A stretch of 64,000 bases of DNA, taken from assembly GCA_022448265.1 (NCBI GenBank), contig JAKVCC010000016.1, positions 1 through 64,000 on the forward strand. The letters are read 5' to 3'. The stretch comes from Pirellulales bacterium. Lineage in GTDB: Bacteria; Planctomycetota; Planctomycetia; Pirellulales; Lacipirellulaceae. The notes under the pieces are model-generated. The model had not been told where the DNA came from and did not search any database. It saw only the letters and a list, made by a program, of their open reading frames with translations. Numbering within the stretch: the stretch's first letter is position 1; the number at the start of each line of letters is the position of its first letter. Below are positions 1 through 64,000 of this stretch, piece after piece. Position numbers and translations under genes: made by a program.

Positions 1-827
1 CCACAACGCCGGCCTGGTCAAAAGAACAGATTGGCCAGTACAACCATTATCTCGACGGCAAGATTCTTATCCCACAGCCCTTTGGGCAAATAAAGAATCT
101 GTACGAGAAGGAGTCCGGTTTTGCTATCTCGAAGTTCATGATTATCGAATTGATGGTTGCGTTAATCATTGCTGGAATTTTTATCTGGCTGGCCAAGATG
201 ATGCAGCGGGACGTTCGGCCAAAAGGCAAATTGTGGAATATGTTTGAAGCGATGTTGCTCTATTTCCGCGATGAAGTAGTGCGGCCGGCCATCGGAGGGC
301 AAGAGGCTGATAAGTTTGTGCCGTTCTTGTGGACGTTGTTTCTCTTCATTCTAGGCATGAATCTCATGGGAATGATCCCTTGGGTCGGCGCGCCTACTGG
401 TTCGTTTGGTGTGACGCTGGCGCTGGCCATCGCTACGTTTAGCATGGTGCTGTTTTTTGGCATAAAAAGGTTTGGCCTGTTAGGTTTTTGGAAAAACCTG
501 GTTCCCGACTTGGGCTTGCCTTGGTACATGGCCATCGTGATTGTGCCGTTGATACTTGGCATCGAAGTCTTGGCTCTAGGCATCAAACACGTTGTGTTGG
601 GAATTCGGTTGTTGGCGAACATGGTGGCGGGCCACCTAGTGTTGCTGGCAGTTATGGGTCTGGCGGTTGGCGCAGCAGGGTCCAGCACGTGGGGGATGAC
701 GGCGGCCATCTCCGTCGCCGGCTCAGCTCTGTTTAGTTGTTTGGAGTTGTTTGTTGCCTTTTTACAGGCTTTCATATTCACTTTCCTGTCCGCATTGTTT
801 ATTGGTATGGCAATCCATCACCACTGA
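1..827 (+). CDS. atpB: ATP synthase F0 subunit a (5' partial)
   Basis: Subunit a of the F1F0 ATP synthase, the membrane stator that forms the proton half-channels next to the c ring. The reading frame is open from the left edge (frame of position 3) and passes through the ATG at 138 without a stop, so the real start lies outside the window. The internal ATG is not the gene start, because the preceding residues (TTPAWSKEQIGQYN..., ending FAISKF) read as coding. Several hydrophobic helices follow. The C-terminal part carries the family-typical region with GIRLLANMVAGH, where the Arg is the essential channel residue. It is the first gene here of an atpB-E-F-H-A-G-D-C operon. Confidence 0.95.
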   Translation, partial: TTPAWSKEQIGQYNHYLDGKILIPQPFGQIKNLYEKESGFAISKFMIIELMVALIIAGIFIWLAKMMQRDVRPKGKLWNMFEAMLLYFRDEVVRPAIGGQEADKFVPFLWTLFLFILGMNLMGMIPWVGAPTGSFGVTLALAIATFSMVLFFGIKRFGLLGFWKNLVPDLGLPWYMAIVIVPLILGIEVLALGIKHVVLGIRLLANMVAGHLVLLAVMGLAVGAAGSSTWGMTAAISVAGSALFSCLELFVAFLQAFIFTFLSALFIGMAIHHH

Positions 828-891
828 CCTGCGCTCTTCGAGGGCGGAGGCCATTTCACACATTTACGTTTTGAAGGAGGATGAATTCGTG

Positions 892-1221
892 ATGAACTAC
901 CTGAAGTTTTTTGCCCTGGCTGTGGTTACCGTTTTGATTACCGCAGCACCCGCGGCGGCCCAGGGGGACGTAGGCGGCGTGGTGATCCCAGGTGCGATCG
1001 GCGCTGGCTTAGTGGCGATTGGCGGTGCCTACGGTATTGGCCGGTTAGCTGGCAGTGCCCTGGAAGGAATGTCACGCCAGCCCGAGATGGGGGGCAGCAT
1101 CCAGACGGCGATGATTATTGCCGCCGCTTTGATCGAAGGCTTCGTCTTTTACGGTTTGTACATTTGCTCCACACAAAATCCGTGGGGTAAGGAAATGATA
1201 GAGCAAGTGCTCTCGAAGTAA
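892..1221 (+). CDS. atpE: ATP synthase F0 subunit c
   Basis: Ring-forming subunit c of the F1F0 ATP synthase. The start is taken at the ATG at 892, 11 bases after a strong GAAGGAGG at 873-880; a GTG directly before it (889) is possible. The protein has 109 residues, longer than the usual 75-85, because it begins with a hydrophobic leader (residues 1-23, ending APAAA) before the two-helix hairpin. The polar loop reads MSRQPEM and the ion-binding carboxylate is Glu82 in ALIEGF. No Gln stands in the helix-1 position used by sodium-type rings, so proton coupling is inferred. Confidence 0.96.
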   Translation: MNYLKFFALAVVTVLITAAPAAAQGDVGGVVIPGAIGAGLVAIGGAYGIGRLAGSALEGMSRQPEMGGSIQTAMIIAAALIEGFVFYGLYICSTQNPWGKEMIEQVLSK

Positions 1222-1256
1222 TCCTGCGTTCCATCAAAGAAAGAGGATCACACTTC

Positions 1257-1889
1257 ATGCGGGGACAGATATTTAGATTTAGTTCTGGTGCCTTAGCCAT
1301 TGTGCTTGCGTTGGTGGTCGCTGTTACTAGCTTGGCTGCTGGCGGGGGTGACTTGGGTCATGGTAATGCCGGTGCGCAATTGGAAGATGCTTCGGAGTTC
1401 AAGACGGACTTGGCCATTTATACGTTGGTCGTCTTCTTGCTGCTTCTAGGTATCTTGAGCAAGTTCGCGTGGCCAGTGGTGTCAGCGGCACTTGTCGAGC
1501 GTGAAAAGCGAATTGAGGACAACATCGCTGCTGCAGAGGCTAAGCATGAGGAGTCGAAGCAACTGCTCGCGCAGTACGAGGCGAAACTGGCGACTGCCGC
1601 GGACGAAGTGCGCGCGATGCTGGAAGAAGCACGTCGCGATGCCGAGCATACCAAGTCGCAAATCGTGGCCGAGGCAAAAAAAGCGGCCGACGCCGAACAC
1701 GATAGGGTGACTCGTGACCTGGAGCGAGCCGCTAATCATGCCATGAAAGGTCTGGCCGAAACCAGCGCTAATCTGGCAGTCGATCTTGCGGAGAAGGTCG
1801 TCAGGCAAAACATTACGCCCGACCAGCAAGCACGTTTGGTTCGCGAGGCCTTAGACAAACTTGTTGTTACCCAGCCGAGCGAGAATTGA
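1257..1889 (+). CDS. atpF: ATP synthase F0 subunit b
   Basis: Peripheral-stalk subunit b, 210 residues. A hydrophobic signal-like segment at residues 9-28 comes before the usual membrane anchor (about 52-73), so the protein has one more hydrophobic segment than the classical b subunit. The rest is a long charged Ala/Glu/Arg-rich helix typical of the stalk. An AAAGAAAGAGG stretch lies upstream of the ATG. The stop codon TGA overlaps the atpH start codon (TGATG at 1887-1891), which indicates translational coupling. Confidence 0.94.
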   Translation: MRGQIFRFSSGALAIVLALVVAVTSLAAGGGDLGHGNAGAQLEDASEFKTDLAIYTLVVFLLLLGILSKFAWPVVSAALVEREKRIEDNIAAAEAKHEESKQLLAQYEAKLATAADEVRAMLEEARRDAEHTKSQIVAEAKKAADAEHDRVTRDLERAANHAMKGLAETSANLAVDLAEKVVRQNITPDQQARLVREALDKLVVTQPSEN

Positions 1890-2515
1890 TGAGCGAATCG
1901 GCCAACGCATCAACGCGTGAAACGGTTTTCGACGTCGACGTCGAAAAGCTGGCTCGCATTTATGCGCAGGCCGCGCTCGATGCTGCGGGCGATCAACAGA
2001 ACGACTTGATGGAGGAGCTGAAATCGCTGGACACTGGGGTGCTCGACGTGTTTCCCGAGTTTGAGGAAGTGTTGGCCTCAGCCCTAATATCGCAGGATGA
2101 GAAGCTGGCCATGTTGGACCGCGTGTTCGGTGGTCAATTGTCCACGACAGGACTGAGTTTCCTCAAGGTTCTGGCTGGTCATGATCGGCTAGGGTTGTTG
2201 CGGCAAGTGGTTCGCTCTGCAGCCCAGCTCATGGAAAAGCGCAACGGTCGGCTGTTGGTGGAAATTCAATTTGCCCATGAAACAAGTTCTTCGCTTGTCG
2301 ATGATATGGTGGCCGTGCTGGAAAAAAAGTTTGGCGCAGAGTCTGTGATCAAGGTCGTTATAAACCCGAAATTGATCGCCGGATTTGTCGTCCGCGTGGG
2401 CGACAAAGTTTATGACTCCTCGGCCCGCACGAGCTTTGAGCAAGTTCGCACGCGCATGATCGGTCGGGCAGTGGATGCCATCCAAAGTCATCCTGAGCAG
2501 TTCATGAAGAACTAG
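1889..2515 (+). CDS. atpH: ATP synthase F1 subunit delta
   Basis: Delta (OSCP) subunit joining the peripheral stalk to F1, 208 residues. The ATG at 1889 overlaps the atpF stop by one base; a TTG one codon earlier is possible but less likely. The family pattern is visible: an N-terminal helical domain after LARIYAQAALDAA, and a C-terminal domain with KFGAESVIKVVINPKLIAGF and a closing segment about making the protein VGDKVYDSSA. It lies between atpF and atpA as expected. Confidence 0.93.
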   Translation: MSESANASTRETVFDVDVEKLARIYAQAALDAAGDQQNDLMEELKSLDTGVLDVFPEFEEVLASALISQDEKLAMLDRVFGGQLSTTGLSFLKVLAGHDRLGLLRQVVRSAAQLMEKRNGRLLVEIQFAHETSSSLVDDMVAVLEKKFGAESVIKVVINPKLIAGFVVRVGDKVYDSSARTSFEQVRTRMIGRAVDAIQSHPEQFMKN

Positions 2516-2672
2516 GGGTTAGGAAATGGAGCGTAGGTCCTGGATAACTAGATTTAGTTGAATGGCTGATATTTTGGGCAGCAAATTGGAAACTGTGGTG
2601 CCCTGAAGAATTTTTGAAATGGGTTTTAGTGAGTGACAACCGACAAACCAACAACTGACAACGGACAAATCA
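2516..2672 (+). other. atpH-atpA spacer
   Basis: This 157-base spacer is the largest gap inside the ATP synthase operon. No open frame of interest and no clear Shine-Dalgarno site are seen. The last 45 bases are rich in A and C with repeated ACAAC/GACAA motifs directly before the atpA ATG, suggesting an unstructured leader. Function is not known. Confidence 0.4.
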
Positions 2673-4232
2673 ATGAAGTTTAATAGCGACGAAATCGCTT
2701 CGGTCATTCAGAAAGAGATCGAGCAGTATGCTTCGAATGTCGATGTGCGCGAGGTCGGCCGTGTCTTGGCGGTAGGCGATGGTATTGCCCAAGTCTACGG
2801 CCTGTCGGGTGTCATGGCGGGCGAGATGGTGGAGTTCACCAGTGGCGTTCACGGATTGGCGTTTAACCTCGAGGAGAACTCAGTCGGTGTCATCATTCTG
2901 GGTGACTATCTGGGTATCAACGAGGGTGAAGAAGTCCGTAGTACGGGTAAGCTATTGAGTGTGCCAGTGGGCGACGAATTGCTGGGCCGCGTGGTCGATC
3001 CGTTGGGGAATCCGCTCGATGGCAAGGGGCCGATCGTCACGAATCGTCGACGTGAGGTGGAAACGATCGCCACTGGCGTAGCCGAGCGCCAGCCGGTTTG
3101 CGAACCGTTGCAAACTGGAATTAAGGCTGTCGATGCCATGACACCGATTGGCCGAGGTCAGCGCGAGCTGATTATCGGCGACCGCAAGACGGGCAAAACG
3201 GCGATTGCTATCGACGCGATAATCAATCAGCGCGACTCGGGCGTAAAATGTTTTTACGTTGCGATTGGCCAAAAAGAATCGACTGTAGCAGGTGTGATTG
3301 AGAAGCTGCGCGAGACGGGCGCCATGGATTACACGACGGTGATTGTCTCCGGGGCAAGTGATCCGGCGCCGGTCCAGTACATTGCCCCATATTCGGGTAC
3401 GGCGATGGCTGAAGAGTACATGTTTGGAGGCGGTCACGCCCTGATCGTATATGACGATTTGAGTAAGCAGGCGGTAGCCTATCGCGAACTATCGCTCCTG
3501 ATGCGGAGGCCCCCCGGTCGCGAGGCCTTCCCGGGCGACGTGTTTTACTGTCACAGCCGACTCTTGGAACGCTCTTCCAAGCTTTCGGACGAGTTGGGAG
3601 GCGGCTCGATCACTTCGCTGCCGATTATCGAAACCCTCGAAGGCGAAGTATCGGCCTACATTCCGACAAACGTGATTTCAATTACCGATGGCCAAATTTA
3701 TCTGCAACCCGATCTGTTCTTTGCAGGCATCAAGCCGGCAATGAACGCCGGAATCTCAGTGTCGCGCGTCGGTGGCGCCGCTCAAATCAAGGCAATGAAG
3801 AAGGTGGCGGGCGGGTTGCGTTTGGACCTGGCTTCCTTTCGTGAGTTGGAGGCCTTTGCCCAAATGGGTACTGAGCTCGACCCGGCCACGCAGGCCCGGC
3901 TCGACCGGGGCTACCGCATGGTAGAACTCTTGAAGCAAGGCCAGTACGGTCCGCTCAGTGTTGTGGATCAGGTGTTGATTATCTTCGCCGGAACGCGCGG
4001 CCATTTAGACGACATACCCATTGATCAGGTTAAGGACTGGGAAGAAAAGTTCTTGCTCTTCATGCGAGACCAAAAATCGGAAATTCGCGACGAGCTGGCT
4101 GAGAAGCAGGATTTGGAGGACGGACTTACCGAAAAAATAAAGTCGGCGATAGAAGAGTTTGCCACGCAGTACGCGGGTAGCCATTTGTCGCCGAGCCAAC
4201 AAGTTGAAGAGCAGAAGACAGTTACCGTTTAG
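2673..4232 (+). CDS. atpA: ATP synthase F1 subunit alpha
   Basis: Non-catalytic alpha subunit of F1, 519 residues, full length for the family. The P-loop GDRKTGKT is at residues 169-176. The N-terminal beta-barrel domain begins near [20 protein letters not shown]. The central nucleotide-binding domain contains [33 protein letters not shown]-type family sequence, and the C-terminal helical domain completes the protein. It sits after atpH and before atpG. Confidence 0.98.
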
Positions 4233-4324
4233 CAAAACCCGTACAGCAGTAACCCTTTGCAAATTGGCCCGTGTCGGTCCAAGCTGGCAAAAGGTTTATT
4301 TCCCCCAACCAGTTGCCACTCAGT

Positions 4325-5230
4325 ATGGCCAATCCTAGAGAACTCGACAAACGCCGCAAGTCAATTCGCAACATGCGCCGAATCACGCGGACCATGGAGT
4401 TGATTGCGACCGCTCGCTTCAAGAAGGCTATGGACCGAGCTGCCGCGGCGACCGCGTATACTGATCGTATCACGAAGCTTGTTGCTGACCTCACCCAGGC
4501 GGGGCTCGAAGTGAGTCACCCACTGCTGGAACCCCGCGATGCGACGGGGCATGCGAAATTACTGGTACTCACTGGCAACCGCGGATTTTGCGGCGGCTTC
4601 AATTCCAGTCTGCTCCGCGCCGGTTTGAGCCGCTGGCAGGAACTCGCTGATCAGGTGCCCGAGTGCAGTCTGGAAGTGTCCGGCAAGAAGGGAATCGCCG
4701 GTTTTACTTTTCGTGACCAAAGCATTGCTCAGGAATTTACCCATTTTGAAGACAAGCCGGCGTTTGGCGAAGTGGAGGTCATTGCGGATCGCTACTTGAA
4801 TGACTATACGAGTGGTAATCTGGATCGGCTGGACCTTGTCTATATGAAGTATGAAAGTATTTCCCGGCAAAGCGTGGCGGTAGAGACCTTATTGCCGCTG
4901 GGTGCCTTGGTAGACGATGCGGGAAACGAAGCAGGAGCTGAAACAAGTACCGACCGTGGGACTTCTAGTACATTGCAGTATGAGTTTTTGCCGTCCCCGG
5001 AAAGCATTCTCGAAGAAGTGGTCCCAACGAGCTTCAAAGTGAAGCTGTTCAAGTGTTTTTTGGACTCGGCAGTGAGTGAACAGATTGCCCGCATGATTGC
5101 GATGAAGGCGGCAACGGAAAATGCCGGCGAATTGATTAAGGGTTTGAGCATGCAGTACAACCGTGCTCGGCAAGGGCGTATAACCTCTGAATTGATGGAC
5201 CTGATTGGTGGCGTCGAGGCCTTGAAATAG
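4325..5230 (+). CDS. atpG: ATP synthase F1 subunit gamma
   Basis: Rotor subunit gamma, 301 residues. An upstream in-frame GTG at 4271 would add 18 residues, but family members begin with MANPRELDKRRKSIRN-like sequence, so the ATG at 4325 is preferred. The N-terminal coiled-coil helix (IRNMRRITRTMELIATARFKK) and the C-terminal helix (ARMIAMKAATENAGELIKGL, then QGRITSELMDLIGG) are both present. These form the central shaft inside the alpha-beta hexamer. Confidence 0.95.
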   Translation: MANPRELDKRRKSIRNMRRITRTMELIATARFKKAMDRAAAATAYTDRITKLVADLTQAGLEVSHPLLEPRDATGHAKLLVLTGNRGFCGGFNSSLLRAGLSRWQELADQVPECSLEVSGKKGIAGFTFRDQSIAQEFTHFEDKPAFGEVEVIADRYLNDYTSGNLDRLDLVYMKYESISRQSVAVETLLPLGALVDDAGNEAGAETSTDRGTSSTLQYEFLPSPESILEEVVPTSFKVKLFKCFLDSAVSEQIARMIAMKAATENAGELIKGLSMQYNRARQGRITSELMDLIGGVEALK

Positions 5231-5267
5231 TCAAGAGCTGAAAATAGTCGACGTCTGGAAATAATAA

Positions 5268-6749
<1,482 letters not shown>

Positions 6750-6781
6750 CTTAGGGGTCACAAGATTCTCAGAGAAAGATA

Positions 6782-7207
6782 ATGTCGCAAGAAAATCGCG
6801 ATTCGCTCCAATGTGTCGTTGTTACGCCGGAAGAAACCGTCATCGATGTGGCGGCCGACTTTGTCGCGATTCCGCTATTTGACGGTGAGGTCGGTATCGG
6901 CCTCAACCATAGCCCGATGATCGGCCGGCTGGGTTATGGAGAGCTGCGCATCGGTCGTGGAGAAGACACGACGCGCCACTATGTTGACGGTGGCTTTGTC
7001 CAGGTGGCCGACAATCAAGTCTCGGTACTCACGAATCGAGCTATTCCGGCCGAAGACGTCGACGGCGACGTGGCGGCAGAACTGCTCCGTAGCGCATTGG
7101 GTCGGAAGGCAAGCGGAGACGAGCAATTGACGATTCGTGAGCGGACGCAGGCGCAGGCTCGGGCCCAGCTTCGGATGGCTCGCAAGGGTCTATCGCGGCC
7201 CAACTAA
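6782..7207 (+). CDS. atpC: ATP synthase F1 subunit epsilon
   Basis: Epsilon subunit, 141 residues, an N-terminal beta-sandwich (LQCVVVTPEETVIDVAADFV, then GEVGIGLNHSPMIGRLGYGEL) and a C-terminal helical part rich in Arg/Ala. It couples F1 rotation to the c ring and can inhibit ATP hydrolysis. It is the last gene of the operon, 32 bases after atpD. Confidence 0.92.
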   Translation: MSQENRDSLQCVVVTPEETVIDVAADFVAIPLFDGEVGIGLNHSPMIGRLGYGELRIGRGEDTTRHYVDGGFVQVADNQVSVLTNRAIPAEDVDGDVAAELLRSALGRKASGDEQLTIRERTQAQARAQLRMARKGLSRPN

Positions 7208-7208
7208 G

Positions 7209-7250
7209 GGGCTATCAGTAGATGGGCCTATCAGTGGGGGCTATCAGCGG
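7209..7250 (+). repeat. Three CTATCAG direct repeats after atpC
   Basis: The heptamer CTATCAG occurs at 7212-7218, 7228-7234 and 7241-7247, each preceded by a G-rich run (GGG or GGGC). The cluster begins directly after the atpC stop codon. It does not form an obvious hairpin terminator. The role is unknown; it may be slippage-type duplication of spacer DNA. Confidence 0.5.
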
Positions 7251-7593
7251 GCAGTGGTCTTTCGCCATATGCAATCCTATTTAGTCCTTTAGATTGCCAT
7301 TAATTGCGACTTCCCTCGCCCAATCACGGTTTGCTCTCCGACGACCACGGGAAAATCCAAGGAGTTGGTCCATTTCGACATCGAATTGGCGCCGGTGGCA
7401 AAGCTGATTCGCGTTCCCTCTAATCAGAACAGAGGCGACTTACGCAGACATGCCGCAATTTGGGCTGTTCTGGTTGAACGGCTAAATAAACGAAGTGCCC
7501 TGGGGATAGAGCCTTAATCTCAGATGACGCCCATGGGTGTCCCAGGGTTACCGATTTGCGACCGGTCGCTGTCGTTTGTCCGTAGCAGTGCCC
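7251..7593. other. Intergenic region, no gene seen
   Basis: This stretch lies between the convergent ends of atpC and the PII gene. One frame on the plus strand (7293-7517) stays open for about 75 codons and ends in protein-like sequence (LVHFDIELAPVAKLIRV and RRHAAIWAVLVERLNKRS), but it has no ATG and no recognisable family. No convincing terminator hairpin was found. Confidence 0.4.
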
Positions 7594-7941
7594 CTAGATT
7601 GCCTCAGGACCCCGTTCTCCAGTGCGGATGCGAATACAATCTTCCATCGGCAGCATGAAGATTTTTCCGTCACCAATTTGACCGGTCTCTCCCGATCGTC
7701 CTCCGGCCACAATCGCGTCGAGGGTAGGCTCGACAAACTCTTCATTCACCGCAATTTGGAGTTGCACTTTGCGCAAGAGGTTGGCGGTGATCTCGCGGCC
7801 CCGGTAGATCTCCGTTTGCCCTTTTTGCCTGCCAAAACCCTGTACGTCCATGATCGTGAGCCGTACGACTTCGACCTTTGAGAGCGCAGCCTTAACGGCT
7901 TCGAGTTTGCTGGGCTGGATAATGGCGATGATGAGTTTCAT
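7594..7941 (-). CDS. glnK: PII nitrogen signal protein (GlnB/GlnK family), unusual T-loop
   Basis: PII signal-transduction protein, 115 residues. PII trimers sense 2-oxoglutarate and ATP/ADP, and commonly plug Amt channels through their T-loop. The start MKLIIAIIQPSKLEAVK, the DVQGFGRQKG segment before the T-loop and the B-loop GRSGETGQIGDGKIF are clear. In the T-loop Tyr46 is kept (EIYRG), but the position of the uridylylated Tyr51 is Ile (REIT) and position 49 is Arg rather than the Ser phosphorylated in cyanobacteria. An amt gene lies on the same strand about 965 bases upstream, which favours a GlnK-like role. Confidence 0.92.
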   Translation of the reverse strand: MKLIIAIIQPSKLEAVKAALSKVEVVRLTIMDVQGFGRQKGQTEIYRGREITANLLRKVQLQIAVNEEFVEPTLDAIVAGGRSGETGQIGDGKIFMLPMEDCIRIRTGERGPEAI

Positions 7942-8262
7942 GGGACCAAGGGGGGGAACTCAGTGCGAGGATCCCAGAGGGAGTATCTCGGCGGGGGATG
8001 GTAGATCTTTCGTCTACCTCTCATCGTAGCTGTTCGCCCTTTGAGAATGAATCCCAAACCTGGATCGTCCGGCGAGGTTTTTGGGGAGGGAAAGACCTTT
8101 CGCACTCTCCCAAGATGTTAACGGTCACCTCACCCCGCTTACAGGACACCCCGGCTTGGGCAGGAATAGGCGGTAAACCCACCCAAGCCTTTGTGGGGCA
8201 TCCCTTTAAAAGCAGCGTCCGCTGTGGGCAGTGATCCGCCCCATAGGGGGTACCCTGCTGCC

Positions 8263-8882
8263 GATCGCGAATCGCAGTTCAAGTGGCTGCAAAAAGCTGA
8301 AGGCCGAATACATGGGGCAAGCCCTTCCGGTGCTGAGCATCGATACCAAAAAGAAGAACTTTTGTGCAATTTTCATCGTTCGGAACCGGCGTGGACGAAT
8401 GGTCGAGCCGCCGCATGGGACCACGGCTTTCCGATTTCCTCGTGGGGCAAAGTCATTTTCTGCGGAGTGTACGACTTGGCTCATAATGAGGCGCTCATTC
8501 TACTTGGCATAAGAAGCTGACAGGGAACACCTGGCGGTGGTTGTCGTTTGCCGTTGGGTGGCGCGTCGATTGGGAAAATACCGCTATCTGGCGGATAGGC
8601 GTCTGTCACCTTCCACTTTACTGCTCGAAAATTAATCCGGTTGGGCATAGGTTGTTTTGCCATGTCAGTCGTTCGCTAAAGTCAGTCATGTTGTGCAGCG
8701 TTGAGATGATTTGCGAGTCCATTGCTCGCATAACGATCACTACTGGCCTGAGAGTCGCCATGGAAATGGCCCGCAAACTCTACCAATGGGGAATCAAATC
8801 GTCGCATGCCTATCTCGAACAAGAACTGGCCCTCTAAGGTAAGAAACTATTGCAACTCAACTACCGACCCGAGATCCAGTAA
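8263..8882 (+). pseudogene. Decayed ISAzo13-family transposase
   Basis: Pieces of a DDE transposase of the ISAzo13 type can be read in order but in different frames: DRESQFKWLQKAEGR, then LSIDTKKKNF (holding the first catalytic Asp), then GVYDLAHNEALILLGI, then a WVARRLGKYRYLADRR-like segment, then CHLPLYCSKINPVGHRLF, ITITTGLRV, WGIKSSHAYLEQEL, and after a stop LNYRPEIQ. In intact relatives the corresponding motifs are SVDTKKKE, GVYDLARN, CHFPPGTSKWNKIEHRLF, TTTRTGL and WNYTI (from memory of the family). The ADGGGSNG part with the second Asp is deleted, and the IEH Glu has become Gly. The relic is dead and lies between glnK and amt on the opposite strand. Confidence 0.85.
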
Positions 8883-8906
8883 TACCAAGTTATTCTTTCT
8901 GCAGTC

Positions 8907-10292
8907 CTAAGCAGGAGTGGTACCGCCGTAGGCTTGCATGCCGTGTTCGCTGATGTCTAAGCCCTGCTGCTCTTCGGCTTTGGAAACTCGCAGTACATTG
9001 GCGGCTTTGAGCGCGGTAAACAAACCGAGCATTGTGACAAACGACCAGCCACAAATGGCGAGCGCACCAATGAGTTGGATGCCCAGCGAGGTGGTGCCCT
9101 CTGCAAGGTGCGTATTGGGAAGAATTCCGATCGCCAGGCAGCCCCAGATTCCACACAGGCCGTGTACGGGCCAGGCCCCTACGGGGTCGTCGATCTTCAG
9201 CCTGTCAAGCAACATCACACCTGCAACAATCAAACCGCCGGCTACGATGCCGACAACGATGGCCATCCAAAGGTTCATGCAATCGCAGCAGGCAGTGATG
9301 CCCACTAAACCGCCGAGGATGCCATTGAGTCCCATGGAAAGGTCTGGTTTCTTAAACAGCAGCCAGCTCAACAGCGTGGCTACCAGGCCGCCCGCGCCCG
9401 CTGCGAGCGTCGTGGTGACCGCGATATGCGTCGTCGCATCAATATCGCTGGTTGACTGAAAGGCCAGTTGGCTGCCGGGGTTAAATCCGTACCATCCGAA
9501 CCAAAGAATAAATACGCCCAGTGCTGCAATGGGTAGGCTGTGGCCAGGCATGGGGATACTCTTGCCACTGACGAATCGACCCAATCGGGGGCCCAAGATG
9601 ATTGCGCCGGCCAAGCCCGCGAACCCGCCGACACCGTGGACGACCGCCGAACCAGCGAAATCTTGAAAGCCTAGTTGGTCGAGCCAACCTCCGCCCCACT
9701 TCCACATGCCGCTTATCGGGTAGACCAAGCCAGTAAGGAGGGCACTGTACAGCAGGTACGCACCCACTCTCATGCGGCCTGCCACGGCGCCAGAAACAAT
9801 GGTGGCTGCAGTGGCAGCGAAGACTGCCTGAAATAACCAGTCGACTTCCGGGCTGAAGGTGCGATCTGCCGTGGATTCATAACCATCCAGGCCGACTCCA
9901 CCAAATAAAAATAACTGTTTTCCAACCTCTTTTCCGTAACTGCCCGGATACATTATGCCAAAGCCAATGACAAAGAAGAGCAGCACTCCGACACAAATAT
10001 CCATCGAATTCTTAAAGAGAATGTTCACGGCGTTTTTGGAGGAATTGAATCCGGCTTCGACCATGGCGAAGCCGGCCTGCATGAAAAAAACTAGTATGGC
10101 TGCGATAAATAGCATCGCATTGTCCAGTGCGTATCCGACGCCCAGGTCAGCAGCTTCGGCGGTTTCTTCTACGGCTGCGGCGGTTGCATCTTGGGCCCAG
10201 AGTAACTCGCCGCCGGTGGTCAGTGCCACGAGAGTTAGCAGCAAGATACCCAAGCAGGAACGCCCGCTCCGATTTGATAAAAAACGTGTCAT
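8907..10292 (-). CDS. amt: Ammonium transporter, Amt family
   Basis: Amt/Mep/Rh-family ammonium channel, 461 residues, in the cytoplasmic membrane. An N-terminal signal-like segment (through about residue 34, ending ELLWAQ) is followed by about 11 hydrophobic helices. Family motifs include FFMQAGFAMVEAGFNSSKN, DWLFQAVFAATAATIVSGAVAGR (in part), VHGVGGFAGLAGAIILGPR with the first pore His, and WPVHGLCGIWG with the second pore His. The PII gene downstream on the same strand is the usual partner, although about 965 bases with a transposase relic now separate them. Confidence 0.95.
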   Translation of the reverse strand: MTRFLSNRSGRSCLGILLLTLVALTTGGELLWAQDATAAAVEETAEAADLGVGYALDNAMLFIAAILVFFMQAGFAMVEAGFNSSKNAVNILFKNSMDICVGVLLFFVIGFGIMYPGSYGKEVGKQLFLFGGVGLDGYESTADRTFSPEVDWLFQAVFAATAATIVSGAVAGRMRVGAYLLYSALLTGLVYPISGMWKWGGGWLDQLGFQDFAGSAVVHGVGGFAGLAGAIILGPRLGRFVSGKSIPMPGHSLPIAALGVFILWFGWYGFNPGSQLAFQSTSDIDATTHIAVTTTLAAGAGGLVATLLSWLLFKKPDLSMGLNGILGGLVGITACCDCMNLWMAIVVGIVAGGLIVAGVMLLDRLKIDDPVGAWPVHGLCGIWGCLAIGILPNTHLAEGTTSLGIQLIGALAICGWSFVTMLGLFTALKAANVLRVSKAEEQQGLDISEHGMQAYGGTTPA

Positions 10293-10726
10293 TTCAAATG
10301 CCCTTCATTTGCCAGATGGATCTGTCGATACAGGATATTTTTGCGGAGCTGACAAGAACACCACCTATTGGATCCCGGTGTCGCCAGCCGAGGCCGCCCC
10401 ATTCGCAAGCGGCCGGGGCCCAGCGAGAAAGAGGTGCAGACCCGTTACCACTTATATGTTGGGCTATGAAGCAAGTGGCGTACCAAAGAGTATCGGCCGG
10501 TGGCATCACGAGTCCGCGCGGTGGCGCAAACACTGTAATGCAGGCGACTTGCCGTCAGAGTGCCGGAGGTTTTCTGATACCCTTTATGGAGGAGGCCCAA
10601 CCAGGGTGCCTGTGCCTTAGTCAGCGGCTGACGCGCAGCTAGGCATTAGCGTGCGGTGTCGGCGCTATTCGTAGTTGGCCCCGGCAACGCGCCCCAGGAC
10701 CGCAATCAGCGGCCCTCCCTTGAGCA
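10293..10726. other. Intergenic region upstream of amt
   Basis: A 434-base gap between the amt start and the ftsY end, both on the minus strand. No recognisable gene was found. The amt promoter should lie here; I found no convincing sigma-54 element (TGGCAC-N5-TTGC) despite the nitrogen theme, and only weak sigma-70-like matches. Confidence 0.4.
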
Positions 10727-11674
10727 TTAGCCCGTAGGCGGTGCCGTACTATCTTCGCCAAATTCCGTAAAAAGTGCGGTGACAAACTGCTGGTGGTCGA
10801 ACAGCGCCCAGTCTTCAGGTTGTTCGCCGACTCCCACGTATTTTACAGGGAGGCCTACCTGCCCGCGAATGGCCACTACTACGCCACCCTTGGCCGTACC
10901 ATCCAGCTTGGCGAGAACGATCCCTGTGCAGTCCACCGCTTCGGTGAATTTATTCGCCTGGCTGATGCCATTTTGGCCCGTTGTCGCGTCAAGCACCAGC
11001 AGCACTTCGTGCGGGGCCTCGGGGATCTGTTTGCGAATCGAGTCCTGAATCTTGGTCAATTCGGCCATCAAGTTTCTCTGGGTCTGCAGGCGGCCTGCGG
11101 TGTCGACGATACACACGTCTGCCCCCGTTTTGATGGTTTCTTCGACAGCCCGATAGGCGACCGAGGCGGGATGCGCCCCCGGCTCGCCCTGGACAATGTT
11201 CACGCCCAACCGCTTCGACCAGATACTAAGTTGCTCGACCGCCGCCGCCCGGAAGGTGTCGCCCGCGCCCAGGACAATCGTCTTGCCGTCTGCCTTGAGG
11301 AGATGGGCAAGTTTGGCAATTGACGTCGTTTTACCCGCCCCGTTGACACCGCAAACCATGATCACGGTGGGGCCTGAGTCGGCAAAGCGAATCGGCGAGG
11401 TATCCTGTGCCATCAAGTCGGCCAGCTTATTCTTCCAGGTGGCGACCACTTCTTCCAGCAGGACCACGCGGCCGCGCATTTTGGTGGCCACTTCGGCGAC
11501 GATCTCCTCCACAGCCGCGTATCCCATATCGGTCTTAAACAGGATTGCGCGCATCTCTTCTAAAAACGGGTCGTCAATGAGACGTCCTTCATTTTTAAAC
11601 AGATCGCGAACATCTGTTTTCAGGAGATTGGCCGTCTTGCTGAGGCCACTTTTAAATTTTTCGAATAGACCCAT
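10727..11674 (-). CDS. ftsY: Signal recognition particle receptor FtsY
   Basis: GTPase receptor that docks SRP-ribosome complexes at the membrane, 315 residues. The acidic A domain of the E. coli protein is missing, as in many bacteria; the protein opens with an MGLFEKFKSGLSKT-type helix followed by the N domain. G1 is GVNGAGKTT (109-117), DTFRAAAVEQL follows near 139, DTAGR is at 191-195, and the AKLDGTAKGG motif closes the G domain. The minus-strand gene heads toward the amt region and follows nusB by 50 bases. Confidence 0.97.
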   Translation of the reverse strand: MGLFEKFKSGLSKTANLLKTDVRDLFKNEGRLIDDPFLEEMRAILFKTDMGYAAVEEIVAEVATKMRGRVVLLEEVVATWKNKLADLMAQDTSPIRFADSGPTVIMVCGVNGAGKTTSIAKLAHLLKADGKTIVLGAGDTFRAAAVEQLSIWSKRLGVNIVQGEPGAHPASVAYRAVEETIKTGADVCIVDTAGRLQTQRNLMAELTKIQDSIRKQIPEAPHEVLLVLDATTGQNGISQANKFTEAVDCTGIVLAKLDGTAKGGVVVAIRGQVGLPVKYVGVGEQPEDWALFDHQQFVTALFTEFGEDSTAPPTG

Positions 11675-11724
11675 GATTGGATTTTGAAACGGGATGTTGG
11701 AAGGCGTAAGGGACTGGAGGCCGG

Positions 11725-12129
11725 CTAGCTGGCGGGGCGTTCGATCAGCTTGTCTAGGATGCCGTTGACAAACTGCGAGGATTGCCCGCTGCCGAAACGT
11801 TTGGCCAGTTCGATGGCTTGGTCAATCACGACGCGGTCGGGGGTGTCTGCATAACGCATCTCAAACGCACCCAGTCGCAGGACAGCTCGGTCGGTGGCGG
11901 CCATGCGATCGAGGCTCCAGTTTTCGGCCTTGTCTGCCAATAAGGCATCTAGCTCATCTTGATTGCGCAGGACTCCCAGCACCAAGCTGGATGCAAACTG
12001 GCGTGAATCTTCGTTGTTGAGACGCCCCTTCAAAAAGGGCTCCAGTTGATCGCACAAGTCTCTCGGATTGAGGTCCTCTTGAAACAGGGCCTGCAGTGCG
12101 ACTTCACGGGCACGGCTACGGGTAGCCAT
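11725..12129 (-). CDS. nusB: Transcription antitermination factor NusB
   Basis: All-helical antitermination factor of about 134 residues, acting with NusE on rRNA transcription. The ATG at 12129 (MATRSRAREVALQALFQED) is chosen because it has GGAG six bases upstream and matches the family N terminus; an upstream start would add nine residues. The C-terminal family pattern DRVVIDQAIELAKRFGS and FVNGILDKL is present. It lies between ribH and ftsY; ribH-nusB is a common bacterial pair. Confidence 0.95.
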   Translation of the reverse strand: MATRSRAREVALQALFQEDLNPRDLCDQLEPFLKGRLNNEDSRQFASSLVLGVLRNQDELDALLADKAENWSLDRMAATDRAVLRLGAFEMRYADTPDRVVIDQAIELAKRFGSGQSSQFVNGILDKLIERPAS

Positions 12130-12257
12130 AGGAGCTCCAGGAATGGAAATGACCAACGACCTAACGACTCAAAAACTATGCGTGTACCCGTTTTAGGGCC
12201 AGCGTGATATTTGAGTAATTGGCCATTCGACTGCTAATAATACTACTGCTACTAATT

Positions 12258-12794
12258 CTATCCCGGCGGGCAATTTCTGAGCAATCCGACCATTTTGAGA
12301 GCAGCCTGGGCACATTCGCTCCCCTTGTTGCCAACGTTGCCGCCCGCGCGATGAATCGCCTGTTCCATGGAATCACACGTCAGCAGGCCCAACAGTACGG
12401 GAAGGTCTTGGGAAAGGGCAATTTTCATGAGTGCCAAGCTTACGCCGCGGTTGATGTGTTGATCGTGGGATGTTTCGCCATGAATCACCGCACCCAGCGC
12501 AAGGATTGCCGCGTACTGCTGTGATTGGGCCAATCGCTGTACGGCAACAGGAAGTTCCCAAGCCCCTGGTACCCAAGCCACGTCAACAACCGCTGCTTCG
12601 CCGAGCACTTCCAGGGCGCCATCTAAGAGCCGGTCCGTAATCGACCGATTCCACTCCGCCACAACGATGGCAAAGCGATCTGATTCATCCTCTCGGGCGA
12701 TCTCAATTACATTTGGCACGGCAGTTTGATAACCAATGTCAGAACTGAAAAAATCTGCCAGCCGCAATCGCTTTGCGGAGGCGATGTAAGACAA
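12258..12794 (-). CDS. ribH: 6,7-dimethyl-8-ribityllumazine synthase
   Basis: Lumazine synthase, the penultimate enzyme of riboflavin synthesis, which condenses the ribityl-pyrimidinedione with 3,4-dihydroxybutanone phosphate. Family motifs are [27 protein letters not shown] (substrate loop), [15 protein letters not shown] with the catalytic His, and [12 protein letters not shown]. At 178 residues the protein is about 25 longer than usual, so a GTG at 12719 ([10 protein letters not shown]...) may be the real start. It comes directly upstream of nusB. Confidence 0.95.
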
Positions 12795-12846
12795 TAATAT
12801 TTGTGACGCACTGGACGCTCTCCTCTCACCCGGTGCGCTGGCCCCT

Positions 12847-14328
12847 TCATTCCTTAATGCTGAGCAAGAATTCTGCGTTCGATTTCGTCTTGCGGAGTCG
12901 GGTAGTCAGCAATTCCATTGCGTCAGCGGGATTCATTTCGCTCAAAACGCGCCTCAGCATGGAGATCCTCCGATGTTCTTCCGGGTCCATGAGCATTTCT
13001 TCACGCCGTGTGCCGCTGCGGTTAATCTCGATGGAGGGCCAGATGCGCTTGTCAACCAGATTCCGATCTAACACGATTTCCTGGTTTCCTGTGCCTTTGA
13101 ACTCTTCAAAGATAATCTCATCCATTCGGCTGCCTGTGTCGATCAGCGCTGTTGCAATGATCGTTAGCGATCCGCCCCCCTCCACCTTGCGGGCCGAACC
13201 AAAAAACCGCTTGGGGCGCTGCAACGCGTTGGCGTCGAGACCGCCAGAGAGGACTTTGCCCGATTGAGGGCATTCGGAATTCCAAGCCCGTGCGAGCCGG
13301 GTAATCGAGTCGAGGAAAATCACAACGTCGTGCCCATACTCCACCATGCGTTTGGCTTTTTCGATTACCATGTCGGCCACCTGCACGTGACGTGATGGCG
13401 GTTCATCAAACGTCGAGCTAATGACCTCGCAATTTGGCCCCTTCACCTCGCGTTCCATGTCGGTTACTTCTTCAGGTCGTTCGTCGATTAGCAACATGAC
13501 GACGTACGTATTTTCGTAGTTGGCGAGCACACTCTTCGCCATCTTCTGCATCAAGATGGTTTTGCCGGCTCTGGGCGGACTCACAATCAATCCGCGCTGG
13601 CCGAAGCCAATGGGCACGATCATGTCGAGCACCCGCATATCCAGTTCGTCCGGAGATGTCTCCATGACGATTCGGCCGTCGGGATGAATGGGCGTCAGAT
13701 TGTCGAAGAAGACTTTTTTGGAGAGTACCTTGGGTTCCTCGCCGTTGATCTGCTCAATTCGCAGGAGCGCAAAATACCTTTCGTTTTCTTTGGGAGGCCG
13801 GATGGTGCCGGCTACGGCTGCCCCAGTACGCAATCCAAATCGTCGGATTTGGCTGGGAGAAACATAAATATCGTCCGGGCACGACAAGTAGTGGTAGCCG
13901 GGGCTGCGTAAGAATCCGAATCCGTCTGGCAGTATTTCCAGAGTGCCCTCGCCCGACATCATGCCGTCGAGTTTCACGCGTTTTTTGAGGACGCGAAAAA
14001 TCAGATCCTGCTTCTTGAGGCCAGCCGTCTCTTCCAAACCCTCAGAGTTGGCAACCTCGATAAGCTCGGCCATGGTCATTCGCTGCAGAGCAGCGATGTG
14101 AATGTTTGGATCGGGCTTGTCGGTCCGCTCAATGCTCTTGCCTACGCGCCGGACGCGCTCGGCTGCTTTGTCGAGTTCTTCAGCAATCGAAAGGGGCTCT
14201 TCGCGGTTTAGTTCGTCCAGGCGTTTACTACTCGCGTCATTAAACGATCTGTCATCGTCCGGATTTTTCCCGCGAGATTGGGGACGGGAATGACCATGCC
14301 GGGGGCCCCGGTTGCTAGTCTCAGCCAT
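12847..14328 (-). CDS. rho: Transcription termination factor Rho
   Basis: Hexameric RNA-dependent ATPase that ends transcription, 493 residues. The first 75 or so residues are a charged, Arg/Asp/Ser-rich extension. The N-terminal helical Rho domain begins near [14 protein letters not shown]. The RNA-binding cold-shock-like domain contains [17 protein letters not shown], the P-loop is PPRAGKT (251-257), and the hexamer ATPase core has [12 protein letters not shown] and the C-terminal RGTRREEML-like segment (here [12 protein letters not shown]). It follows coaE on the minus strand. Confidence 0.97.
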
Positions 14329-14501
14329 GGAGTACTACCCCTGAATCCTGAATAGTGAAAAGAACAGAAGTGCGTTGGCGATGCGCGGAAGGCATCGGCG
14401 GTAGGAGGTCAAAAAAGATGTCTGTTTGCGAGAAGCCAGTTCTCCTGCCCAGTATGGCAAGCATGGCTGCGTGAGGGAAGGCTTGTGCAGAGCCCAATTT
14501 G

Positions 14502-15116
14502 TCAAGTTTTTCCAGCATCGCCGCCCAAGGCATGCCACAGGGCTCGCACCTGTTCCACCAACTCCGTCCGCGATCCCAGGTTAGAGATTCTGTGGGTGGC
14601 ACGGCGTTCTTTTTCCTCTATTGGTATTTGTGCGGCCTCACGTGCGGCAAATTCGGCGGCCGTCCACTCGCGAATTGCTGCCCGTCGAAGCCTTTTTTCT
14701 CGCGGACTATCGACCAATACCAGGTGGTTACAAATGTCGGCCCAGCCAGCTTCAAGTAGCAGCGGCGCGTCAATCACTGCCATGGGAGTATCGCCCCGTT
14801 GCAGGCTTTCGAGTGCCGCTTCGAACTGCGCGCGAATCCGGGGATGGAGGTGTTCTTCCAAGAACTGACGGTTCGCGGTGCCAGCAGGTGAGTTGACAAA
14901 AACTCGCCCCGCGACGGCACTGCGGTCGACTTCACCGGATGGGAGCAGGATGTCTCGGCCCCACCTCGCCACGAGTTCGTGGCGGACTTCAGGAAGGTTG
15001 ATGACGGTGTGCGCCGCCTCGTCGGCATCCAGTACGACAGCCCCCAGAGCAGCCAATTCAGCCGCTACTGCAGATTTTCCACTGGCGATGCCGCCTACGA
15101 GTCCGAGGATTTGCAT
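14502..15116 (-). CDS. coaE: Dephospho-CoA kinase
   Basis: Last enzyme of coenzyme A synthesis, phosphorylating the 3' hydroxyl of dephospho-CoA. The chosen ATG at 15116 gives MQILGLVGGIASGKS, with the P-loop GGIASGKS at residues 8-15; a TTG eight codons upstream is less likely. DADEAAH, VIDAPLLLEAGW and RRATHRISNLG are typical of the family. It has 204 residues. It lies between polA and rho, as in several planctomycete and other bacterial genomes. Confidence 0.94.
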   Translation of the reverse strand: MQILGLVGGIASGKSAVAAELAALGAVVLDADEAAHTVINLPEVRHELVARWGRDILLPSGEVDRSAVAGRVFVNSPAGTANRQFLEEHLHPRIRAQFEAALESLQRGDTPMAVIDAPLLLEAGWADICNHLVLVDSPREKRLRRAAIREWTAAEFAAREAAQIPIEEKERRATHRISNLGSRTELVEQVRALWHALGGDAGKT

Positions 15117-15292
15117 TGGGGGGAGAGGATTGGTGGGCAATGGGGTTTAATGGGTCGTCCTGTAGGGTGGGTCAGAGGCTTCCAGAAAAAGCTGGATGCC
15201 GGCGCCCCGCGGCTGACTGAAAATGGCACCGACAGGTTCGTGCCTGGAGCCATGGGCTTCGCGGCTCGTCGCACGGGTGGTGCGCCTCGTTT

Positions 15293-18136
15293 TCAGTGAT
15301 CATTTTGCCAGGGTTTGCAGTCGGCCCAATTGTCACCATATTTTACATCAACTTGGAGTGGAACTTGGAGGGCCATTACGCAGGTCATTTCTTCGACCAC
15401 TAGCCGCGCTGTGGCGTCCAGTGCTTCGGGAGCTACCTCAAACACTAGCTCATCGTGGATTTGCAAAAGCATGTGCGCGGGTAGTTTTTCCTGCCGAAGT
15501 CGCTTGTGTACGCCCAGCATGGCCAGTTTGATGAGGTCGGCAGCCGATCCTTGGATGACGGTGTTGATGGCGGTGCGCTCCGGAAAATTCAACTGGCGCA
15601 AGGCGCCCGTTTTCACTTCGCGGAGCCCCGCGGGTACGGGCCGTACACCCTCCACCGCGCGCCGCCGTCCGAGTAATGTGCTGACAAAGGCTTGCTCGCG
15701 ACATGCCGTGAGCGTCTTGGTGAAGAATTCGAGTACTCCCGGGTAACGCGCAAAATAGGTTTCGATGAACTCAGACGCTTCGTCCTGGGAAATGTTTAAG
15801 CTGTTGGCCAGGCCAAACGGGCTTTGTCCGTAGATAATGCCAAAATTGACCGCCTTGGCGCGCCGCCGCATCGCGGTGGTCACCTCCGCCAGCTCCACAC
15901 CTTCCACCTGGCTTGCCACCAAGGCATGGATGTCTTCGTCGTTGGCGAAGGCGTTGCAAAGTGCCGGATCGCCTGAATAGTGGGCCAGCACCCGCAGCTC
16001 AATCTGGGAATAGTCGGCTGCGAGCAGCTTCCATCCGTCCGGGCCCGCTCGAAATGCCGACCGGATTTCGCGCCCTTCTGGAGTGCGGATAGGAATGTTC
16101 TGTAGATTCGGATTGCTGGAACTAAGCCTGCCCGTGGCGGTAACAACCTGATTGAAGGACGCGTGGACTCGCCCGGTATCGGGATGAACCATGCCGGGCA
16201 AGGCGTCGATGTACGTATTGAGCAATTTGGTATATTGGCGATGTTCGACAATTTTTGCCGGCAAAGGATGCTTGCGCGCTAGTTCTTCCAGCACACTGGC
16301 ATCGGTGCTGGGCCCTGTCTTTGTTTTCTTGACAACCGGCAGCCCCAATTCCTCGAACAAGAGCTTGCCGAGTTGCTTCGGCGAGCTGATATTCAACGGA
16401 TGCCCGGCCATCTCTTCAATTTCGTCTGACAAGGTGCCCAAACGTTTCCCGTAGAGTGTACTCAACTCCTTTAGTCGCCCGGTATCTACAGTGATCCCGC
16501 GGTACTCCAGGTCGGCTAGTATTTCCACCAGGGGCACTTCCACGGAACGGTAGAGCTCTTCGAGGCCTTGTTCCGCGAGCTGTGCGTCAAGCAGTGGATG
16601 AAGCTGCAGGGGGATGTCGGCGTCTTCCGCAGCATAGTGAGCCACGTCGGCAACAGGGGCTTCGTCCATCCGCTTTTGGTTTTTTCCTTTGCCGATGAGC
16701 GTTTCAATTTTGGTGGTGGTGTGATCGAGATAACGTAAGGCCAACTGATCCAGATTGTGACTTCGCTCGCCTGAGCCCAGCAAATAGCTGGCCAACATCG
16801 TGTCGAAGTGGGGGCCAGCCATGTGAATGCCAGCTTCTCGAAGTACTATCAGGTCGTACTTCAGATTCTGTCCGATCTTGGCAATCTTGGGATCTTCCAA
16901 GATGGGGCCCAATGTTTGTGTCACGAGTCGCTCGTCGAGTACCGTCGCTCCCGCTGGGCCCCGAACCGGAATGTAGTAGGCCTCATTCGGCTGGAACGCC
17001 AGTGCATAGCCGACGATTTTCGCATAACGCGGCAGAATATTAGTCGTTTCGGTATCGATTGAAAGGAGAGGCTGTTGCCGAAGCTGGGCTGCCAGATCCT
17101 CGAGCGCTGGGCGGGTATCAATAAGCCGATAGTCCGATCTGACGGTCGCTGATAAGGTTGGCCCGTCCACTGGCCCCGCTAAAGCGATGACCCGATCACC
17201 GAGCGAGCGAAAACCAAAGTCCCGAAACAAGGCCGCGACCCGCTCGTAGTCGACGTTGCCGACGCGGGCAGCCTCCCAATTCGGAGCGATGGGGACGCGT
17301 GTGTCGAGTTCGACGAGCTTGCGCGAGAGCAGGGCGTCGTCTCGGTAGGCGACGAGGTTTTGCTTTCGCTTGGCCCCTGCCACTTCTTCGGCATGATCGA
17401 GAACGTTCTCCAGGTTGTCGTAGGTGGCGAGCAACTCTTTGGCAATTTTGGGGCCGATCAGTGGCACGCCGGGCACACAATCCACTTTGTCGCCTACCAG
17501 GGATTGGAAGTCGACGACCTGATCGGGGCGGATTCCCCAATCGTCGTTGAGTGATCGCGCATCGTAAACAGCGTCCTTGCGGATATTGTAAATAGACACG
17601 TGATCGGTAATCAGTTGGCGGCAATCCTTATCGCCGGAAACTACAAGACACTTCGCCTCTTGCTCGTTGCATAGGCGGGCAATAGTCGCCAGCACGTCAT
17701 CCGCCTCATAGCCCGTCTTGCTGAGGACGGGGATGCCAAGTGCCGCCAAGACCTCCAGGATCTTAGGCATCTGGGAGGCGAGGTCCTCGGGCATCGAATC
17801 GCGATCGGCTTTGTATCCGTCGTAAAGCGTATGGCGAAAGGTGGGTCCAGGCAGATCGAAGGCGCAAATGAGTGCGTCCGGTTGGCGGATCTCCAGCAGT
17901 TGCAGGAGGTCTCGGACGAATCCATAGATGGCCCCGACAGGTTCGCCGCGCGGACTCGTCATTTCGGGCAGCGCATGATAGACCTGGAAAATTAACGAAT
18001 GGGAGTCCACTGCGCAAATCGACCAGCCCCCAATTCCCGCCAGCCCATTATCGGGCGGCGCGGGATCTAGAGTTTCCGCAGGCGCATCACCGGGCTCCAT
18101 GCCGGGAAACGACGCTTGTCGAGAACGATCGGACAT
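15293..18136 (-). CDS. polA: DNA polymerase I
   Basis: Three-domain DNA polymerase I, 947 residues, for gap filling and primer removal. The N-terminal 5' nuclease domain contains CAFDLPGPTFRHTLYDGYKADR-like sequence and GDKDCRQL. The 3'-5' exonuclease domain appears active: SIDTETT, GQNLKYDL and YAAEDAD hold its acidic residues. The polymerase domain carries DYSQIELRVLAHYSGD (motif A), RRRAKAVNFGIIYGQSPFGL (motif B) and QIHDELVFE (motif C). A 35-residue N-terminal extension precedes the nuclease. It is upstream of coaE. Confidence 0.97.
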   Translation of the reverse strand: MSDRSRQASFPGMEPGDAPAETLDPAPPDNGLAGIGGWSICAVDSHSLIFQVYHALPEMTSPRGEPVGAIYGFVRDLLQLLEIRQPDALICAFDLPGPTFRHTLYDGYKADRDSMPEDLASQMPKILEVLAALGIPVLSKTGYEADDVLATIARLCNEQEAKCLVVSGDKDCRQLITDHVSIYNIRKDAVYDARSLNDDWGIRPDQVVDFQSLVGDKVDCVPGVPLIGPKIAKELLATYDNLENVLDHAEEVAGAKRKQNLVAYRDDALLSRKLVELDTRVPIAPNWEAARVGNVDYERVAALFRDFGFRSLGDRVIALAGPVDGPTLSATVRSDYRLIDTRPALEDLAAQLRQQPLLSIDTETTNILPRYAKIVGYALAFQPNEAYYIPVRGPAGATVLDERLVTQTLGPILEDPKIAKIGQNLKYDLIVLREAGIHMAGPHFDTMLASYLLGSGERSHNLDQLALRYLDHTTTKIETLIGKGKNQKRMDEAPVADVAHYAAEDADIPLQLHPLLDAQLAEQGLEELYRSVEVPLVEILADLEYRGITVDTGRLKELSTLYGKRLGTLSDEIEEMAGHPLNISSPKQLGKLLFEELGLPVVKKTKTGPSTDASVLEELARKHPLPAKIVEHRQYTKLLNTYIDALPGMVHPDTGRVHASFNQVVTATGRLSSSNPNLQNIPIRTPEGREIRSAFRAGPDGWKLLAADYSQIELRVLAHYSGDPALCNAFANDEDIHALVASQVEGVELAEVTTAMRRRAKAVNFGIIYGQSPFGLANSLNISQDEASEFIETYFARYPGVLEFFTKTLTACREQAFVSTLLGRRRAVEGVRPVPAGLREVKTGALRQLNFPERTAINTVIQGSAADLIKLAMLGVHKRLRQEKLPAHMLLQIHDELVFEVAPEALDATARLVVEEMTCVMALQVPLQVDVKYGDNWADCKPWQNDH

Positions 18137-18473
18137 GGGGCATCGTACGGAGTAATGTGGTTGTCTTTGGGAGACGTGCGGGCGCCAATACGCTGCAGCC
18201 TGCCCGCTTAGCGCGAAATCCTACGGCTCGAGCGCAATCCATGTCAAGCACTCTGTTCGGCGGTGCCGTGCAGAAAGATGCCAGTTGTAAACAAGCCAAA
18301 AGTGAGTTTGGCCGTGGGTTGGGCCTGGGCCTGCGGCCCCAGAGAAGCAGCGTCTGGAAAGGCCTGGGGTGTCCCTGGCGATCTTGCTGGTTATTCGGTC
18401 TGCCTGCCTCCGCTTGGCTGGGCGTACAGCTGTACCAATTTTTCGGCTCTTCCGGTCGCGCCACCGGGATTTG
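18137..18473. other. polA divergent intergenic region
   Basis: The DNA between the polA start and the promoter of the next plus-strand gene. No gene is supported. It contains a GC-rich stretch around 18320-18400 with repeats of GGCCTGGG/GGCCTGCGG and no clear structure. Confidence 0.4.
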
Positions 18474-18502
18474 TTGACAGTGCCTAATCCTACAACTATG
18501 CT
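18474..18502 (+). promoter_or_regulatory. Sigma-70-type promoter for the coiled-coil gene
   Basis: A perfect -35 box TTGACA (18474-18479), a 17-base spacer and a -10 box TATGCT (18497-18502, 4 of 6). It lies about 45 bases before the GTG start at 18546, so the transcript leader would be short. Confidence 0.65.
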
Positions 18503-18545
18503 CGACTTAGGGCGAATTACTTGGTGATTTCAGTGAGTACTAACC

Positions 18546-19955
18546 GTGGCGTCTAAAGAGAATCAAAACCTGCAGATTGTGGTCATCGTGCTGACCATTT
18601 TGGTCCTCATCCTGGCCGGTGTCTCGGTTTGGCTGAATGGCAATAAAAATGCTGCTGTGGCGCGGGCCGATGCGGCGAATCAAAAAGCAAGCCAAGCGGC
18701 TAAAGGCGAACGGCAAGTACAAACGCAGGCCAATACCTTCAAGCAGATGATGGGTTTTGGCGAAGCAGACGAATATGGCACCGTGCAAGAAGCATTTCAG
18801 GAGGATATGGATCGGTTTGGGGGGACCTTTGCCGAAGAGAGCCATTCGTATCAGAAAATCTTGCACAGTATCTTCGACGAGAACCGACAGCTGGAAAAAA
18901 ATGAAAGTGCAGCCAAAGATCGCGTCAAGGAACTTAAATCGCTTTTGTTGGCCATTGAAAAAGATAAAGACGACCAGATTGCAGAACATGTGAAGGCAAA
19001 AAACGCTGCGATTGCCGAGCAGGAGGCCTTACGAAACGGGTTTAATACGGCCCGCGAGGTGATGACCAAAAAAAGCGAAGAGATGGCCGCTGAACTAGAA
19101 TCGCAGCGCGACAGGATCAATGAACTGACATCGAAACATGCCGCAACCGAGAAGGCCCTCAGCGATGAGGTTACCAAGCTGGAGCGAATGGTCGAAATCT
19201 GCAAGAGTAAGTTGCCTGCCCCTGATCCATATGCCCAACCGGCCGATGGCGAGATTCGTTGGGTCGACCAACGGGAGGGCAAAGTCTGGATTAATCTCGG
19301 TGAGGGCGACCAACTGCGCCCGCAGGTTACATTCAGTGTTTACAGCGGAGATGCGCGGGACATCAGGGCGTCCGAGAGTAAGGGTAGTCTGGAAGTGACA
19401 CGACTTTTGAGTTCCCATTTGGCCGAGGCTCGCATTACGGCTGATGAGCCTGCTCGACCGCTTGCGGTAGGGGACAAAATCTTTAGCCAGGTCTGGAATC
19501 GCGGCCGCAAAGTTGGTTTTGCCGTTGCCGGGGTGATTGATCTGGACGGGGATGGCAGCCAGGACATGGGCCAACTCAAGAGTGTGATTGCTGTGAACGG
19601 CGGCAAGGTCGACGCGCTTCCCGATGGCAAGGGATCGGTCGACGGCGAAATGTCTGTCGATACCCGCTATCTGGTGCTGGGCAACTACCCGGAGGGAGCG
19701 CACAAAGATCATGATGCCGCGCGCAAGTCGTGGGACAAAATGAACGCCGATGCCGATGCCTTGGGCATCGAAACAATCACGGTCGATGAATTCCTGGGTC
19801 TTTTGGGTTGGCGGGCGGATCGCAAGACGGTCAAGCTCGGGCCGGGGGCGCAGCCGGTAGACGCTCCGCTAGGTCTTCGTCGGGAGAAGTTGCCACAAAA
19901 TGCCGATTCCCAGCGCAGCAAGTTTCGCAGGCGAGAGCCGTCTGGCGCATACTAA
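18546..19955 (+). CDS. Membrane-anchored coiled-coil protein with BRCT-like C-terminal part
   Basis: No close family recognised; proteins of this build are common in planctomycetes (from memory). It has 469 residues and starts at GTG. One transmembrane helix (about 10-31) is followed by a long Glu/Lys/Ala-rich coiled coil (about 40-230). A middle beta-rich part follows (GEIRWVDQREGKVWINLGEG). Near residues 345-425, GGKVDALPDGKGSV, TRYLVLGNYP and ALGIETITVDEFLGLLGW resemble a BRCT module of the NAD-dependent ligase type. The tail is basic. It may bridge the membrane and a cytoplasmic or periplasmic partner; topology is not settled by the sequence. Confidence 0.8.
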   Translation: MASKENQNLQIVVIVLTILVLILAGVSVWLNGNKNAAVARADAANQKASQAAKGERQVQTQANTFKQMMGFGEADEYGTVQEAFQEDMDRFGGTFAEESHSYQKILHSIFDENRQLEKNESAAKDRVKELKSLLLAIEKDKDDQIAEHVKAKNAAIAEQEALRNGFNTAREVMTKKSEEMAAELESQRDRINELTSKHAATEKALSDEVTKLERMVEICKSKLPAPDPYAQPADGEIRWVDQREGKVWINLGEGDQLRPQVTFSVYSGDARDIRASESKGSLEVTRLLSSHLAEARITADEPARPLAVGDKIFSQVWNRGRKVGFAVAGVIDLDGDGSQDMGQLKSVIAVNGGKVDALPDGKGSVDGEMSVDTRYLVLGNYPEGAHKDHDAARKSWDKMNADADALGIETITVDEFLGLLGWRADRKTVKLGPGAQPVDAPLGLRREKLPQNADSQRSKFRRREPSGAY

Positions 19956-20045
19956 GAATTGAGCAAATGACCAGGAGTGGGGTACGGAGATGTCAGCAGG
20001 TGCAGTGTTGCTCCGGTACTGAGATAGGTTCCCGGGTCTTTTTTG

Positions 20046-20774
20046 CTAGCGCACCTCGGAAACGAACCTTGCAAACCTTTCTAGCAGTTGCCGGGTGCCC
20101 GGCGTATCGGTGCATTGCCTGGAAAATTCCGCGTCCGTTGCCCCGGTGATACGCTCAATATATTGCGGGTAAGCTCTGACTCGCTGAAGAAATGTATTCC
20201 GATCGAGTTCCGGATGAAACTGCGTGCAATAGATGGGCGCGTCCTCGAATTTGAATGCTTGGTTCTTCACCAGTTCGGACGATGCTAGGAGGACTGCGCC
20301 TGGCGGCAATTCGGTCACGTGATCTTCGTGGCCAGCCTGGCCAAAAAACGGGCTATCCAGCTTACCAAAGAGCGGATCTTCCCTGCCGGCTGGGGTTAGC
20401 TGGAGGCGGAGGGTGCCCAGTTCGGCATAGTCTGGGTCGTGGATGCAGCGGCCCCCCATTGCCCGGGCAAGTGCCTGGAATCCCCAGCAGGAGGCGAACG
20501 TGGGTTTGCGAAGCGTGTAAATCCAGCGCAAGTCGTCGAGGGTTTGCTGCAGCCAGTCGCTTTGGCCTGCCGCCGAGTAGTCACCACTCCCGCCAATCAG
20601 TACTGCGTCGGCAGCAATCAGCGCGCTGGGCGTCAGCCGCTCCGTCAGCAAGTCGTGGGGCTCAATACAATCGACATTGCAGCCGATCGTATCCGCAAAA
20701 CAGCCCAGTTCTTGCTTTCGGATTGGATCTTGTTGATGGCGAATCTGTAGGAGTAGATAGCGGAGAGGTTGCAT
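20046..20774 (-). CDS. Class I glutamine amidotransferase-like protein
   Basis: A stand-alone triad glutamine amidotransferase domain of the GMP-synthase-like type, about 242 residues. The nucleophile Cys sits in FASCWGFQAL, and the His/Glu pair lies in YCTQFHPELD. GGSGDYSAAG resembles the oxyanion region. The ATG at 20774 (MQPLRYLLLQIRHQQD) is used instead of a TTG four codons earlier. It begins 8 bases after bioA and is likely translated from the same transcript. The acceptor substrate is unknown; it may act on gamma-glutamyl compounds or be a stand-alone glutaminase. Confidence 0.85.
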   Translation of the reverse strand: MQPLRYLLLQIRHQQDPIRKQELGCFADTIGCNVDCIEPHDLLTERLTPSALIAADAVLIGGSGDYSAAGQSDWLQQTLDDLRWIYTLRKPTFASCWGFQALARAMGGRCIHDPDYAELGTLRLQLTPAGREDPLFGKLDSPFFGQAGHEDHVTELPPGAVLLASSELVKNQAFKFEDAPIYCTQFHPELDRNTFLQRVRAYPQYIERITGATDAEFSRQCTDTPGTRQLLERFARFVSEVR

Positions 20775-20782
20775 AGTTTTTC

Positions 20783-22168
20783 TCAAAGCGAGATCTCTTT
20801 TGCAGCCGTGTCATGTTGCACCTCGTCGGTAACGAGATCGATGCTGTCGTGCAGCACTTGGCAGAGGAAATCTAGTTCTTCAGACGTGATGGAAAGCGGC
20901 GGCATCACGACCAGCACATCGCCCAACGGCCGTAGCCAAACGCCATGCCGAAGTGCTTCGCGGCACACGCGGGCCGCAATCCGCAACTCTGCAGGATAAG
21001 GCTGTGGCGTCGATGGCGACGCTGTAAGTTCGATCGCTCCGATCATTCCCAGGTGGCGCGTGGCACCTACGTGGGGGTGTGCGTTTATTTTTTTCAGCAG
21101 GCTCTCCAATCGATGGGGCTCGACGGCAAGCTGCTTGGACTGTTGCTCTTCCTCCAGCAGGTCGATCGTCGCCAGCGCAGCGGCCGCAGCAAGCGGATTA
21201 CCCCCATAGGTATGCCCGTGATGAAATGCCCGCTCGCTAGCGGCGCACCCCAAAAAAGCGTTGTATATTTCGGGCGTCGAAATGGCGGCTGCCATCGGCA
21301 AGTAGCCGCCCGTGAGGCTCTTGCCCAGACAAAGGATATCGGGCACTACACCTTCATGCTCACAGGCAAACATGCGTCCAGTCCGCCCGAGGCCGGTCAC
21401 GATTTCGTCGGTGATCAGCAGCACGTTATAGCGCTCAGTCAGCGAGCGTACACCGCGAAGATAGCCATGCGGATGAAAGATCATGCCGGCGGCCCCCTGG
21501 ATCAACGGCTCGAGAATTACCGCGGCGATTCTGAGATGCTGGGTGGCAAGCAGTTCTTCCAACTGCGCTAGAAAGTACTGGGTCGCTTGGGACGGATCGA
21601 CGTCAGGGGGCAAGCTGCGTGGGTCGGGCGCTGGCGTGCGAATGACGTCAAACAGGAGCGGCTCGAAGAGGGTGTGAAAACGCTGAATGCCACCCACACT
21701 TGCACTGCCTAGTGTGTCGCCATGGTAGGCTTGTCCCAACGCAACATAGGTGGTCTTTTCCGGGCGTGGCTGCTCACATTGTCGCCAGTACTGAAAAGCC
21801 ATTTTCAGCGCGCATTCAACCGCCGACGAGCCATCGCTGGCATAGAACACATGTTGCAGGTCACCGGGCGCGATGTCGGCAAGCCGCTTGGCAAGCTGTG
21901 CTGCCGGTCGATTGCCCATTCCCAGCGAAGTCGAGTGGGCCACTTGATCTAGCTGCTCCCTCAGAGCCGCCTTGATCCGCGGATGTCCGTGGCCAAACAA
22001 GTTGCACCAGAGGCTGCTTACTCCATCAAGATAACGATTCCCTTCGACATCAATGAGCCACACGCCTTCCGCTCGCTCGATCACCAGCGGCTCGTATTCG
22101 GCCATTTGGGTGAACGCATGCCAGTGGTGGTGGCGATCCCAGAGTGTGAGGTCTGCATTGGATGACAT
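20783..22168 (-). CDS. bioA: Adenosylmethionine-8-amino-7-oxononanoate aminotransferase
   Basis: PLP enzyme of biotin synthesis that makes 7,8-diaminopelargonate using S-adenosylmethionine as amino donor. The ATG at 22168 gives MSSNADLTLWDRHHHWHAFTQM, the family N terminus. A longer frame upstream overlaps the previous gene and is rejected. YASDGSSAVECALKMA, ITDEIVTGLGRTG and the PLP Lys283 in LCLGKSLTGGYLPMA are clear. It is 461 residues. It lies 5 bases after the SAM hydrolase gene and 8 bases before the amidotransferase gene. No other biotin genes are in the window. Confidence 0.93.
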   Translation of the reverse strand: MSSNADLTLWDRHHHWHAFTQMAEYEPLVIERAEGVWLIDVEGNRYLDGVSSLWCNLFGHGHPRIKAALREQLDQVAHSTSLGMGNRPAAQLAKRLADIAPGDLQHVFYASDGSSAVECALKMAFQYWRQCEQPRPEKTTYVALGQAYHGDTLGSASVGGIQRFHTLFEPLLFDVIRTPAPDPRSLPPDVDPSQATQYFLAQLEELLATQHLRIAAVILEPLIQGAAGMIFHPHGYLRGVRSLTERYNVLLITDEIVTGLGRTGRMFACEHEGVVPDILCLGKSLTGGYLPMAAAISTPEIYNAFLGCAASERAFHHGHTYGGNPLAAAAALATIDLLEEEQQSKQLAVEPHRLESLLKKINAHPHVGATRHLGMIGAIELTASPSTPQPYPAELRIAARVCREALRHGVWLRPLGDVLVVMPPLSITSEELDFLCQVLHDSIDLVTDEVQHDTAAKEISL

Positions 22169-22173
22169 GGTCC

Positions 22174-22965
22174 CTACCAACAAACTTCCATTTGGGCGCC
22201 GACGCCTACTCCCAACATGATTGTCGCGCTTTCGTCGACGATAGCTAGTTCCAACTGCTCGTTGGAGCCGACCAGTGCGACCAGTGTCATGGAGGGCTGG
22301 TCGGCGTAAGTGGTGAAAATGCTGTGTGTTTGATGATCTTGGCAACGGATCGACACCCGCTCATCGGTTGGCACACCGGACAGCATTTCGCGCGTAATGT
22401 TCGTAATGAGATTGCCAAATGGATCAACGTCGACGACCTCTCCTTCGATTCGATTCGCCACTTTCACTGCTCCGGGCCAGTCCAATTGCCTAAGACTCTC
22501 ATGTTGTGGTCCCAGCTTGGCGGGATCGAGTCCGTGGCTCAAGTGAGCCGCCACGGGCGCCATGATATCGCGCCCGTGAAACGTAGGCGCCACCTGTGGG
22601 CGGAAAAAACGGGTAGCCTCTACGCGAATAATCTTAGAGGGTATTTCCCGCTGAACCAACCGCGAGAGGAGTCCGTTATCGGGACAAACGAAGCGGCCCG
22701 TGGAAAACTCCACGTAAACAATTGGCCGCGAGGTGCCGACCCCAGGATCAACTACAGCCAGATGGATCGCGTCAGGCGGGAAGAGCGGCGTGATTTCCGC
22801 CAAGACCTGGGCACCTTGCAGAATTTTTTGGGGTGCAACAGAGTGGCTCAGATCCACTAACCGTACCTCTGGGTTGATCGACAAAACAACGCCCTTTAGG
22901 GCCGCCACATAGGGGCTGCTGGGGCCAAAGTCGGTCGTAAGCGTGATGAGAGGTTGCTTCGGCAT
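22174..22965 (-). CDS. S-adenosylmethionine hydrolase (DUF62 / SAM hydroxide adenosyltransferase family)
   Basis: 263-residue member of the family that includes fluorinase, chlorinase and SAM hydrolases forming adenosine and methionine. The N terminus LITLTTDFGPSSPYVAALKG holds the conserved Asp, and HLAVVDPGVGTSR, FVCPDNGLL and FHGRDIMAPVAAHL are family signatures. The C-terminal beta domain has DPFGNLITNI. It precedes bioA by 5 bases, putting a SAM-cleaving enzyme beside a SAM-dependent transaminase. The biological role of these hydrolases is not well defined. Confidence 0.92.
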   Translation of the reverse strand: MPKQPLITLTTDFGPSSPYVAALKGVVLSINPEVRLVDLSHSVAPQKILQGAQVLAEITPLFPPDAIHLAVVDPGVGTSRPIVYVEFSTGRFVCPDNGLLSRLVQREIPSKIIRVEATRFFRPQVAPTFHGRDIMAPVAAHLSHGLDPAKLGPQHESLRQLDWPGAVKVANRIEGEVVDVDPFGNLITNITREMLSGVPTDERVSIRCQDHQTHSIFTTYADQPSMTLVALVGSNEQLELAIVDESATIMLGVGVGAQMEVCW

Positions 22966-23021
22966 CGCTTAACTGTAAAGTTCAGGCCACTATGCCCATG
23001 GACGGGCTTGCGCGTGTTTTT

Positions 23022-24494
23022 CTATTCGCCCCGCGCCACTAGTTCCAGGCAGATCTCCCGAACGCGGCCCGGATCGGCGTTGGGGTTTTTCTTTTTTGCC
23101 TGGCCAACTAGCGGGCCGATGGCTTGGTGTTTTCCGTTCTGCACGTCGGCCACAATTTTGGGGTTGGCCCGGAGAAGGTCCTGGCACAGCGTCACCAAGG
23201 CCGATTCATCGACTTGCTCGATACCTAGCGTGTTGATCGCAGCGGCCACATCCATTCGATCGACGAGCATTAGTTCAAACACTTCCTTGGCGCGTGGTTT
23301 CGGAAGTTGACCGTCGTTGATTGCCGTAATCAGCGCAGCCAGTTGTAAGGCTGAAACCGCAAACTGGTCTATTGCCACGTCTTGCTCTTTGACGCTTCGC
23401 AGGATGTCCTGAGTAACCCAATTGCACGCCCCCTTGTAGTCGCCGCTGGTCTCGGCGGCCAATAAAAAATATTTAACGATATCAGGGCCCTGGTTCACCA
23501 GAACATCCGCATCGTACGCTGAGAGTCCGTGCGTAGCGGTGAGGCGGGTGCGTAAATCGGCCGGCAATTCTCCTAGGGCGGCTCGCACCTCTTCGACTCG
23601 TTCGGCCGTCGTGCGTACTGGCACCAAATCCGGATCCGGGAAATAACGATAGTCGCTCGATTCTTCCTTGCTTCGCTGCGCCATGGTCTTGCCGGTCGCG
23701 TCGTCCCAGCCGCGGGTTTGCTTGGGGCTGTCACCCAGTTTTTGGCCTGTCTCTTGCCAGACCCGGTATTGCCGCTTCGCTTCGTAGTCGAGTGCCTGCT
23801 GGACGGCTCGGAAGCTGTTCATGTTCTTGATCTCGACAATCGGTGTGGCGACGTGGCCCACGGGAGTTTCGAGGTGTAGGTTCACATTCGCATCGACCCG
23901 CAGGCTACCCTCCTGCATGTTGCAATCTGAGACGCCAATGTATGTGAGCAGCAGCTTGAGCTCCTGGAGATACGCCCGCGCTTCGGCGGAACTCCGCATA
24001 TCTGGCTCCGAGACGATTTCTAGCAGCGGCGTGCCTGTCCTATTCAAATCGATTTCGCTGTCGGCTTTGCCGGTGACTTCGTCGTGAATGCTCTTGCCTG
24101 CGTCTTCTTCAAGGTGGGCACGGGTAATGCCGACTTTTTTGGGCTCGAAGCGACCTTTGTCGTCGCTGATTTTCATATAGCCGTTGGCCGACATCGGCAA
24201 GTCGAACTGGCTGATCTGGTAACCCTTGGGCAAGTCGGGGTAAAAATATTGTTTGCGGTCCCATTTGGTAAAAGTCGGAATCTCGCAGTGGAGTGCCACA
24301 GCTGTTTTCAGCGACAACTCATAAGCTGCCCGGTTCATTACGGGCAAACTGCCCGGAAGCCCCATGCACACCGGGCAGGTTTGCGTATTGGGCTCCGCCC
24401 CGAATTGCGCAGGGCACCCACAAAATAACTTGCTCTGCGTGGCAAGCTGCACGTGAACTTCCAGTCCGATGATGGTCGTGTAGGGCGTGGACAT
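23022..24494 (-). CDS. gatB: Asp-tRNA(Asn)/Glu-tRNA(Gln) amidotransferase subunit B
   Basis: 490-residue GatB, which activates misacylated Glu-tRNA(Gln) or Asp-tRNA(Asn) for amidation. It opens TTIIGLEVHVQLATQSKLFCGC with the first zinc-type Cys pair. Family motifs GLPGSLPVMNR, RKQYFYPDLPKGYQISQFD and NRTGTPLLEIVSEPDMRS are present. The C-terminal tail is the YqeY-like tRNA-binding part ending GPLVGQAKKKNPNADPGRV. It is the last gene of the gatC-gatA-gatB order on the minus strand. Confidence 0.97.
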   Translation of the reverse strand: MSTPYTTIIGLEVHVQLATQSKLFCGCPAQFGAEPNTQTCPVCMGLPGSLPVMNRAAYELSLKTAVALHCEIPTFTKWDRKQYFYPDLPKGYQISQFDLPMSANGYMKISDDKGRFEPKKVGITRAHLEEDAGKSIHDEVTGKADSEIDLNRTGTPLLEIVSEPDMRSSAEARAYLQELKLLLTYIGVSDCNMQEGSLRVDANVNLHLETPVGHVATPIVEIKNMNSFRAVQQALDYEAKRQYRVWQETGQKLGDSPKQTRGWDDATGKTMAQRSKEESSDYRYFPDPDLVPVRTTAERVEEVRAALGELPADLRTRLTATHGLSAYDADVLVNQGPDIVKYFLLAAETSGDYKGACNWVTQDILRSVKEQDVAIDQFAVSALQLAALITAINDGQLPKPRAKEVFELMLVDRMDVAAAINTLGIEQVDESALVTLCQDLLRANPKIVADVQNGKHQAIGPLVGQAKKKNPNADPGRVREICLELVARGE

Positions 24495-24557
24495 TTTTTG
24501 GCAAGGTCACCGGCTGAAAACCCCAGATGGTTGTGGCCGGCCCAGTTGTTTTTCGTT

Positions 24558-26096
24558 TTAGATGGGCACTTTTTTCTTATGCCACTCGGTGGCTTGTTCA
24601 TACATGCGAGCGCCGCGGAGTAAGGTGTCTTCTGCGAGGGGCGGTGCTTGAAGCTGCAGGCCGATGGGCAGGCCGCTTTGGGTAAAGCCGCAGGGCAGGC
24701 TGATTCCCGGTAGACCGGCCAGATTAGCACTGACGGTATATAAATCGACCAAATACATCGCCAAGGGGTCACCTGCCATTTCACCGAGCTTGAAAGCCGC
24801 TTGGGCAGTGACCGGTCCGGCAATGAGATCGACCTGCTGAAATGCGGCGTCGAAATCCTGCCGAATGAGTCTGCGAACCTTGAGCCCTTTGAGGTAATAG
24901 GCGTCATAGTAGCCCGCGCTCAAGGCGTAGGCCCCAAGCATGATGCGGCGTTTCACCTCTGGTCCAAAACCCTCAGCGCGCGACCGGCGGTACATGCGCA
25001 CCAGACCATTGTCGATATTTTTCAGGGCCTCTCGGTCACCGGCCGATTCGAGTTCTTTTTGCTCGGTGGCCAACTCGTCCAGCAATTCCGCCCGATCTGT
25101 GCGATGGCCGTAATGGACGCCGTCGTAGCGGGCCAGGTTGCTCGAGGCCTCGCTGGGCGCAATCACATAATAGGTTGCCACCGCGTACTTGCTGTGGGGC
25201 AGCGAAATCTCTTTTATCGTCGCGCCCTGTGATTGGTATACGTCCAGCGCTCGACGGACAGCATGCTCGATTTCTCCGTCTAAGCCCGTGGTAAAATGTT
25301 CGCGGACGACTCCGATCCGCAATCCGGTTAGCGGGCGGTCGATTTCGGCGGAAAACCTAGGAACTGGCGCGTCCAGGGACGTGGCGTCTTGGGTATCATG
25401 GCCGGCAATGGCCTCCAGCAACAGGGCGGCATCGGTGGTGTTGGCCGCCAGTGGCCCAACTTGATCCAGGCTACTGGCGAACGCGACCAGTCCGTAGCGG
25501 CTGACCCTGCCATAGGTCGGTTTTAGGCCGACCACTCCACACAAACCAGCCGGCTGCCGTATCGAGCCACCCGTATCGGAGCCAATTGAAAGGGGCGTCA
25601 TGCCCGCCGCCACACATGCGGCCGCTCCGCCACTCGAACCGCCTGGGGTGCGGTTCAGGTCCCAAGGATTTCGGGTAAGTTGGAAGGCTGAGTTTTCAGT
25701 GGAGCCGCCCATCGCAAACTCGTCCATGTTCGTACGCCCAAGGAGGACTGCATCGGCCGACTTGAGTCGTGCCACGACCGTTGCGTCATAAGGCGGCCGG
25801 TAGCTTGCCAGCATCTGCGACCCGCACGTGGTTTGCGTCTGGCTGTCGCAAAGCACGTCTTTAACCGCTACCGGCAATCCAGCCAGTTTTCCCAGTGGTT
25901 GCTTCGCCTGCCGGCGCTGGTCGATCTGGGCGGCACGGGCTAGGGCAGCGTCTGCATCGACACGCAAAAAAGCTCCTATTTGATCATCCGTGTCCGCAAT
26001 GCGCTGGAGATAGGCGCTCGTGAGGGCCACCGATGTGATTTGGCCCTTGGCGAGAAGATCAAGTGCTTCGGTAGCAGTGCTATTGATCAGTGACAT
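24558..26096 (-). CDS. gatA: Asp-tRNA(Asn)/Glu-tRNA(Gln) amidotransferase subunit A
   Basis: Amidase subunit that supplies ammonia from Gln, 512 residues from the ATG at 26096 (MSLINSTATEALDLLAKGQ). An upstream frame extension of 35 residues is not family-like. The amidase signature is intact: catalytic Lys in AVKDVLC, the GGSSGGAAACVAAG loop, and GSDTGGSIRQPAG with the Ser-cisSer pair. It sits between gatC and gatB. Confidence 0.97.
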   Translation of the reverse strand: MSLINSTATEALDLLAKGQITSVALTSAYLQRIADTDDQIGAFLRVDADAALARAAQIDQRRQAKQPLGKLAGLPVAVKDVLCDSQTQTTCGSQMLASYRPPYDATVVARLKSADAVLLGRTNMDEFAMGGSTENSAFQLTRNPWDLNRTPGGSSGGAAACVAAGMTPLSIGSDTGGSIRQPAGLCGVVGLKPTYGRVSRYGLVAFASSLDQVGPLAANTTDAALLLEAIAGHDTQDATSLDAPVPRFSAEIDRPLTGLRIGVVREHFTTGLDGEIEHAVRRALDVYQSQGATIKEISLPHSKYAVATYYVIAPSEASSNLARYDGVHYGHRTDRAELLDELATEQKELESAGDREALKNIDNGLVRMYRRSRAEGFGPEVKRRIMLGAYALSAGYYDAYYLKGLKVRRLIRQDFDAAFQQVDLIAGPVTAQAAFKLGEMAGDPLAMYLVDLYTVSANLAGLPGISLPCGFTQSGLPIGLQLQAPPLAEDTLLRGARMYEQATEWHKKKVPI

Positions 26097-26263
26097 GCGA
26101 TCAGTGATATGGGGGACTAGCGCGGGAGTGGGGACGCTGGGAATCGCTTTTTTGGTGAAAGCATGGGTCCTTTGGATTGCGGGCTTTCGTTGCCTAGCCA
26201 CACGCGCGTGCGCGGCTTAGGTTTGACAAAGCTCCACGCTAAAAAAACATCTCGACCAGTTCG

Positions 26264-26554
26264 TCAGCCGCCCAAGACTGGTGGCACGAGATAACCCCTC
26301 TCATTGCGACCAGGGGCATTGGCCAACGCCTGCTCTCGAGGGAGGCTTGGTCGTACTTCATCTTCGGCAAAGACGTTGCTAACTTCGACCGCATGCGCCA
26401 TCGGCTCAACCCCTTCGGTATCGACCTCGGCAAGTAGATCCACGTAAGTGACGATTTGCGAAAGGTCCGTCGTCATCATCTTCAATTCGCCATCGGTCAA
26501 CTGCAGCCGGGCGAGTAGGGCAACTTTTTCGACGTCGGCGCGGGTGATTGCCAT
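26264..26554 (-). CDS. gatC: Asp-tRNA(Asn)/Glu-tRNA(Gln) amidotransferase subunit C
   Basis: Small linker subunit of the GatCAB complex, 96 residues from the ATG at 26554 (MAITRADVEKVALLARLQLTD). An upstream start would add a hydrophobic stretch unlike the family and is rejected. VDTEGVEPMAHAVEVSNVF and ERGYLVPPVLG are the typical later parts. It lies between rpmB and gatA. Confidence 0.94.
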   Translation of the reverse strand: MAITRADVEKVALLARLQLTDGELKMMTTDLSQIVTYVDLLAEVDTEGVEPMAHAVEVSNVFAEDEVRPSLPREQALANAPGRNERGYLVPPVLGG

Positions 26555-26624
26555 GGCATCAACACACAGAGTAAAAATACCAGCGAAAAAAACCGGCTGA
26601 ATAACCCAGCGCAATTCACCGGCC

Positions 26625-26903
26625 TTAGGACTTTGTTGCAGCCGGCTGGGCCACTTTGAAGGGGGCGTTACGGACGATTTTGGTCACGCCGCCGCTGCGA
26701 ATACACTGAGTACAGGCGTTAATTGTTTTATGCGTGCCGTTGGGCGTTGCGATGTGAAGCCGCTGCAGATTCGGCTTAAATTTTCGCCGGGTGATACCCG
26801 TGATCTTGGTACCAACGCCACCGAGGTACTTTTTTTTACCGCGGATCGCTACGGAGTTGCCCATTTTGGCCCCCTTGCCGCAGATGTCACATTGCCGGGC
26901 CAT
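26625..26903 (-). CDS. rpmB: Ribosomal protein L28
   Basis: Large-subunit ribosomal protein, 92 residues. The N terminus ARQCDICGKGAKMGNSV and the later CTQCIRSGG provide two Cys-x-x-Cys pairs, so this is the zinc-binding form of L28. KFKPNLQRLHI is typical of the family. It is the first gene downstream of the promoters at 26970-27033 and may head an rpmB-gatCAB transcript. Confidence 0.95.
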   Translation of the reverse strand: MARQCDICGKGAKMGNSVAIRGKKKYLGGVGTKITGITRRKFKPNLQRLHIATPNGTHKTINACTQCIRSGGVTKIVRNAPFKVAQPAATKS

Positions 26904-26969
26904 CGTGGTGGTCCTTGTTCTGTTTGGAGTGGGTAGCTGTCCCGGGGGAAGGGGACTGCCATAGTTGTG

Positions 26970-26998
26970 ATCACAGGTTGTCAGACTGCTTCAGTCAA
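26970..26998 (-). promoter_or_regulatory. Second candidate promoter upstream of rpmB
   Basis: On the minus strand: -35 TTGACT (26998-26993), 17-base spacer, -10 TGTGAT (26975-26970, 4 of 6). Weaker than the neighbouring one, and it may be an alternative start site about 60 bases from the rpmB ATG. Confidence 0.35.
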
Positions 26999-27005
26999 AC
27001 CCGCT

Positions 27006-27033
27006 AGTATACCGCGGGGGCCGTTTCTGGCAA
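27006..27033 (-). promoter_or_regulatory. Candidate main promoter for rpmB-gatCAB
   Basis: On the minus strand: -35 TTGCCA (27033-27028, 5 of 6), 16-base spacer, -10 TATACT (27011-27006, 5 of 6). It points toward rpmB, whose start codon is about 100 bases downstream. Confidence 0.5.
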
Positions 27034-27089
27034 CTGCTAACCGGGCGTGGGGCCGGAGGCAATGACCGGCGACCCAGCCCGTCAGGGAC

Positions 27090-27118
27090 TTGCATAAACT
27101 GAGTACTTAGTCTACAAT
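27090..27118 (+). promoter_or_regulatory. Candidate promoter upstream of the M14 peptidase
   Basis: On the plus strand: -35 TTGCAT (27090-27095), 17-base spacer, -10 TACAAT (27113-27118, 5 of 6). The GTG start of the next gene is at 27486, so the leader would be about 360 bases with no supported gene in it. Confidence 0.4.
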
Positions 27119-27485
27119 AAAAGGGTGCGGTAGAGGGTTCCGTTGCAAGGTCTCTCGCTGCCGTTTTCTGATTTGCGGATTCTGCCCCCTGTAGCTGCTA
27201 CTGCCGACCTTACACAAGAAACCCTTTCATTTTTTGCTCCCGTGGCGAAGGATGAAGGGGTTTCTTGTTTCTACGTCATAACGATGCGTCGCGATGCCCT
27301 GTCGGCTGCTCCTGCGCGACCTGGTGCAGTGGCTTCTGCTCTGCTTCGTGTTGGCCTCTGTATGGCGCATCTGTCTGACGAGCTGGTTTCCAGTGGTTAT
27401 CTCTCCCTGTTGCGACGTTTCTGTTGCGGCTGGCTGGAATCCCGTTTTGTTCACGACTGCTGATTTGATTTCCTTGGAGAAGTTC

Positions 27486-28979
27486 GTGTTGAAATTTACC
27501 GGTTTAATCCACTTGCTTGCTGTATGTTTAGCGTTCAATTGCGCTCGGTTTGCGCAGGCGCAGTGGTACGACACCTATCAGGATCTCACCAGCATTTACA
27601 ATAAGCTTGACGACTTGCAGGCCGGTTATCCTGACTTAGTCTCATCTTTTTCCATCGGAGACTCCTACGAGGGCCGCACGATTCGGGGAATTCAAATTTC
27701 GGGTACCGGCGGTACAAAAACAAGCCGACCGGCAGTGCTGCTTAATGGTACCCAGCATGCCCGCGAATGGATTTCTCCTATGGCCAATATGTACGCCGCC
27801 GAGCAACTGTTGGAGCAGTATGGCACCAGCAATAGCACGATGGAAATGCTCAACGAGGTTGATTTTTACGTGATTCCCGTTGTGAACCCTGACGGCTATG
27901 AATACTCCTGGGCCAGCCCCGACAACCGTTTTTGGCGAAAAAACCGTAGAGTGACCAACGTCGATATTTTTGGCAATGAGTCCTTTGGCGTTGACCTCAA
28001 TCGCAATTGGGCAACGGGCTGGGGTGGCGGTGGGTCTAGCGGCGATATTGCTAGAGATACCTACCGCGGCACCGCTCCTTTCTCGGAGCCCGAGACGCAG
28101 GGCATGCGAGATTTCTACTACAGTCACCAAAATCTAGTCTCAAATATTGACTTCCATTCGTTTTCTCAGCTGGTTCTCGCACCCTTCGGGTATTCGTTTA
28201 GCGAACAGCCAGACGACGGTGAACTGATGCTCGCGGTGGCGACGGAGATGTCGCAATCCATTGAAAACGTCCACGGGAAAGCTTATGTCCCCCAGCGAGC
28301 CACGGGGCTCTATCAGGCCAGTGGAATCAGCATCGACTGGAGCTATGAGGATCAAGGTGTTTATTCCTACACCATTGAATTGCGGCCTGCGGGGCCTCCC
28401 GTGATATCCAGTTTTGACCTGCCCGCTGAGGAGATCCTCCCTACGGTCGAAGAGGCGTTTGCGGCAGTGCTAGATTTGGGAGAATTTACCGCAGTGATCG
28501 GGGCCGGCGATTTCGACTACGATCGAGACTATAGCGTGTCGGACTTGAATTCTCTGACCGCCGGAATCGTTCATGGGACTAGCAAGGCCGAATATGACGT
28601 CAATGGCGATGCTTGGATAGACTCCGGAGATGTGATGGCCTGGCTGGAAAACGCGGGCCAAGAAAACTTGCCTGACGGAAGATCCTACCTTCCGGGCGAT
28701 GCCAATCTGGACGGCCAGGTGAATGATGTGGACTTCGACCTTTGGTCAGCAAATCAGTTTGCCAGTACCAGCGATTGGAATCGGGGCGATTTTAATACCG
28801 ACGGATTGGTGAACGACGCCGATTTCGCGATTTGGCAGGAATCGGCATTGGAAGTTCCTGAGCCAGCAAGCCTACTGTTGATCGTCTGCGGCTGTCTGGT
28901 TTGGCTCTCAACCGGATCGCGTCGCGTTCGGAGGGTATCCTCGGCTACCTTCTACCTTCTCGGACGCGTCTCTTCCTAA
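27486..28979 (+). CDS. Secreted M14 zinc carboxypeptidase with dockerin-like repeats and PEP-CTERM tail
   Basis: 497-residue exported peptidase. GTG at 27486 is preferred: it has GGAG seven bases upstream and starts a clean signal peptide (MLKFTGLIHLLAVCLAFNC, cut after about residue 25). Zinc ligands are His91 and Glu94 in GTQHAREW and His224 in DFHSF; the catalytic Glu298 is in YTIELRP. Two dockerin-like calcium repeats follow (YDVNGDAWIDSGD; GDANLDGQVNDVD and GDFNTDGLVNDAD). The end VPEPASLLLIV, a hydrophobic helix and Arg cluster form a PEP-CTERM sorting signal. An exosortase should be elsewhere in the genome. Confidence 0.93.
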   Translation: MLKFTGLIHLLAVCLAFNCARFAQAQWYDTYQDLTSIYNKLDDLQAGYPDLVSSFSIGDSYEGRTIRGIQISGTGGTKTSRPAVLLNGTQHAREWISPMANMYAAEQLLEQYGTSNSTMEMLNEVDFYVIPVVNPDGYEYSWASPDNRFWRKNRRVTNVDIFGNESFGVDLNRNWATGWGGGGSSGDIARDTYRGTAPFSEPETQGMRDFYYSHQNLVSNIDFHSFSQLVLAPFGYSFSEQPDDGELMLAVATEMSQSIENVHGKAYVPQRATGLYQASGISIDWSYEDQGVYSYTIELRPAGPPVISSFDLPAEEILPTVEEAFAAVLDLGEFTAVIGAGDFDYDRDYSVSDLNSLTAGIVHGTSKAEYDVNGDAWIDSGDVMAWLENAGQENLPDGRSYLPGDANLDGQVNDVDFDLWSANQFASTSDWNRGDFNTDGLVNDADFAIWQESALEVPEPASLLLIVCGCLVWLSTGSRRVRRVSSATFYLLGRVSS

Positions 28980-29087
28980 AGGGATAGGGGGACGAAGGCC
29001 GTCCACGAGACTTGGCTTCTGTCGATGGATTATTGTGCGGCAAAGGTCCCGTGACATCGCCAGCAAGAGGCCGCCTCTGCGCAGGAT
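28980..29087. other. Short spacer after the M14 gene
   Basis: About 108 bases between the peptidase stop and the hairpin at 29088. No gene seen. Confidence 0.4.
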
Positions 29088-29128
29088 ATTGATTGGGGCG
29101 GACGCTTATTTACAGCGCCCCGATCAAT
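29088..29128. terminator. Hairpin between convergent genes
   Basis: A 13-base stem (29088-29100 with 29116-29128, one T-G wobble) around a 15-base loop, sitting 109 bases after the M14 stop and 23 bases from the end of the convergent gene. GC-rich in its lower part (GGGGCG/CGCCCC). No strong T-run follows on either strand, so a factor-independent terminator is only a possibility; it may serve both directions. Confidence 0.55.
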
Positions 29129-29151
29129 TATGGTTCCCGAAGCATCGCTGA

Positions 29152-29970
29152 TTAGACGCCATGGCGTGTCAGGACCGCGGCCACATCATCGGCAAGCGCG
29201 GCGTTGGTAGCGACCGCCTCTTGGCTATGCACGGTGGGTGTGCCCTGCCAATCAAAAAATCGTCCGCCCGCCTCTTCGATTACGGGTTGCAGGGCGGCGG
29301 CGTCCCAGAGACTTAGGGCGGGGTCAATCATTATTTCTGCCCTGCCGGTGGCCACCATCAAATAGCCAAAGGCGTCACCCCAGGTTCGCGTCAAGCGACA
29401 CTCACGCTCCAAGGAATCGTAAACAGCGCGGGCGTCCCTATCGCGATCGGTCGAAAACGCGCGCACCGAAGTCGTAACGAAAACCGCTTGGTCCATCTGA
29501 GACACACTTGACACGCGCGCCCGTTGAGCAGGCCGATCTCCGGTGGCATGCCAGCAGCCAGACCCGCGCCCAGCGTAAACGATTTCGTCGTTCGCAGGGG
29601 CAAAGATGACACCAATTTGTGGCTGGTCCTGCCAAAGGACCGCCACGAGCGTCGTATAAAGGGGCACGCCGCCGATGAAAGATTTTGTGCCGTCGATGGG
29701 ATCCAGCACCCAGCGGAATCCGCTGCTGCCGGCTGTCTCACCAAACTCTTCGCCCAAGATGGCATCGCTGGGAAACTCGCGGCCGATCAGTTCGCGAAGC
29801 AATTGCTCTGCCTGTCGGTCCGCAGCTGTCACGGGCGAACCGTCGGCCTTGCGCTCAACGTGGAGTTGACTGGATTGGAAAAGCTGCAGAGTTCTTGCCC
29901 CGGCCCGACGGGCAATATCGACGGCAAACTCAAGCCGCTGTCCAAGTTGGGGAACTGGCGAGTGAGTCAT
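29152..29970 (-). CDS. hisN: Inositol-phosphatase-family enzyme, probable histidinol-phosphatase
   Basis: 272-residue Mg-dependent phosphomonoesterase from the ATG at 29970; a longer frame adds 19 unlikely residues. Metal-site motifs are clear: GEEFGE (Glu), WVLDPIDGTKSFIGG (DPIDGT) and LSLWDAAALQPVIEEAGG. WGDAFGYLMVATGRAE and the spacing favour the HisN branch over inositol monophosphatase. Reaction (if HisN): L-histidinol phosphate to L-histidinol. It is convergent with the M14 gene; no other his genes are nearby. Confidence 0.85.
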   Translation of the reverse strand: MTHSPVPQLGQRLEFAVDIARRAGARTLQLFQSSQLHVERKADGSPVTAADRQAEQLLRELIGREFPSDAILGEEFGETAGSSGFRWVLDPIDGTKSFIGGVPLYTTLVAVLWQDQPQIGVIFAPANDEIVYAGRGSGCWHATGDRPAQRARVSSVSQMDQAVFVTTSVRAFSTDRDRDARAVYDSLERECRLTRTWGDAFGYLMVATGRAEIMIDPALSLWDAAALQPVIEEAGGRFFDWQGTPTVHSQEAVATNAALADDVAAVLTRHGV

Positions 29971-30283
29971 GAAGAACCAAGCTACCAGACCCCAATCAGA
30001 CCGCAAGCGGCCGTTTGCAACGGCCAAGGCGCGGTTGTCCTTGTTTCCCGGTGCCGTATCCCGCTAGACTTCCCAGCCGGCAGCCTTGCCCACAAGGGGA
30101 CTCAGGGGCTCTTGTCGTGGACGGTTTTTGGCGGTTGTAGCGTCTGGATGAGCCCAGGCGGCGTAACGGGATGGGCTGGTTTTTCCTTGAACCTCGGGGT
30201 GGTGCTCTTAGAATAGAGGGTAAGAGATATCACTCCTCGATTGGCCCGACTACGGTTTGGGCAACGCATGAGGAGAGCGATCC

Positions 30284-30640
30284 ATGAGTCAGGTAGATAG
30301 AAATAAATCTGTTTGGTACGCGGCAATTTTAGCGGGTATTGCCGTGGGGGTCTGCGGATGGCAGGCGGGTTCCCACAAAGTGCTGGCCGCCCAACTTGTC
30401 TCCCCAACGGGTGCGAGTACCGCGTTAATTACCTATGTGGTTCCGATTGCGGATCAGCCGACACGGGTGATTGTCGTTGATCCTGTGCAGAGGAGGATTG
30501 CCGTTTATTTCGTGAGCCTGCAAAGCGGAGAGATTCAACTAAAGAGTGTGCGCAACATTCTGGGCGATTTGTCGATGCAAGAGTTCAATAGTGGGGATCC
30601 TTCACCACTTGACATAGAGAACCTCCAGAAGAGGAACTGA
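30284..30640 (+). CDS. Conserved planctomycete-type membrane-anchored protein
   Basis: 118 residues with an N-terminal hydrophobic helix (about 13-37). The ATG has GGAG about ten bases upstream (ATGAGGAGAGCGATCC). The rest is a short beta-rich domain: TRVIVVDPVQRRIAVYFVSL followed by a small helix-poor tail ILGDLSMQEFN. No named family recognised. It precedes the acidic HTH protein and may be cotranscribed with it. Confidence 0.7.
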   Translation: MSQVDRNKSVWYAAILAGIAVGVCGWQAGSHKVLAAQLVSPTGASTALITYVVPIADQPTRVIVVDPVQRRIAVYFVSLQSGEIQLKSVRNILGDLSMQEFNSGDPSPLDIENLQKRN

Positions 30641-30749
30641 TTCAGGACCATGGTGAGCTGTTTCGCATACCGCGGCTCGCCAAGCATTTTTGAGGAAGCG
30701 CCTAAGCCGAGGGCGAGTCGTCGCGGCTAGAATATGGGATAAAGTTTCG

Positions 30750-32366
30750 ATGGAACAGAAGTTCATCAGTTTTGAAGACGCCTTGGAGAAGCTGGGCGTG
30801 TCCTCGGATCGTCTCAATGAGCTCCGCGAACATGGCCAGGTTCGCGCCTACCGTGACGGCGCGAGCTGGAAGTTTCGTTCCGACGAGATTGAGTCGATGG
30901 TCGTGGAGGGGGTGCCGGACTTGCCTCCACCGAGCAACATCGGGCTGATCGACTCGCAGCAACTGGTTGAGGCTGAGCCGCTCGAGCCGGAGGATGACGC
31001 ACTCGAGTTGGAGCTGGTCGACGAATCGGACAGCAGTAAGGATTTGGGTCAAGACGATTCGCAGATGGAGCCGGAACTGGACGATACGGATCCGGTTTCG
31101 CAAGCGAGCGAATTGGAATTGCCTGAGATGGGAGACACCGTTAAGGCCGAAACCAGTGACTTGGAACTTGATCTTCCAGATGAGCCTAGTGACCCATCCG
31201 ATTCGATTTTGCTCAGCGAAGAAGAGTTGGGCGAATCGGTAAGCGGATCGCTCAGTACGATTATTGGAAAAAGTGAGCTGGAAGCTGCCGAAGCCGATCT
31301 CGAACTGGCCCCAGAGGATGGCGTGGAAGAGGTAGTCGATGACAGCCTGGCGCAGGGGGGCGGCGCCTCCGACGTGCTTTCCTCAGGGATCGCCGGATCG
31401 GGTGTGCTGGATGAGCTGACCGAAGATTCGGCTGGCATGAGCGCTTTTGAGGATCTTGAGGAATTGGAAATTGATCTCTCGGCCGAGTCGAGCCGTATCT
31501 TGTCGCCGGAAGACGTGAAGGCGGTAAAATCTGCCAGCGAGCCGCCAGCTGCCTCGGTTGCTGACAGCGACTTGACGCTCGATGAAGACCCCCTGCTGGC
31601 GGCGGATGAGGCAGACCCGGTTTCTACTGATGTGCCTTTGGAGGAGTTGGAAGGTGCCAAAGCTGTCGTGGAGGAGGGATCCGAGTCCGAGCTTGAATTG
31701 GTCGGCGACGGTGACCTGCTACTCGACGATCCAAGCGGCAGCGACATTACTCTCGGTAGTGGCGACAGTGGTATCAACCTTGTTTCGCCGGCGGACAGTG
31801 GCCTTGCACTGGATGACATTCCGCTGGAAATGGGCGGGTCGGCCATTTTAAGCATGCTCTCCCAAGAGGGGCCCGACTCTGAGATCTCATTAATTGCCAG
31901 TGAGTCGGATACGCCCAGCCAGGCGGAGGCGGCCCTGCAGACGGATGACGACTTCCAGCTCACGCCACTCAGCGAAGGGGCAGAAGACGCCTCTATGGAT
32001 AGCAGTTCGCAGGTCATTGCCTTGGATGCCGAGATTGATGACCTGGGTGAAGCATCCTTGGGTGGGCTGGACGAGGTGAGCTTTGCGGAAGAAGCTGATG
32101 CGGGCGTCGTGTTGAGCGAAGATTTTGGCGACGCCGCTGCCGACGACCTGGGTATGGACTACGTCGAGACCGGACTGGTAAGCTCATCGGCCGGCGCCGA
32201 GCAGCCTTATACGACATGGAATATCGTCTTGCTGAGTAGTTGCGGAATCGTTCTCTTGCTCGCAGGAACGATGGGCATTGATTTAGTTCGCAATATGTGG
32301 GGATGGAACGAGAATCTGGCAATCAATAGCTCCTTGATGGACGCGATTCTTGAGTTATTGCCGTAG
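30750..32366 (+). CDS. Acidic protein with N-terminal excisionase-like HTH and C-terminal membrane helix
   Basis: 538 residues from the ATG at 30750 (an earlier in-frame start is less likely). Residues 1-50, FISFEDALEKLGVSSDRL followed by GQVRAYRDGASWKF, resemble a small MerR/excisionase-type DNA-binding domain. The middle, about 60-470, is extremely rich in Asp, Glu, Ser and Leu without repeats of exact length. A hydrophobic helix near residues 490-515 is followed by NSSLMDAILELLP. This is compatible with a tail-anchored transcription or scaffold protein; the acidic stretch may bind basic partners. Function not known. Confidence 0.75.
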   Translation: MEQKFISFEDALEKLGVSSDRLNELREHGQVRAYRDGASWKFRSDEIESMVVEGVPDLPPPSNIGLIDSQQLVEAEPLEPEDDALELELVDESDSSKDLGQDDSQMEPELDDTDPVSQASELELPEMGDTVKAETSDLELDLPDEPSDPSDSILLSEEELGESVSGSLSTIIGKSELEAAEADLELAPEDGVEEVVDDSLAQGGGASDVLSSGIAGSGVLDELTEDSAGMSAFEDLEELEIDLSAESSRILSPEDVKAVKSASEPPAASVADSDLTLDEDPLLAADEADPVSTDVPLEELEGAKAVVEEGSESELELVGDGDLLLDDPSGSDITLGSGDSGINLVSPADSGLALDDIPLEMGGSAILSMLSQEGPDSEISLIASESDTPSQAEAALQTDDDFQLTPLSEGAEDASMDSSSQVIALDAEIDDLGEASLGGLDEVSFAEEADAGVVLSEDFGDAAADDLGMDYVETGLVSSSAGAEQPYTTWNIVLLSSCGIVLLLAGTMGIDLVRNMWGWNENLAINSSLMDAILELLP

Positions 32367-32431
32367 GAGCAGACTGGGGCTGAGGGACGTCGAGCTGCCG
32401 GTTTTTCTCTGGGACCTTTGTGTTGACTTTT

Positions 32432-33520
32432 ATGTTGAAATCCGCGCGGGCCCCAAGGGCTTTGCTATTTCCTGTGGTGGTTGGGCTGGTGCTGGTTGGG
32501 TGCCAGCGGCGGGATGAAATCCGTACCCACTCGGTGGCCCGCACGTCGCCGCCCCGCCAGCCGGTTAACGTGGCGGGCGAGAAGGGCCGACTCGACCACA
32601 TCTTGGTGGCCATCGTGCCACAGCAAGAAAAGGCTTGGTTCTTTAAGGTGGTGGGCAAGAATTTGGCCGTCGCGCGTCAGAGGCCTGCTTTTGAGAAATT
32701 CCTGACTAGTATCAGCCTAGCCGAATCGTCGGAGGAGCTGCCTTCCTGGGAGTTGCCCGAGGGTTGGCGGGAAGAGGCCTCGACCACCAAACTGCGACGT
32801 GCCACGCTGCTGGTTCCAGATGAGAGCGGATCTCTGGAACTTGCCGTAACCGAGCTGTCCTGGTCGGGCGAATGGGAACGATTTCTGGTGCCAAATGTCA
32901 ATCGTTGGTTGGGCCAATTGGGCAGAGCCGAACTGGACGTAGAAACGATTTCCCGTCTGGCGACACGTATTTCCACTCAGAGTGGCCCGGTAACCGTTTT
33001 CGAACTGTCTGGGGTGATGCGCCGCACTCCAGGTCGTAATCCGCATGGGGGTGCGCCAATCCATCGCAGCCCGCCGGAAAAAAAAGCTGCTGCGGTTTCC
33101 TATCAAACGCCCCCAGGCTGGCAACCGGGTGAAGTTTCAGCGATGCGGGAGGCGGCGTTGGTGATCGCCGACGGCGATGCGACAGCGCATATCAAGGTAT
33201 TTGCTTTCCCCAAAAGCGCGGGTCCAGAGATTACGGATGTTAGTGCTAATATGTTGCGGTGGGCTCGAGAGGCCGGGGTGCCTAACGCGGACGCAGAAAA
33301 CCTCGAGAAGGACCTCAGCAAGCGAGTGATTGGCCAGATCGAAGCTGACTACGGCGAGTTTATAGGCTCCTCCGAGGGCCCATCTTCGAAATCCGTGGTA
33401 GGCGCGATGCTCCAGCGGCAGGATAAGGTTTGGTTTTTCAAACTCGTCGGCACTACGGAGCTGGTCAAGGCCGAACGCGACAAATTCAAGGATTTCTTGG
33501 ACTCGGTGAGTTTTCGCTAA
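32432..33520 (+). CDS. Predicted lipoprotein with internally duplicated domain
   Basis: 362 residues from the ATG at 32432 (a GTG four codons earlier is possible). The N terminus ends a hydrophobic segment with LVLVGC, a lipobox, so the protein is likely lipid-anchored in the envelope. Two related halves are visible: WELPEGWREEASTTKLRRA...LLVPD with WFFKVVGKNLAV and a FEKFLTSISL helix, and YQTPPGWQPGEVSAMREA with WFFKLVGTTELVKAERDKFKDFLDSVSF. No named family recognised; this type is common in planctomycetes from memory. Confidence 0.8.
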   Translation: MLKSARAPRALLFPVVVGLVLVGCQRRDEIRTHSVARTSPPRQPVNVAGEKGRLDHILVAIVPQQEKAWFFKVVGKNLAVARQRPAFEKFLTSISLAESSEELPSWELPEGWREEASTTKLRRATLLVPDESGSLELAVTELSWSGEWERFLVPNVNRWLGQLGRAELDVETISRLATRISTQSGPVTVFELSGVMRRTPGRNPHGGAPIHRSPPEKKAAAVSYQTPPGWQPGEVSAMREAALVIADGDATAHIKVFAFPKSAGPEITDVSANMLRWAREAGVPNADAENLEKDLSKRVIGQIEADYGEFIGSSEGPSSKSVVGAMLQRQDKVWFFKLVGTTELVKAERDKFKDFLDSVSFR

Positions 33521-33757
33521 GCCTGTGCGTCGAGGGTGCCAAGCCTCTGTTCTATGCCAGATTTGCCTCTGGGAAATATAAGTGTTTTTTAGGGTTTGGG
33601 AATGCTTTGTGGCGCGCGGGCGGAGCCCGTGGAAAGGCTTATCCGTAGAGTCTCACAGTGGCTCCGAATTGCCTTGCCGTTACACTCTTGGTCTAAGGAG
33701 AGTATGCTAGACGCAGGTGCCCTCTCCACTTTCCCTCCCTAACTGCCCCACAGTACG
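33521..33757. other. Spacer before ccsBA
   Basis: No gene seen in these 237 bases. A run CTAAGGAGAG near 33694 could be read as a ribosome-binding-like motif, but no start codon follows in a useful frame. Confidence 0.35.
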
Positions 33758-36700
33758 TTGGCTACGAGCGACTTAGGCCGGTTCTCCGGCGAACCGAATT
33801 CCCCTGGCGCACCCGCTGTATCTGCTGTTGGCCCATGGGTTGGCACGCGGGCACTGTTGATGCCCCTCTGTTCGCTGCGGCTGACGGTGGTGCTGTTTGC
33901 GTTTTCGATCGTGTTGGTGCTGGCCGGTACGTTGGCTCAAATCGATCACGACATTTGGTATGTCATTCACAATTATTTTCGATGTTGGATCGCATTTATT
34001 GATCTGCAGGTTTTCTTTCCCCGTTCGTGGAACGTGCCAGGAACGTTTCCGTTTGCCGGCGGTTGGCTGTTGGGGACGGCTTTGGGCATCAACCTGATAT
34101 CGGCACACGCCTTTCGTTTTAAGGTCACGGCATCGGGCGGGCAGCTCAAGTGGGGCTTGTTTCTGGTCGTCGCCGGTGTGGCACTGACTTACTGGGTTGT
34201 GCAAAGCGGCTTGGACGATACGGTCGAAAGTGAGCTGTCGCCGGCGTTTCGCGGCGGTTTGTGGCACGGCATGCGCTTTCTTTTGGGGATCGGCACGCTT
34301 GGTCTGGCCTATTGGCTGATGCAGGTTTACCCCAGGGCAAAACAGTCCAGCGCGGTTTGGCTGTGGTGGTTTGGTGCGGTTGCCGCAGCGGTGCTGGGCG
34401 GCCTTGCCATTTGGCTTTTTATGCACCCGGATGTGCAGCTTGACGCGTCCGGATTGAGGATTCTTTGGCAACTCGCCAAGGCGACTGCGGCCGGTCTTGT
34501 GCTGTACGCCGGCTGCCACTGGGTGTTTGGTCGCCGCGCGGGCATCGTGCTGTTGCACAGCGGTATTGCCCTGATGATGTTTAACGAATTGCTTACAGGC
34601 TTGCAGGCGGAAGAAGCCCACATGCGGTTGGTAAAAGGCCAGACACTCACCTATGCGGAAGATACGCGGTCCGTGGAGTTGGCGGTGATCGATAAATCGA
34701 GCCCCACCCAGGACAAGGTCACACGGATACCCGGCTGGATGCTGACCGAATCGCTCCAAACTAACAAGCCCATCGATCATCCGGCGTTGCCATTCACGGT
34801 GCGCGTTGTCGAATACCTGGAAAATGCCTCGTTCCGGGGCCTGCAGCCAGGCGAAGAAGCCATTGCTAACCGGGGCGCCGGATTATTGCATGTCGCCAGT
34901 TCGCGGGTGGCGGCTACGGGGGTTGACCAGGAGCAGCGGGTCGATATTCCCGCAGCGTATGTAGAGCTGCGCACCAGGAACCGTCCCGCCCAGACGGGGA
35001 TTTATCTTGTCACTCCATACATGGATCTGGTTGAAAAAAACTACACCGAAGCGATCGACCTGGGCGACACGCCGTTTGAAATAAGCATGCGGTTTCGTCG
35101 CTTACACAAGGATTATTCAGTTACGCTTGTCAAGTTTACGCACACCACCTACGTGGGGAGCAAAACACCGAAAAACTATGAATCGGTGGTGCGATTGAAA
35201 GATCCCGCGCGCAACGTGGATCGAGAGCTCAAGCTGTGGATGAACAACCCGCTCCGCTACGGGGGCGACACGATTTATCAGTCGGGATTTGACCCCAATA
35301 ACGACGATTACACAGATCTGCAGGTGGTGACCAATTTTGGCTGGATGATTCCCTATGTGGCTTGCATGATCGTGGCAATTGGCATGCTGGTGCATTTTGG
35401 CCAGACCATGGTCAAGTTTCTGCGGAAGCAAGAAAGAGAGGCCGAGCAAGCCGTTCAGGGGCGTGCAGGGAACGAGGACGGAGTTGCGGCAGACGCCAGC
35501 CAGCCCACTGTTGGTCGACGGGGGGGCTTTGTGCCGGCGCTGGTGGTTGTCTGTTGCTTTGCGATTGTCCTCTACCAGGCCGGACGTAGTGCCGACGATG
35601 CCGACCAGATGCAGATTGATCAATTTGGAAAATTGCCCATCGCCTACGGCGGGCGTGTTCAGCCAATGGATTCTTTTGCCCGCAATACATTACGGGCCCT
35701 CTGCGGAAAACAAACTTTCATAGATACATGGAACCGTAAACAACCTGCTATACGTTGGTTTTTGGATACGATATCCGAAGCCAATTCCTGGCGCGACCAT
35801 CGGGTGTTGCGTATCGATAATTTGGATGTATTGCAGATGTTTGATTTGGATGTGCGGAAGGGGTTTTGCTACAGTTTCAGTGAGCTCAGCGAAGAAGCGA
35901 AGGAATTCGATCGCCAGGTCCTGCTTGCTCAGACGGCTGGCCAAGCCGCAGAGGAAGGTGGTCCACCTTTAGAGCTTGCTCAATTGAAAGTGCTTGAGCT
36001 TAAGCAAAAAATTAATCGTGTATTTGCGCTAATCGACGTGTTTTCGGCTCTTGAGTTGGGGGGGGATTCCCCCGAGGAGGTCATGCTGAGTCTTCGCACC
36101 GCCCAGAGGAAGGTAGAGGTGCTGCGCGAAGTAGGGGCCCGACCGGTGTCCCCCAGTGTGCCTGGAGAGACCTGGGAAAACGTTTTGACAGCCGAGCTAC
36201 ATGGCCTCTACGCCGCGATTCCAAAGATTGCCCCAGCTGCGGGTAACTGGAAAAAGAACGCGGCCTCCGCGGCCTTGTTGGGCCTGGTGCGCGCATACCG
36301 CGAGTCCGAGACGCGGGAATTCAACGAGCAGTTGGTGTCTTATCAGGAGCTGATAGCAGACCGGGCCGCTGCCGAGGCGAAGTACAACGAGAAGCTGGGA
36401 TCGGCCGGCCATCTCAAGCCGGCCGAGCGGCTAAATCTCAGCCGGATTGGCTTTGAAGCCTTTTACAACAAGTTGAGCCCGTTCCTTTTGGCTATGGTTT
36501 TTTATCTTCTCGCTTTTTTGCTGGTGGCGATGTCGTGGCTGGGCTGGACGGCTACGCTCAACCGCTCGGCCCACTGGCTGCTATGGTTCACCTTTGCCTT
36601 GCATACCTACGCGCTTGTATGCCGGATTTATATTTCGGGCCGGCCGCCGGTGACCAATCTCTATTCGTCGGCCATCTTTATCGGCTGGGCAGCGGTTTTG

Positions 36701-37420
36701 TTCGGATTGGTCTTGGAAAAAATCTATCGCGGAGGTATCGGCAATTTACTGGCGGCGGTGATCGGTTTTCCCACGCTCTTTATCGCGCATAACCTAGCCG
36801 GTGATGGCGATACGTTTATGGTGCTGCAGGCTGTACTCGACACCCAGTTTTGGCTGGCGACACACGTGGTGTGTATTACGCTCGGCTATGCCACGACGTT
36901 TTTGGCGGGAATGCTGGGTGTGATTTACGTTCTAATGGCGCACGTGGTGCCCTGGCTCAAAGAGGCGGATCGCCACCAACTGGTGCGCATGATCTACGGC
37001 ACCCTTTGCTTTGCCACGTTTTTTAGCTTTATTGGTACGGTGTTGGGCGGACTTTGGGCTGACGATTCCTGGGGCCGATTTTGGGGTTGGGATCCAAAAG
37101 AGAACGGGGCCCTGATGATCGTCATTTGGAACGTCTTGGTCCTGCATGCCCGTTGGGGAGCTATGGTGCGGCAGCGGGGCCTGGCGGTATTGGCCATCTT
37201 TGGTAATGTCGTGACCGCATGGTCCTGGTTTGGGGTGAATCAGATGGGAGTCGGCTTGCATGCCTACGGGTTCACTGAAGGCCGGACGCTGTGGTTATGT
37301 GTTTTTGCGCTGAGCCAGCTGGCTGTCATGGTGCTTGGTTGCGTGCCGCGGCACGTGTGGTTGCCAGAGGCGTGGGTTGGGCCTGCAGCGGGCGACGCGT
37401 CCCGCACGGAACGTAGCTAA
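33758..37420 (+). CDS. ccsBA: Fused ResB-CcsA cytochrome c biogenesis protein
   Basis: 1,220 residues combining CcsB (ResB) and CcsA of the System II cytochrome c maturation pathway, which carries heme across the membrane and attaches it to CxxCH sites. The start is uncertain: the TTG at 33758 is the longest frame; the ATG at 33860 (MPLCSLRLTVVL) is also sensible. The N-terminal half has several membrane helices and the ResB-type RFRRLHKDYSVTLVKF region. A periplasmic linker of about 300 residues includes KLPIAYGGRVQPMDSFARNTLR. The C-terminal half carries the CcsA heme-handling segment WGRFWGWDPKENGALMIVIW. It supports the multiheme or monoheme c-type proteins of this lineage, for example the fusion at 55223-57064. 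Confidence 0.93.
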   Translation: MATSDLGRFSGEPNSPGAPAVSAVGPWVGTRALLMPLCSLRLTVVLFAFSIVLVLAGTLAQIDHDIWYVIHNYFRCWIAFIDLQVFFPRSWNVPGTFPFAGGWLLGTALGINLISAHAFRFKVTASGGQLKWGLFLVVAGVALTYWVVQSGLDDTVESELSPAFRGGLWHGMRFLLGIGTLGLAYWLMQVYPRAKQSSAVWLWWFGAVAAAVLGGLAIWLFMHPDVQLDASGLRILWQLAKATAAGLVLYAGCHWVFGRRAGIVLLHSGIALMMFNELLTGLQAEEAHMRLVKGQTLTYAEDTRSVELAVIDKSSPTQDKVTRIPGWMLTESLQTNKPIDHPALPFTVRVVEYLENASFRGLQPGEEAIANRGAGLLHVASSRVAATGVDQEQRVDIPAAYVELRTRNRPAQTGIYLVTPYMDLVEKNYTEAIDLGDTPFEISMRFRRLHKDYSVTLVKFTHTTYVGSKTPKNYESVVRLKDPARNVDRELKLWMNNPLRYGGDTIYQSGFDPNNDDYTDLQVVTNFGWMIPYVACMIVAIGMLVHFGQTMVKFLRKQEREAEQAVQGRAGNEDGVAADASQPTVGRRGGFVPALVVVCCFAIVLYQAGRSADDADQMQIDQFGKLPIAYGGRVQPMDSFARNTLRALCGKQTFIDTWNRKQPAIRWFLDTISEANSWRDHRVLRIDNLDVLQMFDLDVRKGFCYSFSELSEEAKEFDRQVLLAQTAGQAAEEGGPPLELAQLKVLELKQKINRVFALIDVFSALELGGDSPEEVMLSLRTAQRKVEVLREVGARPVSPSVPGETWENVLTAELHGLYAAIPKIAPAAGNWKKNAASAALLGLVRAYRESETREFNEQLVSYQELIADRAAAEAKYNEKLGSAGHLKPAERLNLSRIGFEAFYNKLSPFLLAMVFYLLAFLLVAMSWLGWTATLNRSAHWLLWFTFALHTYALVCRIYISGRPPVTNLYSSAIFIGWAAVLFGLVLEKIYRGGIGNLLAAVIGFPTLFIAHNLAGDGDTFMVLQAVLDTQFWLATHVVCITLGYATTFLAGMLGVIYVLMAHVVPWLKEADRHQLVRMIYGTLCFATFFSFIGTVLGGLWADDSWGRFWGWDPKENGALMIVIWNVLVLHARWGAMVRQRGLAVLAIFGNVVTAWSWFGVNQMGVGLHAYGFTEGRTLWLCVFALSQLAVMVLGCVPRHVWLPEAWVGPAAGDASRTERS

Positions 37421-37718
37421 AACAGTCACTGACAAAGCACTTTCAGACGTTCTCTCTCAGGTTGCATCTGTGGAGGCAATTGGTAAGCCCCGAATAGCGC
37501 GGGCTGGAGAAGGATTTAGGCCAGCTAATCCAGTTGAAAGCTGGCAGCCGGGAATTGCCGTCGGGCGGCCACCTGCCGCTTGTCAGCCCGCCCGCCGCCC
37601 GCAAAACTAGTAGAGTTGCAGGGTGTCCGGCTCGTAGGTCGGGCCGGCGATCGATCTGGAGGCTTCTAGGCGGCGGCCCGCCTATTGATGGGAGCCATTT
37701 ACCGCAGGATCTTTTATC
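37421..37718. other. Intergenic region, no gene seen
   Basis: A 298-base spacer between ccsBA and a short gene. It contains no frame I can support as coding and no clear terminator. Confidence 0.4.
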
Positions 37719-37973
37719 ATGTCGACCGATGCTGCCAGCTCAGAGCTTCTTGACGATGAGTTCTTGCCGATGCGGGCCAGAATTCTGGAACTCGCCGCTT
37801 CGCTTGACCGCACTGAACGCGCAGGGCAGGACTTCCAAGAGGACCCTCGCTGGGGCCAGTTGCAACAGGCGGTGGAGCTATTGCTGGGAGCGGGCACAGA
37901 CCGAACCGAGCGACTGCAGTTGTTATTTAGTCGACCGTATCAACAGAAGTGGCGCGAGGCATGGCATATGTGA
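37719..37973 (+). CDS. Small helical protein upstream of the EboB-like gene
   Basis: 84 residues, ATG preceded by GCAGGAT about eight bases upstream. The sequence looks coding: acidic N terminus, then helical segments MRARILELAASLDRTERA and WGQLQQAVELLLG, and the end LLFSRPYQQKWREAWHM. Soluble, with no signal peptide or membrane segment. It is not EboA by size or sequence. I recall short planctomycete proteins with the same RILELAA...DR pattern but cannot name the family. Confidence 0.6.
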   Translation: MSTDAASSELLDDEFLPMRARILELAASLDRTERAGQDFQEDPRWGQLQQAVELLLGAGTDRTERLQLLFSRPYQQKWREAWHM

Positions 37974-38194
37974 GGGTGGGGGTATAGGGGTGAGTAGCCA
38001 TCCTGACTTGCGGGCTCGGTGTTGGCACGCAAAGCGGACGAGCGTTGGTTTTCGTCTTGGGGTACTAGGCGGAGAACTTCACCCCTCAGAATTCTGATCT
38101 GCGGAATCTCGAGGCCTCGCTGCCCCAAGCGAGATTTCGTTTGTATTGAGTCGATCCTTCGGTTTGATTTTAGTTCAGCCTTGACGAGATAATC
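37974..38194. other. Spacer with small hairpin before the EboB-like gene
   Basis: 221 bases. CTCGCT at 38116-38121 pairs with AGCGAG at 38128-38133 around a six-base loop, followed by ATTTCGTTT. A longer alternative stem (AATCTCG with CGAGATT) overlaps it. This may be a weak terminator for the short gene or an attenuator before the next; evidence is limited to pairing. Confidence 0.3.
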
Positions 38195-39034
38195 ATGTAT
38201 TACATCGACCCGCACATTCACATGGTTTCGCGAACTACCGACGACTACGAGACTCTGGCAAAGATGGGCTGCGTCGCGGTGAGCGAGCCCGCTTTTTGGG
38301 CCGGTTACGATCGCGGAAGTTCGGCAGGATTTCGCGATTATTTCGAGCAATTAACCAGCTTCGAGGCTAAGCGCGCGGCCAGCTATGGCATCCAGCACTT
38401 CACTTGGCTATGCATCAATGCTAAAGAAGCGGAGAATGTATCCCTCTCACGTGAAGTCATTGCGATGATCCCCGAATTTCTGGATCGGGCGGGCGTATTG
38501 GGTATCGGTGAAATCGGCCTGAATAAGAATACACGCAACGAAGCTACCATTTTTCTCGAGCACCTAGATCTGGCTGCGAAAACAGATGAGCAGATTCTGA
38601 TCCACACGCCCCACCTGGAAGATAAGTATCAGGGGACGCGGATGATTCTCGATATGCTCACAGGCGATCGTCGTCTCGACCGCTCACGTATATTGGTCGA
38701 TCATGTGGAAGAGCACACCGTGCGATGGGTGCTGGAGGCTGGGTTTTGGGCGGGGATGACGCTCTACCCGGTAAGTAAGTGCACGCCCGAACGGGCCGTC
38801 GATATGGTGGAGCTGTATGGCCCGGAGCGTTTGCTAGTCAATTCGGCCGGTGACTGGGGGCCTTCCAAGCCGACCGCCGTACCGGATTTTATCTTGGAAA
38901 TGCGCAGTCGCGGCCATAGCGAGCAAGCCATTCGCCAAGTCGTCTACGAAAACCCAGTGAAATTTTTCAGCCAGAGCCGGAATTTTACCTTTGAGGCGCC
39001 CGAGTGGGCTGAGGCTGAGGTGCGCCACCCGTAG
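38195..39034 (+). CDS. eboB: TatD-family hydrolase, EboB-like
   Basis: 279-residue metal-dependent hydrolase of the TatD/amidohydrolase fold, probably cytoplasmic. The His-x-His pair is in IDPHIHMVSRTTDDYE. Further ligands are Glu in GEIGLNK, His in LIHTPH, His in DHVEEHT and Asp in VNSAGDWGPS. The VSRTTDDYETLA start, AVSEPAFWAGYD, and the GFWAGMTLYPVSKCTPER segment are typical of the EboB branch rather than of TatD nucleases. EboB belongs to the ebo metabolite-traffic cluster; the matching prenyltransferase and phosphatase genes lie 12-16 kb away at 50823-54123. Direct substrate is unknown. Confidence 0.83.
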   Translation: MYYIDPHIHMVSRTTDDYETLAKMGCVAVSEPAFWAGYDRGSSAGFRDYFEQLTSFEAKRAASYGIQHFTWLCINAKEAENVSLSREVIAMIPEFLDRAGVLGIGEIGLNKNTRNEATIFLEHLDLAAKTDEQILIHTPHLEDKYQGTRMILDMLTGDRRLDRSRILVDHVEEHTVRWVLEAGFWAGMTLYPVSKCTPERAVDMVELYGPERLLVNSAGDWGPSKPTAVPDFILEMRSRGHSEQAIRQVVYENPVKFFSQSRNFTFEAPEWAEAEVRHP

Positions 39035-39097
39035 CATTGGGATTAGTCATGTCGCGTGACGCACGTGGCGACGCCCATGTTCTGTACGGGCTGCTGA

Positions 39098-40222
39098 TCA
39101 CCGTGTCGGTCGGTCGGTCTTCGTGGCCGCTACGCTTTTCTTGGCTGAGCGCTGTCGGTTATCCGCCCGCGGATTTTTCTTTGCGTTTTGCTGCGCCTGG
39201 CGGCGTGCTTCCCGCTGGACGTTACGTTTCACGTTGGCCGCCACGCGGTCTGGGTGGACGACGTAGAGTTTGGGGTCGTCGATGACGAATGGCGTTGACC
39301 AGGTTTTGCCGTCGTCTCGGTTGCACACGTCAAAGAAAAAAGTGCGAAACCGCTGTGCACTGTAGCTGTAAGGAAACTGGGACGTCAGGTGGTCCTTAGC
39401 GGTCAGGTCCTCCACGCCCGGTTTGGCGTAATAGTGAACCTGACCATTAGGGGTGACCGACATGCCCAACGTCCACCAACCAAACTGATCAGCGGGAATT
39501 ACTTTGTAGCGGACGTCCTGTCCGCGGCTATTGCCGCGCACGGTCAAAGCAGCAGAGTCTTCTTTGATGTTGCGACTGGTCTTGCTTCGGAAATGAATCC
39601 AGATTCCCGGCCAGTAGGGCTCAACCGTTGTTGACTTGCGTCCGCCAAACAAGCCAGGCGAGGCACGCTCGGTTGCCACAGTCGAGGCGCTGATGCGAAA
39701 TCCAAAGTGCGGGCCCGTTCGGTTTTCCCACTCGTCGGCGGGTGGCAAATATACGCGTGCCACCACGCTGGGAACGTCGCTAACAGGAATGCTCATGCCC
39801 AATCGCCGGATGCAGTTGACAATAAGGTCGTCCTGTTGGACGGTGAAGGTGCGCCGACCGGGAATGCCTGAATCACGGGTGCGCATCAAGAGCGAGTACT
39901 GGCTTCCGGCAAGGCCACCCACCGGTGTTGGCACGACTTCCATTTGATCTGGCTGTCCGCGTTCAGGCCCTTCCTTCCAACGGTTATTGGTTGACCTGCC
40001 GGTCGGGGCACGTAATCGTTCGTCTTGTTCGCGAGAACTCTTGGGAAAATTATTGATAAAGCCCCAGTTGGCGTCTTCGAAGTCGTCGCCGACGTAGTCG
40101 ATGTGGGTCCCTGTGCCGGGCACGGCCGAGCCGCCGGGTATTCCGAATAAATCCGTCGCAAATGTAGGAATCAAGGCGGCAGCCAGCAGGGCTGTCGCGA
40201 GGCGGCGGCAGGTAAGATTCAT
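39098..40222 (-). CDS. Secreted protein of unknown function
   Basis: 374 residues. The ATG at 40222 gives a signal peptide (MNLTCRRLATALLAAALIPT, ending near FATDLFG). The mature part is beta-rich and begins THIDYVGDDFEDANWGF, which resembles the opening of concanavalin-like secreted domains seen in planctomycetes. The C terminus is a basic, low-complexity tail rich in Arg, Lys, Gln and Ala (REARRQAQQNAKK). No catalytic motif was recognised. It is convergent with the EboB-like gene. Confidence 0.75.
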   Translation of the reverse strand: MNLTCRRLATALLAAALIPTFATDLFGIPGGSAVPGTGTHIDYVGDDFEDANWGFINNFPKSSREQDERLRAPTGRSTNNRWKEGPERGQPDQMEVVPTPVGGLAGSQYSLLMRTRDSGIPGRRTFTVQQDDLIVNCIRRLGMSIPVSDVPSVVARVYLPPADEWENRTGPHFGFRISASTVATERASPGLFGGRKSTTVEPYWPGIWIHFRSKTSRNIKEDSAALTVRGNSRGQDVRYKVIPADQFGWWTLGMSVTPNGQVHYYAKPGVEDLTAKDHLTSQFPYSYSAQRFRTFFFDVCNRDDGKTWSTPFVIDDPKLYVVHPDRVAANVKRNVQREARRQAQQNAKKNPRADNRQRSAKKSVAATKTDRPTR

Positions 40223-40472
40223 AGTTTCAACTCGCGGAGAATGAAGGATCGAACGGGTGGCCATGGCTGCATATCTAGACCGCCTACTAGGCTTATCGGA
40301 AGGTACCGGCTGCAGAATTGGCAGGTAGTGGCGCGCTATGCGCAGATTACCTAGCCATCTTGGCCGTTGACTGGAGGCGTCTGAATGAGCCGCCGCCTAG
40401 GCAGGCCGGAACGAGCGGACGTCTGGCGGGCTGTTGTGCCGCGCCTGGCCTTCAGCTGAGAATCCCTGGCCA
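40223..40472. other. Intergenic region, no gene seen
   Basis: 250 bases between two minus-strand secreted-protein genes. No supported gene or clear terminator. Confidence 0.35.
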
Positions 40473-41543
40473 CTAGCGCAAGGAGCCGCCGCGGCCGCGT
40501 GTGTCGTACACACTTACCGACTGAGCCGTGGCAGATCGTGGGGTCCGCCGTGGCCATTCTTGCGGTTCGGCGGAAACCACATCTGCCACGGGTGGCGCGC
40601 CGAGGTTGGCTACAGTACTTGGGTCGGGAAAATGCTGAATATTTTGCGGGCGTTCGCTTTGCGGGCGAGGCGGATTGTCCGACACCGGGGCGGAAGGGTT
40701 TTGCCCGCGGACAATCGCTGTCGGCGGCCCATCGTTAGAGGCGGTCCTCACACGGTCGCGATTGGCACCAGCGACCAACTGCTGTTCCGGTCTGCCTGCG
40801 CGGACCCAATCCATCCAGGTATTTTGCAGCGACAGCAAATTGGGATGACCAAAATGCTCGGAAACTGCAAGGGGCCAATTCTCGTCTTGCAGTCCGTCGG
40901 CAAGAAAGTCCAAGAACTTGCGTTTGCCGTACTGAGATATCAAAAACTTGGCCACAGAGTGGCCTTGCGCGTAGAGCGGCAGAACATTTTTCGGATACTC
41001 TTTCATGGCAAACATGTTGCTGAACGGAATGCCCTTCCGCGTCCGTAAAAACTTGATCAGCATTGTCTCCATTTTTGAGACCTCGCTGACGTGCTCAACG
41101 GTTGTGCAAGCGCCTTCATCGGCCCAGCGTGGCAGCGGCCGACGGAAATGACTGGCGAAAATTGTGTGCGTTATCTCGTGAGGCAACACGGAGTCGAGAA
41201 TCCGCTGCCGTGAACCTTGAATCTGCATCCGCCAGCCAAACACGTGGCCGCGGTCGAATACAAAACTGGTTTCCCCGCCCGCGCCAAGGCCGGGGCGCAC
41301 GATGGCCTTAATCGGGCAACGCTTGGACCAAGGCGGCAGCTCCTTGCCGAGCCATTCCTGGGCCAGTTGAGTTCGCCAGTGTTCGGCCATGTCGCCGATC
41401 TCTTTGGCCAATTCTGGTGTGGGAGCATCGACGGTGAAATTGGTGGTGCGATAACCGGCACCCTGGGCCGGCAGGCCAGACGGTGCCAGGAGTACGAATG
41501 CGAAGATGGCCGAACTTGCGGCTCGAACGAAATGAGCTTCCAT
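40473..41543 (-). CDS. Secreted HExxH metallopeptidase-like protein
   Basis: 356 residues from the ATG at 41543, which has AAAGGTG seven bases upstream; the ATG two codons earlier lies too close to it. A signal peptide covers about residues 1-28 (ending GLPAQG). The zinc motif HEITH is in VLPHEITHTIFASHF, followed by PRWADEGACTTVEH with the third-ligand-type Glu, as in MA-clan peptidases that pair an HExxH with a downstream WxxEG. The C-terminal third is a Pro/Arg/Ser-rich low-complexity tail. Substrate unknown. The next minus-strand gene upstream is fabI. Confidence 0.8.
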   Translation of the reverse strand: MEAHFVRAASSAIFAFVLLAPSGLPAQGAGYRTTNFTVDAPTPELAKEIGDMAEHWRTQLAQEWLGKELPPWSKRCPIKAIVRPGLGAGGETSFVFDRGHVFGWRMQIQGSRQRILDSVLPHEITHTIFASHFRRPLPRWADEGACTTVEHVSEVSKMETMLIKFLRTRKGIPFSNMFAMKEYPKNVLPLYAQGHSVAKFLISQYGKRKFLDFLADGLQDENWPLAVSEHFGHPNLLSLQNTWMDWVRAGRPEQQLVAGANRDRVRTASNDGPPTAIVRGQNPSAPVSDNPPRPQSERPQNIQHFPDPSTVANLGAPPVADVVSAEPQEWPRRTPRSATAQSVSVYDTRGRGGSLR

Positions 41544-41838
41544 GCTCATCACCTTTTGGCTGGGAGGACAAATGTTTGTCAAAGCGATGTCAGGCTTCCT
41601 GGCATCGTTTACGGCCGACACGAAGATGCGTATCAAGTGTCGCAAATGGCGGACCAAATCCCTTGGCCGGGGCGCGCTCGCCGGGGCCAACGGATCTACC
41701 GGCCGGATTTGGCAATATCTTTTGCCGGCGGGGTCCTAGGTGAGGCGGGTGCATGTTGCAGAATTTACCAAGCCGCAGGCAGATTTACCTAGGGAGATTT
41801 CTCAGAAACTCCGCAGGGTGCTAGCACCGCCGAGGCCG

Positions 41839-42669
41839 TTATACCGATTGGGCCGCCTTCATTTTCTCCAGCATCCTGCCCGGCGAACCCATCGCGTTGT
41901 AGCCACCGTCCAGATGCATGATCTCACCGGTAACGCCCGCCGATTGGGGCGAAAGCAGAAAGCTGCCGCAGTTGCCCGCTTCCTCATGCGTGATGTTGCG
42001 GCCCAGTGGAGCCATCGCTTCGTAGAGGCCAAGCATTTCGTCAACGCCGGCACCGCGCCCAGAAATCGTTTGCAACGGGCCCGCGCTGAGTGCGTTTACC
42101 CTGACGCCGCGCGGCCCCAGATCGTAGGCTAAATACTTCACAGCTGAATCCAGGGCTGCTTTGCAAATACCCATGACGTTGTAACCGGGCACCGTTTTTT
42201 CACCTCCATAGTAGGTGAGCGTCAAGATACTAGCGTCGTTCGACAGCAGGTCTTGGGCCGCGTGGGCCAGGGCGATGAGGCTGAAGGCGCTGATTTCCAT
42301 CGCCAGCTTAAAGCCTTCGCGACTGGTCGCAATGGTATCGCCCTTAAGATCGTCAGGCAAAGCAAAGGCGATCGAATGGAGCAAAAAGTCAATTTTTCCA
42401 AGTTCGCCCCGGCAGCGATCCATGACGGCCTCGATTTGCTCGTCCACGGTAATGTCCATCGGTTGCAGGAATTTGACCTGGGCGTTGCCGTTGGTCAATT
42501 TCTGCACGCGGCCGAGATTCTTCTGACGCGCGTCGTCGGCCTTGTCAGGCATGTACGAAAAACCGCATTCTCCCCCCTCGCTCAAAATGCGGTCGGCGAT
42601 GGCCCAAGCAATCGACTGTTTGTTAAAGACGCCCGTAATGAGCCCTTTTTTCCCTTGGAATGTTCCCAT
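41839..42669 (-). CDS. fabI: Enoyl-[acyl-carrier-protein] reductase (NADH)
   Basis: 276-residue short-chain dehydrogenase-type reductase that completes each cycle of type II fatty acid synthesis. Family features: GLITGVFNKQSIAWAIADR (nucleotide-binding, without the usual SDR GxxxGxG), DFLLHSIAFALPDDLKG, LTLTYYGGEKTVPGYNVMG with the active Tyr and, seven residues on, Lys in ICKAALDS (YNVMGICK). Triclosan-target type. It is divergent from the sigma-54 activator gene. Confidence 0.96.
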   Translation of the reverse strand: MGTFQGKKGLITGVFNKQSIAWAIADRILSEGGECGFSYMPDKADDARQKNLGRVQKLTNGNAQVKFLQPMDITVDEQIEAVMDRCRGELGKIDFLLHSIAFALPDDLKGDTIATSREGFKLAMEISAFSLIALAHAAQDLLSNDASILTLTYYGGEKTVPGYNVMGICKAALDSAVKYLAYDLGPRGVRVNALSAGPLQTISGRGAGVDEMLGLYEAMAPLGRNITHEEAGNCGSFLLSPQSAGVTGEIMHLDGGYNAMGSPGRMLEKMKAAQSV

Positions 42670-42890
42670 CTACAAACTCCTCACGTGAATTCAGTCCGTC
42701 GGTCCTTCTGGTATTGAGACGCTGCTGGACACCGCCAGGCGAGCGTGCAAGCTGCGCAAGATACCACCTCCCCTACATAGGGAGAAAGGGGCAAAGGCCT
42801 AAGCTGCTCAGACACAACGGGCCCCCAGGGCGTTGCGTTTTAGACTCAGTTTGGGTAGTATGCAATGTATCAATTTGATTTCCATGTAAT

Positions 42891-42916
42891 CACTTTTCGC
42901 GTAGGCGTAAAAAGTG
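42891..42916. promoter_or_regulatory. Inverted repeat upstream of the sigma-54 activator
   Basis: CACTTTTCGC (42891-42900) faces GCGTAAAAAGTG (42905-42916) across four bases, with one extra base in the right arm. It lies 35 bases before the activator start codon and could be an operator or an RNA hairpin near the transcription start. Confidence 0.4.
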
Positions 42917-42951
42917 TTGTTAATTTGAGTGTGCAGTAAAAGGTTATAGCC

Positions 42952-44829
42952 ATGACTCAAACATCTAGCTGGCAAGACTTTATGCAATTACTGCTGGCCC
43001 AGGTCGCCGAGAGTGAGGGTGTCGAGGACTTCTTTGAGCAAGTCCTTCCAGCAATTAACAGCATGTTGGCCGTTGATTCGGTAGCCGTGGTTCGATCCAA
43101 CCCACCGGACTGGCAGGTTGTGTCGTGTGTCGGCAGTGCCACGGCGGAAATACCTGCCGAGGTGGCGGCGGAGGCGTTGGACAAGGAATCCCTATCCCAA
43201 AGTGATGGCTGGGTGGCGGTTCCCTTGGCTGACAAGCACGCGCTGCTGCTGCGGTCACAGCTTGGGTCCGGCGAGGTGTCCCGCCTGCAAGGGGCAATGG
43301 CCCAGGGATTGGCAACTGTAAAAAAACAGCATCAACAAGGTGATCGTATTCGCCGCCTGGAGAAGATCCTCGACATCACTCACGCTTGGAGTCAAACCAA
43401 CTGTACTGAAGCACTCCTGGTGGCGATGGCTGAGGCCGCGACTGAGCTCTTGGCGGCTGACAGGGCCAGTATTTTTCTCTGGGATAAGGCGAACCACTCG
43501 CTAGTGGGGCGACCGGCACTTGGAGTGGAGGGGGATGAATTGCTTATTCCCGATGACCAGGGCATCGTGGGGCAGGTTGTCCAATCGGGTGAACCGCGCC
43601 GCGTGGGGGGTGGCTTGGAAGACGACCAAATCGCGCGTAGCGTCGACCAGCAGACTGGCTACCATACCCAAACCATCTTGTGTGTGCCGTTGGTCTTTCC
43701 TTCCGGTAAGTGCCTTGGCGCGTTTGAGGTCCTCAACAAGCGATCAGGCCGCTTTAGCGAAGAAGATGAGCGGGGGCTTCAGGAACTTGCGGCACACGCG
43801 GCGGTCGCGCTGGAAAACACACAGCATCTTGAAGAACTCCTTTCCAAACACCAGTTATTGGTGGAGGAAGCGGCCGAAGGTGTGCAGCTGATTGGCGACA
43901 GTGCGGCCATTGAGGCGGTTCGTTCGACGACTCGGCGCATTGCCGACACCGATTTGGCCATCCTCATTTTGGGTGGAAACGGGACAGGAAAAGAAGTCGT
44001 TGCCCGCTCGATTCACTATCTTAGTCGTCGTCGCGAGCAGCCGTTTATTGCCGTCAATTGCGCGGCGCTTACCGAAACCTTGCTCGAAAGTGAGCTCTTT
44101 GGTCATGAGAAAGGGGCGTTTACTGATGCCCATGACACGCGGGCAGGTAAGTTTGAGCTGGCAACAGGAGGGACACTTTTTCTGGATGAGATCGGCGACA
44201 TGAGTCTGAGCGGACAGGCTAAGCTGCTCCGTGTTTTAGAGGATAAGGTCGTTGTACGCGTAGGCGGATCGGTACCGATTCATACCGAAGTGCGTATCCT
44301 GGCAGCAACAAATCAAGACCTGGGGAAAATGGTCCGCGAAAAAAAATTCCGCGAGGATTTGTTTTTCCGTCTCAACGTGGTCAGCTTGGATCTTCCGCCG
44401 CTCCGCCAGCGGGGTAACGACATTTTGATCCTGGCCGAGTTCTTCCTGGCAGGGTTCTGCCAAAGCATGGGCCGTCGTACGCCCAGTTTTTCGGCAGCGG
44501 CCAAAAAACAGCTCTTGGCCCATGCCTGGCCCGGCAATGTCCGCGAGCTGCGGAATCTCATGGAACGGCTGGCCTATCTTTCTGCAGGGAATCGTGTTGA
44601 GGTCGAAGATCTGGCTTTTATCGACGCCGGAGGAGCGCCGGAGGTTCAGCGTCTCGATATGGGTTCAACCCTCTCGGAGGCGTCGCGTGATTTTCAGCGG
44701 GAGTACATTCGCCAGATGATCGATACCACCCAGGGGAATATGAGCCAGGCCGCCCAGCGTTTGGGCCTGCACCGTTCGAATCTCTATCGCAAGATGCGTC
44801 AGTTAGGTATGGAAGCGGATGAAGAGTGA
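42952..44829 (+). CDS. Sigma-54-dependent transcriptional activator with GAF domain
   Basis: 625 residues. Residues 1-130 may be a degenerate GAF-like sensor; a clear GAF domain covers about 150-290 (ASIFLWDKANHSLVGRPALG; CVPLVFPSGKCLGAFEVLN). The AAA+ domain has the P-loop GGNGTGKE (341-348), a sigma-54 contact loop reading GAFTDA (388-393; usually GAFTGA), and GGTLFLDEIGDMSLSGQAKL. The C terminus is a Fis-type helix-turn-helix (MSQAAQRLGLHRSNLYRKMR). The GAF-AAA-HTH architecture suggests activation controlled by a small ligand. No sigma-54 promoter was found nearby. Confidence 0.95.
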   Translation: MTQTSSWQDFMQLLLAQVAESEGVEDFFEQVLPAINSMLAVDSVAVVRSNPPDWQVVSCVGSATAEIPAEVAAEALDKESLSQSDGWVAVPLADKHALLLRSQLGSGEVSRLQGAMAQGLATVKKQHQQGDRIRRLEKILDITHAWSQTNCTEALLVAMAEAATELLAADRASIFLWDKANHSLVGRPALGVEGDELLIPDDQGIVGQVVQSGEPRRVGGGLEDDQIARSVDQQTGYHTQTILCVPLVFPSGKCLGAFEVLNKRSGRFSEEDERGLQELAAHAAVALENTQHLEELLSKHQLLVEEAAEGVQLIGDSAAIEAVRSTTRRIADTDLAILILGGNGTGKEVVARSIHYLSRRREQPFIAVNCAALTETLLESELFGHEKGAFTDAHDTRAGKFELATGGTLFLDEIGDMSLSGQAKLLRVLEDKVVVRVGGSVPIHTEVRILAATNQDLGKMVREKKFREDLFFRLNVVSLDLPPLRQRGNDILILAEFFLAGFCQSMGRRTPSFSAAAKKQLLAHAWPGNVRELRNLMERLAYLSAGNRVEVEDLAFIDAGGAPEVQRLDMGSTLSEASRDFQREYIRQMIDTTQGNMSQAAQRLGLHRSNLYRKMRQLGMEADEE

Positions 44830-45006
44830 CAGAATCTGCGAGAGTTTCAGGCTTTGCGTGGCGTACTGACGGCCAATTTGGTTGTTGTGGAAATCCATTT
44901 CTCGTTTGGTCGGCGCAATTTTTTTGCTCGTGCTATGGAGCAATACTGATACGATCCCTCGGAATTTCGGGATCGAAATCTGAAAATTCGTGCCGCAAGG
45001 CGCCCG
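44830..45006. other. Spacer between the activator and dnaA
   Basis: About 177 bases, no supported gene. Convergent genes end on both sides. Imperfect inverted repeats around 44955-44975 (GATCCCTCGGAATTTCGGGATC) could form a short stem; no T-run follows. Confidence 0.4.
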
Positions 45007-46512
45007 TTATGCGCTGCGCATCACCGCTTCCACTTGGCGGATCGCTTCCTCGACATGACACGGCCGGTCCGCCACGTGCAGGTTCGCACCTCGACTTACG
45101 AGTCCTTCAATTCTCTTGTGAGCCGAAATTACGGTGCTGTGGCTGCTCCGTCCGAAGTAGGCGCCGATTTCTCCCAGGGCGGCGCGGGTGTATTTGCGCG
45201 ACAACCACATCGCTAGCATGCGAGGCTCCGCGAGGGAGCGGGTCTTGCGTTTGGACTTCAGACTGCCCGGCTCCACGCCAAACACCTGGCAAACGGCCCG
45301 CTGGATGTCGGCCAGTCGAACGGTTGGCGTATTTTGCTGGACGTACTCCATAAGCGTGGCGCGTGTAAGATCGGCGGTCATCGGTGTGCCCTGGGCCTGG
45401 CTAGTGGCAACGAGCAAATTGATCGCCCCGCATATCTGCCGTGCGCTGCCAGCGACCTGCGTCGCAATAAGCGTCATAATCTCTTCGTCGGCGGGCAAGC
45501 CCATCTGGGCAGCAAAGCGGCGAGTGATGCCCAAGCGGGTAGCGTAACTGGGCAGTTCCAGGGGTACTGCCAGACCGCCTGAAATACGTGAAACCAAATC
45601 GGAGCTTTGGTGCTGAAGGTCACCGGGGCTACGATCGCAGGTGAGTACAATCTGACGACCCCTCTCGTGCAAGGTATCGATCGTATACAGCAGTTCGTCG
45701 AGGGTTGCCCGCTTGCCGACCAGGAATTGGATGTCGTCGATCACTAGGGCATCGACCGAACGGTATTTTTGCCGGAAACCGGGCAGTGCCCGGTGATGGA
45801 GTCCCTCCAGGAACTCCGAGGTGAACTGCTCGGCCGTTAATCGGATTGCCCGCACCCGTGCGGGTGCATGCTTCCAATGGTGAAGCATTGCGTAAACCAA
45901 GTGAGTCTTGCCGACGCCTGGGGGGCCAAACAGACAGAGGGGGCCGTAGTGGCCCAGCCAGCGGGCTACCGATTGCGCCGTGCGGCAAGCCAGGTCATTG
46001 CCCGGCCCGACAACATAATTGGCAAACGTAGCGCCCGTGGCAACGGTCGATTTCGACCCCCGCCCGCGTGGGGTCGAACCCTCATTTCCGGACCCCGATG
46101 CCGCGTCAGAATCGGAATCCAGACGCGGTGCAGTGTTTTCTGTATTGGCTGCAGCAACGGCCCCACTTTTGCCCGTCGCAGTTTTAGTAACGGTCGATTC
46201 AGCAGCCGTAGTTTTTGTCGAGGTGGCCTTCGCACGCTCGGGTTCTGAGCCCGTGGATTGTGCTGACTTGGTCAGCACATGGTACTCAATCGTCACGTCG
46301 CGCTGCCACACATCCATGGCAGCGTCTCGCAGTGCGTCGTGCAGACGGCTGCGCAGCCACTTCATTTCAAATTCCGTGGGGCAGCCGATGCACAGCTTTT
46401 CATCGACGTATTTGATCGAAGCGTGCGGTCCCACCCAGAGTTCATAGCGCTGCGGTCCGAGACGAGCTACGAGTGCTTCCCGTAATATGGACAGCCTGTC
46501 CGAACCATCCAT
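45007..46512 (-). CDS. dnaA: Chromosomal replication initiator protein DnaA
   Basis: 501 residues from the ATG at 46512 (a GTG two codons earlier is possible). Domain I (about 1-75) is LREALVARLGPQRYELWVGP-like. A Thr/Ser/Ala-rich linker follows (about 80-160). Domain III has the P-loop GPPGVGKTH and a Walker B VIDDIQFLVG. Domain IV has SKRKTRSLAEPRMLAMWLSR and a helix-turn-helix whose usual DHTTV is SHSTV here (YFGRSSHSTVI), a difference in residues that read the DnaA box. ATG is preceded by AGGATGTGG. The neighbours are not the usual dnaN or gyrB. Confidence 0.93.
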   Translation of the reverse strand: MDGSDRLSILREALVARLGPQRYELWVGPHASIKYVDEKLCIGCPTEFEMKWLRSRLHDALRDAAMDVWQRDVTIEYHVLTKSAQSTGSEPERAKATSTKTTAAESTVTKTATGKSGAVAAANTENTAPRLDSDSDAASGSGNEGSTPRGRGSKSTVATGATFANYVVGPGNDLACRTAQSVARWLGHYGPLCLFGPPGVGKTHLVYAMLHHWKHAPARVRAIRLTAEQFTSEFLEGLHHRALPGFRQKYRSVDALVIDDIQFLVGKRATLDELLYTIDTLHERGRQIVLTCDRSPGDLQHQSSDLVSRISGGLAVPLELPSYATRLGITRRFAAQMGLPADEEIMTLIATQVAGSARQICGAINLLVATSQAQGTPMTADLTRATLMEYVQQNTPTVRLADIQRAVCQVFGVEPGSLKSKRKTRSLAEPRMLAMWLSRKYTRAALGEIGAYFGRSSHSTVISAHKRIEGLVSRGANLHVADRPCHVEEAIRQVEAVMRSA

Positions 46513-47014
46513 GACCACATCCTGCTGCTATGCAAAAAAAAACACGCCGAGCGGCCATTCTAAGGATGCTAGCAGAGGGCTGACAGCCCTTGACTTGCTG
46601 GGTCGACTTGTCCCACGACCGCATCGCGCTAGATGCCGGGAACTAATGCGTTTTTTTGACGGCAATCCGATCGAAAAATTTTTTTCCGCAAGAGGCCGCC
46701 TGTGGAAAAGATGTTTGGCAAGCAAAATTTGTCCAGCGGCTGCGTGCAAAAGCCCTTATTTGGCTCGTTTTTGCGAGAAAAAATGCCCCGTCGCTGCCCG
46801 TGAATCGCGTACCACAAAATGCAGGCCAATGGATTCGGCGACCCACTACAAATTGGATGCCCCTTTTCGATTCCCCATTTGCTTGTCCCCCCGGGAGCCC
46901 CCTATTCTCTGATAGACACTAGTTCGTTTTTTCCTTGAGCCCTGAGACAGCCTCATTCCCTGGGTGCCTTTGTTGTCCGAAATGCCCTTGCTCCTGGGAA
47001 ATGCCCTGGGCCCC
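46513..47014. other. dnaA upstream region, possible origin-like element
   Basis: 502 bases upstream of dnaA. A DnaA-box-like TGTGGAAAA stands at 46701-46709, 8 of 9 matches to TGTGGATAA. AT-rich runs (GAAAAATTTTTTTCC at 46672-46686, AAAAAAAAA at 46534-46542) and a perfect hairpin AGGGCT-GAC-AGCCCT (46576-46590) are nearby. Only one box-like site was found, so an origin is speculative. Confidence 0.35.
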
Positions 47015-48010
47015 CTAGGCTTCCTTGCTTCCTGAGGAAACCGATGTTTGACCGGAAAAGCGAGCGTAAACGGTCCGCCGGTCCCAAACAATGAATCCGG
47101 CGCGCCGGTACATGCGGAGGACATGTTCGTTTGACTGGTCAACGGCTAAAACCAGTCGATCAGCCTTTCCCAGGCGCGCCTGCCACAAGGCGTACTGCAA
47201 GATTTGCCAACCGTATCCTTGCCCCCGGGCTGCCGGTACGATCCCCATGTAAACGAGTTCCCAGCTGCCCCCCTCGCCATGGGATGCAAGAATCAGTGCG
47301 CCGACATCTTGTTGACGGGCATCTTCTTGCGGGTAGGTCGAGTTCCTGGCAGGCTGGTGGCCCGCATCCGTGCTTGGTTGGTTGCACACAAAGTACCAGC
47401 CCGCGCCGCCCAGGTCGCCTTGGGCCGCATAGCCATCGATAATGTCGGCCGTACTGTGTACGCCGTTGAGTGCCGGGCAGTCTAGCGAGTCTGTGTAGGT
47501 TTCCTGGAGCAACCGGCCGAGCCGCTCGGGCTGGCCATCGGCATGTGGCTGGAAATCCAGAGTCCCAGGGGGTTGAACCTGCGGGAAGTGGCTATTTTCG
47601 AGCGTCAAGTAAACCAGATTTGCCAGCTTGTGAAACTGGCCCATGGCAAACAAGTGCGGATTGATTTCCGCGTCGGGACTCACCAGGATTTGGGCCAGGG
47701 CGACGTCGTTTTCGTCAAGGAAGGCGGCCGCGGCGCGGATCAGCAGAGGTGATGCCGGGTGGTGCCCGGCAGAGGGCCATACCAGTGCTGTTCGGCCTGG
47801 CGTTAGCTGTGCCCACACTGCCGCCTGAGGTTCTCCCCCCCGGTGGGCACAGAGGAGCCCCGCAAAGGCGGATTCGCCGTGTCCCTGCACTCCATCCAGG
47901 GTCTGCACTAAGGCTGTTTGCCCGTCTTCGCTCAAGCCAGCATGCAAGAGGCGCAGTGCACCTGCCCGATCTTTCGCACTGCAATAGGCGATGGAAAACT
48001 CGTTACCCAT
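47015..48010 (-). CDS. GNAT-family N-acetyltransferase
   Basis: 331 residues from the ATG at 48010; a longer frame overlaps the preceding gene's end and lacks support. The C-terminal 120 or so residues carry the GNAT acetyl-CoA loop: YMGIVPAARGQGYGWQILQ (V motif with R/Q-x-x-G-x-G) and AVDQSNEHVLRMYRRAGF. The N-terminal part is less conserved and may be a second, degenerate GNAT domain, as in two-domain family members. Acceptor unknown. Confidence 0.82.
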   Translation of the reverse strand: MGNEFSIAYCSAKDRAGALRLLHAGLSEDGQTALVQTLDGVQGHGESAFAGLLCAHRGGEPQAAVWAQLTPGRTALVWPSAGHHPASPLLIRAAAAFLDENDVALAQILVSPDAEINPHLFAMGQFHKLANLVYLTLENSHFPQVQPPGTLDFQPHADGQPERLGRLLQETYTDSLDCPALNGVHSTADIIDGYAAQGDLGGAGWYFVCNQPSTDAGHQPARNSTYPQEDARQQDVGALILASHGEGGSWELVYMGIVPAARGQGYGWQILQYALWQARLGKADRLVLAVDQSNEHVLRMYRRAGFIVWDRRTVYARFSGQTSVSSGSKEA

Positions 48011-48138
48011 GGCCGCAAGATAATCGATGCAGCCCCGCCGCGGCAGAGACATCTGCGCGGATTGCTCGCAGTTGTGCAGAATCGCCCCGGGAAAGGGGCT
48101 TCCGCTGTCCGGCAATAGACACAGCTCGTGGCAGGACA

Positions 48139-49005
48139 CTACCAGAAACGGTCCCGCTTTTCCAAACTGTTGACTTGTCCCTTAGGAACCCGACTACGAG
48201 GAAACAGCGCGTCCCATTTTTCCTTACCCACTTTTTTCTTGTCACCCTGTTCGGGTTCAATAACCTTGTCTTCCTGGGCGACCTCGGTGGCGGGAGGGCT
48301 GGGCTCGGGCTCGGCAGTGGGCAGCGTAGGCGTTTTGCGGGCGAGCGGCGTGGTCGCGCCGGGTCGCTGGAGTTCGACTTCCACCGCAAAACTCTCGTGG
48401 GGTGTGGTGGCCCGCAGCACCGGTGCGGGGCGGGTACGTAACTCACTGGTTACGTGCTGGCCACGGCGAAGCTGAAAAAGCTGTTCGCCAGCGATGGGGG
48501 CGGATTGGCGCTGCAGGCCGTAGGTCTGGGTGAGCAACAGCACCAGTTGAGTGGTATCGCCCGTATTGCCACGAAACGAGATTCGCTGTAGCCGGCCGAC
48601 TGCGTCGAAGTAGTACGTCAGCGATCCGGCCAGATCATCCAGTTGCGTGCCGCTTACCAGGGGGACCCGAATGCCGTAGAGCCCAAGATCGGCCAGCCCA
48701 GTGGATTTGCGCGCCCACCGCCGATAAACCCACTCCCGATCGAGATTGAATCGGAATATTTCTGGCAAGGACATGTTCCGTATGCCTTCCAGAGGCGTTG
48801 TCTTAGAGTAGGCCGGCACACTGGGTCCCTGAGGAGGTGCTGGCGGTACCGAAGACGACTTAATCGCGGGCGTGACGCCGCTTTGGGTTGTGCCGTTAGG
48901 CGGGGTATCCCAAAGCTGGCCCACGTTGGGCGTGTTGGTTGCCACATAAGGTGCGCCTACCGCAGCGGCCAGCAAAACAGGGATACTTAACGTACGCGAG
49001 AGCAT
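48139..49005 (-). CDS. Secreted planctomycete-specific protein
   Basis: 288 residues with a signal peptide (about 1-23). A conserved-looking segment runs from LEGIRNMSLPEIFRFNLDRE to DDLAGSLTYYFDAVGRLQRIS. I recall related planctomycete proteins, possibly of a DUF6690-type family, but cannot confirm that name. The C-terminal 100 residues are Pro/Glu/Lys-rich. A GNAT gene follows downstream. Confidence 0.7.
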   Translation of the reverse strand: MLSRTLSIPVLLAAAVGAPYVATNTPNVGQLWDTPPNGTTQSGVTPAIKSSSVPPAPPQGPSVPAYSKTTPLEGIRNMSLPEIFRFNLDREWVYRRWARKSTGLADLGLYGIRVPLVSGTQLDDLAGSLTYYFDAVGRLQRISFRGNTGDTTQLVLLLTQTYGLQRQSAPIAGEQLFQLRRGQHVTSELRTRPAPVLRATTPHESFAVEVELQRPGATTPLARKTPTLPTAEPEPSPPATEVAQEDKVIEPEQGDKKKVGKEKWDALFPRSRVPKGQVNSLEKRDRFW

Positions 49006-49240
49006 TTTGCTTCACCTTACTCGCTTGGGGATTGCTCGAGAACCTATTTTAACACTGCCAATTGGACGTGACGATTTCGAGAATGCTAACCGAACCTTGG
49101 GTTTCACAACGGGCCCTAGTAGTGTCTTCGACTGGCGGGGCGAACGGACTTTTCACGGTCGGCGACTCCCCGGGCAAGCCGTTCAGCCTGTGCGAACCTT
49201 GCCACCGCGACAACAGACGCCAGCTTGGGCGACTCGTGCT

Positions 49241-49900
49241 AGTCTCGACTGTGAAATCTTGGCAGACTTTACGGATTATGCCTGGTTAACGGGGGACGAA
49301 GGAGGCAGGTGGTTAGTCCTGGTAAACGCGGAGCCCAATCCGATGCATCGCCACTTGCAACGACTGCGCAAAATACTTAGCGCACTGCGGACTTGGACGA
49401 TCGTCGAGTAAGTCAAGCTCAGACGCCGGGCAGAAACAAAATGTTAGTCTGTTGGTAGCCAAAATGTTTTTTGCCGAGCTAGCCAGCGATAATTCGCGTG
49501 TGTCAGGGCACGCCGACATTTTCGCGGTTGGCACTTCCCAGGTGGAAGCATTCTTGCCTCCCGGTACGTAGGGTTGGTACCTGGATCCCGACCGCCGCAG
49601 CAAGGACGCCACTCGACTCGGTACCACACCCATGCACCGTGGACGGACGTGATCGCCCGCATGAGGCCGGCTGCTTGACGGGTGGTGTACCCGCTGCCCT
49701 ACCCCGTTTTGCGTCCTCGAGGGATTTTTGCTGCAGGTGGGGTCCGTCGATAAGCATTTGCGTGTACTGCGCTTGGAAATTAAACGGCGGGGCGTCCAGG
49801 CCGCTCCCTAGCAGCTTCGCCGTCAGCTAAAACCTCAAGAATCCTCTTGCTGACCTGTGCGGATCGGTACGAAGGGCCCACCGCTGTGGTCGCGGGCTAA
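49241..49900 (+). pseudogene. Decayed SAM-methyltransferase with THUMP-like C-terminal part
   Basis: Ordered fragments in shifting frames match my memory of a planctomycete methyltransferase: CEILADFTDYAWLTGDEGG and LQRLRKILSALRTWTIVE, then an in-frame TAA in place of a Gln, then VKLRRRAETK (49241-49445); WYLDPDRRS at 49575 and, one frame on, GRHSTRYHTHAPWTDVIARM; LRVLRLEIKRRGVQAAP near 49760-49800, then QLRRQLKPQ; and a last LLLTCADRYEGPTAVVAG before TAA at 49898-49900. Intact relatives carry WHIDPDRR, GRRTTR, and RLEIKKRGVDVDPE. The whole SAM-binding middle is gone. It is clearly non-functional. Confidence 0.75.
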
Positions 49901-49965
49901 CCAAGTCGAGTTAAACCGATTAGAATGACTGCTTCGCCAATTTTTCTGGATTGCGAGGTTGAATT

Positions 49966-50826
49966 ATGAAGCTGGCTTTCAGTTCGAATGCCTACATGCA
50001 ATTTTCCATCGAGGAGACGATTCAACGTATCGCTGAGCTCGGTTACGCGGGCATCGAACTTTTGGCTGATGTTCCTCACGCGTGGCCGGCGGGCCTCTTG
50101 CCCGAGCGGCGCGAGGCGATCCGGACGTGTCTCGAAACCCATTGTTTGACGATTTCGAACATCAATGCATTTATGATGAATGCGGTCGGCGACCCTCGCC
50201 AGCCGTATTGGCATCCCGGTTGGACCGATCCCGATTGCCACTACCGAGCCATTCGTCGCGAGCACACAAAGAGGGCTTTGCAGCTGGCTTCAGACTTGGG
50301 CGCACCGCATATCACGACCGAGCCTGGCGGATTGGTAACGGCTGAGCAATCTTGGCAAGAAGCGGCCGACATTTTCTACGACGAGCTGATGCCCTGTGTG
50401 GAATTAGCCGAACAGCTTGATGTGGGCCTCTTGATTGAGCCTGAACCGGAGTTGCTGATTGAGCGTTTTGACCAGTACCTTGAGTTTGCAGGACGTATCG
50501 ATTCAGAACAAATCGGTTTGAATTTCGATATCGGTCATGCTTATTGCGTGGGTGAAGACCCTCAAGACTGGGTGCCGCGCATGGCCGAGCAGACGGTGCA
50601 CTACCACCTGGAGGATATCGCTGACACGCGCGTGCACGCGCATCTGATTCCCGGCCACGGTGCGATTGATTTTGGGGCGACGCTGCGGGCCATTGCCGAG
50701 ACGGGCTATGCAGGCTGGTTGACTGTGGAACTCTATCCGTACATTGATGCGCCGGACGACGCGGCGCGCGAAGCGCATAGCTATCTGAGCAAGGCGCTTG
50801 CCTGCCTGAGTTCATCCACGACATGA
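49966..50826 (+). CDS. Sugar phosphate isomerase/epimerase-type TIM barrel protein (first copy)
   Basis: 286-residue xylose-isomerase-like TIM barrel. GAGG seven bases before the ATG supports the start. Metal-site motifs: EPEPELL, NFDIGHAYC, HYHLEDIAD, GHGAIDF and VELYPY. It opens the run of genes to 54924 and overlaps the UbiA gene by four bases (ATGA), indicating coupling. It resembles the second barrel at 51892-52740; together they may stand in for missing ebo enzymes. Substrate not known. Confidence 0.88.
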   Translation: MKLAFSSNAYMQFSIEETIQRIAELGYAGIELLADVPHAWPAGLLPERREAIRTCLETHCLTISNINAFMMNAVGDPRQPYWHPGWTDPDCHYRAIRREHTKRALQLASDLGAPHITTEPGGLVTAEQSWQEAADIFYDELMPCVELAEQLDVGLLIEPEPELLIERFDQYLEFAGRIDSEQIGLNFDIGHAYCVGEDPQDWVPRMAEQTVHYHLEDIADTRVHAHLIPGHGAIDFGATLRAIAETGYAGWLTVELYPYIDAPDDAAREAHSYLSKALACLSSSTT

Positions 50827-51797
50827 ACGATCTGCGTGGCTCTTTGCTGACAACGCGTGGCAGTGCCAAGGACCGTCTCTTGGCGGTCGCTCAGTTGATG
50901 CGGCTGGCCAACGTGTTTACCGCGATGGCGGACGTCTGGATGGGTTTCATCCTGGTAGTGGGTAGCTTGCAGCCAGTGCTTCTCTCGCTGGGACTCACGA
51001 TGTGTTCGTGTCTACTCTATACGGCGGGAATGGTACTCAATGACGTGATGGACATCAGCGTGGACTCGGTGCAACGTCCTGAGCGCCCCTTGCCGAGCGG
51101 TCGAGTTTCGCTGCACTTTGCCGCAGTACTGGGCTGGAGTTTGCTTGGCGCGGGCGTACTGGCGGGCTTTGGGATGTCAGTGCTGAGCCGCAATGCGGCA
51201 CCCGGACTTATTGCCTGGGCGCTGAGCGTGATGATTGTCGCGTATAATTCATGGCTAAAAAATACGTGGTGCGGCCCATTTGCCATGGCGGCCTGCCGGG
51301 CGGCAAACGTGTTGCTGGGCATGAGCCCCCGAATCGTCCAGTTGGACCCCTACGATTGCTTTCTCGTCTTAGATACGCTGGCGCCGGCTGCTGGCATTGG
51401 CTGTTACGTCTGCGGGATTTGCTGGTTTGCCCGGGAGGAGCACGGAATTAGCCGACGAGGTCCCTTACTGTTGGGTGTGGCGCTCATGACGGGTGGCCTG
51501 ATCCTTATCGGTGCGGCGCCGTGGTGGGAGCTGGCGGCCTCCTGCCTGCAGCGTCCCCATTGGCAATGGATCGCAGCGTGGAGTGTGCTTGGCGTGCTGG
51601 TGCTCTGGCGATGCATTGGGGCGATCTGTAAGCCTGTCGCCGGTCGCGTGCAACAAGCGGTGGGCTATGCCATATTGCTAATTATTCCCATCGATGCCGC
51701 TATTTGCTGGGGCTATGCCGAATGGGGTTGGGCGTGCTTGGTACTAGCTTTGATCCTGCCAGGCAGGCTATTATCCCGTTGGCTTCGGGTGACCTGA
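50823..51797 (+). CDS. eboC: UbiA-family prenyltransferase, EboC-like
   Basis: 324 residues with about 8-9 membrane helices. The first Asp-rich motif is NDVMDISVD within LLYTAGMVLNDVMDISVDS, followed by RPERPLPSG, as in UbiA enzymes that move prenyl groups onto aromatic acceptors at the membrane. A second DxxxD motif is not obvious. Its order (barrel, UbiA, barrel, phosphatase) and the RPERPLPSGRVS segment recall EboC of ebo clusters. It starts inside the last codons of the preceding gene. Confidence 0.82.
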   Translation: MNDLRGSLLTTRGSAKDRLLAVAQLMRLANVFTAMADVWMGFILVVGSLQPVLLSLGLTMCSCLLYTAGMVLNDVMDISVDSVQRPERPLPSGRVSLHFAAVLGWSLLGAGVLAGFGMSVLSRNAAPGLIAWALSVMIVAYNSWLKNTWCGPFAMAACRAANVLLGMSPRIVQLDPYDCFLVLDTLAPAAGIGCYVCGICWFAREEHGISRRGPLLLGVALMTGGLILIGAAPWWELAASCLQRPHWQWIAAWSVLGVLVLWRCIGAICKPVAGRVQQAVGYAILLIIPIDAAICWGYAEWGWACLVLALILPGRLLSRWLRVT

Positions 51798-51891
51798 GTT
51801 TCGCTGCGGAAACGCGAAACGGGGATCTCTTCGGTGCGGATATGACTGGGAGCCGGGCTTTTACAAACCGACCCATTGGGGCGAACGCGAT

Positions 51892-52740
51892 ATGCGGCTT
51901 GGTTACAACACCAATGGTCTGGCCCATCACAGCCTGCCGGAGGCATTGCGTTTGTTGGCGTCGCTCGGTTACCGGAGCGTGGCCATCACCATCGATCACG
52001 CCGCTCTCAATCCTTATACATCCAGGTACAACATCGAACTGCAGGAAATAGGTGCCTTACTTTCCCAACTGAACCTGCGGTCGGTCATCGAAACGGGCGC
52101 ACGATACTTGCTGGATCCGCGTCGCAAGCACCAGCCGACACTGGTCACTTCGAAGTCAGACGGTAGGCCCCAACGGGTGGAGTTTCTCCGTCATGCGGTT
52201 GACATGGCCGCCGCGCTGGGCAGCGATTGCGTATCGCTCTGGTCGGGCACGCTGCCAGACGGGGATGCGCGGGGAGACGGCCTGTGCCGGCTGGCCGACA
52301 GCTTGCACACGGTCCTTGAATATGCCGAGCGCCGCAACGTGTGGCTGGGTTTCGAACCGGAGCCCGGCATGTTGATTGACAGCATGCAGAGCTGGCAAGA
52401 GCTATTGGAACGAATCGATTCGCCCCGGCTGGGTCTGACCCTCGACATTGGTCATCTGCACTGTCTGGGAGAAGTCCCTATCAGCGAGGTGATCCGTTGC
52501 TGGGCCGGCAGGTTACTCAACGTGCACATCGAAGACATGCGACAAGGCGTCCACGAGCATCTGATGTTTGGAGAAGGGGAGATCGATTTCCCCCCCGTGC
52601 TGGCCGCGCTCGCTGAAGTTGAGTATTCCGGTGGGGTCCACGTCGAGTTGAGCCGTCATAGCCATGCGGGTCCCGCTGCCGCCAGGCAGGCGATGACGTT
52701 CTTGCAACCTCAAATCGATGCCGCGTTAGCTGCTCAGTGA
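51892..52740 (+). CDS. Sugar phosphate isomerase/epimerase-type TIM barrel protein (second copy)
   Basis: 282-residue TIM barrel with the same pattern as the first copy: GFEPEPGMLID, LTLDIGHLHCLGEVP, NVHIEDM, GEGEIDFPPVL and VELSRHSH. The start ATG has no strong Shine-Dalgarno sequence. It follows the UbiA gene after 94 bases. It is shorter than EboE of cyanobacteria, so the name EboE is not used; it may be a functional counterpart. Confidence 0.87.
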   Translation: MRLGYNTNGLAHHSLPEALRLLASLGYRSVAITIDHAALNPYTSRYNIELQEIGALLSQLNLRSVIETGARYLLDPRRKHQPTLVTSKSDGRPQRVEFLRHAVDMAAALGSDCVSLWSGTLPDGDARGDGLCRLADSLHTVLEYAERRNVWLGFEPEPGMLIDSMQSWQELLERIDSPRLGLTLDIGHLHCLGEVPISEVIRCWAGRLLNVHIEDMRQGVHEHLMFGEGEIDFPPVLAALAEVEYSGGVHVELSRHSHAGPAAARQAMTFLQPQIDAALAAQ

Positions 52741-52761
52741 CCTGCCACTGGCCCCAAGACG

Positions 52762-52792
52762 TTTCCCTTTCCCTTTCCCTTTCCCTTTTTTT
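52762..52792 (+). repeat. (TTTCCC)4 pyrimidine tract plus T-run
   Basis: Four tandem copies of TTTCCC (52762-52785) followed by seven T (52786-52792), in the 63-base gap before the phosphatase gene, ending 11 bases before its ATG. A pure-pyrimidine tract can form unusual DNA structure and is prone to length change; it leaves no room for a purine-rich ribosome-binding site. Confidence 0.7.
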
Positions 52793-52803
52793 GTCTGCTC
52801 ATT

Positions 52804-54123
52804 ATGGCTGAACATATCGCTCTGCTCTCGATTCCTGGACTTCGGCGTCAGGACCTCGCGGCTATGCCCCAATTGGAGGCCCTGATGTCGGGCGGCGATA
52901 CGGCCGAACTGGTGCCTGGTTTCCCGGCAGTGACCTGCCCGGTGCAAGCGAATATGACCACAGGCCGTCCGCCCCGCGAACACGGGGTGGTCGCCAATGG
53001 TTTCTATTGGCCCGAGCGGAATCAGGTCGAGATGTGGACGTCCGCCAATGATTGCGTCGAACGACCCCAGTTGTGGGACATCTTACACCATCACGATCCG
53101 GCACTGCGTTCGGCGGTGTGGTTTCCGCTACACAGCAAAAAATGTGGGGCCGACTACGTTTGCACCCCTGCGCCGATTCACAATTCCGATGGGAGCGAAT
53201 CGTTATGGTGCTATACGCGTCCCGAATCGCTCTATCCGGATCTTCAGGAAGCCTTGGGGCATTTTCCCCTTCAGCACTTTTGGGGGCCGATGGCCAACAT
53301 CAAGTCTTCTGCTTGGATTGTCGATTCGGCTCTGCATGCGGCGGAGGCATTTCGCCCCAATTTGTTTTATATCTATTTGCCGCATCTTGACTATGCGGCG
53401 CAAAAGTTCGGGCCCGATTCGGATGCGGCCCGTCAGGCGCTGGCCGACCTGGATGACCAACTCGGCAAGCTGAACCGCGGATTCTCCGCGGCTTACCAGG
53501 ATCAGCATCTGTTGTGGCTGGTGGCGAGCGAATACGTGATCACACCGGTGAACCATGTGAGCTATCCGAACCGCGCGCTCCGCGAAGCGGGCCTCTTGTC
53601 GGTTGAGTGGCACCAGGACGGCGAACATTTGGACCTTGCCGCGAGTCGGGCGTGGGCGATGGTCGACCACCAGATGTCGCACGTCTTCGCCCGGGATGTC
53701 GAATCGCTGGGTCAGGCCAAGGAGGTTCTGGCCAGTCTGGCGGGGGTGGAAGAGGTGCTCACTCGCGCCGAGCTCGATCGCTACGACTTGACGCACCCTC
53801 GCTGCGGCGATCTCGTCGCGATCTCCGCTTCCGATAGTTGGCAAGCCTATTATTGGTGGCTCGACGACAGCCAGGCGCCGGCCTACGCCCGCACGGTCGA
53901 CATCCATCGCAAGCCAGGCTACGATCCGGTCGAGATGTTTTGGGATCCAATACACAAGTGCATTCCACTGGATGCAACGCTCGTTCAAGGCTCGCACGGC
54001 GCACCGCCGTACAGCCCCGCGCAGCGGGGAATTCTGTTGAGCTCCGAGCGGGGCACCTTCGTCGAGCGACCGCTGGCCGACACCGACGTAGCTGATATCG
54101 TCCTCCGCCAATTCGGAATCTAA
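52804..54123 (+). CDS. eboF: Alkaline-phosphatase-superfamily hydrolase (phosphodiesterase/pyrophosphatase type), EboF-like
   Basis: 439 residues. The Thr nucleophile region is FPAVTCPVQANMTTGRPPREHG, followed by metal ligands in LPHLDYAAQKFGPDS, ASEYVITPVNH and DHQMSHVF, typical of the nucleotide pyrophosphatase/phosphodiesterase branch. No signal peptide is seen. Its place after the UbiA and TIM-barrel genes parallels EboF in ebo clusters. The reaction would be cleavage of a phosphoester or pyrophosphate of an unknown metabolite. Confidence 0.83.
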   Translation: MAEHIALLSIPGLRRQDLAAMPQLEALMSGGDTAELVPGFPAVTCPVQANMTTGRPPREHGVVANGFYWPERNQVEMWTSANDCVERPQLWDILHHHDPALRSAVWFPLHSKKCGADYVCTPAPIHNSDGSESLWCYTRPESLYPDLQEALGHFPLQHFWGPMANIKSSAWIVDSALHAAEAFRPNLFYIYLPHLDYAAQKFGPDSDAARQALADLDDQLGKLNRGFSAAYQDQHLLWLVASEYVITPVNHVSYPNRALREAGLLSVEWHQDGEHLDLAASRAWAMVDHQMSHVFARDVESLGQAKEVLASLAGVEEVLTRAELDRYDLTHPRCGDLVAISASDSWQAYYWWLDDSQAPAYARTVDIHRKPGYDPVEMFWDPIHKCIPLDATLVQGSHGAPPYSPAQRGILLSSERGTFVERPLADTDVADIVLRQFGI

Positions 54124-54210
54124 AGAGAACGGGATGGGTTTAATTTTTGTGATCATGTGAGGATGCGTCACCAGCCACTAGGTCTTTGGAGCCCAGAACA
54201 CACGGTCGCC

Positions 54211-54924
54211 ATGAACGGGCACTTTGGAATCATCTTCGATGTGGATGGAGTCATTGCAGATTCAGAAGCCGTCAACGTGCGCGCAACTTCCCAGGCCTTC
54301 GCCGACATCCTGGGAATTCGCCGTGTGGCCGCGGAAGATTTCCAAAAAGGTCTCGGACGGGGGGCGGCAGAGTATGTCCGAGCCGGCGCCGCATCCCATC
54401 GAATGAAGTTGTCTCCGGACCAGGTGCAGAGCCTCGTGATGGCCCGACAGGAGAATTTCCTGGAAATCTTGCGAGAAGAGACGCTCCCGGCCTATCCGGG
54501 CGTCCTGAAATTAATCTTTAGCGCTTTGGCCAGCCAGGAATTCAGTTTGGCAATTGCCACCAGTAGCACGCGCGGCAAGTCGCTGTCGGTACTCGCATCG
54601 GCACAGATTCCCGTCGAAGAAATGGTGTATGTATGTGGCGACGACGTCGCGCGCAAGAAGCCAGATCCCGAGGTCTTTCAGATAGCCTGTCGGCGGTTGT
54701 CGCTGGCCCCCAAGTTTTGTGTTGTGATTGAAGATTCCCCCTACGGCATAGAAGCGGCTAGCCGGGCAGGATGTGTGTCAATGGCCGTTACCAATACATG
54801 CACCCGCCGCGAATTGCGCCGCGCCGACCAAACTGTCGACAGCCTATGCGAAGTCAGCCTAGCAACTCTCCGCACCCTACTGAACACGCAGAGCTCTCAA
54901 GGTGGCGGTCTGGATCGGACTTGA
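54211..54924 (+). CDS. HAD-superfamily phosphatase (beta-phosphoglucomutase-like)
   Basis: 237 residues from the ATG at 54211; a GTG at 54157 or ATG at 54163 are longer alternatives. HAD motifs: FDVDGVIADSE (nucleophile Asp10 and Asp12), ATSSTRGKSL (Ser/Thr motif II), the Lys of RKKPDPEVF, and VIEDSPYGIEAA. The fold resembles beta-phosphoglucomutase and small-molecule phosphatases. It follows the EboF-like gene by 87 bases and probably closes the cluster. Confidence 0.85.
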   Translation: MNGHFGIIFDVDGVIADSEAVNVRATSQAFADILGIRRVAAEDFQKGLGRGAAEYVRAGAASHRMKLSPDQVQSLVMARQENFLEILREETLPAYPGVLKLIFSALASQEFSLAIATSSTRGKSLSVLASAQIPVEEMVYVCGDDVARKKPDPEVFQIACRRLSLAPKFCVVIEDSPYGIEAASRAGCVSMAVTNTCTRRELRRADQTVDSLCEVSLATLRTLLNTQSSQGGGLDRT

Positions 54925-54960
54925 GAATAGCCCGTTTGTCGCAGCCTGAAAGAAATTTCC

Positions 54961-54989
54961 TGCTGTGCTTTTCAGTTTGAAAAACAGCA
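54961..54989 (+). terminator. Candidate hairpin after the HAD gene
   Basis: TGCTGT-(gc)-TTTTC pairs with GAAAA-ACAGCA across a five-base loop (54961-54989), 11 pairs with a two-base bulge. It stands 37 bases after the HAD stop and could end the 49966-54924 transcript. A T-run does not follow. Confidence 0.4.
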
Positions 54990-55222
54990 CGTCGGAACTA
55001 TTAGGAAGTTTCTCAAATTCATGGCAGAGGTTGGGTTGATTCCTACTAAAGAGTGCTCTGATGGGAAGCGCCGCTGCGCGACTTGCGCCTATCGTGCCGA
55101 GCATGATAGCTGAAATGTCGCTTTCTGGATGATGATTGCCCGATCAACGAACACGGTGCCAATCATCGCGCCCATTGCTCGCACCATGGAAATCGCTCGT
55201 CAAGGCCCTGAAGGCTATCGTT
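54990..55222. other. Intergenic region, no gene seen
   Basis: 233 bases between the hairpin and the end of the convergent fusion gene. No supported gene. Confidence 0.35.
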
Positions 55223-57064
55223 CTACTTCCCCAAGTCGACTCGTTCAAACTTGGTCCGCAAGTTCAGCATTTCGTCCTCCGATTGCAAACCAAACCTGAC
55301 AAAGGCCTCGGGATCGGGATTGTTGGGGTTGTAGTGAGAATTGTCGAAATGGGCGATGCTAAATAGTGCATCGCCGGCGCGCAGTGGAATGGGCTTGTTG
55401 AACTGGTAGGTGCGCTGCCAATTAAAGTCGTAAGCTGCGATTTTCAAGATCAGTTGCCGCTGCTCCTCGTCGGTGCCCGGATTCGTGACTTTGTACAGAC
55501 TGAAGTCTTTGCCTCGGAAGTGCATGTGGGGTGCGAGAGCATGAACCAGTACATCAGTGCTGAATTGATAATAGCTTTCTTTTTCGTAGTGCAATGCGTG
55601 CGGCGGTAGACGGATATCTTTGCGGTTGAAGACCTGGGTCTCAATGGTGTGGTGCGGCTTATCCTTGGCCCAAATGATGCCCAGTTGCGATTGATCGGGC
55701 AATTCCTCGCGGCCGGTCGGTGTGTAATGCATCTCAAAGAAGATGTCGTGGCCGGCAGGCAGCTTGAGGGCGTAACCGTCGGGGTAAACGTGGGCGCTAA
55801 AGGGGTCTCCCGGGATATAGTCGCCTAGTTTTTTGATCTTGTTGCCGGTTACGCCGTAAAGTTTGAGGAGCATCTGGTTGGGCGAGAGTAGGTCCGTCGT
55901 CGCGCGGCCGATGATGGCACCCATGTGATGCACGATGGCACGGTTGCCGGGCCGCAGCTCGATGCCCTTAACATAACGGTCTTCGGCGAAGTTGGCCGGG
56001 ATGCGGTAATACTGGTATTGGTCGAAGCTGTTCTTGGAAACGCTGAACGGTTCTGACATCTTGAATACAAGGTCGGGAGTACCGATTCGCCATTGATCTT
56101 CACCAGGCCATTTGCGGATTGGCGGAGCGTCGGCGGCATTGCCCACAGGACAGTCGTTGGTGACCCAAGTACGAAAGATGTTTATTTCCTCTTCGCTCAG
56201 TCGGATATCTCCCTGAAAGCCATCCGGGACGTGAGTCGGATCGGTGCTGGCATGCCAAGGCGGCATCACACGGTTTTCAATCCGGCTTAACATGACGCGG
56301 CTCATCTCCGCTACGGTTTCATAGTTGTCGAAGGCGGCAAACAATTCCGCGCCCGGTTCGCCCGGGCGGTGGCAGCTCTCGCAGCGACGTTGGAGGATAC
56401 GCGCAATTTGATCGTGAAAGGTGATATTGGGGTAAGCACTCAAATCGCGGTAAGACCGTTTGGCAATGGTGCAACCCGACGCAGCCGTCTCCGCCAGAGA
56501 TGGTGCCTTGCCTTGGACAAAATGGGCCAAAGCGCTGGCCAGATAATCTTGTTTCTTGTTGGTTGCCCTACCGCCGAACCACGCGCCATTGATTTGGCCT
56601 CGATATAGGATCGCTCCGGTGTCAAAACCGTTGCGGGTATCCAATAGGGCCACACTGGGAGTTGTCGTCAACCCGAGCTGCTTGTGCCACGGATTTTGGG
56701 GATCGTCCCGGTATATGGGAAACTCGATTTCCATATCGACGACATATTCTGCAATTTTCCGCAGGTCGTCCGATCCGTTGGGAAACAGGCCGATAAATTG
56801 GATGCCGTGCGGGTCGTACTCGCGTTGCAGGCGGTTAAGCGTGGGCACGAGGCGTCCGGCCAGCGGGCAGATCGTCGAAAACGCCACCACTACCAGGGCT
56901 TGGTTCTTCTTTGACGCATAGTTGTACGTTAGCTGCGCAGGGGTACGCGTGTCGCCCCATCGGCCAGTCAGTACGGGACCCGTCGCCCGGCTTGCCTCAG
57001 GCGTAACAATCGTTACCAGTAGGACGACCGTTAGGCAAATTCGTATCTGCGGGAAAAACACCAT
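55223..57064 (-). CDS. Secreted redoxin / cytochrome c / copper-monooxygenase-like fusion
   Basis: 613 residues with a signal peptide (about 1-27). A thioredoxin-fold redoxin covers about 50-190, with a single Cys in AFSTICPLAGRL, so no CxxC. A c-type heme site CESCH (228-232) follows. The C-terminal 250 residues resemble copper type II ascorbate-dependent monooxygenases: IVHHMG, a later IFFEMHYTPTG, HALAPHMHFRGKDF and HFDNSHYNPNNPDP hold the His/Met ligands. Heme attachment would need the CcsBA protein encoded at 33758. Such redoxin-cytochrome-monooxygenase fusions are a planctomycete speciality from memory. Substrate unknown. Confidence 0.88.
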   Translation of the reverse strand: MVFFPQIRICLTVVLLVTIVTPEASRATGPVLTGRWGDTRTPAQLTYNYASKKNQALVVVAFSTICPLAGRLVPTLNRLQREYDPHGIQFIGLFPNGSDDLRKIAEYVVDMEIEFPIYRDDPQNPWHKQLGLTTTPSVALLDTRNGFDTGAILYRGQINGAWFGGRATNKKQDYLASALAHFVQGKAPSLAETAASGCTIAKRSYRDLSAYPNITFHDQIARILQRRCESCHRPGEPGAELFAAFDNYETVAEMSRVMLSRIENRVMPPWHASTDPTHVPDGFQGDIRLSEEEINIFRTWVTNDCPVGNAADAPPIRKWPGEDQWRIGTPDLVFKMSEPFSVSKNSFDQYQYYRIPANFAEDRYVKGIELRPGNRAIVHHMGAIIGRATTDLLSPNQMLLKLYGVTGNKIKKLGDYIPGDPFSAHVYPDGYALKLPAGHDIFFEMHYTPTGREELPDQSQLGIIWAKDKPHHTIETQVFNRKDIRLPPHALHYEKESYYQFSTDVLVHALAPHMHFRGKDFSLYKVTNPGTDEEQRQLILKIAAYDFNWQRTYQFNKPIPLRAGDALFSIAHFDNSHYNPNNPDPEAFVRFGLQSEDEMLNLRTKFERVDLGK

Positions 57065-57168
57065 TGCATTGCGGACCAGTCGCGGATCGAAACGGCGAAA
57101 ATAGCTAGAGAGAGACTGCTCTACCCAAGCGTAGGGCGCAAATCACCTCCGGCGGAGATGCAGGTTCG

Positions 57169-59070
57169 ATGTTCCCCAGGATTCTGGCATTCGCAGTAGG
57201 GGTCATGGCTTTGGTTGTGCCGAATAATGGTGCGGCATGGGGCCAGGATCTGGCTGCCATTTTCGACAATGCGGTCGAGCGATTCTCTCCACCGCCGGAA
57301 ACGTGGTTTACCCAGACGCAGCAGGCGCTCGCCGAGGAGGTCGAACGAATTAGCTTGGTATTTGACCGTCAAGGTGGTGAGGATGCGCGTTATTGGAAAA
57401 ACCATTTGCGCTGGGAATTGTTGAAAAAAAATTTGGGGCCGCAAGAAACGGTTGATGTAGAAGCACTGGCTGTGGTGCGCCGCTGGAGTTATTCCAATCG
57501 TCCGGGCTTGGAAGGCCCGTTTTTCGCCGAGTTGCGGCTGCGGATTGACGCCTATCTAGATGCGGCTTTCACGTTGGCCCAAGAAGATCTTTACGAGCAG
57601 TTCAAACAGCAGATTGTTATTGCTCAGGAGCAATGCGATCGCCTTGAGGAAAGGCCCACCGACGCCCATGCTGCGGCGTTGGCCCGCACTTTGGGATGGC
57701 TAGAAAGGACCGGCCAACTGTCCGACGAAATCGCCGCCGTCCGCGCGCACGCGTTGTTTCCCAATGCCCAAGTGCTCGTTACCTATCCGTTGATCGGCCG
57801 GGTGTTGAGCCGGTTGGCAGGCGATGTCCAACAGACAATTGGCGTGACCGATCAGGTGCAGACGCCCACCAGGGGAGTGCTGCGATCGCCGCGTACGCTG
57901 AATGTCCGCGGTACGGCGCGTACTTGGGGAGCTGTCGGACTGGAGATGGTGCCCAATAGTGACCTGGCGGAGTTGAGCCTAGTTTATCGCGGACATGTCG
58001 AATCGCAATGTCGGGCAGACGCAGGACCCGTCCGTATTAATGTCGAGACCAAAGGGCCTGTGGTCGCAGACACGCCCGTCTATTTGGATCTGGACCGACT
58101 GCGCAGCGGTGCAACATCGGTGACCTCTCAGGTACATACCCGCATGACGCGTGTTTCCGCGAGCAGCGAAGTGCTCCGAAGAATTGCGGAGCGGAGGGCA
58201 ACCCAACCCGAGGCACAGTCGGTGATGCGATCTCGATCGCGCGCGAAGACCGCGAGCATGCTGCAGAAAGAGGTGCAAAATCGTATCGATGAGGCGCTTG
58301 GCGAGATTCGTGCCGAGGTAAGCAGTACCCGCGCAGCACTGGCCGGTTTCAGCGACGTGCTGGCGTCTGTTGTACGCGAAGGCGCGGCGCCTCAGCTGCT
58401 GGGTACGCGAAGTACGGTGACGGGGATTGAAGTCAACGGGCTCAGCGGTAGACGCGGACAATGGGGAGCGCCGACCCCCTGCCCTTTCCTGGCCACGGGA
58501 GAAGACGTCGCGGCCCGTGTCCATGTGTCGTTTTTCAACAATCTTGCCGAAACGATCATGGCGGGTAAGAGGTTCACAGACAAGTATTTCATGAACTACG
58601 CCAATATTTTACAAGCCGAGTTGCCGCTGCCGTTGATGGTCCATAGTCGTTCGCAACGATGGGCGATGATTGCTGCCCCGCAGCGGCCGCTGGTTCTCCA
58701 AATCCCAGCCCCAAATCGTTTTGACTTCACTCTCCGCATGCAAGGCATCGAGCTTGATGGAGAAGAGATTCTTGTGCCAGCCATTGCCAAGGTTTCGTAC
58801 CAGATTACGCATAATGATTTGGATGAATTTCGACTTGAGCGCGTTGGAAGTTTGCAACTCCACAGTGACTTGGATTCCGAAATGCAATCATTCCTGCACG
58901 GCAAATTAAGCGCTTTTTTTGCCCCGGTCCTAGACGGGGGTGGAGTGGTCATTCCCGATGGCGGCGCGTTGGGAAGAGTAGCGGCGCTGGAGGTGCTGGC
59001 GATCACGGTCGACCGCGACTGGATTGTGGTCCAGATTTCCGGCGTAGAACAACTTTTCTTGCCGCGATAA
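57169..59070 (+). CDS. Large secreted protein of unknown function
   Basis: 633 residues with a signal peptide (about 1-25). GGCGGAG about 12 bases upstream supports the ATG. The first part is helical and charged; a stretch near residues 355-420 contains Arg/Ala/Glu coiled-coil-like sequence with RSRSRAKTASML. A later half has beta-type segments (VQNRID..., RGQWGAPTPCPFLATGED). No catalytic motif was recognised. It is divergent from the fusion gene with 104 bases between starts. Confidence 0.7.
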   Translation: MFPRILAFAVGVMALVVPNNGAAWGQDLAAIFDNAVERFSPPPETWFTQTQQALAEEVERISLVFDRQGGEDARYWKNHLRWELLKKNLGPQETVDVEALAVVRRWSYSNRPGLEGPFFAELRLRIDAYLDAAFTLAQEDLYEQFKQQIVIAQEQCDRLEERPTDAHAAALARTLGWLERTGQLSDEIAAVRAHALFPNAQVLVTYPLIGRVLSRLAGDVQQTIGVTDQVQTPTRGVLRSPRTLNVRGTARTWGAVGLEMVPNSDLAELSLVYRGHVESQCRADAGPVRINVETKGPVVADTPVYLDLDRLRSGATSVTSQVHTRMTRVSASSEVLRRIAERRATQPEAQSVMRSRSRAKTASMLQKEVQNRIDEALGEIRAEVSSTRAALAGFSDVLASVVREGAAPQLLGTRSTVTGIEVNGLSGRRGQWGAPTPCPFLATGEDVAARVHVSFFNNLAETIMAGKRFTDKYFMNYANILQAELPLPLMVHSRSQRWAMIAAPQRPLVLQIPAPNRFDFTLRMQGIELDGEEILVPAIAKVSYQITHNDLDEFRLERVGSLQLHSDLDSEMQSFLHGKLSAFFAPVLDGGGVVIPDGGALGRVAALEVLAITVDRDWIVVQISGVEQLFLPR

Positions 59071-59125
59071 TCTGTAGGGCCGCCACGCACCGAGGCGCGA
59101 CGCACAGGACTCGAAGCTTCGTGTG

Positions 59126-60073
59126 CTAAGGTGGGGCGGCAAAGAAGTAATTGAAAACGTGGTAAAACACCGGGGCGGCGAAGCAGATGGCGTCGATTCG
59201 ATTGAGTACGCCGCCATGCCCCTCGATTAGCGTGCTTGAGGTGACTTCACCGCGGTCACGTTTGATGGCCGCCATCGTCAGTGCGCCGGCTGAGGCCATT
59301 GCGGCAATCAGCATCGACATCGCTACCACCTGCCACCAGGCCGTAAAGGGCGTCGCCCAGTAGAGTGTCAGTCCCAGCATTGCGGACGCGCCAGCTGCAG
59401 TCAAAACGCCTTCCCAGGATCGCGAGTCATCGATCGCCTTTACGATGATGTGCCTGCCAAAGAGTCGGCTGGCCAGAAATTGAGCGAGTTCGGCGAAGAG
59501 TACCATCGTGATGAAGAAAAAAAGCAATCGCGCGTTGGCGTAGCCGCCGTCCATGTGCTTCCAGTTGAGAAAAAGCAGGGCGGGTGCAAAGCTCAAACAG
59601 TAGACACACACCAGCAGCCCGAATTGAATCTTGGCCACGCGCTCGAGGAACCGCTGGTAGTCACCGGAAATCGCAACCCGGGCGGCGATGAACAAGAATG
59701 CGTAGACTGGGATGAGAATGCTGTAGAACGCGTAGTTATTGTAGGCGACCAGTACGAATTGCAGCGGCGTGAAGAAGAAAAATACCCAAAATAGTGCGCG
59801 GTGATCGCCGGCGCGTGTCGGGGTGAGCGTGAGGAATTCTCGCAAAGCCCAAAACGCCAAACAGCCGAACAAGACGACCGTTAACTGACGATTAAAAAAA
59901 GCGAGCCCCAAGACGACACTAAAAAACCACCAGGCCTGCACGCGGCTGTTAAATGCGGTTACCGCGCGCTGATCAAGGCCCAACGAGGTCTGGCGGCGGA
60001 GCCATTGGCCGGCAAACGTGGCGGCGGTGAGCAGTCCCAGTACGGTTCCCATCAATGCCCAGTCTTTGATCAT
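59126..60073 (-). CDS. cdsA: Phosphatidate cytidylyltransferase
   Basis: 315 residues with about eight membrane helices. It makes CDP-diacylglycerol from phosphatidate and CTP. The C-terminal signature is present: SRSWEGVLTAAGAS (Ser-Trp-Glu variant) and IEGHGGVLNRIDAICFAAP, matching the GHGGxxDRxD pattern with Asn for the first Asp. It starts two bases after plsC, so the two are cotranscribed. Confidence 0.93.
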   Translation of the reverse strand: MIKDWALMGTVLGLLTAATFAGQWLRRQTSLGLDQRAVTAFNSRVQAWWFFSVVLGLAFFNRQLTVVLFGCLAFWALREFLTLTPTRAGDHRALFWVFFFFTPLQFVLVAYNNYAFYSILIPVYAFLFIAARVAISGDYQRFLERVAKIQFGLLVCVYCLSFAPALLFLNWKHMDGGYANARLLFFFITMVLFAELAQFLASRLFGRHIIVKAIDDSRSWEGVLTAAGASAMLGLTLYWATPFTAWWQVVAMSMLIAAMASAGALTMAAIKRDRGEVTSSTLIEGHGGVLNRIDAICFAAPVFYHVFNYFFAAPP

Positions 60074-60075
60074 CG

Positions 60076-60678
60076 CTATTTGTCCTTGAGGCCCACGACT
60101 GCTGCGCGGGCACGTGCTAGGAATTCATTTTTCGGCTCGCCCGCTTCCAACCAAATGGGAGGGCCAAAAGTGAGAGACGACAAAAGGGGTACCGGCAAGA
60201 ACTCGCCTCGCGGCAAGATGCGGTTCATGTTGTTAATGTGAACCGGTATCAACTCCAGGTCCGGCCGTTTTTTGCTAAGATAGTAGAGACCGCTTTTAAA
60301 CTCGCCAATTCCCTCGCCAGGACTGCGACCCCCCTCGGGAAAAAGAATCAGTGAGTGCGTGTCGCCGATTTCGCGCAGCATGAGATCGACGGGGCTTTGA
60401 TGGACTTTGATTTCCTTGCGATCGATGAGCATTGCATTGAATACTTGGTGCAAGTGTCTGCGAACAAAGCCGCGTTCCCAGTAGTCTTTGGCGGCAATGG
60501 GACGCGTGAGTCGACGCACGTCCGTCGGCAGGGCCGACCACACCAACACGACATCGAGATGGCTGGTATGATTAGCAAAGTACACCCGCTGACATGTGTC
60601 GGGTTGGCTGTCGACCCAGCGCACGCTCACACCACTGATGAAGCGTGCGGTCCAAATGAGTAGCGTCTCGGTGATCAT
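60076..60678 (-). CDS. plsC: 1-acyl-sn-glycerol-3-phosphate acyltransferase
   Basis: 200 residues from the ATG at 60678; a GTG at 60738 adds twenty residues. The catalytic box NHTSHLDVVL (NHx4D) and LFPEGGRSPGEG mark the PlsC acyltransferase family, which makes phosphatidate, the substrate of CdsA. A hydrophobic N-terminal segment anchors it at the membrane. It is just upstream of cdsA in a two-gene phospholipid operon. Confidence 0.92.
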   Translation of the reverse strand: MITETLLIWTARFISGVSVRWVDSQPDTCQRVYFANHTSHLDVVLVWSALPTDVRRLTRPIAAKDYWERGFVRRHLHQVFNAMLIDRKEIKVHQSPVDLMLREIGDTHSLILFPEGGRSPGEGIGEFKSGLYYLSKKRPDLELIPVHINNMNRILPRGEFLPVPLLSSLTFGPPIWLEAGEPKNEFLARARAAVVGLKDK

Positions 60679-61168
60679 ACAAGCGGTGAGGTGGCGCGGG
60701 CGGCGTGCATTGCTGTAGTCTGACCCTATGGTACCCACGACCCAACAAGTTCGGTAGTGCGCCAGCCCGTCGGTCGCAATGTACTTGCGTTTGAAATGGC
60801 TGGCTCTGGCGATTTGGGCCCGCTACATCGATCTCAAATTGTGCCGCGACTGGGCTTGTAATGGCTGCATCGCATAGCATTCGAACCCACCAGGCTGGAT
60901 TCGCCCTGCCTGAGCAATGCATGTGTATTTCCGCAACTCTTTTGGCGCGTATGGAGAATTGCAAGACAAGCCTAGGAGAACCAGGGGCGCGACATCCATC
61001 GCCCTGCTCTGCTCGCCGCGCCCCGTTTTTCACCGTCAGCCGACCGAGGCCGATCCACGTTCCCGCTTGGTCTACAGGCCGGTATCCAGGCGAAAAACCG
61101 TTTTTGGGCTTGGCGGGTGGACAGGAAGTCGGTGTTCAAGTTGCCCGGCCGGGCGTTATATTAAGCCC
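60679..61168. other. Intergenic region between plsC and the sulfatase-like gene
   Basis: 490 bases between divergent genes (including an optional plsC extension). No separate gene seen. An upstream in-frame start for the plus-strand gene exists at 60917 but is not family-like. Confidence 0.4.
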
Positions 61169-62407
61169 ATGAAAGGGTGTCATGCAATCTGCTTGGTCGT
61201 CGATGGGCTCCGTGCGTCGGCCCTAGGCGCCTATGGAAATACCAGCTTTGCGACCCCCCACCTTGATGCCCTGGCGAGTCGGTCGTTGGTAGTCGATTGG
61301 TTGTGGGCAGACGGCGCGGCGCTGCCAAATTTTTATCGAGGTGCCTGGCAGGGCCGGCATGCCATGCGTCCCAACGTGGAGGCGCCCGAAGTGCCCGAAT
61401 TGCTGGCGCGCTCTGGCACGCGACAATGGCTGGTAACCGACGACCCGTGGCTTATCGGAAAAAGTGCGGCCTTGCCATTCGACAAGACGCTGTTGATCGA
61501 ATCAGCTGCCCCAGAGCCGGCGGCCACGTTCGACCAGACCCACCTTGCCAAGCTACTTAGTGAAACCGTTTTGCATCTTGCCGAATGGCGAGCGCACGCG
61601 GACCAAGACAACGGACACAGCCTGCTTTGGTTGCACACCCGCGGTTTGACGGGGCCCTGGGACGCTCCCCTGGCGGCCCGTGCGGAGCTTGTGGAAGAGG
61701 GCGACCCGCCCCCACTTGGCATCGTGCAAGCTCCCAATCTGCTGTGCGACCTCGACGATCCGGACGAGATGCACGCTTACCGAATCGCCTATGCGGCTCA
61801 AGTGGCGGTGCTCGACAAGTGTGTGGGCGCGTTTTACGATTCGCTCTCGGAGTGTCGTGCGGGATCAGAAACGTTGCTAATGCTGTTGGGATCGCGTGGC
61901 TTTGCGCTGGGCGAGCATGGCGCCATCGGCTGCAGCTCTAACAAGATGTTCAGCGAAACGTTGCATTTGCCTTGGTTGCTCCATGTGTGCGGTAACCGGC
62001 AGCCACGGCAGCGCTATGCGTCCCTTTGCCAGTCGGCAGACGTGGGAGCAACCTTGCTCGACTGGTTTGGTCTCGGTGGGCCTGGGCCGACGGACGGACA
62101 ATCCATTTTGTCGGCGTTGGCCGGAAAACTATGCTCGGGCAGGCAGACGGCTGTTTCGCTCGGCGAAGCGGGCGAGCGGGCCATTCGCACCCCCGGCTGG
62201 TTGCTGCGCCGTGCCGCCCCCGCAGCTCACAGCCCTGCCCTGGCGGAACTCTACGCCAAGCCTGACGATCGCTGGGAGTACAACGACGTGGCCAGCCGGT
62301 GTCCACAAGTCGTCGAGTGGCTCAGCGCCGAGTTGGCCCGTTTCGAAGCATGTGCCAGCAGTGGTGAATCTCTGCCAACGATGCCCCGCAACCGCGAGCT
62401 TTGCTAG
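61169..62407 (+). CDS. Sulfatase-fold protein lacking key catalytic residues
   Basis: 412 residues from the ATG at 61169. Overall pattern is a sulfatase/alkaline-phosphatase fold: VVDGLRASALGAYGN, TPHLDALASRS, ETLHLPWLLHVCG, SADVGATLLDWFGL and a C-terminal ELYAKPDDRWEYNDVA segment. But the formylglycine site C-x-P-S-R reads ALPNF (Ala51), and the second metal segment, usually SDHG, reads LGSRGFALGEHG. Both the nucleophile and an Asp-His pair are missing, so sulfate-ester cleavage is unlikely. It may be a binding or regulatory pseudoenzyme. No signal peptide. The start lies after a spacer of 490 bases. Confidence 0.85.
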   Translation: MKGCHAICLVVDGLRASALGAYGNTSFATPHLDALASRSLVVDWLWADGAALPNFYRGAWQGRHAMRPNVEAPEVPELLARSGTRQWLVTDDPWLIGKSAALPFDKTLLIESAAPEPAATFDQTHLAKLLSETVLHLAEWRAHADQDNGHSLLWLHTRGLTGPWDAPLAARAELVEEGDPPPLGIVQAPNLLCDLDDPDEMHAYRIAYAAQVAVLDKCVGAFYDSLSECRAGSETLLMLLGSRGFALGEHGAIGCSSNKMFSETLHLPWLLHVCGNRQPRQRYASLCQSADVGATLLDWFGLGGPGPTDGQSILSALAGKLCSGRQTAVSLGEAGERAIRTPGWLLRRAAPAAHSPALAELYAKPDDRWEYNDVASRCPQVVEWLSAELARFEACASSGESLPTMPRNRELC

Positions 62408-62666
62408 CTCGCAATTCTGACGCTTATTTGGCGCAAAGCGGTAACTTGCTCGCTTACCTCGGCATGCCAGTCCAAGTCATCCCCGCAATGCTAGCGGCCC
62501 GGATGAACTGCTCTGGCAGCATGCACAGCCGGTTCCTAGAATTCGCCAGATTTTTTGCACCCCGTGATGCGTCGATCGAAACCATTTTGCGCGCGGGTTG
62601 CGCTATCGATCGAACGGAAATTTAGCGCGCGGTTTAAGCTTCAGTGTTTTCTGAACCCGGTTGAAT
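62408..62666. other. Spacer, no gene seen
   Basis: 259 bases with no convincing gene. Plain low-structure DNA, no terminator identified. Confidence 0.35.
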
Positions 62667-64000
62667 ATGGTCGGACAAGGAAGTTCGATAATCTGGCAGT
62701 GGCTCCACGACTTGTACTCTGGTTCGCCGCATACCAATGCGCCAGCTAGGCTGGCGCGCTGCGCGATGCTGACAGGAACGATCATCTGCCTGGCGGCACT
62801 CCCTGGGGCGGCCGCCCAGCAAACGGCCCGCTTGCGCCTCGCATGGGGAGGCGGGGCGTCTGATCCGACCCGTTGGTCCGGAGAAATTTCGGTCGAAGGT
62901 GGCGTCCTTACCGACTTGCAGCCATTGGGGATCGAAGCTGATGGCCCCGTGGCTTTGCGCATTGACGGAAATCGAGTGATTGTCGCCCCACGGGAAGTTC
63001 GTGGTTTCGATGGTTGTGATCTGACAGTGCGGGCTGACGAAAAAGCATTGGTCAGCATTCTTCTACAAGCGGATCAATCTCCGCAGCCGACTCGCATCGA
63101 GGTCCCCTTTGCGCAGCTCGCCACCGGCGAGTTTCGTCAAGCGCTCAAGGAACCTGGCAGCAACTTTTTGGCGCATCGGGCGCCCGGGGACAAGTTGCGT
63201 GTACTTTCGTCGCGAGCCCATTATGTTTTCGATCCAGACGAGGTTTGGACGCTGAGTCTACAAGCGGATTTTTCCAGCGAGTTGTCTGCAGGTCCGGTCG
63301 ATATCGATATGGAGCTGTGGGAGGCTGGAAGTGAAGAAGCACTTTGGCGAACGAGTCAGCAATTAGCGGCAGATGCGACCAAGGGAACGCGTGTCGATTT
63401 TGAGATTGCCTGCCCGGCGGCGGAAGGTGCTTATACGTTAACGATTGTCGCGCGGCGTCCGGATGGAATTGCCACCCGCTTTGTTCCGGGGAGATGGGCG
63501 AAAGCTTTGGACAAGAGGGACGTCGAATTCGTGGTCATTGATCCGGCTGCTAGGTTGCCAGACCCTGATGATCGCTGGTCGCCAGTGCTCACGATCGATC
63601 CGGCCAACCCCAAATGGTGGCAGCGATTGCCCGCGTGGACGCGGGTTCCGGGTCTACCAGAAAGAATGCCGGGGGCGATCGGCAACGTCCGGCCGGCGGT
63701 CCGCCCCGGTCTCCAAGGCGATTTTGTCGAGCTACCCGGGATCGCGAAAGAAAAAGAGCCATGGTGGCAATCGTACACCCTGCCGATTCGCGAACCTGGC
63801 AGGTTGCATATGGTCGAAGTTGCCTACCCACGGGCTTTGGCGCAGCACCTTTCGATCAGCATTGTCGAACTTGACGCCGCCGGACGCGTGCAGGGAGTTC
63901 AACAGGACGTGGGGTTTTATGCGAGTGGGGAAAGCTCGGGTCAGGAGGATCGGCCCTGCGTGCATCGTTTTGTGTTTTGGCCGCGGACCCGCGCCCCCCA
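62667..64000 (+). CDS. Secreted protein of unknown function (3' partial)
   Basis: An open frame on the plus strand runs from 62667 to the right edge without a stop, 444 codons. ATG at 62667 gives a positive n-region then the hydrophobic LTGTIICLAALPGAAAQ, a signal peptide; the ATG at 62766 is an inner alternative. The mature part is beta-rich and begins ARLRLAWGGGASDPTRWSGE, with further segments such as VDIDMELWEAGSEEALW and WWQRLPAWTRVPG. It resembles large planctomycete secreted glycan- or cell-surface-type proteins in style, but no named domain is recognised. The end is outside the window. Confidence 0.8.
   Translation, partial: MVGQGSSIIWQWLHDLYSGSPHTNAPARLARCAMLTGTIICLAALPGAAAQQTARLRLAWGGGASDPTRWSGEISVEGGVLTDLQPLGIEADGPVALRIDGNRVIVAPREVRGFDGCDLTVRADEKALVSILLQADQSPQPTRIEVPFAQLATGEFRQALKEPGSNFLAHRAPGDKLRVLSSRAHYVFDPDEVWTLSLQADFSSELSAGPVDIDMELWEAGSEEALWRTSQQLAADATKGTRVDFEIACPAAEGAYTLTIVARRPDGIATRFVPGRWAKALDKRDVEFVVIDPAARLPDPDDRWSPVLTIDPANPKWWQRLPAWTRVPGLPERMPGAIGNVRPAVRPGLQGDFVELPGIAKEKEPWWQSYTLPIREPGRLHMVEVAYPRALAQHLSISIVELDAAGRVQGVQQDVGFYASGESSGQEDRPCVHRFVFWPRTRAP

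Follow-up and report, generated by a model that had tools for sequence, protein, structure and literature searches.

A Pirellulales locus with two xylose isomerase-like TIM barrels around an EboC-type prenyltransferase: probable membership of an INO1-type ebo pathway

Genes at the locus and their ebo counterparts

The window, by which we mean the whole stretch of 64,000 nucleotides that was analyzed, lies on contig C8 of a Pirellulales genome (G000; 3.64 Mb in 87 contigs, 97% complete). Five genes of interest are found on its + strand, encoding EboB, a first TIM barrel (TIM1), an EboC-type UbiA prenyltransferase, a second TIM barrel (TIM2), and an EboF-type phosphodiesterase (Table 1).

Table 1. 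Positions of the five window genes and of the INO1 gene found elsewhere in the same genome
Feature	Position	Strand	Description
EboB-type TatD-like hydrolase	38195..39034	+	10.9 kb (~11 kb) upstream of TIM1; Pfam TatD
TIM1	49966..50826	+	286 aa; TIM barrel of the xylose isomerase type, proposed as a compact form of EboE; Pfam AP_endonuc_2
EboC-type UbiA prenyltransferase	50823..51797	+	4-base overlap with TIM1; EboC/SCO3242-type
TIM2	51892..52740	+	282 aa; TIM barrel of the xylose isomerase type, from the INO1-associated subfamily
EboF-like protein, type I phosphodiesterase / alkaline phosphatase superfamily	52804..54123	+	Pfam Phosphodiest E 2.6e-48
INO1, ebo-type inositol-phosphate synthase	G000:C23:285275		contig C23, outside the window

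The UbiA protein scores 173 bits against the NCBIfam EboC model (cut-off 250) and 146.5 bits against SCO3242 (cut-off 260), which is below both cut-offs, and it is EboC-type by best match; Pfam UbiA recognizes it at E 6.7e-12. The EboF-like protein aligns at 39% to the Streptomyces and at 35% to the Aureibacter ebo-cluster protein. EboB was matched to operon-borne EboB in the whole-genome search at E 5.7e-65, and it scores 459 bits against an EboB profile whose own seeds include this window sequence.

Counterparts of EboB, EboC, and EboF from the classical eboABCDEF cluster are all present in the window genome, and a TIM barrel lies directly before EboC, as in planctomycete operons where EboE precedes EboC. 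In contrast to the classical cluster, the genes are split over at least 3 places and two short TIM barrels are present instead of the missing members. No EboD was found in the genome at E 1e-90 or better (NF004852 search), no EboE match exceeded the 250-bit cut-off, the sole match to the EboE model being TIM1 at 23-24 bits, and no EboA was detected with a 5-row EboA profile, which a diverged EboA could escape. INO1 is absent from the window gene cluster and is found on another contig. EboA was seen in 5 of 30 genomes and in 0 of the 14 with TIM1, using a profile partly made from three of those five.

A gene for a HAD-family phosphatase (54157-54924) starts 33 bases 3' of EboF and is probably co-transcribed with it. 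It was rejected as part of the module, as a phmmer search at E 1e-15 against the ORFs of the collected loci matched only the gene itself. Farther upstream, at 33758-37420, the window encodes a single 1220-aa chain that combines ResB-like and cytochrome c assembly domains.

The two TIM barrels and their metal-site residues

Pfam AP_endonuc_2 (xylose isomerase-like TIM barrel) matches TIM1 at E 2e-39 and TIM2 at E 4.8e-40. The two proteins align end to end with 32% identity over 280 aa (BLASTP E 3e-33; profile-profile comparison E 6e-52), a likeness that, judged by these scores, is homology rather than chance. The open reading frames of the preliminary description were confirmed, and the motifs that it had picked out (EPEP-L, DIGH-C, H-ED, G-IDF, VEL) follow in the same order in both barrels when aligned. 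In TIM1 numbering, E158, E160, D188, and D217 are invariant in 104 TIM1 and 48 TIM2 sequences, while each of H191, H224, H226, and E255 is replaced in no more than one sequence per set. An AlphaFold2 model of TIM1 from a 31-row alignment gave a confident barrel (mean pLDDT 90.6, pTM 0.89), compared with a pLDDT of 36.7 from the single sequence.

The preliminary description had also spoken of a duplicated isomerase working on one sugar-like or cyclitol-like substrate. Paralogy stands, and a local duplication is ruled out by the tree, in which TIM1 and TIM2 fall into separate groups, each with relatives from other phyla. Since TIM1 has kin in haloarchaea and TIM2 has separate kin in Streptomyces and others, the split is old, and on this phylogenetic evidence the two barrels are old paralogs. 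A common substrate for both would be a supposition, and the pocket residues of the two differ: R71, K79, H80, R255, H256, and H258 are conserved in TIM2, and at these places TIM1 carries F, Y or W, P, Y, and acidic residues. Neither protein was found to group with a different known enzyme, since neither passes any curated NCBIfam cut-off, including those for known sugar epimerases and inositol enzymes (IolO, IolE, UlaE-type, Hyi). The top NCBIfam scores are 66 bits for TIM1 with IolO (cut-off 300) and 69 bits for TIM2 with PRK13209 (cut-off 317).

The barrels have their fold and four metal-site positions in common with UlaE and the tagatose and psicose 3-epimerases. At the places of UlaE E155, D185, H211, and E251, which presumably bind metal in that enzyme, TIM1 holds E158, D188, H214, and E255 and TIM2 holds E155, D185, H212, and E252, H212 being H in 41 of 48 TIM2 sequences. 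UlaE E66-G68-R70 additionally matches E67-x-G69-x-R71 of TIM2, but UlaE has no counterparts of H191, H224, H226, or the second Glu of EPEP. Both barrels carry DxxH and HxH where UlaE has N188, F220, and N222. Such a pattern would suit two metals, of the kind found in endonuclease IV or xylose isomerase; the two-metal idea rests on the residue pattern and endonuclease IV, with the alignment to E. coli XylA usable only up to H271.

These residues could also be taken to mean that TIM1 and TIM2 are not isomerases but metal-dependent phosphodiesterases of the endonuclease IV or CbiR kind, cleaving a prenyl-linked intermediate. TIM1 E158, D188, H191, H214, H224, and H226 align with endonuclease IV E145, D179, H182, H216, D229, and H231, which we take to be its zinc ligands, UlaE departs from them at the three places just named, and the CbiR model gives TIM1 29 bits. 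However, in the column of endonuclease IV H109 TIM1 has E and TIM2 has W, and the structural neighbors are epimerases and xylose isomerases, although the fold alone is not decisive. We consider such phosphodiesterase activity unlikely.

TIM1 as a probable compact EboE

TIM1 is most likely a compact EboE, as its distribution, operon position, and residues suggest. Among 294 genomes of the phylum, 35 have TIM1 (300 bits or more), 185 have EboE (E 1e-40 or better), and none has both, so that EboE occurs in 0/35 TIM1 genomes versus 185/259 others (naive Fisher p 1.5e-17, kinship ignored). The TIM1 threshold falls in a score gap between 301 and 268. The next match below it, a 268-bit TIM1-like protein in a 54% complete genome (G282), occurs together with EboE and carries the signature NYWTVPRY at the eight TIM1/EboE positions described below. 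When the genomes are grouped into 90 families, TIM1 is present in 15 and EboE in 65, and the two families with both (f59, f79) have them in different genomes. This mutual exclusivity speaks for the earlier suggestion of an EboE replacement in the case of TIM1.

EboE lies directly before EboC in planctomycete operons L220, L222, L227, and L233, and TIM1 lies directly before EboC in L044, L057, L098, L200, L201, L210, and the window. The gene order is EboD-EboB-EboE-EboC-EboF in L227 and L222, INO1-EboB-TIM1-EboC-EboF in L200 and L201, and INO1-EboB-TIM1-EboC-TIM2-EboF in L056. In L044 (10877-13669; relative G167), the genes of an ABC-2 type transporter, two permeases and an ATPase, immediately precede TIM1 in the same orientation.

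Profile-profile comparison gave E 3e-15 for EboE with TIM1 and E 5.8e-8 for EboE with TIM2, TIM1 and TIM2 being far closer to each other. Eight residues (N67, F69, W86, T101, T118, P120, R222, and Y257) are common to TIM1 and EboE and different in TIM2; they are conserved in 25-27 of 27 distinct EboE and 98-104 of 104 TIM1 sequences, and form a signature that was picked after the alignment was seen. Among the positions inspected, there was no place at which EboE agreed with TIM2 against TIM1. The EPEP, DxxH, HxH, and E active-site residues are likewise common to TIM1 and the 27 distinct EboE. EboE differs from TIM1 at N65, E119, H212, and T253, and no conserved EboE residue aligns with the predicted TIM1 metal ligand H214. 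The tree places EboE, as a single clade whose branch measures 4.15, among the TIM1 sequences, a position that is weakly supported (28/98). EboE (NF035939) is also about 100 residues longer than TIM1, and its model, with a cut-off of 250 bits, scores TIM1 at 24.3 bits and TIM2 at 11.4 bits, both below.

The nearest named relatives of TIM1, taken from the best 80 of 490, are Planctomycetota such as Bythopirellula polymerisocia. Among these 80, where enough following sequence was available, EboC was found near TIM1 in 58/71, TIM2 in 28/62, EboF in 22/51, and EboB in 15/47, and about half of the 80 loci have no TIM2 or EboF nearby. The full order TIM1-EboC-TIM2-EboF is found, for example, in Bythopirellula, Adhaeretor, Lacipirellula, Aeoliella, and Botrimarina, and the genes are scattered in many others. 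The adjacency of TIM1 and EboC recurs in families f3, f14, f16, f18, and f53 and in four haloarchaea. This recurrence, together with the 58 of 71 testable named loci from the best 80 of 490, argues against the view that TIM1 and TIM2 serve carbohydrate catabolism as ordinary sugar-phosphate epimerases and stand beside EboC by chance. The closest known structures, a tagatose 3-epimerase-like protein and UlaE, and the top NCBIfam scores, to epimerases and IolO, would suit a catabolic role, but those scores are far under their cut-offs and catabolic enzymes are not expected to be exclusive with EboE and EboD. Such a role thus seems highly improbable.

The haloarchaeal examples are on plasmids of Haladaptatus, Halocatena, Natronococcus, and Halobaculum, where EboB, TIM1, UbiA, and a TIM barrel follow in that order. 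Their TIM1 is 41-43% identical to the window TIM1 and groups in the tree with TIM1 of family f14 (92/98). INO1 and a phosphatase are found alongside in Halocatena, Natronococcus, and Halobaculum, and a phosphatase only in Haladaptatus. The gene order is that of the window, but the second barrel differs from TIM2: it scores 236-249 bits with the TIM1 profile and 146-157 bits with the TIM2 profile, and it has the N, N, T, T, and Y of TIM1 type without F69 and P120. These scores and residues rule out its assignment to TIM2, and by the same comparison it is a third subfamily.

TIM2, INO1, and a proposed pathway

In the same 294 genomes, TIM2 is found in 133 and EboD in 63 with an overlap of 0 (naive Fisher p 3.5e-20, kinship ignored), TIM2 being counted from 190 bits and the matches below, most of them on TIM1 genes, being left out. 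A PF01658 (INO1) match is present in 161 genomes, among them 126 of the 133 with TIM2 and 5 with EboD. In a tree of 33 planctomycete INO1 rows, with the remaining INO1 genes classified only in part, the INO1 of these five EboD genomes (G011, G041, G071, G106, G153) falls outside the ebo-linked group, and that of the window genome clusters with operon-borne and EboC-adjacent INO1. TIM2 is a frequent partner of INO1 and is not strictly required, because 35/161 INO1 genomes and the INO1-containing operons L200 and L201 lack it. INO1 precedes EboB in L200, L201, L202, L094, L056, and L093, taking the slot that EboD holds before EboB in L221, L222, L227, and L233. The preliminary description had suggested that the barrels might replace EboD as well. 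The exclusivity of TIM2 and EboD (0/133 versus 63) agrees with this, but carbocycle closure would be unexpected for a barrel of this family, so EboD's replacement as ring-maker must be INO1, with TIM2 as its frequent partner.

By family, TIM2 and EboD both occur only in f2 and f4, and there in different genomes: family f4 has eight genomes with EboD and eight with TIM2 and INO1, and family f2 has one and two. That exclusivity reflects only phylogeny, with two planctomycete clades carrying different gene sets and no functional replacement, is strongly disfavored: gene states do cluster by family, which the naive Fisher values ignore, but exclusivity still differs at the family level (p 2.4e-7 and 1e-4), and in an RpoB tree of 76 genomes (90 planned, 80 taken, 77 matched, fragment G104 left out) TIM1 changes at least 10 times, 7/7 independent pairs swap TIM1 for EboE (p 0.016; the chosen genomes all had one or the other, which makes this a record of repeated swaps and not an unbiased test), and 9/11 independent pairs differing in TIM2 are opposite in EboD, none differing the same way (p 0.004).

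Relatives of TIM2 are found in an INO1-type ebo cluster of actinobacteria, whose genes carry the NCBI names inositol-3-phosphate synthase, SCO3242 prenyltransferase, sugar phosphate isomerase, EboA, TatD, EboE, and alkaline phosphatase. TIM2 shares 46.5% identity with the barrel in a Streptomyces cluster of this type and 46-51% across actinobacterial barrels, and the bacterial TIM2 clade has support of 100/99 in the tree. As in these clusters, a TIM2-type barrel stands beside UbiA in the window; UbiA, TatD, and phosphatase counterparts are present, and INO1 is of the same group. The Streptomyces cluster retains EboE and EboA, whereas the window has TIM1 in the place of EboE and INO1 elsewhere in the genome. 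An unannotated Gemmatirosa cluster combines a TIM2 relative with INO1, EboB, EboF, EboC, and EboE. No description of an INO1-type ebo cluster was found in the open-access papers searched.

We consider it probable that the locus belongs to a planctomycete INO1-type ebo pathway in which TIM2 acts on an INO1-derived cyclitol phosphate and TIM1 is a compact EboE. INO1, encoded on the other contig, would form a six-ring cyclitol phosphate, with EboD otherwise supplying a different cyclitol. TIM2, which has a conserved basic patch, would act on this phosphorylated cyclitol as a metal-dependent isomerase, epimerase, or dehydratase, a step special to the INO1 version. We infer that its substrate is phosphorylated because of the basic set listed above and because the INO1 product is a phosphate; by the same pocket comparison, the substrate of TIM1 may be uncharged or different from that of TIM2. 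EboC would prenylate the head group at the membrane, EboF would take off phosphate or pyrophosphate, and EboB would act as a hydrolase. TIM1 would carry out the step of EboE, which is likely to be common to both pathway versions because EboE or TIM1 occurs with both ring-makers. The two versions would yield one product.

More tentatively, and with somewhat less than even confidence, we suggest a general scheme with two interchangeable ring-makers, EboD or INO1 plus a dedicated TIM barrel, the latter in planctomycetes, actinobacteria, a gemmatimonad, and haloarchaea, after which a shared prenyltransferase, EboE or compact EboE, phosphatase, and EboB would finish a prenyl-cyclitol lipid. If so, the ebo product would be a prenylated cyclitol or its phosphate, and TIM2 would convert the INO1 product into the acceptor of EboC. 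The exchange of EboD for INO1 would narrow the head group to a cyclitol reachable from either enzyme, and TIM1 would let EboE be traced in genomes missed by curated models. This exchange would also account for an earlier remark that eboD is missing from two of three planctomycetes (PMC5133447).

The same paper describes actinobacterial EboA fused in cases to a xylose-isomerase-like domain (PMC5133447). Scytonemin export in Nostoc needs ebo genes, which occur in many phyla, and an eboE deletion strain of Nostoc punctiforme exists (PMC6282210); inositol is unmentioned in the accessible parts of both papers. Ubi-297, another UbiA homologue, accepts 8-hydroxyquinoline-2-carboxylic acid for farnesylation in vitro (PMC9235831), a result that speaks neither for nor against a cyclitol acceptor.

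Several loci show other combinations of these genes. Second-tier TIM1-like proteins (186-268 bits), treated as other subfamilies and left out of the counts, are found in 16 genomes (including G080:C35 and G067:C228), some of them close in sequence to the second haloarchaeal barrel; 9 of the 16 genomes belong to the 35 that have INO1 but no TIM2 (p 1.1e-5, post hoc). In family f4 loci L033, L035, L036, L038, L039, and L049, INO1 adjoins an EboC-type gene with no TIM barrels or phosphatase nearby. In Hymenobacter volaticus (L244) and Roseomonas haemaphysalidis (L245), TIM2 kin and INO1 are found with a Gfo/Idh/MocA oxidoreductase, a YcaO-like protein, and a PIG-L deacetylase, without UbiA, and these clusters possibly make another inositol-based product.
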